Shown here piece by piece: positions 1 through 28,668 of a stretch of 28,668 bases of DNA; positions within the stretch are counted from its first letter, which is position 1; every line of letters begins with the position of its first letter. The stretch spans positions 1 through 28,668 of the IMG/VR virus record IMGVR_UViG_3300044591_001731; one strand, given 5' to 3'. The notes under the pieces are model-generated. The model was given only the letters and a program-made list of their open reading frames with translations, was not told where the DNA came from and ran no database searches. The position numbers were made by a program, and so were the translations under genes. Source of the DNA: a virus.

Positions 1-96
1 GAGTGCTGTGCAATAACTGCAACGGAATCGAGGGTAAAATCTACAATCTCAGTAACCGCGGTAAGCGAACCGGAACGACTGAATCGTATCTCCGCA
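1..96. repeat. Terminal direct repeat, left copy (circular contig overlap)
   Basis: These 96 bases are identical to 28573-28668. The repeat lies inside one continuous endonuclease VII reading frame, so it is best read as the overlap left by assembling a circular or circularly permuted molecule. A real terminal redundancy placed here would interrupt a gene. Confidence 0.93.
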
Positions 97-227
97 AGAT
101 TCTGTGCTATTGGGCGGTGCACGCTGAACAACCAAGAAACCTATTTCACCCGATGCATAAATTCCCTGACGAAAAGAAAGCCATTAGGAACGCTAAGGCT
201 AGAGAACGCAGGAAGAAGAAAGAATAA
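3..227 (+). CDS. Recombination endonuclease VII, C-terminal part (gene continues from 28398)
   Basis: This is the C-terminal part of a gene that starts at 28398 and crosses the contig join; joined, it encodes 133 residues (T4 endonuclease VII has 157). The visible part begins with VLCNNCNG, which holds the second zinc-binding CxxC pair and the Asn that follows it in the family. It ends in a Lys/Arg-rich tail. The family resolves Holliday junctions and branched DNA before packaging, which fits the neighbouring ERF annealase. The next gene starts about 60 bases downstream, after an A/T-rich leader with no Shine-Dalgarno sequence. Confidence 0.9.
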   Translation: MLCNNCNGIEGKIYNLSNRGKRTGTTESYLRKILCYWAVHAEQPRNLFHPMHKFPDEKKAIRNAKARERRKKKE

Positions 228-285
228 TAAAACATAACTAACACTATTAACTTGAACCAAAACCTAACTAATCTAATTTCTATCT

Positions 286-474
286 ATGGACTCTAAAAAA
301 ATCACATATCAAAAAATTAAAGGCACTAAATACATTTTGCTCGATAACGGAATGATAGCTCGTTTGCTCACGCCGACGATCAAGCAGAACAAGCACTACT
401 ACAATTTAATGATAAACAATAAACTCCGCCAAGTTAGCGTCGAGGAGATTAAGGAAACTCTGGCGGTTAAGTGA
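286..474 (+). CDS. Small hypothetical protein
   Basis: This 62-residue basic protein is not recognised with confidence. The central part (about residues 12-50, with IKGTKYILLDNGMIARLL and then HYYNLMINNKLRQVSV) resembles in outline the short beta-rich modules that precede HNH domains (NUMOD-like: 'G.KY.vs..G.v..L'), but there is no HNH part. The start follows a leader with TAACTAAT and TCTATCTATG, the common start context of this genome. It sits between endonuclease VII and the ERF gene and so is probably part of the recombination operon. DNA binding is only a guess. Confidence 0.6.
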   Translation: MDSKKITYQKIKGTKYILLDNGMIARLLTPTIKQNKHYYNLMINNKLRQVSVEEIKETLAVK

Positions 475-511
475 ACGGTCAAACAATTATAAAATCATCA
501 ATCCTTTCCCT

Positions 512-1075
512 ATGAAAAAAACAGAAACCACTAAATCCACCGCCGTCACTGCCATCAAAAACGAATCCAACTCTCCGCACATTGACCTAATCAATGCATT
601 AGCGGAAATGGAGAATGTCGTTGGTAATAAAATCAACCCTGCGTTCAAGTCGCGTTATGTCTCGCTGGACGCTCTGCTTGATGCGATCAAGCCAACGCTG
701 CACAGGCACAACCTCGCCTTCGTTCAGAACCTTCTCTACGATGACGGAAGAATCGGCGTTCAGACTGCATTTCTGCACACCAGCGGGCACACTTTCGACT
801 TCGGTCGGCTCATGATTAACGCAACGAATATGAATGCCCAGAAGATTGGAGAAGCATTAACTTACATTCGTCGTCAGAGCATCCAAACAGCCTGCGGAAT
901 TAGCATCGACCTCGATGATGATGGAAATGGGTCAAATAATAAAACACAGACTTACTCCACCGGTGTTTTTAATGCTCAGGGCGGACAAACGCCTGCACAA
1001 ACGCCTGCACAAACGCCTGCACAGCCAACGCAAGGACAGCCAACGCAAGGACAACCTAACTTCATCCGGAAATAA
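512..1075 (+). CDS. erf: ERF-family single-strand annealing protein
   Basis: This 187-residue protein carries the ERF signature: LINALAEMENVVGNKINPAFKS at about residues 27-47, then YVSLDALLDAIKPTLHRHNL at about 49-68, and later LTYIRRQSIQTACGI near 118-131. ERF proteins (P22 Erf type) form rings that anneal complementary single strands in phage recombination and genome circularisation. The C-terminus is a low-complexity Gln/Pro/Thr tail made by short tandem DNA repeats; ERF proteins often end in a flexible tail. The exonuclease (3360), SSB-like protein (4201) and endonuclease VII (28398) complete the recombination set. The start is preceded by a pyrimidine-rich leader ending TTTCCCTATG. Confidence 0.88.
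   Translation: MKKTETTKSTAVTAIKNESNSPHIDLINALAEMENVVGNKINPAFKSRYVSLDALLDAIKPTLHRHNLAFVQNLLYDDGRIGVQTAFLHTSGHTFDFGRLMINATNMNAQKIGEALTYIRRQSIQTACGISIDLDDDGNGSNNKTQTYSTGVFNAQGGQTPAQTPAQTPAQPTQGQPTQGQPNFIRK
985..1050 (+). repeat. In-frame tandem repeats in the ERF tail
   Basis: Three copies of the 12-mer ACAAACGCCTGC (985-1020) are followed by two copies of the 15-mer ACAGCCAACGCAAGG (1021-1050). Both units are multiples of three, so they lengthen the protein tail (QTPA and QPTQG units) without shifting the frame. Copy number may vary between isolates. Confidence 0.92.
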
Positions 1076-1078
1076 TCC

Positions 1079-1348
1079 ATGGACTTCATCGAACAATCAA
1101 TCAACGCAGCTCTCGATAACCTCAAGGTAGCCTCTGAGATTTCTGCCATTAAAACAGAACTCGCTACGACGCTCACTCGGAATAAGGAACTCAGCGATAA
1201 ACTCGAACTGCACCAGAAGCTCACTGATGCCATTATCTTCCAAGCACTGAACGGAAGCAGAACTGAAATGCATCTCGCAATTTGCGAATATCGCTTTGCA
1301 TTTGATAAGGATCACCTTCCTGACCCAGACGCTGACATTAAGGAGTAA
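1079..1348 (+). CDS. Small hypothetical protein, helical
   Basis: This 89-residue protein starts three bases after the ERF stop codon, so it is translationally close to ERF. It is rich in Ala, Leu, Glu and Lys with a heptad-like pattern in residues 5-60, suggesting a helical or short coiled-coil protein. It ends in an acidic stretch (DPDADIKE). No enzyme motif is visible. The tight linkage hints at an accessory role in recombination, but that is an inference. Confidence 0.7.
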   Translation: MDFIEQSINAALDNLKVASEISAIKTELATTLTRNKELSDKLELHQKLTDAIIFQALNGSRTEMHLAICEYRFAFDKDHLPDPDADIKE

Positions 1349-1361
1349 TACACCTAATCAA

Positions 1362-1694
1362 ATGAAACCTATCCCTGTATTGGTGCAGAAGAAGATTAAC
1401 GACTTCTGTATCAAATTCCCAACGCAGAAATTCTTTTTAGTGCTTCTTTTGGACGGTAAGGATTGCTACGTCGAGGATTCATCGGACAACGCAATAGGAT
1501 TCAATAAATGCACACAGGATTGGTGGAAAGAACACAAGGAGCAATTAAGCAGGAGCGACTTCAGACTGTTTGAATATTGCGAATATTTGAGTCCTAATCA
1601 AAGAATCACTGAAGTGACTCAGAGCTATAAAACAGGTAGGGCTTGGAAGGTTAAAAAAACAAAAACTAAAACCACTAAATCAAAGAAAAAATGA
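1362..1694 (+). CDS. Hypothetical protein with Lys/Thr-rich tail
   Basis: This is a 110-residue protein starting MKPIPVLVQKKIND. An upstream in-frame ATG at 1296 lies inside the preceding gene and would add an unlikely peptide, so I chose the ATG at 1362, which follows CCTAATCAA. The body is mixed alpha/beta with aromatic residues (for example QDWWKEHKEQL). The last 20 residues are almost all Lys and Thr, suggesting contact with nucleic acid. Its last four bases overlap the next start codon (ATGA). Confidence 0.7.
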   Translation: MKPIPVLVQKKINDFCIKFPTQKFFLVLLLDGKDCYVEDSSDNAIGFNKCTQDWWKEHKEQLSRSDFRLFEYCEYLSPNQRITEVTQSYKTGRAWKVKKTKTKTTKSKKK

Positions 1695-1894
1695 GCAACG
1701 AACCCCAATGGCAACCTATTGAGACTGCACCAAAGGATGGGACACGAATTCTTGTTTTTTGTTCTCATTCAAATATGACAGTTGAAACCTGCTGGATTAA
1801 AAACGAAAACACATTGTGTGGATGGTGGTGGAATACAAAAGAATTAAATCCACCCACGCATTGGATGCCTTTACCTAAATCCCCAACACAATGA
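1691..1894 (+). CDS. DUF551-family small protein (copy 1)
   Basis: This 67-residue protein has both conserved ends of the DUF551 family: WQPIETAPKDGT near the N-terminus (residues 7-18) and PPTHWMPLPKSP at the C-terminus. DUF551 proteins are common in phages and prophages and have no known function. It overlaps both the preceding and the following gene by four bases (ATGA), so the three are translationally coupled. A second, longer member lies at 2102-2467. Confidence 0.85.
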   Translation: MSNEPQWQPIETAPKDGTRILVFCSHSNMTVETCWIKNENTLCGWWWNTKELNPPTHWMPLPKSPTQ

Positions 1895-2085
1895 ACGATC
1901 AATTAAATAATCTTAAAATAGTAATACTTGTTTTATGTTCTATTGCTTCATTTATAATTTTATTAGTTGGTATTTTTTTTATTTATTATGAAGTAAAAAA
2001 TTATTTTTTAAGAATAAAAAAAGAAATAAATGAAAAAGAAATACAGATTCAAAGAATGATAGATTACAAAAATAGAAATAAATAA
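1891..2085 (+). CDS. Small single-pass membrane protein, very AT-rich
   Basis: This 64-residue protein has one strong hydrophobic helix (about residues 8-32, IVILVLCSIASFIILLVGIF) followed by a charged Lys/Glu-rich cytoplasmic helix. The DNA is strikingly AT-rich, roughly 15-20% GC by eye over 1921-2040 against mid-forties in neighbours, which suggests a recent insertion. It starts on the ATGA overlap with the first DUF551 gene. It could be a superinfection-exclusion or other membrane accessory protein, but nothing in the sequence proves this. Confidence 0.65.
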   Translation: MNDQLNNLKIVILVLCSIASFIILLVGIFFIYYEVKNYFLRIKKEINEKEIQIQRMIDYKNRNK

Positions 2086-2101
2086 AATACCAATAAAAAC
2101 A

Positions 2102-2467
2102 ATGAGCAACGAACCCAAAAAATACCACATTAGGGCAGGTCTTTATGTTTTACGAGATACAAATGCAACCGCTATATTAAAAATTGAAGAAGATAATGAT
2201 GGAATGTGGATGTTTTGTGAAGATTATGAAAAACTTAAAAAACAATTAGAATGGCAACCAATAGAAACAGCTCCAAAGGATGGGACTTATTTACTTCTAA
2301 ATACAAGATATTCAGAAATTGTAATTGGATGGTTCGGTAAAGATTTGAATATTGAAAATTATAATGGTTGGTTATATGGAGATGGTGATGGATACTCAAC
2401 AGGTTATTATTACAACCCAATTAACCCTACCCATTGGATGCCTTTACCTAAACCACCACAAAATTAA
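2102..2467 (+). CDS. DUF551-family protein (copy 2)
   Basis: This 121-residue protein holds a DUF551 domain in its C-terminal 70 residues (LEWQPIETAPKDGTYLL at about 49-65; NPTHWMPLPKPP at the end). It has an extra N-terminal part of about 48 residues. Both DUF551 genes begin with the same MSNEP. The DNA is much more AT-rich than copy 1, so a simple recent tandem duplication is unlikely; separate acquisition or long divergence fits better. Function is unknown. Confidence 0.82.
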   Translation: MSNEPKKYHIRAGLYVLRDTNATAILKIEEDNDGMWMFCEDYEKLKKQLEWQPIETAPKDGTYLLLNTRYSEIVIGWFGKDLNIENYNGWLYGDGDGYSTGYYYNPINPTHWMPLPKPPQN

Positions 2468-2481
2468 CAATCACCCACTCA

Positions 2482-2760
2482 ATGAAAGACGAACTCGAAT
2501 TCACCTTCTCCGGAAAATTCTACATCGTGCGCGTTGATTACGGCACACGTTACGAAGACGCTTCTTATAACGGCGACCGCGGCGGAGGATTCTATGTCTT
2601 CAAGGACGGCTACAGAGTCGTCGATGAGGAAGACTTGGACATCGAAGCTGTGCTTTATGACGTAGAAACCGAGGAGGAGACTGAGGTAGATCCAGACGAT
2701 GTCAGCGGACTCCGCAATAGCGTCATCGAATCTTTGAACGAAAAACTCGCTGGTTACTAA
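2482..2760 (+). CDS. Small strongly acidic protein
   Basis: This 92-residue protein has about 25 Asp/Glu against about 9 Lys/Arg. The acidic residues cluster in DEEDLDIE and VETEEETEVDPDD in the second half; the first half is aromatic-rich and beta-like (FTFSGKFYIVRVDYG). No family is recognised. Small acidic early phage proteins sometimes mimic DNA and block host defence enzymes, which is one possibility but not shown. GC content returns to the genome norm here, in contrast to the AT-rich gene upstream. Confidence 0.7.
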   Translation: MKDELEFTFSGKFYIVRVDYGTRYEDASYNGDRGGGFYVFKDGYRVVDEEDLDIEAVLYDVETEEETEVDPDDVSGLRNSVIESLNEKLAGY

Positions 2761-2773
2761 TTTAAATTTCTCT

Positions 2774-3103
2774 ATGCACGACTACAAACTCCAGAAGGTC
2801 GAACTCATCCAGAAGCACATCAAAAATGCTTCTTTTATCCTGAACTCAGTCCAACTCAAAAACGACGCCGATGGCATCAACAACGCAGTGAGTGCTGCTT
2901 TGACTGAATCGAATGACCTCCGACCCGAAACCATCGAGGAGAACTTTGACATCAAAACCTCCTACGACCGCAGTCACCTCGTGCTCGTTTATATTCGCAA
3001 TCTCCGGAACATCATCGACCGAGCGGAACTCGAAATCGAGGCTTCCCTTAAGGCTCACAGGGACTTATCGTCGTTCGTAGAGGAGCAAGATAGCGAACTA
3101 TAA
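2774..3103 (+). CDS. Hypothetical helical protein
   Basis: This 109-residue protein follows the acidic gene after 13 bases (leader ATTTCTCTATG). It is predicted to be nearly all helix, rich in charged residues and Leu/Ile (for example RNLRNIIDRAELEIEASL), with an acidic end (EEQDSEL). It has no motif I recognise, but its composition matches the core genome and it sits in the early operon. Confidence 0.68.
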   Translation: MHDYKLQKVELIQKHIKNASFILNSVQLKNDADGINNAVSAALTESNDLRPETIEENFDIKTSYDRSHLVLVYIRNLRNIIDRAELEIEASLKAHRDLSSFVEEQDSEL

Positions 3104-3127
3104 ATTTTAAACCAAACCACCAAAACA

Positions 3128-3340
3128 ATGAGCAACAAAGAGCTTGGATTGGTTTTAATCTTTTCACCATTCGTTTTATTTATTCTTTTATTTTTAATTA
3201 CAGAATATATTGAGGGTTGGAGAAAAGCATTTTATGGATATAAACACTTTCAAGATAGTTTTGGTTTAATTGCTATGACAGTTACAACCATATTTATAAC
3301 TATGCTTTTTTCTGGATTATATTTACTTCTAAAACTCTAA
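3128..3340 (+). CDS. Small two-pass membrane protein, AT-rich
   Basis: This 70-residue protein has two hydrophobic segments (about residues 7-26, LVLIFSPFVLFILLFLI, and 46-68, LIAMTVTTIFITMLFSGLYLL) separated by a short loop. Its AT-rich DNA stands out from both flanking genes, as with 1891-2085, and suggests a laterally acquired unit. It begins MSNKE, similar to the MSNEP starts of the two DUF551 genes. The function is unknown. Confidence 0.65.
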   Translation: MSNKELGLVLIFSPFVLFILLFLITEYIEGWRKAFYGYKHFQDSFGLIAMTVTTIFITMLFSGLYLLLKL

Positions 3341-3359
3341 CCAATCTACTCACAAAACT

Positions 3360-4184
3360 ATGCCCAAAGAATCAAAATCCAACGAGCCCAAATCAGCCAA
3401 AATTAAATCCTCCGAAATCAAATCTTCTAATCGCAAAGCCTACGAAGACATCGTGGCATTGAACTACAGCGGAGCAAAAGAACTCCTAAAATCTCCTCTG
3501 CACTACCAGACTTGGCTCAAGAAGCCATCTCAGGACTCAAAGGCACTCAGACTCGGCAGAATGACGCACGAGGCTATTCTCCAGCCAGATGTGTTCAGTC
3601 GCTACGTTCCCCTTCCTGAAGTCGACCGTCGAACCAAGGAGGGCAAGGAGATGTATTGGGAGATTATGAATAACTTAAGTCCTGACGAAATCGCTGTGGA
3701 TAACGCAGAATACGACTTTGTGCTTAATGTGTCCGACAGCATCAAAATAGCATTAGAGCAAAAAGGAATCGTATTTGACTGCACTGAGCAAGTCGTGACG
3801 AACACCTACAACGGCGTTCCGCTTAAATGCAGCATCGACGCTATTGCTCAGGGAGTGATTTACGACATCAAAACCACCGATGACGCGAGTCCGGGTGCTT
3901 TCCTCAGAACTGTGCAACAATACCGCTATAACCTCCAGAGTCTGATGTATCGCCAGATTGCCAATTTGAACCGCTTTGTATTCATTGTGGTCGAGAAAGA
4001 ACCACCTCATGCGGTGTGCTTCTATGAGCTCGGTAACGAGATTATGCAGAGGGCTTTTCTGGATTTTGAGCGAGCGACGATGCTTTACAAGGAGTGCACC
4101 GAAACGAACTGCTGGAACGGCTATTCAACCGAAATACAAATGCTGGACATTCCTCAGAAATCTGGAATTATCAATTTCGCCTAA
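3360..4184 (+). CDS. PD-(D/E)XK exonuclease, DUF3799/RecE-like
   Basis: This 274-residue protein matches the phage RecE-like (DUF3799) nuclease layout. After a Lys/Ser-rich lead-in it has YSGAKELLKSPLHY (about 36-49), LGRMTHEAIL (65-74, with His70 and Glu71), the core CSIDA...IYDIKTT (157-173, with Asp160, Asp169 and Lys171) and a QQYRY element (186-190) of the QxxxY type. The family degrades one strand from double-strand ends to give single-stranded DNA, which the ERF protein encoded at 512 would anneal. The SSB-like gene follows after 16 bases. Confidence 0.87.
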   Translation: MPKESKSNEPKSAKIKSSEIKSSNRKAYEDIVALNYSGAKELLKSPLHYQTWLKKPSQDSKALRLGRMTHEAILQPDVFSRYVPLPEVDRRTKEGKEMYWEIMNNLSPDEIAVDNAEYDFVLNVSDSIKIALEQKGIVFDCTEQVVTNTYNGVPLKCSIDAIAQGVIYDIKTTDDASPGAFLRTVQQYRYNLQSLMYRQIANLNRFVFIVVEKEPPHAVCFYELGNEIMQRAFLDFERATMLYKECTETNCWNGYSTEIQMLDIPQKSGIINFA

Positions 4185-4200
4185 CTAACACTATATTATT

Positions 4201-4686
4201 ATGAACTCCAACAATCAAAACACCAACACCACCTCAGCCAACCAAGACCGCCCTGCTCTGTGCACGATCACTGAGTCTGGCACTTATCGTTTGCGTTTAT
4301 GCAACCCTAAAATCGAGAAAATCACGCAGACTGAAGAAGACGCTTTCGTGAAGTTGTTTTTCCTCGGAGAGAGCGGATTGTGCCTGAGCAAGAAATACCA
4401 AACAAAATATCCCATGGCTCTTGCTACGCTCGTCGGCAAACTCACAAAGACTTACAAGCAACCTCTTAAGGAGGGCAGTGACGCTAAATCTCTTTTTGAA
4501 TACATCCAGCCAGCAGTGAACAAGTGGGCGGATATCAGTCTTGAAGTCAGCGCGAACGAATGGAACGGAAAGATATATTATAAATACAAGTTTCTTAAGA
4601 TTGATGCTGTTGAGGTTAATTCTGTCGATAGCACTACAACCAATAGCACTACCGAAACAACCCCACCTGAAGCCCTGCCTTTCTAA
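4201..4686 (+). CDS. Putative single-stranded DNA-binding protein
   Basis: This 161-residue protein has a beta-rich body (about residues 18-135) and then a disordered Ser/Thr/Asn linker ending TPPEALPF. The plan of globular domain, flexible linker and short hydrophobic tip ending in Pro-Phe is that of bacterial SSB, whose tip (DIPF) recruits partners. It lies directly after the exonuclease and shares a module with ERF. The body does not show a clear SSB signature to me, so this rests on the tail and context. A structure prediction showing an OB fold would settle it. Confidence 0.55.
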   Translation: MNSNNQNTNTTSANQDRPALCTITESGTYRLRLCNPKIEKITQTEEDAFVKLFFLGESGLCLSKKYQTKYPMALATLVGKLTKTYKQPLKEGSDAKSLFEYIQPAVNKWADISLEVSANEWNGKIYYKYKFLKIDAVEVNSVDSTTTNSTTETTPPEALPF

Positions 4687-4713
4687 TTCCTATAATTCTA
4701 AATAACTTCCAAA

Positions 4714-5319
4714 ATGGAAGACGGAATACAGAACTTCTGGCACATCATCCCGCAGCGAACGCTGGTGCTAATCTCCGGCTACGCTAGGGCTGGTAAGGAT
4801 ACACTCGGGGACGGCATCCTTGAGTGGTCAGAAAAGAACTCCTGCAAGATTAACTTCGCAGAAGCATTAAAAGACTCCGGGAATCTCTGGCTGGATTGCC
4901 TCGGACTGAAAGGCGACTTTCACGATGAGCAATTTAAGACCGCTAACAGGGACATTCTCGTGACGCTCGGTGAATTCGCTCGGAGCATCGACGCTGGAGT
5001 ATTTGCTCGAGAACTCGCCGATCAAGTCCTGCACAGCTACGACGACGACGGAATTCCGCACGAGACTGTCATTTGCACAGATTGGAGATATCTCAATGAA
5101 CTCACAACGTGCCAGCAATTCCTTATTCCTATGGGCTGGAAGATTAAAACGGTGTATGTAGAAACGACAGGACAGAAAGCAGCGAACGCAACTGAACTAA
5201 ACAGCATCAGTGAGATTAGGGGTTTAATTAACTTCGACCAAGAGTATTACTTCGCTGAAAATTGCAGAAACAAGATTCTCGCTGAGGGCAGAATGCTCGC
5301 TAAGCAGTGGATGCTGTAA
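4714..5319 (+). CDS. Deoxynucleoside monophosphate kinase-like P-loop protein
   Basis: This 201-residue protein has a P-loop of the dNMP kinase type, LISGYARAGKDT (about 19-30), followed by FAEALKDS (48-55), the pattern of phage dNMP kinases ('G..gsGKdT...AdplK'). A later ICTDWRYLNE segment (about 118-127) resembles the lid/substrate part 'i..DvRf.nE'. Such enzymes phosphorylate dNMPs with ATP to feed phage DNA synthesis. No other nucleotide metabolism gene is present, so it would work with the host pathway. Confidence 0.82.
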   Translation: MEDGIQNFWHIIPQRTLVLISGYARAGKDTLGDGILEWSEKNSCKINFAEALKDSGNLWLDCLGLKGDFHDEQFKTANRDILVTLGEFARSIDAGVFARELADQVLHSYDDDGIPHETVICTDWRYLNELTTCQQFLIPMGWKIKTVYVETTGQKAANATELNSISEIRGLINFDQEYYFAENCRNKILAEGRMLAKQWML

Positions 5320-5337
5320 TTTGGATGCTATAAAAAA

Positions 5338-5691
5338 ATGGATTCAATTAACTTTAGCGTAGTTATTCCTTTTCCGAACGGAACTGAACTCAACCACGAA
5401 CAAATCCAATGGGCTGAATCTGTCGGCATTAGTGCAGAGCGAGCGAAGTGGTTAGCTTCTTGCCCAGCAGGGACGAAATGCGGAGATAAAGACAAACCTC
5501 TTAGAGAATTGAAATATAACCCGATGGCTTACCTGATCAGAATTCCTACTTATCGAAACTACTATTTCAGGATTCATCGACGAGGCGTTAAGATAGTCAA
5601 AAAACTCTCTCCTGACATCGAAGAATCAATGAATATGCGAGACGCTATCTGTCGTCAAATGGGCATCTATCTTGTGCCTAAGCCTGAGTAA
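5338..5691 (+). CDS. Hypothetical protein, possible AP2/arm-type DNA-binding fold
   Basis: This 117-residue protein is not firmly recognised. Its second half (about 65-110) reads as three strands and a helix: YLIRIPTYRNYYFRIHRRG, VKIVKKLSPDIEES and then NMRDAICRQMG. That resembles the AP2/integrase arm DNA-binding fold ('y.vri...g.k...k...dleeA...rd'), but without any integrase catalytic domain. It sits between the dNMP kinase and the metallophosphoesterase. A stand-alone DNA-binding protein is my best guess at low confidence. Confidence 0.62.
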   Translation: MDSINFSVVIPFPNGTELNHEQIQWAESVGISAERAKWLASCPAGTKCGDKDKPLRELKYNPMAYLIRIPTYRNYYFRIHRRGVKIVKKLSPDIEESMNMRDAICRQMGIYLVPKPE

Positions 5692-5708
5692 CCAATTCCA
5701 ATTTCCCT

Positions 5709-6518
5709 ATGAAAACAAAACAAACAAAACCACAAAAACAGTCAAATAACGTAAAAACTAAAAAGCCAATTCGCTTTGTAGCCGCCGGAGATAACCATGG
5801 CGATATGGCAGACCCTGAGGCACTTGGAGCTCTCTTTGCGTTTTGCAAGGACTACAAGCCTGACGTAAGAATTGCCCTCGGTGATTGCTTTGACTTCCGA
5901 AGTCTGAGACGCGGTGTAGGCAACGACGCTGAATCAGCAGAGAGCCTTAAGGCAGATATCGACGCTGGGCTGGATTTTCTGAACAAATACCGACCTGACG
6001 TTTATCTATTCGGCAACCACGAGGCACGACTCGATTCTCTTATTTCGACATCAGGCAGTGCTATTGTGCGTGACTATTGTCAGGATGTTAAAGACGGCAT
6101 CATTCGCGGTGCACGTAAGGCTGGTGCTAAAACTATTTTGCCTTATCACGCCGAGAAAGGTGTGTATCGTCTCGGACCGGTTGCGTTCATTCATGGATAC
6201 GCTCACGGCAACAACGCCACGACAGAGCAAGGCAGGCACTACGCAGACAGAGGCGGTGCATTGATTCACGGACATACGCACAACCTCGCTCAGATTAACT
6301 TAACGAAGCACGAGGGCGGGGTTGCGTTTTCAGCTGGGTGCTTATGCCAGAAGGAAAATATGGATTACGCATCGCACAGACTCGCAACCTCTCGATGGGG
6401 TAGCGGATTCGCGGCTGGATGGATTGACGGCGATGATTGGAAGGTGTTTTTGGTGCACAAGGTCGGCGGTCGATGGATCTGGCAGTCGGACTTGACAATC
6501 TGGACTCCGCCGAAGTAA
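5709..6518 (+). CDS. Calcineurin-like metallophosphoesterase
   Basis: This 269-residue protein carries the full set of metallophosphoesterase motifs in order: AAGDNHGD (Asp28, His30), LGDCFD (Asp59), FGNHE (102-105 with Asn103, His104), FIHGYAHG (His162) and IHGHTHN (His189, His191). These residues bind two metal ions and cleave phosphate esters. The N-terminal 20 residues are Lys/Gln-rich and disordered. Position between a nucleotide kinase and the replicative helicase suggests action on DNA ends, nucleotides or a nucleotide signal, but substrate cannot be read from sequence. The leader is CCAATTTCCCTATG. Confidence 0.88.
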   Translation: MKTKQTKPQKQSNNVKTKKPIRFVAAGDNHGDMADPEALGALFAFCKDYKPDVRIALGDCFDFRSLRRGVGNDAESAESLKADIDAGLDFLNKYRPDVYLFGNHEARLDSLISTSGSAIVRDYCQDVKDGIIRGARKAGAKTILPYHAEKGVYRLGPVAFIHGYAHGNNATTEQGRHYADRGGALIHGHTHNLAQINLTKHEGGVAFSAGCLCQKENMDYASHRLATSRWGSGFAAGWIDGDDWKVFLVHKVGGRWIWQSDLTIWTPPK

Positions 6519-6530
6519 CTCACGGAAGAA

Positions 6531-6562
6531 ATCCACAAATCCACAAATCCACAAATCCACAA
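6531..6562. repeat. Four tandem copies of ATCCACAA
   Basis: There are four perfect 8-bp units at 6531-6538, 6539-6546, 6547-6554 and 6555-6562, followed by AACAAAACAAAACCC, between the metallophosphoesterase stop and the ATG at 6593. It lies in the leader of the two-gene replication unit 6593-8225. It could be a protein-binding array, an unwinding element or an unstructured translation leader. Confidence 0.9.
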
Positions 6563-6592
6563 AACAAAACAAAACCCAACAAAATTCCCACA

Positions 6593-6910
6593 ATGAAAAA
6601 ACAGCAAATCAACGACCCTGCTTACTTAGCGATAATGCTCGCTGAGATTCACAAAAAAGCAGAGAAAGTGCCAGAGGGATATTATACATCGAAACAATGG
6701 TCTGAACGATGGAACGGCAGAGGAAAGCCAGATAAGATTCTAAAGATAGGAATACAGGCTGGCATCATCGAACGCAGAGATTTTAGAATAACCATAGGCG
6801 ACGGCAGAGTGCTTCCGATTGCTCACTATAAATTTCTCGGCGAGGAAAAGCAGAAGCAGAATTTTAAGAAATTTAATTCTAAGAAATCTAAGAAATCTAA
6901 TTCTAAATAA
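6593..6910 (+). CDS. Putative DNA-binding protein (winged-helix-like)
   Basis: This is a 105-residue protein. An open frame extends upstream to 6437, but that part lies inside the metallophosphoesterase gene and reads through the 8-bp repeats, so I chose ATG 6593. Residues 25-75 (VPEGYYTSKQWSERW, then ILKIGIQAGIIERRDFRI and VLPIAHYKF) have the form of a small helix-turn-helix with a wing. The Lys/Ser-rich tail (FNSKKSKKSNSK) comes from repeated AAGAAATCT-type DNA. The helicase gene starts 8 bases later, so a helicase loader or origin-binding role is plausible but unproven. Confidence 0.68.
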   Translation: MKKQQINDPAYLAIMLAEIHKKAEKVPEGYYTSKQWSERWNGRGKPDKILKIGIQAGIIERRDFRITIGDGRVLPIAHYKFLGEEKQKQNFKKFNSKKSKKSNSK

Positions 6911-6917
6911 TTAGACA

Positions 6918-8225
6918 ATGAATTCTATTCCTTGCTCAATCGAATCTGAGCAATACCTGCTCGGCGTTGTCATTAGGGACAACCTCGACCTCAACGAAAT
7001 CGGACTCAAGGCTCAGGACTTCTTTGAACCACGCCATCAGGATATCGCTCAAGCAGCGATTCTTTGTAAGCAGGACCTCATCGAAATTAACGAAATCAGC
7101 ATCGGCTCAGTGCTTTTATCGAAGGGACTTAATTACACCACTTACATCAACGAGTGCACGACGAACGTAGGATTCACTGCTCTGAACAAATTCTGGGCTC
7201 AGGAAATCAAACGCACTGCTAAACTCCGCCAGATTCAACTGCACGCTAAGAAGCTCCTCGACTACACAACCCAACCAGAATCCAACCCAGATGCTCTCCT
7301 CGATTATGCCGAGGGAACGTTTAAGTCTTTCAGCAGGGAGACGAAAACAGGACTCCAAGAGATGCAACTTGATGCTCTCAGCAGTTTTGACCGAACTAAC
7401 GACGAAGATGCAGTAATTGGCAAATACCGCTGGCTGTGCAAGGGTGGCTCATTGCTTCTCGTTTCGCAATCCGGTGTAGGCAAGTCGTCATTCACTATGC
7501 AATTTGTGATCACGCTTTGCACACAATACCAAAAAGGTTTCTTTGGCATCAAGGCAGGAAGACCCTTACGCGTAGTAATCCTTCAAGCAGAGAACGACCT
7601 CGGCGACATTGCTGAGCCATTTCAGGACATCCTCAAGGGCATGCAACTCAGCCAGACCGAAAATGAATTGCTATTCGAGAACCTACGAATCTTCCGAGAC
7701 ACTGCCTCCGTAGGACAGGAATTTCTTAAACGAATGAAGGAGCTCATCGTCCTGCACCGGGCTGATGTGTTCGTTGTTGATCCATTGCTATCCTTTGCTG
7801 GCATCGAAGTTTCCGACCAGAAGCAAATGACGGAATTCCTACGGCATGGCGTCGCACGAGTGCTCGAGGAAACAGGGGCGGTTCTAATCGCAGTGCACCA
7901 CACTACCAAGCCAAGGTCATCAAAAGACCGCGAAGGGCAAACAGACACTGATTTAGCCTACTCTGGTGCTGGAGCATCGGAACTCGTGAACTACGTGCGA
8001 GAAGTCGGGGTCCTCCAGCGAGCACAGGGTTCAGAACCGATATTCAAATTCTCTTTAACTAAACGCCGTAACCGAGCAGGGATGAAGAACATCGATGGCG
8101 ACTTCAGTCACGAAATCTACGTCCGCCACAGCCGAGAACAGAACACAGTGAAGTGGGAATATTCCCTCCCGCCGGACGACTTACGCGACAAGGAAACCGC
8201 AGCCAAAAACTTCCGAGGACGATAA
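6918..8225 (+). CDS. Replicative DNA helicase (DnaB-like N-terminus, RecA/RepA-type ATPase)
   Basis: This 435-residue protein has a DnaB-type N-terminal domain (about 5-85, SIESEQYLLGVVI ... DFFEPRHQDIAQA) and a RecA-fold ATPase. It shows Walker A SQSGVGKSS (183-191), Walker B VFVVD (284-288) and the sensor-like segment LIAVHHTTK (323-331). It is somewhat shorter than typical DnaB, and the ATPase reads more like the RepA/AAA_25 branch. It should unwind the fork; no primase or polymerase is encoded, so it probably recruits host DnaG and Pol III. It ends just before an iteron-like array (8273-8336). Confidence 0.85.
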   Translation: MNSIPCSIESEQYLLGVVIRDNLDLNEIGLKAQDFFEPRHQDIAQAAILCKQDLIEINEISIGSVLLSKGLNYTTYINECTTNVGFTALNKFWAQEIKRTAKLRQIQLHAKKLLDYTTQPESNPDALLDYAEGTFKSFSRETKTGLQEMQLDALSSFDRTNDEDAVIGKYRWLCKGGSLLLVSQSGVGKSSFTMQFVITLCTQYQKGFFGIKAGRPLRVVILQAENDLGDIAEPFQDILKGMQLSQTENELLFENLRIFRDTASVGQEFLKRMKELIVLHRADVFVVDPLLSFAGIEVSDQKQMTEFLRHGVARVLEETGAVLIAVHHTTKPRSSKDREGQTDTDLAYSGAGASELVNYVREVGVLQRAQGSEPIFKFSLTKRRNRAGMKNIDGDFSHEIYVRHSREQNTVKWEYSLPPDDLRDKETAAKNFRGR

Positions 8226-8272
8226 AACCCAAAAACCACGAATTATATGGCATTTATGCAATTTATACGTTC

Positions 8273-8336
8273 AGAAGTCTTAAACAGAAGTCTTAAACAG
8301 AAGTGTTACATAGAAGTGTTACATAGAAGCCTTCCT
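8273..8336. repeat. 13-bp iteron-like direct repeats (4 copies plus a partial)
   Basis: Copies are AGAAGTCTTAAAC at 8273-8285 and 8286-8298, AGAAGTGTTACAT at 8299-8311 and 8312-8324, and a partial AGAAGCCTTCCT at 8325-8336. The constant part is AGAAGT-TTA. The period of 13 is not a multiple of three, so it is not a protein repeat. Candidate binding sites for a replication initiator. Confidence 0.9.
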
Positions 8337-8346
8337 ATAACTACGT

Positions 8347-8364
8347 ATAGGGAAACTGCCCTAT
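8347..8364. other. Short perfect hairpin next to the iterons
   Basis: ATAGGG (8347-8352) and CCCTAT (8359-8364) are perfect inverted arms around the loop AAACTG. No T-tract follows, so it does not look like a terminator. It lies 10 bases after the iteron array. Confidence 0.65.
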
Positions 8365-8424
8365 GCTCGCTATACGCTCGCTGGGCGTTTCTCATAATAA
8401 TAAAAAAATAACAAAAGAACATTT

Positions 8425-8772
8425 ATGAACCTAAAGCAGAAATACTACCTATCCAATGTCCGCAGGACTCTCTGGAAGAATCACCCCGATCAGATGAAGA
8501 GAATGGCTCTTAGGGGTAGCATCAATAATCAAAAGAACCGAAGAGTGTTCATCGATAAACTCAGGAATTGGGCAGAGATGAATATCAAGAAGCCCATTAG
8601 TTACTCTGAGCTCTTAGCATTACTTAAAACTATTCCTGATTATAAAACCAGAGCAGAGAAACAAAAGAAATACAGCAGTCTGATAGCACTGATGAAGACT
8701 AAGGGTATCATTCGTTTCGATTGGGAACAAGAGGGATACGTGGTAATCGTGAAGGAATTACCTCGGTTTTAA
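8425..8772 (+). CDS. Hypothetical basic protein
   Basis: This 115-residue Lys/Arg-rich protein is mostly helical. The part about 55-110 (ISYSELLALLKTI ... LIALMKTKGIIRFDWEQEGYVVIV) could form a winged-helix unit with a beta-hairpin end. It is not recognised. As the first gene after the iteron region it could be the protein that binds those repeats; that is an inference from position and charge. Confidence 0.65.
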   Translation: MNLKQKYYLSNVRRTLWKNHPDQMKRMALRGSINNQKNRRVFIDKLRNWAEMNIKKPISYSELLALLKTIPDYKTRAEKQKKYSSLIALMKTKGIIRFDWEQEGYVVIVKELPRF

Positions 8773-8813
8773 GGCTACTTGCTTTTCCTTGTATTGAATG
8801 TTAATAACAATAC

Positions 8814-9326
8814 GTGCAGAGGAAATCGTGCTATGACGTGCAAGCTCCTAAAGCAGACGCTCGGCGGTTTGATAAGTGGTTTTTCTCTCTGAGCAGGAAG
8901 GAGCAAGATAAGTTACGCGATCACGGTGTTTTACCTTACAGGGAAATGTGGCAGCCTAAGCACGTCTTTGAAGTGAAGGAGAACCACAAGGCTTGGGGAA
9001 CTACTGACACTACCGAAAGAATTGAAACAGAAGAATTCATCAGCAGGGAGCACGTGCTGAATTCATTGCGAGCATTCATGCAGGCACTAACGCAGACTGA
9101 TTCGTTCGTCATTCGTAGGCATATTGAATTTGTTAAGTGGGCTCTGGAGATGCCGAGCCGGTTACCTTCTCGCCAGATAGCATCGATGTATGGTATGAGT
9201 CATGAAGGTATTATGAAGCGAGCAAGATTCGTTCGCAGTCAGTTAAACGTGGCTGAACTTGTGACGCTGGATGAAGTGAAGGAATTTAGGAGTAAGGATA
9301 AGAAGTCGAAACGGAAATCCAAATAG
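8814..9326 (+). CDS. Sigma-factor-region-4-like HTH protein (possible late regulator)
   Basis: This 170-residue protein starts with GTG; an in-frame TAA stop lies at 8805-8807 and the next Met is residue 45, so GTG 8814 is favoured. Near the C-terminus (about 117-143) LPSRQIASMYGMSHEGIMKRA has the form of a helix-turn-helix like sigma region 4, followed by a very basic tail (KDKKSKRKSK). The N-terminal part (RRFDKWFFSLSRKEQDKL) is helical and basic. Located at the end of the early arc before the terminase operon, it could switch on late transcription. A terminase-related DNA-binding role is the alternative. Confidence 0.68.
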   Translation: MQRKSCYDVQAPKADARRFDKWFFSLSRKEQDKLRDHGVLPYREMWQPKHVFEVKENHKAWGTTDTTERIETEEFISREHVLNSLRAFMQALTQTDSFVIRRHIEFVKWALEMPSRLPSRQIASMYGMSHEGIMKRARFVRSQLNVAELVTLDEVKEFRSKDKKSKRKSK

Positions 9327-9335
9327 GGCAATAAT

Positions 9336-9860
9336 ATGGAAAAAGATAAAATAAAAAACATAAGCAAATCTTTAGCTTATTATTATAAAAACAGGGAAAG
9401 ATTATTGGAAGTTCTGAAAAAACGTGCAAAAGATAATTATTATAAGAACAAGAAAGCAAAATTAGAAAAAAATAAAGAATGGAGAGACACAAACAAAGAG
9501 TATTTCAAAAATTATAAATCTAATTTTAAACAGAGAAGTTATTTCAGTAATCGTTCTACAACAATTAGATACAGACACAAAGGTGGATTAGGAATGAGCC
9601 ATAAAGAACACGCTACTAAGTTATTCTGGATATGGATTAAGCAGAAAGGACGATGTGCATATACAGGAACAAAATTACAATTTGATAGCACAACGCATTT
9701 AGACCATATTATTCCTGTTTCTAAAGGCGGAACAAATCATCCAAGCAATTTACAATTTGTTTCAAATGTGGCTAATCAGGCTAAATCCAATCTTACGCAC
9801 GATGAATTCATTTTATTATGCAAAACCATATCTCAAAGGTTTGAATACCCCAATAGATAA
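9336..9860 (+). CDS. HNH endonuclease, AT-rich
   Basis: This 174-residue protein has a C-terminal HNH domain: GRCAYTG (about 106-111), THLDHIIPVSKGG (120-132, catalytic LDH with His124) and HPSNLQFVSNVANQAKS (135-151, with Asn138). Only one CxxC-like Cys is visible, so it is probably the type without a full zinc knuckle. The N-terminal 80 residues are Lys/Tyr/Asn-rich, as in many free-standing homing-type HNH proteins. The gene is much more AT-rich than its neighbours, pointing to insertion. HNH proteins beside terminase genes often assist packaging, so this one may be either a packaging helper or a selfish element. Confidence 0.87.
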   Translation: MEKDKIKNISKSLAYYYKNRERLLEVLKKRAKDNYYKNKKAKLEKNKEWRDTNKEYFKNYKSNFKQRSYFSNRSTTIRYRHKGGLGMSHKEHATKLFWIWIKQKGRCAYTGTKLQFDSTTHLDHIIPVSKGGTNHPSNLQFVSNVANQAKSNLTHDEFILLCKTISQRFEYPNR

Positions 9861-10108
9861 CTTTTACCCACCCACCCCTATCGTGGCGTGGCTGAGCACC
9901 GCCTAACTTTTTTACCTGTCTGACTCACAAAACCAAGGGGTTTACCCATCTGGCTGGCGATTTAAGACACTTTGACGCACCGACCCTTACCTACCCCTAC
10001 CTTTTGCATCAAAACGCCTTAGAAGCCAAAATTGAAAGAATTAGACGCTTGCTTGAAAATCGCCTAAAATTCGACATCTAAAAAACAGCCAAAGAAAAAC
10101 CAGCATCT
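9861..10108. promoter_or_regulatory. Non-coding region between early and late arcs; candidate late promoter and cos/pac site
   Basis: This is about 248 bases with no ATG-initiated gene. It contains C-rich runs (ACCCACCCACCCCTA), a bulged hairpin with T-tract, GGGGTTTACCC, and the motif TACCTACCCCTA (9988-9999) followed by ATCAAAACG (10008-10016), which recurs at 26927-26951. It lies just upstream of the small terminase gene, the usual place for cos or pac. A TTG-initiated reading frame ending at 10081 is considered but not called. Confidence 0.5.
9885..9913 (+). terminator. Possible terminator after the HNH gene
   Basis: GGCGTG (9885-9890) can pair with CACCGCC (9897-9903) with one bulged base around the loop GCTGAG; after TAAC comes a run of six T (9908-9913). 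It would end the early transcript 25 bases after the HNH stop. The bulge and the 4-base gap before the T-run make it weaker than the terminator at 16602. Confidence 0.45.
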
Positions 10109-10657
10109 ATGCCTAAATTAACCAACGGACAAATCGCATCTGCCCTCGGGGTGTCGGTTGCTCGGGTGTCAGCGTTACGCAAGGAAGGTATGCCGGACGA
10201 TTCGATGGAGTCAGTGCTCGCTTGGCGTCAGGCGAGAGAAGACGAACGCAGGCGAATTGCTCCAGAGGTGGTCGAGACGCTGGACGACGGAAGCATCGCC
10301 GAGAGAATTAACTCGCACAGGATTAAGGTGAATCTTGCTGGTCAGGTTTGGGAGCAGTCAATTCGTGACAGAGACCCGAATCAGGGTAAGTTTCAGACGG
10401 CTTACAATCAGTCACTCAAGACTCTGTTGGATCTCGAAGAGGAGCAGGAGCGACGAGCGGTGCAAGCAAGGCAATTCATCAAGGCTTCAGAATCCAGAGA
10501 AGCGATGACGCAGTTGATGTCAGAAATTTTGACTCGGCTTGATAAGCTCGGCCTCGACTGTGCCGAACAATGCAACCCAGAGAACCCAGCGAAGGCGGTT
10601 AAGGTGCTCGACGGCTGGGTGCGGAAGGTGCGAGCGGAGATGTCCCAGAGCGAATGA
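10109..10657 (+). CDS. terS: Terminase small subunit
   Basis: This 182-residue protein begins with a helix-turn-helix (about 4-27, LTNGQIASALGVSVARVSALRKEGMP) that would recognise the packaging site. A helical oligomerisation part follows (about 75-150). It sits immediately before, and overlaps by four bases (ATGA), a gpA-type large subunit, as in lambda-like packaging modules. Its role is to bind phage DNA and load the large subunit for cutting. Confidence 0.8.
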   Translation: MPKLTNGQIASALGVSVARVSALRKEGMPDDSMESVLAWRQAREDERRRIAPEVVETLDDGSIAERINSHRIKVNLAGQVWEQSIRDRDPNQGKFQTAYNQSLKTLLDLEEEQERRAVQARQFIKASESREAMTQLMSEILTRLDKLGLDCAEQCNPENPAKAVKVLDGWVRKVRAEMSQSE

Positions 10658-12438
10658 ACAAACTTGAACTCATAAAAATCGGTCGTGAGATTCTGCGTCC
10701 ACCAGACTCAGGAGACATCGTCGATTGGCTCGAGGACAACGTGCACAGCGTTCCTGATAGCCCGATGCCCGGACCGTTTCGTAGCGAACGCACGCCATGG
10801 ATTGCTGAGGCTTTGAGAATCGCAGCAGACCCTGAAACGAAATTGCTGACTGTGCTCGCCTCGATTCAATCGGGCAAAAGTTTATTCGCACGTCTGTTCA
10901 GTTGTTACGTCGTTGCGAACCAACCAGGACCGATGATGATTCTGCAAGCGAACGACCCAGAGGCGAAGGACTTCATGTTGCGATATTTGCGACCGCTTTG
11001 GAAAAACAGCCCAGCGGTGCAGTCGAGAATTTCTGAGGCAGACCAAGATAGAAGTGTCGTGGCGGACTTTGACCGCATGTCGATTTATTGCCGAGGGATT
11101 TGGAATGAAAGCAATTTGCAACGATTGAGTCTGAGATATGTGCTCGCTGATGAGTGCTGGCTTGCTCCACAAGGTCACTTAGCGGAAGCCTCGGCTCGGG
11201 TTACTGCGTTCGGCTGGATGGGTAAGCGAATCTTTATGTCGCAGGGCGGAAGGAGCGGTCAGGAATTCCATCAGCTGCACGAGCAAACCGACCAACGCGA
11301 TTGGAACTTCTGTTGCCCGAAATGCAATAAGTTGCAACCATGGCTGTGGGAACAAATCAGATTCCCTGATGATGCTAAGGCTTCTGGATCGTGGGACTTG
11401 ATTAAGGTGTCAGAAGGAACGACTTACGAGTGCCAAGGATGCAACGAGAGATTACCTGATACAAACGCTACTCGACTTGAGTGCAACAAAAACGGAACTT
11501 TTGTGCAGACTGCGATGTCTTCGAATAAAGGTCACATCGGTTTGCACTGGAACAGCCTCGCAACGATGTCGTGGGGGGAACTTGCGACAATGATGATTAA
11601 GGCTTCTGAGGCGAACGATGTTTTCGGTGACGAAGAGCCCCGACGCATCTTTAAGCAAAAGCGACTCGCGTTGCCGTGGTCTGAAGAGGGCGGTCAGATT
11701 GTTACGGACGCAGTGGCGAGCGAATACAACCTTTTGGACGATTGGGCTGGTGAGGCTGTTTTAACGCCACGAGGGAAACTGCATGAGCGCGAGGGTGCTC
11801 CTGCTGGAAGTATTAACTTCAGGACGGCTGGTGTGGACGTGCAGAGAGGGCACTTCTGGGTGGCTGTGCGGAGCTGGGGGATTAAGGGTCATAGCAGATT
11901 GCGAGCCTTTAGTAAGGTCGAGACTTGGCAGGGCGTTGAGGAATTTCTGAAAAATCATGCGATCCATCCAGCGTTAATTTTCGTAGATTCAGGAGACAAC
12001 ACGCAAGAGGTCTATCGTGAGACCGCTAAGCGAAAGTGGAAGTGTGCTCGTGGTAGCGGACAGGAGGATTTTGCCTCGACCGATAAAGACGGAAAGACGA
12101 CTCGGCGGTTTTATTCCGAGAAGCAACGCATCCTTGTCCCTGGTTTAACGACTCGGGCTGAACTTGTGGTGTGGTCGAATTTAGCTGGTAAGGACTTACT
12201 GCACGGACTCCGCAGTCGAAAACTTTTGACCTATGGACGAGACGCCAGCACCGAATACGTCGAGCAGTTGAACTCAGAAGTCCGAGTAAAGGATAGACGC
12301 ACAGGTAAGCCGATGTGGATTCTTCCGCAGGGCAAGAAGGACAACCACGCTCTTGACTGCGAATTGCTGTGCCTGCTGAGTGCCGTTCGTTGGGGTATTG
12401 TCGGCAGGGAAGCTGACGCTAATGAGAGTATTGAATAG
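10654..12438 (+). CDS. terL: Terminase large subunit, lambda gpA family
   Basis: This 594-residue protein (lambda gpA 641) has a Walker A-like ASIQSGKS (69-76), Walker B YVLADE (162-167), a zinc-ribbon-like four-Cys cluster (C221, C224, C260, C263) and a C-terminal nuclease part with AGVDVQRG, LIFVDSGD and NHALDCELL supplying acidic residues. It cuts concatemers and pumps DNA into the head through the portal encoded at 12881. The gpA family is usually linked to cos packaging, which would also explain a circular assembly. Confidence 0.93.
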   Translation: MNKLELIKIGREILRPPDSGDIVDWLEDNVHSVPDSPMPGPFRSERTPWIAEALRIAADPETKLLTVLASIQSGKSLFARLFSCYVVANQPGPMMILQANDPEAKDFMLRYLRPLWKNSPAVQSRISEADQDRSVVADFDRMSIYCRGIWNESNLQRLSLRYVLADECWLAPQGHLAEASARVTAFGWMGKRIFMSQGGRSGQEFHQLHEQTDQRDWNFCCPKCNKLQPWLWEQIRFPDDAKASGSWDLIKVSEGTTYECQGCNERLPDTNATRLECNKNGTFVQTAMSSNKGHIGLHWNSLATMSWGELATMMIKASEANDVFGDEEPRRIFKQKRLALPWSEEGGQIVTDAVASEYNLLDDWAGEAVLTPRGKLHEREGAPAGSINFRTAGVDVQRGHFWVAVRSWGIKGHSRLRAFSKVETWQGVEEFLKNHAIHPALIFVDSGDNTQEVYRETAKRKWKCARGSGQEDFASTDKDGKTTRRFYSEKQRILVPGLTTRAELVVWSNLAGKDLLHGLRSRKLLTYGRDASTEYVEQLNSEVRVKDRRTGKPMWILPQGKKDNHALDCELLCLLSAVRWGIVGREADANESIE

Positions 12439-12599
12439 CATCGAATAAATTAAAAACTAATTTGCTTTTCGTTCAGTTGCCATTTGAATCAATTCTGTCA
12501 GCAGGGCATCAGTTTTTTGTCGTTGTGGGACTTCGTTTTGTCTGGTGCTCTGCTGATTCACTGAATCCTTTTCGATTTATTGCCAGAAAAGTCAGTATT
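12439..12599. other. T-rich spacer before the gpW-like gene
   Basis: These 161 bases are non-coding as I read them. They hold TCAGCAG (12498-12504) and its reverse complement CTGCTGA (12550-12556), which could form a stem with a 45-base loop, and a TTTTTTG run. A TTG-initiated extension of the next gene runs through here but encodes an unlikely hydrophobic peptide. Confidence 0.4.
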
Positions 12600-12860
12600 A
12601 TGGCATCTGGCTTATTCATAGGACTCACTGAGGACGAACTATTGCTGATTAAATGCAAGGCGGTCAGCCTTATCACTGAAGGAAAGACGACCATGAGCTA
12701 CTCAGACAGCGGTTCATCCGTCTCGAAAAATTTTGTGATGCACCCTAAGGACATGCTCGATGAGGCGATGTATGCGTTATCAATTTTAGACCCCAATACC
12801 TACGGAAAACAAAATCGTGTTCTGCGTCCATCGTGGCGTAATGGTAGGGATGTCTTTTAA
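12600..12860 (+). CDS. gpW-like head-tail connector
   Basis: This is an 86-residue protein starting MASGLFIGLTEDELLLIK. The pattern of a first helix (LTEDELLLIKCKAVSLIT), then GKTTMSYSDSGSSVSKNF forming a beta hairpin, then a second helix (PKDMLDEAMYAL) is that of lambda gpW-family proteins. The position between the large terminase and the portal is exactly that of lambda W. gpW plugs the portal after packaging and gives the platform for tail joining. The ATG at 12600 follows AAGTCAGTATT. Confidence 0.75.
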   Translation: MASGLFIGLTEDELLLIKCKAVSLITEGKTTMSYSDSGSSVSKNFVMHPKDMLDEAMYALSILDPNTYGKQNRVLRPSWRNGRDVF

Positions 12861-12880
12861 TTATAACACATTTAACACCA

Positions 12881-14392
12881 ATGCCGAAATCACCTGCTAA
12901 AAAAACCAAGCAGTCGCTTAAGACTTCTAAGGGCAATAAATCATTCAAGAAGCAATCTGCTCAGGGTGGGTGGAACTCTGTGAATTACAGCAAGAACAGA
13001 ACGGCGTTGTATGCTCCGCCTGTCCAAGACCAGCGGAAAGATTTAAGCCCTCGTGATCGTATCGAAATGATGCGTCGATTGCGTTGGGGTGACCGCAACA
13101 GCGGAATGGTTCGTCAGATTCTCGGCGACCTCGTGCAGTATTCAATCGGTGACGGCATTAGACACCAGAGCCATGCAAAGAATGCTAAACTCTATGAGGA
13201 TTATTTCACTGAGTGGTGCAAGAAGTGCGACATCACGAATCGCTTTAATTTCTGGCAGGTGCAGTCAATTCTTCTGCGAAGTGCAGCGAGAGACGGAGAC
13301 TCCTTTGCTATTAAAACTCGGAACGCAGGCGACAAACCGAAGTTACAATTAGTCGAGGCTCATCGAGTCGGGAATCCTTTGCCTCCTGAAAAAGAGCCAG
13401 ACGGAATGTTCGACGGGATTCGATTCGGTGCTTATGGCGAATTAGTTGGCTATAATGTTTATAAAAGCGACGGAATGAGTCGTGAGATTATTGCTCCTGC
13501 TGTGATGCACATCATCGACCACGAATACGCAAGTGGTGCTCGTGGTGTTCCTGTCCTTCAGCACAGCTGGAATGACGTGCAGGACGAAATGGAATTGTTG
13601 GCTATCGAGAAAACTGCAGCGAAAACCTCTGCTCAAATTTCCCTGGTCATCAACAAAACAGGCGGAACAATCGACGACAATATGGCATCGGAACTCGGTG
13701 CTACCGCTCCAACGAACTACGGCGATGTCGCTGCGTCGATGGGTGGTAATATTCTGGCTCTTGATGTTGGAGAGTCTGTTCAATCGGTGCAGTCAAACCG
13801 ACCCAGCCCGACATTCACAGGTTTCTTAGAGGCGATTCAGCGAGACATAAGCAGAGGCGTATTGCCTTATGAATTCATCGGAGACCCTTCCAAGACTAAC
13901 GGCGGTGCGTTACGAATGGTAGTGGCAAAGGCTGACCGAGTGTTCCAGAAGTGGCAAAATATAATCATTGAGCAATTATGCGTTCCGACTTGGGGATATG
14001 TTATCGGTGACGCTATCGCTAACGGCGAATTGCCAGACGACCCAGATTGGAATAAAGTATCGTGGACGACTCCGAAGCGAGTAACGGTTGATGCTGGTCG
14101 TGAAGCAGCGAATGATCGCGCTGACGTGGAATTAGGACTTCTTTCGATGTCTGAATTATACGCTCAACGCGGATTGGATTTCCGAAGCGAAATGGCAAAG
14201 AGAGCAGAAGATATGGCTTACATCGTGAACCTCGCTAAGCAAACCGGACTCCCGATTGAGATGCTTTATAAGCCAACGAATGTTCAACCAGGAACTCTCG
14301 CTCCGCTTGCTCCTAAACCTTATGTCGAAGAGTCAGATGCTAATTTGAGCACAGATGAGCTCATCAACCAAAACGAAGACAACCAAGACTAA
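12881..14392 (+). CDS. Portal protein, lambda gpB family
   Basis: This 503-residue protein has the usual start of lambda-type portals: a basic N-terminus, then RIEMMRRLRWGDRNSGMVRQ (about 67-86), ILGDLVQYSIGDGI (about 87-100) and, near 135-145, LLRSAARDGDSFAI. These motifs recur across the family. It forms the ring at the capsid vertex used for DNA passage. It lies between gpW and the S49 protease as in lambda (W-B-C order). The acidic C-terminal end (NEDNQD) is probably exposed. Confidence 0.92.
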   Translation: MPKSPAKKTKQSLKTSKGNKSFKKQSAQGGWNSVNYSKNRTALYAPPVQDQRKDLSPRDRIEMMRRLRWGDRNSGMVRQILGDLVQYSIGDGIRHQSHAKNAKLYEDYFTEWCKKCDITNRFNFWQVQSILLRSAARDGDSFAIKTRNAGDKPKLQLVEAHRVGNPLPPEKEPDGMFDGIRFGAYGELVGYNVYKSDGMSREIIAPAVMHIIDHEYASGARGVPVLQHSWNDVQDEMELLAIEKTAAKTSAQISLVINKTGGTIDDNMASELGATAPTNYGDVAASMGGNILALDVGESVQSVQSNRPSPTFTGFLEAIQRDISRGVLPYEFIGDPSKTNGGALRMVVAKADRVFQKWQNIIIEQLCVPTWGYVIGDAIANGELPDDPDWNKVSWTTPKRVTVDAGREAANDRADVELGLLSMSELYAQRGLDFRSEMAKRAEDMAYIVNLAKQTGLPIEMLYKPTNVQPGTLAPLAPKPYVEESDANLSTDELINQNEDNQD

Positions 14393-14413
14393 TAATAATT
14401 AACTAACTATTTT

Positions 14414-15199
14414 ATGAAATTCTTATCTAAAGCACTAAGCGGTCGTTCTCCTCTTTTAATCGACCCTATCGAGGCAAAGACGCACGCTGAGCGAGTGAGC
14501 ACTTACGGAATCTCTGACTTACTCAGTCAAATCTTTGGTGAAACTCCGAAGCCTTATAAGGTCGGAAAATACGGCATCATCCCTGTCGTCGGTGTTATCG
14601 GTAAGGGACTCTCTCCTCTTGAGAAAATGACAGGTGCAGTTGATTTGAATGAAGTCAGTCAGCAAATTGACGCTTTTCTCGCAGACCCTGAAGTGCAAGA
14701 GATTGTGTTTCATATCGACTCGCCCGGTGGAACTGTAACAGGAGTCGAAGAAGTCGCTCGCAAGATTCAGAATTCTACTAAGCCAACGACGGCTTATACG
14801 GACGGAATGATGGCATCGGCTGCTTATTGGCTCGGTGCATCGGCTGATCGTGTCGTCGGTTCACCTTCTTCTGATGTCGGAAGCGTCGGCGTTTATATGG
14901 CTGTGCCTGATATGTCAGGACTTTACGCGATGTCAGGTGTGCAAATGCTCGTGATTAAATCATCGGCTACTCCACTAAAGGCGGCTGGTCTCGAGGGCAC
15001 GTCATTAAGTCAGGAGCAAATTGATTACTTCCAACAACAAGTGGACGAGATTTATACCGATTTCGTAGCGTCGATTAAACAAAAACGTAAATTCGTTTCT
15101 GAGGATGCTCTGAAGGGTCAAGCGATGTCAGGTAAGGTCGCCTCGAAAAAGGGACTTCTGACCGGATTGGCTGATTCACTCGGTGCGTTGTTAAAATGA
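14414..15199 (+). CDS. S49-family prohead serine protease
   Basis: This 261-residue protein is a short SppA/lambda gpC-type peptidase. It has HIDSPGGTVTG (100-110), the nucleophile region DGMMASAAYW (130-139, Ser135), SPSSDVGSVGVYM (150-162) and the likely general base Lys189 in TPLKAAG. It matures the prohead by cleaving scaffold and perhaps capsid or portal ends. It precedes the scaffold gene with a four-base overlap. The leader TTAACTAACTATTTTATG typifies this genome's start sites. Confidence 0.92.
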   Translation: MKFLSKALSGRSPLLIDPIEAKTHAERVSTYGISDLLSQIFGETPKPYKVGKYGIIPVVGVIGKGLSPLEKMTGAVDLNEVSQQIDAFLADPEVQEIVFHIDSPGGTVTGVEEVARKIQNSTKPTTAYTDGMMASAAYWLGASADRVVGSPSSDVGSVGVYMAVPDMSGLYAMSGVQMLVIKSSATPLKAAGLEGTSLSQEQIDYFQQQVDEIYTDFVASIKQKRKFVSEDALKGQAMSGKVASKKGLLTGLADSLGALLK

Positions 15200-15663
15200 A
15201 AGTGCCTGACAATTCTGGTGAAAATTCTGCTGAAGTTGCCAATAATAACAAATTTATGACCATCGAAGAACAACTCGTTAAGGCATCCGCTGAAATCTCT
15301 GCTGTCGTTACTGAACGCGACGAGATTCGTGTTGCTATGGAAGCATTGGTAGCAAAAGAGCAAACTGAATTAAAAGAGCTTTCTGCTAAGGTCGGTGAAC
15401 TATCTGGTGCTTTGGAAAAAGTAACCGCTGAGAACGCTGAATTGCTGAACAAGATTGCTGAACTCCAAAAGAATCAAATCAGTGCTTCCGCTGAAGCCGC
15501 TAAGATTGCTTCTTCGGTTGGAGTAGACCCTGTTGAAATCAGCCCTGCCGATGCTCCTAAGAAAGCAGTGAGTCACTTAGAGGCATTTCTCTCTATGCCC
15601 GCTGGTGCTGAACGCAGTGCTTACTACGCTAAATATAAGAACGAAATCGTTCGTGGTTTATAA
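15196..15663 (+). CDS. Scaffolding protein
   Basis: This 155-residue protein is dominated by a long coiled coil (about 25-100, rich in Glu, Ala, Leu and Lys), followed by a C-terminal part ending KYKNEIVRGL that probably binds the capsid protein. It starts on the ATGA overlap with the protease gene. An internal ATG at 15256 (MTIEEQLVKAS) has the context AATTTATG and could be an alternative start, since the first 20 residues look disordered. Position between protease and major capsid supports a scaffold. Confidence 0.82.
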   Translation: MKVPDNSGENSAEVANNNKFMTIEEQLVKASAEISAVVTERDEIRVAMEALVAKEQTELKELSAKVGELSGALEKVTAENAELLNKIAELQKNQISASAEAAKIASSVGVDPVEISPADAPKKAVSHLEAFLSMPAGAERSAYYAKYKNEIVRGL

Positions 15664-15710
15664 TCTATAAATTTCTTAACTTTTCTCTAACCCCTAATTA
15701 CTAACTATCT

Positions 15711-16580
15711 ATGGCTAATAATATCGTTTCTGCTCCAGCTGTCCTTGCTGAAGCAGTTATTTCAAATATGAAGGGCAAACTCCCTGCCCTCAACGCTTTC
15801 TCGAGCAACTTCACTGCTGTTTCGAGCGGAGCTGGTAAAACTATCCAAGTGCCCTTAGTCGGAACTTCTGTTGCCGCTGAATTCGGTGCTTCTGGATATC
15901 TCGCTGAGTCCAACGCTACTCTCACAAAGACTGACGTTACTCTCAAGCACTTCATCTCAACGCATCGCTTCCGTCCTATTGACGTGAAGGAATACGGAGT
16001 GCAATTCCTCGTGAATTCTTTCGGTCCTTCCGCTGCTGACGCTATCGCTGCTAAGTGCCTTTCTGAAATCGGTGCTTTAATCACAAATGCTAACTTCACC
16101 TCGAACGTTAACACCGGTGCTGATGTAACCTATGCTGAATTGGTAACTGCTAAGGGCGTGCTCGACGCTGCTAAAGCTGGTTCTCGTCGTGCTTTCATCT
16201 TGAACGCTGACTACACTAACGACCTCTTGGCTGATAGCCAAATCATCGGTGCTGCTGGTCTCGGTGCACAAGTTATCCAAAGCGGTTCTATCGGTCAAAT
16301 CGCAGGTGCTTCTGTTTATCAATTCACCGACCTCCCAACGAATAGCGAAAACCTCGCTGGCTTTGCTTGTGGTGCTGACGCTCTGGCTGTTGCTTCTGGT
16401 CTTCCTATGACCGAAATCGCTGGTGCTGAAGTTAGCCAAGCAACCGACCCTGAGTCTGGCATCACCATCCAAGTTGTGATGTTCCAAGAGCAAGGCGGAT
16501 GGACGAATATCACTGCTGAAGTGCTCTTCGGTGCTGCTGTTGGTCGCTCGACTTCTCTGCATCGCCTCAAGACTGCCTAA
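15711..16580 (+). CDS. Major capsid protein
   Basis: This 289-residue protein is rich in Ala, Gly and Ser, with the layout expected of a compact HK97-fold capsid protein: a helical N-terminus, then TIQVPLVGTSVAAEFG and LKHFISTHRFRPIDVKEY. It has a 47-base non-coding leader, the longest in the head module, ending TTACTAACTATCTATG, and an intrinsic terminator just after it (16602-16629). Both are typical for the most highly expressed virion gene. It lies directly after the scaffold. Confidence 0.88.
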   Translation: MANNIVSAPAVLAEAVISNMKGKLPALNAFSSNFTAVSSGAGKTIQVPLVGTSVAAEFGASGYLAESNATLTKTDVTLKHFISTHRFRPIDVKEYGVQFLVNSFGPSAADAIAAKCLSEIGALITNANFTSNVNTGADVTYAELVTAKGVLDAAKAGSRRAFILNADYTNDLLADSQIIGAAGLGAQVIQSGSIGQIAGASVYQFTDLPTNSENLAGFACGADALAVASGLPMTEIAGAEVSQATDPESGITIQVVMFQEQGGWTNITAEVLFGAAVGRSTSLHRLKTA

Positions 16581-16601
16581 TCAGTCTGAGATTGCAAAAC
16601 G

Positions 16602-16629
16602 ACCTCATCCGAAAGGGTGGGGTTTTTTT
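16602..16629 (+). terminator. Intrinsic terminator after the major capsid gene
   Basis: A nine-pair stem (16602-16610 with 16615-16623, two G-T pairs) closes a GAAA tetraloop and runs into seven T (16623-16629). It is the clearest terminator in the window. Since tail genes follow on the same strand, it probably acts as a partial stop that raises capsid mRNA over tail mRNA. Confidence 0.85.
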
Positions 16630-16666
16630 GTGCCTGCTTAAAACTGTTTCCAGATTCGGCAAGATT

Positions 16667-17044
16667 ATGGCTCTGTATCCTGACTTTCTCGATGACGCTA
16701 AGGAAATGCTTGCTGACTTCGGAGTGGCTGGATCGTCGAACTCTGGAGCGATAACCTTTCTGTGCCTTATCTCTGACCCGATGCAAACGCAGGTGCTCGA
16801 GGCAGGTGGGTATTGTGACCGCACGCAATTCAGTGTTAAGGTAGCAACGGCAACAGCCTCTTGGACGGCTTCAGATGGTCGCGTAGGGGCTTCTACGGGG
16901 CTTCTGGTATCAGGTGCTCCGCATTCGTCGCTTGGATTTGGAAAGAAGATTGTGGCTGGAGGAAAGACTGTCAGGGTAAATTCAGTTACCTATAAGCCCG
17001 GTAGTGCTTGGATAACGCTGGTGGTGATTGACGACAATCAGTAA
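16667..17044 (+). CDS. Putative head-tail joining protein
   Basis: This is a 125-residue protein. A longer frame from a TTG at 16592 would translate through the terminator, so I chose ATG 16667 (MALYPDFLDDAKEMLADFG). After a helical start it is beta-rich (residues 28-125), ending SVTYKPGSAWITLVVIDDNQ. This helix-then-beta-barrel plan and the place right after the capsid gene fit head completion/stopper proteins of the lambda FII or SPP1 gp16 type. The stop overlaps the next start by one base (TAATG). Confidence 0.7.
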   Translation: MALYPDFLDDAKEMLADFGVAGSSNSGAITFLCLISDPMQTQVLEAGGYCDRTQFSVKVATATASWTASDGRVGASTGLLVSGAPHSSLGFGKKIVAGGKTVRVNSVTYKPGSAWITLVVIDDNQ

Positions 17045-17997
17045 TGGAAGTTAAAACTAAAATAACGCCTAAGACTCGTGATGAATTCATGCAGGCGATA
17101 ACTGAATTTGCTCAAAATGTAGGAAAGGATTTGCACGACGTAATGATTCAGCAGGCTGGTCTGGCTTGTTTTGATGCCATGCGATTCACTCCTCCTTTGC
17201 CGAAGGGTGGAAAAGATGGATTGAGCAAAAAGGCTGAAAAGACAGGTGAGGGTGCAGTTGAACGCGACATCGGGACGATTGCTGTGGCTATCGACGACCG
17301 CAAGGCATCGAAATTTATGTTCTTTCGAGCTGTGTGCAACACGCTCTACGCTGGCGACCGAGGACAATTCACGAGCCTAATGAAGAAGTATGCAGGCAAG
17401 GCTGAGATGTCTAATAATATCTTCTATAAAATCGCTGCGGACTCTGACCAAGATAGAGCATTCAGTAAGGCTAAGAATTTATTCGCAAAATACGTTCCTC
17501 GGCACAGTGACTACGGAACTGACCACATCGTGCAGGACATCGACGCTATTCACGAACGCATCCTGAAAACAAAGAACGGACGCATTGTGCGGAACGGTGG
17601 ACCGGGCTTTAATTGGCTGAACAAATACCTCGTGCAATCAAAGGCGAATTTACAGGCTTACATAAAAAAGAAACAAGCTGATGTCGGTAAATTAAAGGCT
17701 GGATGGGCTGGTGCGATGAAAGGATTGCCACCTATGAAGGGTAAACAAATTAAACGCTTCGGTGGAAAAGTGCCAACTTGGATTAGTCGTCATGGAGTGA
17801 CACAAGGATACACAGTTGCCTCCATGAGCAATTATTCTAATTTATCAATCAAGGTGGGCAATTCAATCGGCGACAACGACAACGTAGCAACAGACGCAGA
17901 CGTTCCTAATATTGTTTACGGTAACCGAGTGAAACAAATGCACGCTGAGCTCGAAAAGTATTTCATCAGAAACGCTAAAAAATTTAACAACAAATAA
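17044..17997 (+). CDS. Neck/tail-completion-type structural protein
   Basis: This 317-residue basic protein lies in the slot of the HK97 gp10/lambda Z type tail-completion protein, between the joining protein and the tail terminator. It has helical N-terminal and central parts (for example KKKQADVGKLKAGWAGAMKGL near 212-232), a short beta region and a helical C-terminus. The 'K.K...GKLK.GW' element is typical of gp10-like neck proteins. It is longer than usual, so an inserted domain is possible in the middle. Confidence 0.6.
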   Translation: MEVKTKITPKTRDEFMQAITEFAQNVGKDLHDVMIQQAGLACFDAMRFTPPLPKGGKDGLSKKAEKTGEGAVERDIGTIAVAIDDRKASKFMFFRAVCNTLYAGDRGQFTSLMKKYAGKAEMSNNIFYKIAADSDQDRAFSKAKNLFAKYVPRHSDYGTDHIVQDIDAIHERILKTKNGRIVRNGGPGFNWLNKYLVQSKANLQAYIKKKQADVGKLKAGWAGAMKGLPPMKGKQIKRFGGKVPTWISRHGVTQGYTVASMSNYSNLSIKVGNSIGDNDNVATDADVPNIVYGNRVKQMHAELEKYFIRNAKKFNNK

Positions 17998-18011
17998 CTA
18001 ACCAATAACCA

Positions 18012-18443
18012 ATGGGCACTAAATCTATCCGTCATATCGTCGAATCGGTGGTCAAAACCTATTTACAAGCTGAAACAGGACTTGCTGGTGTGAATGTGTA
18101 TTCCGGAGACTCATCGGATGTTATGCAGTTACCGAAGGCAGTAGTGCTTTGCGACTCTGCTAAGACCCCTGCCGACCTCCCAGAAGGGTTAGGTAATTAC
18201 TCGTGCTCGGTTCGAGTGACGCTGTTTTCGTCTGTGGACGACACAACCCTGAGCGATCACCGGGCTCGATGTGCTGCATTGACGGCTCGGATGCAGGATT
18301 TAGCGGAACTTAAGACGGCTTTCAGTGCTTCAGCGGATGCTTTCTGCTACGACGTGAGCCTGATGTCCGAAGATGAGGGTGTAGATGAGCGAAATTGGGC
18401 GACTGTATTCGCGTTTGATATTCTGGCTGTGTTGCCTGCTTAA
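18012..18443 (+). CDS. Tail terminator-like protein
   Basis: This 143-residue protein has a long N-terminal helix, then AGVNVYSGDSSD, KAVVLCDSA, ADLPEGLGNYSCSVRVTLFS and a helix with DHRARCAALTARMQDL. This alpha/beta layout is that of gpU/tail terminator proteins, which cap the tail tube and join it to the head. It is directly before the tail tube gene, as expected. The leader AACTAACCAATAACCAATG lacks a Shine-Dalgarno sequence. Confidence 0.68.
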   Translation: MGTKSIRHIVESVVKTYLQAETGLAGVNVYSGDSSDVMQLPKAVVLCDSAKTPADLPEGLGNYSCSVRVTLFSSVDDTTLSDHRARCAALTARMQDLAELKTAFSASADAFCYDVSLMSEDEGVDERNWATVFAFDILAVLPA

Positions 18444-18468
18444 GAAGTTGCCATAACTAACAATTTAT

Positions 18469-18849
18469 ATGGCATCGATTCTAAAAGGAACAACCTGTCT
18501 TTTCGGCGTTAGTGGAGCTGTAACGAATCTGTTCGTGCAGTCATACAGCCTGTCATCGAATTTCAACGAAGAAGCGACTGTCGCTGACGAGAACGGATTG
18601 ACGAAGACTTGGCGAGCAGATGACCGCAAGTCGGAATTGACTGTTGAGGGAATCGTGAAGGTCGGAACGATGCCTGCGTTGGGTGATGCTATTACATTCA
18701 GCCTTAATGCTAACACCGCTTATCCTTCTGGCAGTGCTTCTTCTTCATTCGCTGGCTGGATTACAAAGATTGACGAAAAAGGTGGAAACAAAGAATTCGT
18801 CAAGGTGAGCATCACTGCTGTCGATTTCGAAGGCGTCTCGAACGCTTAA
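18469..18849 (+). CDS. Major tail tube protein (putative)
   Basis: This 126-residue, Ser/Thr/Ala-rich and almost wholly beta protein starts MASILKGTTCLFG. A small beta-barrel of this size placed after a tail terminator and before a chaperone-like gene and a tape measure is the expected tail tube. The leader is CATAACTAACAATTTATATG. There is no detectable sequence signature, so this rests on composition and order. Confidence 0.65.
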   Translation: MASILKGTTCLFGVSGAVTNLFVQSYSLSSNFNEEATVADENGLTKTWRADDRKSELTVEGIVKVGTMPALGDAITFSLNANTAYPSGSASSSFAGWITKIDEKGGNKEFVKVSITAVDFEGVSNA

Positions 18850-18859
18850 GGATTAGACT

Positions 18860-18879
18860 TAACTAAGTTGATTTAGTTA
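18860..18879 (+). other. Hairpin after the tail tube gene
   Basis: TAACTAA (18860-18866) pairs perfectly with TTAGTTA (18873-18879) around GTTGAT, followed by GTTTTGTGTTT. The stem is all A-T rich, so it would be weak as a terminator. It may be a weak stop or an mRNA end that protects the tube transcript. Confidence 0.45.
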
Positions 18880-18901
18880 GTTTTGTGTTTAAGGTAGGTC
18901 G

Positions 18902-19465
18902 GTGGATAACCGCTTCCTGAACGCATTCACAGAACCGTCCCGAGTGAAAATTCTGGGACGTTTTTTGTATCCGTTTTGTTTGAAGCACAGAGTGCGACTT
19001 GAGGCTATTGAATCGCCGTTGCTGAAGTCAGGTCAGGAAGTGCAAGCCTTGGACTTGTTAGTGGCGATTAAGATTTGTGCAGAGGAGGACATCAGCGAAA
19101 TTAGCCTAATGGATTCTTGGCGATTAGCAAAACTCAGGAGCGACAAGGATTATTTCATCAGGACTCTCAGGGAATTCGAGCAATATGTTTTCATTAAGAA
19201 TTGGCCGAAATTCTGGGAGAAAACGAAGGAAGGCAGGAGCGATGTCGGAGTGCCTTGGATTCTGACTGTCGTGACGAATTTATTGCAGGCTGGAATATCT
19301 GAGGAACGAGCTTGGGAGATGCCTGAGTGCCAAGCGATTTGGTTGAGCACAGCGATGATGGTCTCGAAGGGCGTTGATGTGCAGGTGCTATCGACTGAGG
19401 AGGAGGACTTGATGCGGGAGATTAAGGAGACGGAGGGTAAAGACAAAAAAACAGAATCCGCGTAG
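18902..19465 (+). CDS. Tail assembly chaperone-like protein
   Basis: This 187-residue protein starts with GTG (frame with DNRFLNAF). It is helical, with a characteristic ILGRFLYPFCLKHRVRLEAI segment (about 18-37) that I associate with 'LG..L.P...gH...LeaigSP' proteins in this position of phage tail modules. It sits between the tail tube and tape measure, where tail chaperones are encoded. The C-terminus is acidic then Lys-rich (EEEDLMREIKETEGKDKKTESA) and ends with a seven-A run (19445-19451). A terminator-like hairpin lies within its first 60 bases. Confidence 0.65.
   Translation: MDNRFLNAFTEPSRVKILGRFLYPFCLKHRVRLEAIESPLLKSGQEVQALDLLVAIKICAEEDISEISLMDSWRLAKLRSDKDYFIRTLREFEQYVFIKNWPKFWEKTKEGRSDVGVPWILTVVTNLLQAGISEERAWEMPECQAIWLSTAMMVSKGVDVQVLSTEEEDLMREIKETEGKDKKTESA
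18936..18966 (+). other. Terminator-like hairpin inside the chaperone-like gene
   Basis: CGTCCC (18936-18941) pairs with GGGACG (18955-18960) around a 13-base loop, followed by six T (18961-18966). It lies in coding sequence, so translation would usually melt it. It may act when translation is slow (attenuator-like), or it is a chance structure. Confidence 0.5.
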
Positions 19466-19484
19466 TTGCCGTTTTTTCATAGAT

Positions 19485-20606
19485 ATGGCACGAAAACTTG
19501 AATTCGAAATCAGCGGTAAGTCTAACGTTGATCCAGCGGTGAACAAAGCCAAGGCGAGCATTGACTCATTGGGTCAGCGAATCTCGAAGGCTATGGATTT
19601 CAAAGGGGCATTGACCTCTGCTTTTCTCGGTGCGTTTGGTGCTGCGACGCTTTTGAACAAAACTGTTTCGTTAGTAACTGACGGATTGCGAGACTTAGCG
19701 AAGGTCGCTGATGAGCAACAAAAGGCAGGAATTGGAGCAGAGGAATACCAGAAACTCGCTTTCGCAGCTCAAGACGCTGGAGTGTCGTTAGGAACGCTCA
19801 CAAAGGGCATCAGAGAAATTAAGAAGTTTATGCGAGAAGCAGGCGACGATGCCGACAAAATGCGAATTCTGACTGATGGTCTCGGATTAAGTGCTGAAAA
19901 TGTGCGAGCAGGCAACGTATCCGCGAGCGATGCTTTCATGGCGTTGTCGGCTGTGCTGAAGAACTACGAATCGGACGTGGATAAAGCGACGATTATGAAT
20001 GCTATCTTTTCGGATAAGATTTCGAGCGAAATGATTCCTGCTCTTGAGGCTCTGAATGACCCGAAATTGACTGACGGATTGGTCACTGCAACGAAGGAAC
20101 AACTTAAACTAATCGACCAAAGCGATAGAGCGTGGTCAAAACTCTGGGCGAATATAAAGACGCAGGGTGCTCTGGCTTTAGCGTCTGTAACTGCTGGCTA
20201 TCAGAAATACCTCGGTGCGTTAGAGTATTATGCACAAACAGGAAGCCTACAAGGATTCGCTCCTATGGAAAGTCAGCGTAAGGATTTCGAGCAGTGGTAT
20301 GCTAAGCAAATGAATCCTCCTGTTGCGGAAACAAAGACGAAAACGAATGAACAAGCGAAGGCAAATCTTGATGTCTTTAAAAAGCAAAACGACTTATCTG
20401 CGGAGAAGAAGAATACATTTAGCCCCGACCAAGGTCCGACCGGCGGTGTTATCGGTGTAGGCAATAACGCTCAAACGCTACTGATGGCTGAGCAAGTGGA
20501 CTTACTTAAACGCATCGCTGAGGCTGTTAGTCGTGGTTCTTCGGTTGTTACGACGGATTTTACAAAGCCTGAATTTATTCCGCATTCTCAACTTAAATTT
20601 AAGTAA
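19485..20606 (+). CDS. Tail tape measure protein, short
   Basis: This 373-residue protein starts MARKLEFEISGKSNVDPAVNKA, a usual opening of tape measures ('f.i.gk..vd.a...a...i..lg'). It has a hydrophobic Ala/Gly-rich segment (about 40-60, LTSAFLGAFGAATLL) and long helical stretches. Its length is small for a tape measure; at about 1.5 angstrom per residue it predicts a tail near 55 nm. The next genes encode distal tail proteins. It begins 19 bases after the chaperone-like gene. Confidence 0.78.
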   Translation: MARKLEFEISGKSNVDPAVNKAKASIDSLGQRISKAMDFKGALTSAFLGAFGAATLLNKTVSLVTDGLRDLAKVADEQQKAGIGAEEYQKLAFAAQDAGVSLGTLTKGIREIKKFMREAGDDADKMRILTDGLGLSAENVRAGNVSASDAFMALSAVLKNYESDVDKATIMNAIFSDKISSEMIPALEALNDPKLTDGLVTATKEQLKLIDQSDRAWSKLWANIKTQGALALASVTAGYQKYLGALEYYAQTGSLQGFAPMESQRKDFEQWYAKQMNPPVAETKTKTNEQAKANLDVFKKQNDLSAEKKNTFSPDQGPTGGVIGVGNNAQTLLMAEQVDLLKRIAEAVSRGSSVVTTDFTKPEFIPHSQLKFK

Positions 20607-20635
20607 AATAATAATTAACTAATAACCTATAACTT

Positions 20636-21514
20636 ATGGCACTCGTCGAAAAAGGAGATTTACTCAACACAGGACTCGGTGTTCTGCAACACGGTTGGAC
20701 TGTCGAGAATGACGGCTACGGATTGCTCACATGTCGAGCAGAATACATCAAGGACTCAGCTGTAACTTACCCCATTCCAGCGTCTGCCATTAGGAATGTC
20801 GCTTTTTCTGGAGATACCAGACTCAGCGGTCATAAATTCAGCGTCCAAAGAATCTCGCTGCGAAGATTGAAAATAACAGTTGATTATGTCGGGATTGATT
20901 CATCCCAGCCTTACGCGATTGAGGGATTTACTCGCCCGAATGTGACAGGTAATAACGGATTAAGCACAGAGAAAATCGAAACGCATCCTAACTTCTTCAC
21001 TAATTCAGTCGGCATCGCTGGACCCGGTCCTTACACAGAATCTGACAAAGGACCTATTGTCGTGCGTAAGAAAGACGAATGGGTGACTGATTCTAACGGG
21101 ACTATCAATATGAACGGAAAGTCATTCCTCGGCTACAACGGTGCTTGTTTTGAACGAGCAGACGGCGGTCGTTTTATCGGTTTCGTCGATAAGGCTTATC
21201 CTAAATTCTATGGCAAATCTTCTTACCTCGCACCGACTACTGTTTGGTCTGGTGTGGTTTATACCGATTCCTCAAGCGATGTTAATTTGTTTGCTTCGTT
21301 AGTCGGAAAGGCGAGCAATAATAACAGTTTAGGCACAGGGATTAGTTATGATTTCTTGCCGTCGAATTACGGCGGACCTACTTGGACAAGTGCAAGTGGA
21401 GATCCACAGCTCTTGCTTTCAAAAGCAGACGGAGAGGAATTCGGACCTATTTATAAAATCTCCTATGAGATTCGTTATTCAAAGGAAGGCTTCCCGCTTT
21501 CTGTTTACGGTTGA
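20636..21514 (+). CDS. Distal tail/baseplate structural protein (putative)
   Basis: This 292-residue protein is beta-rich with many Gly, Ser, Asn and aromatic residues. It starts MALVEKGDLLNTGLGVLQHGW and has no enzyme motif. It follows the tape measure after a TAACTAATAACC leader, where distal tail proteins are encoded. The two following genes (21526, 22115) share its composition, and together they probably form the tail tip. I do not recognise the family. Confidence 0.65.
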   Translation: MALVEKGDLLNTGLGVLQHGWTVENDGYGLLTCRAEYIKDSAVTYPIPASAIRNVAFSGDTRLSGHKFSVQRISLRRLKITVDYVGIDSSQPYAIEGFTRPNVTGNNGLSTEKIETHPNFFTNSVGIAGPGPYTESDKGPIVVRKKDEWVTDSNGTINMNGKSFLGYNGACFERADGGRFIGFVDKAYPKFYGKSSYLAPTTVWSGVVYTDSSSDVNLFASLVGKASNNNSLGTGISYDFLPSNYGGPTWTSASGDPQLLLSKADGEEFGPIYKISYEIRYSKEGFPLSVYG

Positions 21515-21525
21515 GATTATAACCA

Positions 21526-22095
21526 ATGAACACGCAACCAGGAACAGGATACAACTTTACTAATCTCGGTGGTGCATCGAGCTTAGAAATCACATCGACA
21601 TTCCAGAATCTTGCTGGAGCGATAATGGTGAACGCAAAAAAGACAGGTGATAGCGATAGTTACCCATTTAAGATTTCGGTTGGATATGTTTATAAGCCAG
21701 ACGGAACAATCGACCCTGTCACTCCATATCAATTCAGTCTATCACCCGGGCATATTTCTAATCGTGTTCCTGATAATATAATGAATAGCATCCCGAAGGC
21801 TACAGGTGGTGAATACGGCGTTTGGGTGAATGTGAGTATCGATGGCAGCAATAACTATCCTACGCCAGATAACAACGGCTGTTTGTGGGGTGTTTATCCG
21901 AAGACATATTCAAGTTATGTTCCTGATAACACTAACACAACAGGGTATATTTTAATCGGGACAGTTAATATCACAGGCACTCCGCCTGCTTCTGTTTTCA
22001 CAATCAATCAGATGGTGAAGTCGTCGCAAATGACTGAACGCATCAAGTTTAGCAACGAGGCTTCTGGGGTGCGGTATTATTTTAACCGGGTTTAA
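21526..22095 (+). CDS. Tail tip-associated structural protein (putative)
   Basis: This 189-residue protein is rich in Asn, Gly, Ser, Thr and Tyr and predicted to be all beta (for example YPFKISVGYVYKPDGTI and YILIGTVNITGTPP). It starts 11 bases after the previous stop. Likely a virion surface or tail tip component given composition and location; not recognised as a known family. Confidence 0.62.
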   Translation: MNTQPGTGYNFTNLGGASSLEITSTFQNLAGAIMVNAKKTGDSDSYPFKISVGYVYKPDGTIDPVTPYQFSLSPGHISNRVPDNIMNSIPKATGGEYGVWVNVSIDGSNNYPTPDNNGCLWGVYPKTYSSYVPDNTNTTGYILIGTVNITGTPPASVFTINQMVKSSQMTERIKFSNEASGVRYYFNRV

Positions 22096-22114
22096 CTAAC
22101 AGGGTTTAATTTCG

Positions 22115-23116
22115 ATGCCTGATTCGATTCCTGAGAGCAGTCAGTTTGAACGCATGCCGCATTGTTTTGCTTGTTGGGGTAGGGCTGGGGATTGGTGGAT
22201 GGTGGATATAACTGAAGGAGCACCAGACGATTTCTATGAAAGATATGTCGTGGAATATCATCCGGGTTATAATAATTTCTATAAGGTGGATTTAATTAGT
22301 CAGCCTTATTACCCTCAATATAATTCTGAATTTTATTCACCTACTTATCCTTTGCCGGATGTTCCGAGTGACCTTGGAGACTATGGGCAAGAAGGTGGAT
22401 TATTTGGTGTCACAACCGGACCTTGGATTGTAAAATCTTATTCTTCAGACCCAGATTCTATTAAAACTTACGACGCTCGATTGGCTTCTGGTAAAATTTA
22501 CACCGACGCCGATGGTAACTACACAGGTGTTGATTTCAGTTTATGCGAGAATCTAAATAAAGTGAACCTGTGCCGAGGACCGCAACAAGCGACAGCGAAG
22601 TTTATCATCCAGAATCCTCAAGGTGAAACTCCTTCTGGAATAGAGGGAAATATTTGGTATGAATATGAGGACGGATTTATTTCAACAAGCAGCGAAGAAT
22701 TAGGTCACGGACTTATTTATTATTATTTTGTTAATGAAGCATACACAGGATTCAATGTTTATAATTTAACAGACGACACATCAGTTTATCCATTAGGTTG
22801 GTCTGCTCCATTGGGTTCTGCTTCATTTGTAGATTGCCACACAGCTGAATTTCCAAAGTCGCATTTAACTTATTCAATAAATGGTTGTGATTTTAACCCG
22901 ACTTTTACTTACTCAAAAACAGTTAATCACGGGCACGATTTAGTTAATCTTGTGCATACAGATTATATTTGCCCAACGGACAACTTTCCCGGATATGCTC
23001 CCGGCATTTACTATCCTGACGGTGGCGGTTACGGCGGTTTCGCAAATCGTTTTTGCTACGACCGCATCACGAACTTCGGTTTCGATATAACCCTTGCTGA
23101 CCAATTCAAGGTCTGA
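22115..23116 (+). CDS. Aromatic-rich tail structural protein (putative)
   Basis: This 333-residue protein is unusually rich in Tyr, Phe, Gly and Asp, with several Cys (HCFACW, LCENLNKVNLC, DYICPTDNF). The starting region FERMPHCFACWGRAGDWWMVDIT is aromatic. It is probably a beta-rich tail tip protein, but it matches no family I know. The gene start is ATG 22115 after GGGTTTAATTTCG. A C-rich 64-base spacer follows it. Confidence 0.6.
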   Translation: MPDSIPESSQFERMPHCFACWGRAGDWWMVDITEGAPDDFYERYVVEYHPGYNNFYKVDLISQPYYPQYNSEFYSPTYPLPDVPSDLGDYGQEGGLFGVTTGPWIVKSYSSDPDSIKTYDARLASGKIYTDADGNYTGVDFSLCENLNKVNLCRGPQQATAKFIIQNPQGETPSGIEGNIWYEYEDGFISTSSEELGHGLIYYYFVNEAYTGFNVYNLTDDTSVYPLGWSAPLGSASFVDCHTAEFPKSHLTYSINGCDFNPTFTYSKTVNHGHDLVNLVHTDYICPTDNFPGYAPGIYYPDGGGYGGFANRFCYDRITNFGFDITLADQFKV

Positions 23117-23180
23117 CCACAAAACCACCCCCACACCCCACCAAACACCCACCCTACCTCTTGCCAATTTCGCCAATTCT

Positions 23181-23501
23181 ATGACCTGCACTCCTACCCA
23201 ACGCACAGCTTCTTTCAAACGCGGTAGCACATTTGCTGGCGGAGCAACTTACACGCCTCCTGCTGGCGGTCCAGCGAATCTCAACAGTGTCACTATTGAG
23301 TCGGATGTCATCGATTCCGCAGGGAATACTTACAGCCTCAGCGTCGTTAAAACAGGCAACCTAACCTTCAACCTGTCCTATCAAGACACTACAGGCTGGG
23401 CATTAGGTCAGGCTAAATGGGACATTAAATTCATCAATGCTGGTGTTGTGTTCTACTCTGACACAATGCGACTTAATATCAGCGAGCAGGTTACCGCCTA
23501 A
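23181..23501 (+). CDS. Small beta-sandwich virion protein (putative)
   Basis: This is a 106-residue protein. A TTG at 23094 would extend it upstream through the end of the preceding gene and a C-rich spacer; ATG 23181 (MTCTPTQRTASFKRG) is preferred. Residues 25-100 read as a beta-sandwich: NLNSVTIESDVIDSAGN, YSLSVVK, LTFNLSYQDTTGWALG, AKWDIKFINAGVVFYSD. It resembles the small accessory beta domain proteins found just before tail fibres (BppU-like N-terminal layout). It may link the fibre to the tail tip. Confidence 0.68.
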   Translation: MTCTPTQRTASFKRGSTFAGGATYTPPAGGPANLNSVTIESDVIDSAGNTYSLSVVKTGNLTFNLSYQDTTGWALGQAKWDIKFINAGVVFYSDTMRLNISEQVTA

Positions 23502-23538
23502 CAATTAACCGAGTAACAAGACGCACCAATAATTATTT

Positions 23539-25500
23539 ATGCCACTCGAAGCTTACAGCCCCGGAACAGTTACTGTTGAACTCGGCTCTGATCCATCGAC
23601 GACATTAGTTGTTGAACTCGGAACGCCTGGTCCGCAGGGTCAGCAAGGTGAACCCGGTCAAAACGGCACAAACGGAACAAACGGCGTAGGTGTTCCTGTC
23701 GGTGGCAGTGCTGGACAGGTTTTGGCTAAAATTGACGGAACGAATTATAACACTGAATGGGTAACTAAAAACGGCGGAGTGTGGGGACAGATTACAGGGA
23801 CATTGAGCAATCAGACGGATTTGCAGAATGCGTTGAATGCCAAATATGATGCGAGCAATCCTGCGAATTATGTGACATCTTCGGATTTATCTACTGCGTT
23901 GTCATTGAAATACGACGCCTCGAATCCCTCTGGGTATATTACTGTTTCGGCGTTGTCTCCGTATTTGTTATCGAGCACCGCTGCGAGCACCTATCTAACA
24001 CAAGCGAACGCCTCTTCTACATATCTTACGCAGTCTAACGCGTCATCGACCTATCTTACTCAAGCGAACGCCTCATCGACCTATCTGACAATTTCCTCCG
24101 CCTCGGCGACTTACTTCCCGAAGCCAACAGGCACATCGGCTCAATACATCGACGGCAGTGGTGCGTTGCAGACCTTCCCGACAGTCATTGCGGCTGGGAA
24201 GATGGTCACTTCAGTAAGAAATAACACAGGTGCTACTTTAACCAAGGGAACGGTTGTTTATATCAACGGAGCGACAGGCAATAAGCCCACGGTCGCAAAG
24301 GCACAGGCAAATACCGAAGTTACATCCAAGGCAACCTTTGCTTTCGTTGAAGCAGACATCGCTAACAACGCAGACGGAAATGTCGTTCAAATTGGACTGC
24401 TCGAAAATTTAGACACACAAGGATTCGCAGATGGCACGCTGATTTATCTATCACCGACTGTTGCTGGTGGCTGGACTTCTACGCAACCCTTTAGCCCGAA
24501 TCATTATACGGCTCTCGGGACGGTCATTCGAGGAAATCATCCTACGCAAGGAAGCGTGCAGGTGAGAATCAATAATGGATTCCAGCTCGATGAAATGTCG
24601 GATGTCGGAGCAGTGAGCCCGACGAATAACAATGTTTTAACTTGGAGCGCAGCGACCTCGCAGTGGCTTGATAAGTCTATTTCGACGATTCTTGGATTCA
24701 CTCCTGCGGATGATAGTTTAGTTTTGAAGAAAGCGAGCAACTTGAGCGATCTCCAGAGTGCATCGACGGCTCGTGGAAATCTCGGATTGGATTATGCGAC
24801 TACTGCACAAACGATTGCTGGCGTTTCTTCAACGACTGTTGTTTCCCCTGCTACGGCTAAATCCTTACGCTATACGCAGAGTGGGTCGGAGATTGATTTA
24901 ACGCCTTACTCTTGGCTTTCGACTTTCTCGACTTGGACAGGAACAAGAAATCGACTTAATTTTCCTATCAATGGAAATGGTTCAACGGCTATTGGAAGTG
25001 GTTATTGGAGTATTGAAAATCAGTTTGCTTTGTTAGGTGGTGTTTTTAATGTTGGAATGGATTGGTCAAAGCGAGTTTCACTTCTTGGTAGGTTTGCTCT
25101 AAATCAGTCAGTTGCTACAAATAACAATATATTTAGATATACGCTTGGAAAAGGTGGGGGTTCTATTGGTGATTTAACTGTAATGGGAATCGGTGTGCGT
25201 TGTCTTTACGGACAAGCACTTGAAATCCAATGCCACAACGGAACTACCTTAACTAATTTTACTACTTCGTTCACTCCGACATTTAATAACACAATATTTG
25301 AAGTGAAAGTTGAATCAGATGGAGCAGGTAATTGCACTTGCTTCGTGAATGGTAATCAGGTCGGAACGACAACAGGTGCTCCGACAGGACAATCATTTGC
25401 AAATCGTCATTCGACTGTATTTGAACTATCATCTGCAACAACAAACACAAATGCACCATATGCATATGGAAGTGCCTTTAAAGTAAATTACGGCTACTAA
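23539..25500 (+). CDS. Tail fibre with collagen-like segment and receptor-binding C-terminus
   Basis: This 653-residue protein has a beta N-terminus and a Gly-X-Y collagen-like run (GPQGQQGEPGQNGTNGTNG, about 31-49). Fibre repeats follow (NPANYVTSSDLSTAL, NPSGYITVSAL and five copies of ASSTYLTQAN-like 10-mers, about 148-193), then a conserved fibre domain (TLTKGTVVYINGATG to near 350). The C-terminal part of about 190 residues looks like a LamG/concanavalin-type fold. Such proteins trimerise and bind the host surface. The last part (24940-25500) is more AT-rich, suggesting exchange of the receptor-binding tip. Confidence 0.87.
   Translation: MPLEAYSPGTVTVELGSDPSTTLVVELGTPGPQGQQGEPGQNGTNGTNGVGVPVGGSAGQVLAKIDGTNYNTEWVTKNGGVWGQITGTLSNQTDLQNALNAKYDASNPANYVTSSDLSTALSLKYDASNPSGYITVSALSPYLLSSTAASTYLTQANASSTYLTQSNASSTYLTQANASSTYLTISSASATYFPKPTGTSAQYIDGSGALQTFPTVIAAGKMVTSVRNNTGATLTKGTVVYINGATGNKPTVAKAQANTEVTSKATFAFVEADIANNADGNVVQIGLLENLDTQGFADGTLIYLSPTVAGGWTSTQPFSPNHYTALGTVIRGNHPTQGSVQVRINNGFQLDEMSDVGAVSPTNNNVLTWSAATSQWLDKSISTILGFTPADDSLVLKKASNLSDLQSASTARGNLGLDYATTAQTIAGVSSTTVVSPATAKSLRYTQSGSEIDLTPYSWLSTFSTWTGTRNRLNFPINGNGSTAIGSGYWSIENQFALLGGVFNVGMDWSKRVSLLGRFALNQSVATNNNIFRYTLGKGGGSIGDLTVMGIGVRCLYGQALEIQCHNGTTLTNFTTSFTPTFNNTIFEVKVESDGAGNCTCFVNGNQVGTTTGAPTGQSFANRHSTVFELSSATTNTNAPYAYGSAFKVNYGY
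23980..24117 (+). repeat. 30-bp tandem repeats in the tail fibre gene
   Basis: Four full 30-base units (23980-24009, 24010-24039, 24040-24069, 24070-24099) and a fifth partial unit encode AASTYLTQAN, ASSTYLTQSN, ASSTYLTQAN, ASSTYLTISS and ASATYF. Synonymous differences between units show they are not brand-new. They lengthen the fibre shaft. Confidence 0.9.
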
Positions 25501-25513
25501 AAATACTAATTTT

Positions 25514-25723
25514 ATGTTCACTTATAGAATCACATTTATAATCGGCAAACTCGACGCTAACGCTAACCCTCCTGCGTTCCTTCCTGTCATCTTCCCTGCC
25601 TTCAACGGCGAACCTGTGACGCTGTGCGAGCAATACTGCGATGTCACCTTCTCCGAACCGCAAACCCCTGTCTCAATCAGTCCGCTTATCAAGGTGGAAT
25701 TAGTAACTGAAGGGTCTAATTAA
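25514..25723 (+). CDS. Small hypothetical protein after the fibre
   Basis: This 69-residue protein starts after ATACTAATTTTATG. It is beta-rich with several Pro (ANANPPAFLPVIFPAFNGEP) and two Cys (LCEQYC). Possible fibre-associated or chaperone role from position; the family is unknown. Its stop codon lies one base before the next start. Confidence 0.62.
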   Translation: MFTYRITFIIGKLDANANPPAFLPVIFPAFNGEPVTLCEQYCDVTFSEPQTPVSISPLIKVELVTEGSN

Positions 25724-25724
25724 A

Positions 25725-25904
25725 ATGATTATCTTCCTCATCGCCTTCTTACTCGGTATCGTCGCTGGTGTTTTGATTTTCCGCAACAATCACAAAAAAA
25801 TCGAAAACAAGCTCACCGATGCAGAGCAAGAAGCCCAACGCCTAAAGAAAGCAGGACGCTATTTGTTGGATGTCCTCAAGGGCAGAGATTCGGACAAGAA
25901 ATAA
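25725..25904 (+). CDS. Small membrane protein with N-terminal anchor
   Basis: This 59-residue protein has one N-terminal membrane helix (MIIFLIAFLLGIVAGVLIF, residues 1-19) and then a charged helical part (HKKIENKLTDAEQEAQRLKK). This is the layout of an i-spanin-like or small holin-type protein. It is packed tightly: one base after the previous stop and two bases before the next start. The lipoprotein encoded next door could be its outer-membrane partner. Function is inferred from layout only. Confidence 0.68.
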   Translation: MIIFLIAFLLGIVAGVLIFRNNHKKIENKLTDAEQEAQRLKKAGRYLLDVLKGRDSDKK

Positions 25905-25906
25905 AA

Positions 25907-26356
25907 ATGAAACACCTCTGGGCATATCTTTGTTTTCTGCTATGCGGATGCGTAAGCCCAAAGATTCCATCGGGCAACCTGCCTGTCATTCCATCCAAGG
26001 CGACCGACATCATAAACGCAGTAAGCCCAGCAGTCAGCCAGAGTGCTATCCACGTCGATCCATCATCGGGGAATCTGCTCTACACCTACGCCGGTGTCGG
26101 TTTATTTATCCTCGGAGCATTAACCTCGGCTTTCTGGGATAAGAAAAGCGGTCTGATTCTAATTCTGTGCGGGGTATTCGCTGGTGCTGTCCCTTTCGTC
26201 ATCAATTCAACCTACTTTGCTTGGATTTCCGCTGGAACTTTGCTATCGCTGGCTGTGTGTGGTGTGTGGTGGGTTCGCTGGAAAGTGAAGCACGAGGCCG
26301 ACCAAGAGGAACAAGAGGACAACCAAACCAATTCACCCGATGCCCAGAAAAAATAA
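25907..26356 (+). CDS. Predicted lipoprotein with three membrane helices (lysis region)
   Basis: This 149-residue protein has a signal peptide with a lipobox (residues 12-15, LCGC; lipidated Cys15 expected). Three hydrophobic segments follow (about 59-77, 82-100 and 103-122) and then a charged acidic tail (EADQEEQEDNQ). The mix of lipid anchor and several membrane helices is unusual. In this location a holin or spanin-related role is likely, but I do not recognise the family. Its last 17 bases overlap the next gene. Confidence 0.68.
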   Translation: MKHLWAYLCFLLCGCVSPKIPSGNLPVIPSKATDIINAVSPAVSQSAIHVDPSSGNLLYTYAGVGLFILGALTSAFWDKKSGLILILCGVFAGAVPFVINSTYFAWISAGTLLSLAVCGVWWVRWKVKHEADQEEQEDNQTNSPDAQKK

Positions 26357-26633
26357 AAAAGTCGCTCAAGTCGTCGTGCGAAAACTCGGCAAAGAAAGAG
26401 CGTGGGGACAGTGCTGGCACGATGACAAAAAACCGCTCATCGAAATCGACCCGCGTCTCGGTGCAAAGCGAGCGTTAGAAGTGCTATGCCATGAACAACT
26501 GCATTTGTCTTTGCCTGACCTCTCCGAGAAACAAATCGACCGCCTCGGCAAGGAAGTCAGCGAAATCCTGTGGCGTCAAAATTACCGAAAAGTGCTCCTT
26601 GATAAGCACAGCGTTCCAACCAAAATTTCTTAA
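26340..26633 (+). CDS. HExxH putative zinc metalloprotein
   Basis: This is a 97-residue protein with VLCHEQLHLSLPDLSEKQI. His51-Glu52-x-x-His55 is the zincin motif, and Asp60 or Glu63 just after could be a further ligand. Proteins of this size and pattern ('HE.lH...pdlsE..v..la.ei...lw') are common but uncharacterised in phages. The basic N-terminus (MPRKNKKVAQVVVRK) has no signal peptide, so it should stay in the cytoplasm. It is placed within the lysis region and overlaps the lipoprotein gene. Peptidase activity is inferred. Confidence 0.72.
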   Translation: MPRKNKKVAQVVVRKLGKERAWGQCWHDDKKPLIEIDPRLGAKRALEVLCHEQLHLSLPDLSEKQIDRLGKEVSEILWRQNYRKVLLDKHSVPTKIS

Positions 26634-26642
26634 TCGTTTCCA

Positions 26643-26864
26643 ATGAACTTATCCGTTGAACAACTTTCGTCTATAGTCAGCATCCTCGGTGCAGTCGCTG
26701 CATGGGCTGTTATACCTTATCGGGTCAATCAGCTCGAGAGACGGCTGGACAGATTGGAATCGAGTGAGCGAGAATTTGCTACCCGGATGGCGAGCATCGA
26801 GACGGAACTGCGTATTACTCGCCATACTGTCGAAAAGATAGCGGACAAGTTGGAAGTTAGTTAA
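26643..26864 (+). CDS. Small membrane-anchored coiled-coil protein (holin or spanin-like)
   Basis: This 73-residue protein has one N-terminal hydrophobic segment (about 8-26, LSSIVSILGAVAAWAVIPY) followed by a long heptad coiled coil (VNQLERRLDRLESSEREF ... ITRHTVEKIADKL). The plan matches phage holin-like/hemolysin XhlA-type proteins, and also i-spanins. It is the last gene of the virion/lysis arc before a 253-base non-coding region. Confidence 0.68.
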   Translation: MNLSVEQLSSIVSILGAVAAWAVIPYRVNQLERRLDRLESSEREFATRMASIETELRITRHTVEKIADKLEVS

Positions 26865-27117
26865 TAGCCCGCAGACCCTAAAATGGGGTTACCTGTCGAG
26901 GGGGGTATCTATTTTAAGGGGTATCCTACCTACCCCTATTCAATCAAAACGGCTCTAATGGCTCGCCAGAGGGGTGTATCGAGATGCCTGCTTTAGGGTG
27001 AAGTTGGCAATAAAGGAACAGGCAACCCCTGTATACCCCTATAGTCAAAAAACCTGACTCAGGTATTGACACAGGTTGGTCAAGGACTTTGACTGACGGA
27101 GTAATCAAAACACTCCT
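26865..27117. promoter_or_regulatory. Structured non-coding region between the two arcs; candidate promoter, ncRNA or origin
   Basis: This stretch of about 253 bases is full of inverted G/C runs: ACCCTA/TGGGGT (26875-26889), AGGGGTA/TACCCCT (26917-26923 with 26931-26937), nested AGGGGT/ACCCCT (26970-26975 with 27025-27030) around TGCCTG/CAGGCA (26985-26990 with 27019-27024), and the palindrome ACCTGA-C-TCAGGT (27052-27064). TTGACA at 27066-27071 could be a -35 box but has no good -10. It shares TACCTACCCCTA plus ATCAAAACG with 9988-10016. The only ATG frame here is 37 codons and unconvincing. Confidence 0.55.
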
Positions 27118-27537
27118 ATGAAAAAATCCTCCTCCTCATCCAACATTAACACCGCAGTTTCTTCTGGGATTGCTAAACTGTGCTCCGATCTCATCGACGC
27201 TCGTAATAAATTCCTTCGACTCGAGGAAGCATTTTATGATGCCAATGATAACCTCTCAAAGACTCGCTGGAAGGAAAGCGACGGCGACGCCACGCACGAA
27301 GACGTCATCGATGCTGAGAACCAAATGGATTTCGCCCTGAACGAAATGTATAAAGCAAAGGCTCGGTTCAAATCAGCTCTCGACGAATACCGCGAGGGAA
27401 CGAATCACCTCTACGCAATGCGTTCAACGGAGCAAGGTGACCTAATCCGCGAGGCTGTTTCATCGTTGGCTAATTATAACAGCGAGATGCTGAGTGCTAT
27501 TGTTAAGAATTTTAAGAATTCAAAAAAATCTAAATAA
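27118..27537 (+). CDS. Hypothetical helical protein, first gene of the early arc
   Basis: This 139-residue protein has a Ser/Lys-rich start (MKKSSSSSN), then is almost wholly helical with Asp/Glu and Lys/Arg alternation (RNKFLRLEEAFYDANDNLSK, DAENQMDFALNEMYKAKARF) and ends in a Lys/Ser/Asn tail. As the first gene after the non-coding region it is probably the first transcribed. No family is recognised. The leader is AATCAAAACACTCCTATG. Confidence 0.68.
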   Translation: MKKSSSSSNINTAVSSGIAKLCSDLIDARNKFLRLEEAFYDANDNLSKTRWKESDGDATHEDVIDAENQMDFALNEMYKAKARFKSALDEYREGTNHLYAMRSTEQGDLIREAVSSLANYNSEMLSAIVKNFKNSKKSK

Positions 27538-27559
27538 CCTCTAACCTCTTCACAAAACC

Positions 27560-27925
27560 ATGAAAACCACAACCACCGCATCCCTCACCACCTCATCCGC
27601 CTTCCGCGATTTATTCAAGCACCACAAGCCTGACCTCCGGAACGCTCATATCGCTGTGCTCCGCCGATTGGACTACGAGATTTACTACATCAACGACCGC
27701 ATCCTGCATAGAGACGTGACTGCTGACTACGCTTTCCGAAAGGTCAAAATGCTCCTGCAAGAGGCTAAATCGGCACTTGAGGCAGTCGGTTGTGTCCAAG
27801 TTGTGCTCGATGCTTTCCAGAACACAGACGCAACGGTCGGTCGGTCGTATTGCTATCGATTCAAGGATTCCAGCCTTACCTTCACCGGAAAATCGACTCC
27901 TAAATACGTGCAGGGAATTGCGTAA
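27560..27925 (+). CDS. Hypothetical protein
   Basis: This 121-residue protein has a Thr/Ser-rich N-terminus, a helical body (IAVLRRLDYEIYYINDRIL, AFRKVKMLLQEAKSALEAVG) and a short basic/beta C-terminus. No motif is recognised. A perfect 12-bp tandem duplication covers its stop codon, so the gene end has recently changed or can tolerate change. It is linked to the helical gene upstream by 22 bases. Confidence 0.66.
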   Translation: MKTTTTASLTTSSAFRDLFKHHKPDLRNAHIAVLRRLDYEIYYINDRILHRDVTADYAFRKVKMLLQEAKSALEAVGCVQVVLDAFQNTDATVGRSYCYRFKDSSLTFTGKSTPKYVQGIA

Positions 27926-27937
27926 GGAATTGCGTAA
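27914..27937. repeat. Perfect 12-bp tandem duplication at a stop codon
   Basis: GGAATTGCGTAA occurs at 27914-27925 and again at 27926-27937. The unit contains the TAA stop of the gene ending at 27925, so the stop is duplicated in frame. It is likely a replication-slippage product. Confidence 0.9.
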
Positions 27938-27958
27938 CGAACAAACCAACAAAACCCT

Positions 27959-28450
27959 ATGAGCTTCACATCAATTATCTGTTCAGTGCTTCTGGCTGGT
28001 TATGTGCACGCTGAAGAGGACACTCGAATCCTTGAGGCAATCGCATCGCAGGAGACTGCTGGCATTAAGAACGATTACGCGGCGGTCGGTGATAAAGGGA
28101 AAGCCAGAGGACGCTACGGCATACATCGCAGTGCTTGGGTGCAGGGCTCTATGCAACTGCTCAGAGAAGGAAAGCAGGCTTATTCCTACGAGCAATGGAA
28201 ATACCCTATCGCTCAAGACCAAACGGCTCTGGCTCTCATCAGGCACATCAGGGAACGCCTGAAGGCAAATGGACAGAAGCCAAGTCCCGCTCTGATTGCT
28301 CTTGTCTGGAACAAGGGTATGCGGAAAGCACTATTGACGAATTTCCGCCTTAACGGCTATGCTCATCGAGTGCAGAATCTCTGCGATTCAAGTGCCGATG
28401 CAAACTCCCGAAAACTCTCCACAGCCAAACCACAGGCTAAAACAAAGTGA
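27959..28450 (+). CDS. Exported peptidoglycan hydrolase, lytic transglycosylase/lysozyme-like
   Basis: This 163-residue protein has a signal-peptide-like start (hydrophobic SIICSVLLAGY, likely cleavage after HA at 17-18). A lysozyme-like domain follows: ILEAIASQETAG (24-35, Glu32 as candidate catalytic acid), then GKARGRYGIHRSAW (47-60) matching the 'G..G.yqi....w' region of goose-type or SLT folds, and later LIALVWNKGMRKAL. A Sec-exported endolysin would reach peptidoglycan without a large holin pore. The C-terminus (KPQAKTK) is basic. Its last 53 bases overlap the endonuclease VII gene. Confidence 0.75.
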   Translation: MSFTSIICSVLLAGYVHAEEDTRILEAIASQETAGIKNDYAAVGDKGKARGRYGIHRSAWVQGSMQLLREGKQAYSYEQWKYPIAQDQTALALIRHIRERLKANGQKPSPALIALVWNKGMRKALLTNFRLNGYAHRVQNLCDSSADANSRKLSTAKPQAKTK

Positions 28451-28668
28451 AATCTCTGCCTGCCGAAAACTCACTGCGCACCTGCAGGGGAATAAATGTG
28501 CCATCTGTGAAATCGACCTCAACTGCGTCGTTGCCTGTCTCGACCACGATCACCGCAGCGGACGCATCCGAGGAGTGCTGTGCAATAACTGCAACGGAAT
28601 CGAGGGTAAAATCTACAATCTCAGTAACCGCGGTAAGCGAACCGGAACGACTGAATCGTATCTCCGCA
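28398..28668 (+). CDS. Recombination endonuclease VII, N-terminal part (continues at 3-227)
   Basis: The gene begins at ATG 28398, inside the end of the hydrolase gene in another frame, and crosses the contig join to stop at 225-227 (133 residues). It shows KCAIC (zinc pair Cys34, Cys37), then CLDHDHRSGRIRGVLCNNCN, with the catalytic LDHDH (48-52) and the second zinc pair Cys62, Cys65 followed by Asn66. This is the His-Me finger endonuclease VII pattern. It cuts Holliday junctions, mismatches and branches in replicated DNA so that it can be packaged. Confidence 0.9.
   Translation, partial: MQTPENSPQPNHRLKQSEISACRKLTAHLQGNKCAICEIDLNCVVACLDHDHRSGRIRGVLCNNCNGIEGKIYNLSNRGKRTGTTESYLR
28573..28668. 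repeat. Terminal direct repeat, right copy
   Basis: These bases equal positions 1-96. Removing one copy gives a 28,572-bp circle in which the endonuclease VII frame is continuous (28575 continues as position 3). Confidence 0.93.

Follow-up and report, generated by a model that had tools for sequence, protein, structure and literature searches.

The IMG/VR record IMGVR_UViG_3300044591_001731 is a virus DNA of 28,668 bp, which was studied at full length and is referred to here as the window. Its bp 1-96 are identical to bp 28573-28668, and a reading frame resembling HNH/endonuclease VII crosses the join of the record ends. Thus, the DNA is either a 28,572-bp circle or a circularly permuted genome, and the record is a complete circular phage map of 28,572 bp. 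The ends of one relative, G001, overlap by 127 bp, and the contigs of relatives begin at differing genes. The gene content is that of a tailed phage, with an Erf recombinase, an exonuclease, SSB, a DnaB-like helicase, an HNH endonuclease, terminase and structural genes, and all predicted genes of the window are on the + strand. For the terminase, the lowest E-value among the named phages listed is that of Verrucomicrobia phage P8625, a match that does not establish the host. In addition, two neighbouring genes (1691-1894 and 2102-2467) share a domain (EWQPIETAPKDGT-like, PHROG 924) and likely arose by duplication.

The region considered here lies between the helicase gene and a small gene for a basic protein, where an iteron-like array beside the helicase had been proposed as a replication origin. 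Its features are as follows.

6918..8225, + strand: DnaB-like replicative helicase gene (Pfam DnaB, 2e-8, N-terminal domain; AAA_25, 4e-18)
8226..8424, + strand: intergenic stretch and proposed origin, with the helicase gene before it and the small basic gene after it (cumulative skew lowest at 8,487; layout kept in relatives carrying the small gene)
8272..8336, no strand assigned: 13-bp direct repeats, four copies and a partial one, proposed iterons (TRF score 75; lag-13 self-identity 0.87)
8334..8351, no strand assigned: hairpin 1, CCTATA-ACTACG-TATAGG (counterpart directly after the array position in other lineages)
8352..8391, no strand assigned: hairpin 2, GAAAC.GCCC ... GGGC.GTTTC, holding GCTCGCT repeats (arms vary by lineage, complementarity kept)
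8386..8424, no strand assigned: stretch of 80-85% AT (may serve for unwinding, as an A-rich leader to the 8425 gene, or both)
8425..8772, + strand: gene for a small basic protein of 115 aa, proposed cognate origin-binding protein (AlphaFold2; co-exchange with the array)

The array is composed of two units of CAGAAGTCTTAAA, followed by CAGAAGTGTTACA, TAGAAGTGTTACA and the partial unit TAGAAGCCTTCCT. It is found by TRF with a period of 13, 4.8 copies and 89% matches, and its lag-13 self-identity is reached by none of 500 shuffles. The original prediction of four 13-bp repeats and a partial one, placed after the replicative helicase gene and before the small basic gene, is thus confirmed, except that the array begins at 8272 and not one base later, at 8273. 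Tandem repeats are not rare in the window genome, which holds 11 of them with a TRF score of at least 45. In G004 and G006 (61-63% GC), as in G013, the homologous array is the sole TRF match at that score; consequently, the array is not background. The GCTCGCT repeats start at 8365 and 8376, and the A+T-rich flank is present as described, although the stretch beside the array is not A+T-rich in GC-rich relatives. A perfect hairpin had also been placed at 8347-8364 (ATAGGG-AAACTG-CCCTAT). It is present, but as an alternative pairing; the pairing that has counterparts in relatives is that of hairpins 1 and 2. No sigma-70-like promoter, terminator or DnaA box was found when 8226-8424 was scanned.

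The helicase has relatives with 53-100% identity. Down to 53%, the same layout is kept: about three repeats of 12-13 bp, hairpin 1, hairpin 2 and the small basic gene, with 157-259 bp between the helicase and small genes in relatives that carry the small gene and have sufficient reach. The repeats are thus present at the same place in close and distant relatives, rather than missing from close ones. Clear arrays are seen in five lineages, with a period of 12, but 13 in the window. Their units are CAGAAGTCTTAAA in the window, GGAGAATGCTTC in L005, GTGAAATCCTTA in L052, TGACAATCCTTC in L056 (TGACAAACCTTA in L058) and CTCAAGGTCCGA in L015. A period of 12 is weak in L023/L067 and L022, and the self-identity test of the intergenic region gave no significant repeats in L010, L012 and L033. 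One Chloroflexota contig (L075), whose helicase is 45% identical, was set aside, as the small gene is not recognisable there, a clear array is missing downstream and the skew minimum lies elsewhere. A second repeat array (ACTAAGACTCACTTGG...) at L005 4131-4190, which separates the small gene of G001 from the gene that follows, is absent from the window.

GC skew and the start of replication

The cumulative GC skew of the circle, proposed earlier as a check, has its minimum at 8,487 and its maximum at 22,739, so that the arc between them (14,252 bp) is close to half the circle (14,286 bp). The amplitude of the skew was unmatched in 2,000 permutations of 100-bp blocks, and 500-bp blocks gave p = 0.0005. 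Skew at third codon positions also differs between the halves of the window (+0.063 vs -0.16, p = 0.002), the best split being at 7,900-8,300. As practically all genes lie on one strand, the orientation of transcription cannot cause the switch.

A similar contrast is observed in G001 (+0.078 vs -0.141, p = 0.0028), where the best split (3,300-3,700) contains the intergenic region at 3,419-3,618. The raw skew minima of G001, G002, G004 and G006 lie some 20-80 bp into the small gene, and the minimum coincides with the proposed origin in G000, G001 (raw), G002, G004 and G006. Other results speak against this: in G001 the linearly detrended minimum is at 5,061 and the raw one at 3,654; in G004, which is GC-rich, the third-codon-position contrast is weak (p = 0.07); and two partial contigs (G012 and G013) have their minimum within the helicase gene, about 1 kb further upstream. 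In general, the candidate origin beside the helicase gene is supported, as the minimum is near the array and not far from the expected 8.3 kb, and the array is kept at the same place in relatives. Tandem direct repeats, by which iteron origins are recognised, are present there as 4.8 × 13 bp in the window. A start of replication at this place is, as judged from skew and conservation, probable.

Exchange of the array with the 8425 gene

The DNA of the window is mostly more than 90% identical to that of G001 and G002 on both sides of the locus, but only 41-54% identical over 8101-8700. This stretch runs from the helicase tail through the intergenic region into the 8425 gene, most of which it covers; the C-terminal tail of the helicase is within the exchanged segment, as DNA identity to relatives falls from 8101 onward. 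A second, milder dip (67-83%, against about 93% around it) is seen between the same genomes at 7351-7800, in the helicase ATPase domain. The HNH gene (9301-9900) is a separate difference between the window and G001/G002; the endonuclease gene at 9336-9860 occurs in the window and G002, is absent at that place in G001, and is likely a mobile homing-type gene.

Beyond these genomes, L010 and L056 have helicases that are 0.85 identical and small proteins that are 0.29 identical, and for L022 and L067 the values are 0.92 and 0.27. The identity of the intergenic region has a partial correlation of 0.78 with that of the small protein (permutation p < 0.0002) and of 0.06 with that of the helicase. 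By these comparisons, the array and hairpins change in step with the 8425 protein rather than with the helicase, and are swapped along with its gene. Such a pattern would be that of a binding protein and its own site, and an initiator or a repressor would be equally expected to show it. Most likely, the 12-13-bp direct repeats are binding sites for the 8425 protein.

The earlier analysis had named the basic proteins encoded at 6593 and 8425 as possible new initiators. Of the two, only the 8425 protein is exchanged with the array, and it is therefore preferred; the 6593 protein is nearly unchanged between genomes whose arrays differ (about 96% identical between the window and G001), which makes it an unlikely initiator. 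In addition, the structural model of the 6593 protein is moderate (pLDDT 73) and another gene takes its place in L010; this gene, at L010 4624-4944 and upstream of the helicase, is apparently unrelated and HTH-like. A/C-rich, G-poor repeat leaders of variable copy number also precede small genes at 6529-6584 and at L005 3577-3618 (AAATCCAC × 4.4; AGATACA × 5). These are possibly unstructured leaders in a host where translation does not depend on Shine-Dalgarno sites.

The AlphaFold2 model of the 8425 protein (mean pLDDT 85.4) has two N-terminal helices and, in its C-terminal half, three helices and two strands, which are predicted to form a winged helix. This domain assignment comes from the model and from weak matches in the PDB (Z of 6.2 or less), many of them to winged helices (MCM8, ORC, cullin). 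By Foldseek, three unnamed proteins from uncultured phages are alike in fold (probability 1.0, E 0.008-0.03). Lambda O and plasmid Rep proteins were not among the matches listed by Foldseek and VIA-align, which is weak evidence either way. The family has 18 members, which are 20-36% identical to the window copy; against Pfam and PHROGs they gave no initiator match and no convincing family, in line with the earlier remark that no known initiator family is visible, and remote homology is possible. Family members had no match in 50,697 phage records, nor had the window helicase at 1e-5, and the matches of the L025 helicase in these records are distant DnaB-like helicases only. PHROGs scans of the other small genes of the phage revealed no primase, polymerase or initiator, and the genes scanned did not include an HUH Rep. 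It is likely, given the co-exchange, that the 8425 protein acts as the initiator or helicase recruiter of an origin at 8226-8424.

Other readings of the repeats and hairpins

The main rival to an origin is an operator, in which the 8425 protein would be a transcription regulator bound upstream of its own gene, swapped as in lambda-like immunity regions, with the true origin nearby. A protein with a predicted winged-helix fold is encoded directly downstream of the repeats, and a repressor that is swapped along with its operators would give the same pattern of co-exchange. However, no sigma-70-like promoter was found in the region, a scan that does not cover hosts with other promoters, and the GC-skew minimum, the conserved DNA hairpins and the linkage to the helicase are left unexplained. 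For these reasons an operator in place of an origin seems unlikely. Nevertheless, iteron origins often double as operators, so the two readings are compatible and the regulatory one could hold alongside the origin.

Terminase-binding sites typically contain repeats, and the terminase genes start at 10109, only 1.7 kb downstream of 8226-8424. The region might consequently be a packaging (pac/cos) site whose repeats are bound by the small terminase subunit. This is very improbable, as the TerS proteins of the window and G001/G002 have 97-98% identity despite completely different arrays, and the array tracks the 8425 protein instead. Moreover, contigs share no common end there, and the two-armed GC skew is not expected of a packaging site.

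The hairpins bear on whether the region acts as RNA, either as a structured leader controlling 8425 translation or as a small RNA. The arms differ between lineages, for instance CTTACC/GGTAAG, CCTTATC/GATAAGG and CCTATA/TATAGG in hairpin 1 and GAAAC/GTTTC, AGAATC/GATTCT, GGTTC/GAACC, CAAA/TTTG and AAAGGC/GCCTTT in hairpin 2, and the loops show no conserved sequence. The folding z-score against dinucleotide shuffles, added up across nine lineages, is -6.2 for the + strand and -10.8 for the - strand; L052 and L033 have weak single-sequence z-scores and a predicted + strand fold that departs from the two-hairpin pattern. The recurrence of stem-loops in all lineages and the probable transcription of the region along with its neighbours would suit an RNA. 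By contrast, G-U pairs make up 4% (+) and 2% (-) of pairs, against 13% and 11% in shuffles, a depletion reached by none of 200 shuffles. RNA helices tolerate G-U pairs, and thus their depletion on both strands points to selection on DNA pairing. Judged from folding energies, G-U depletion and the arms listed above, the hairpins look like DNA rather than RNA structures. Rfam gave no match in the window at the gathering threshold and an RNA would not explain the skew minimum, so there is little chance that this reading is right. Finally, the repeats can hardly be part of a short protein-coding gene with four-residue repeats (DNPS or QGPT in relatives, for instance), as open frames over the array in several lineages and a 12-bp period equal to four codons (translated by eye) might suggest, because the window has a period of 13 and differs by a 1-nt indel from L003 despite 100% identical helicase and small proteins (by eye), a stop lies within the L005 hairpin and the frame is not common to the lineages (by eye).

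A proposed mode of initiation and its relation to known origins

Taken together, the place of lowest skew, the layout kept among relatives, hairpins of DNA type and the co-exchange of site and protein argue for an origin. We consider it probable (roughly 70%) that 8226-8424 serves a dsDNA tailed phage of ~28.6 kb with a circular map as an iteron-type origin of two-way replication, with the 8425 product binding the repeats and loading the helicase. In the proposed mechanism, the small 8425 protein, with its predicted winged helix, would assemble on the 12-13-bp repeat array and open the adjoining DNA. It would then recruit the phage DnaB-like helicase, perhaps via the variable C-terminal tail of the latter. 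The two adjacent hairpins, once the strands are open or supercoiled, may be the loading place for helicase or primase, and the forks would go both ways and meet about 14.3 kb away. Of these steps, repeat binding by the protein, recruitment of the helicase and the task of the hairpins are inferred.

When the same layout was sought in the openly accessible literature, only general analogues were found. Iteron units of lambda-like origins are about 18-20 bp, whereas those of this phage group are 12-13 bp. In lambda the iterons are inside the O gene, while here they lie between genes, 3′ of the helicase gene and 5′ of the candidate initiator. Furthermore, the 8425 protein has no match to lambda O-type families, and the two conserved DNA hairpins are an addition. 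There are also likenesses: in lambda-like origins, tandem initiator-binding repeats adjoin A+T-rich DNA (PMC7466680), which lies near the array in the window but not in GC-rich relatives, a helicase function is encoded next door, and the replication module is exchangeable as a block, as in a lambda/P22 hybrid with P22 genes 18-12 (PMC3349717).

Iteron plasmids (RepE, TrfA; PMC4980987) similarly carry direct repeats close to the gene of a DNA-binding protein with winged helices, a fold that is predicted for the 8425 protein. However, RepE has two winged helices and the 8425 model one, and in the phage the intergenic region has no DnaA boxes, the repeats are short and the helicase is phage-encoded. 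The unwinding regions of plasmids and oriC also hold 13-mers (PMC4980987), so the window array could partly be an unwinding region. The RepA_N origin of the PLE phage satellite (PMC7145576) likewise belongs to an element of the phage world that has an initiator of its own and needs intergenic iterons to replicate, but RepA_N initiators are another protein family and PLE needs a helper phage. In the rolling-circle origins of circular ssDNA viruses (PMC10653810), iterons also adjoin a stem-loop; here, by contrast, there is no HUH Rep among the scanned genes, the loops vary in sequence and the skew agrees with theta replication in both directions. The proposed origin is set apart from known iteron origins by its gene order, the length of its repeats, the family of its putative initiator and its two extra hairpins.

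A broader and more tentative proposal, to which we give somewhat less than even odds, is that the 8425 family represents new, very small phage initiators with a single winged helix and fast-evolving 12-13-bp iterons, which load a DnaB-like helicase at two conserved DNA hairpins and form a swappable cassette of origin-initiator compatibility. If the origin reading is true, an origin and an initiator would be assigned to an uncultivated phage group that lacks a recognisable initiator. There would also be a natural series of at least three swaps of site plus protein in which the joint change of initiator and origin specificity could be studied. The combination of a skew minimum, a tandem array and a co-exchanged small gene could serve as a recipe to locate origins in other phages without known initiators. 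In addition, the hairpins, whose shape but not sequence is kept and in which G-U pairs are almost absent, suggest that DNA secondary structure plays a part at the origin of a dsDNA phage.
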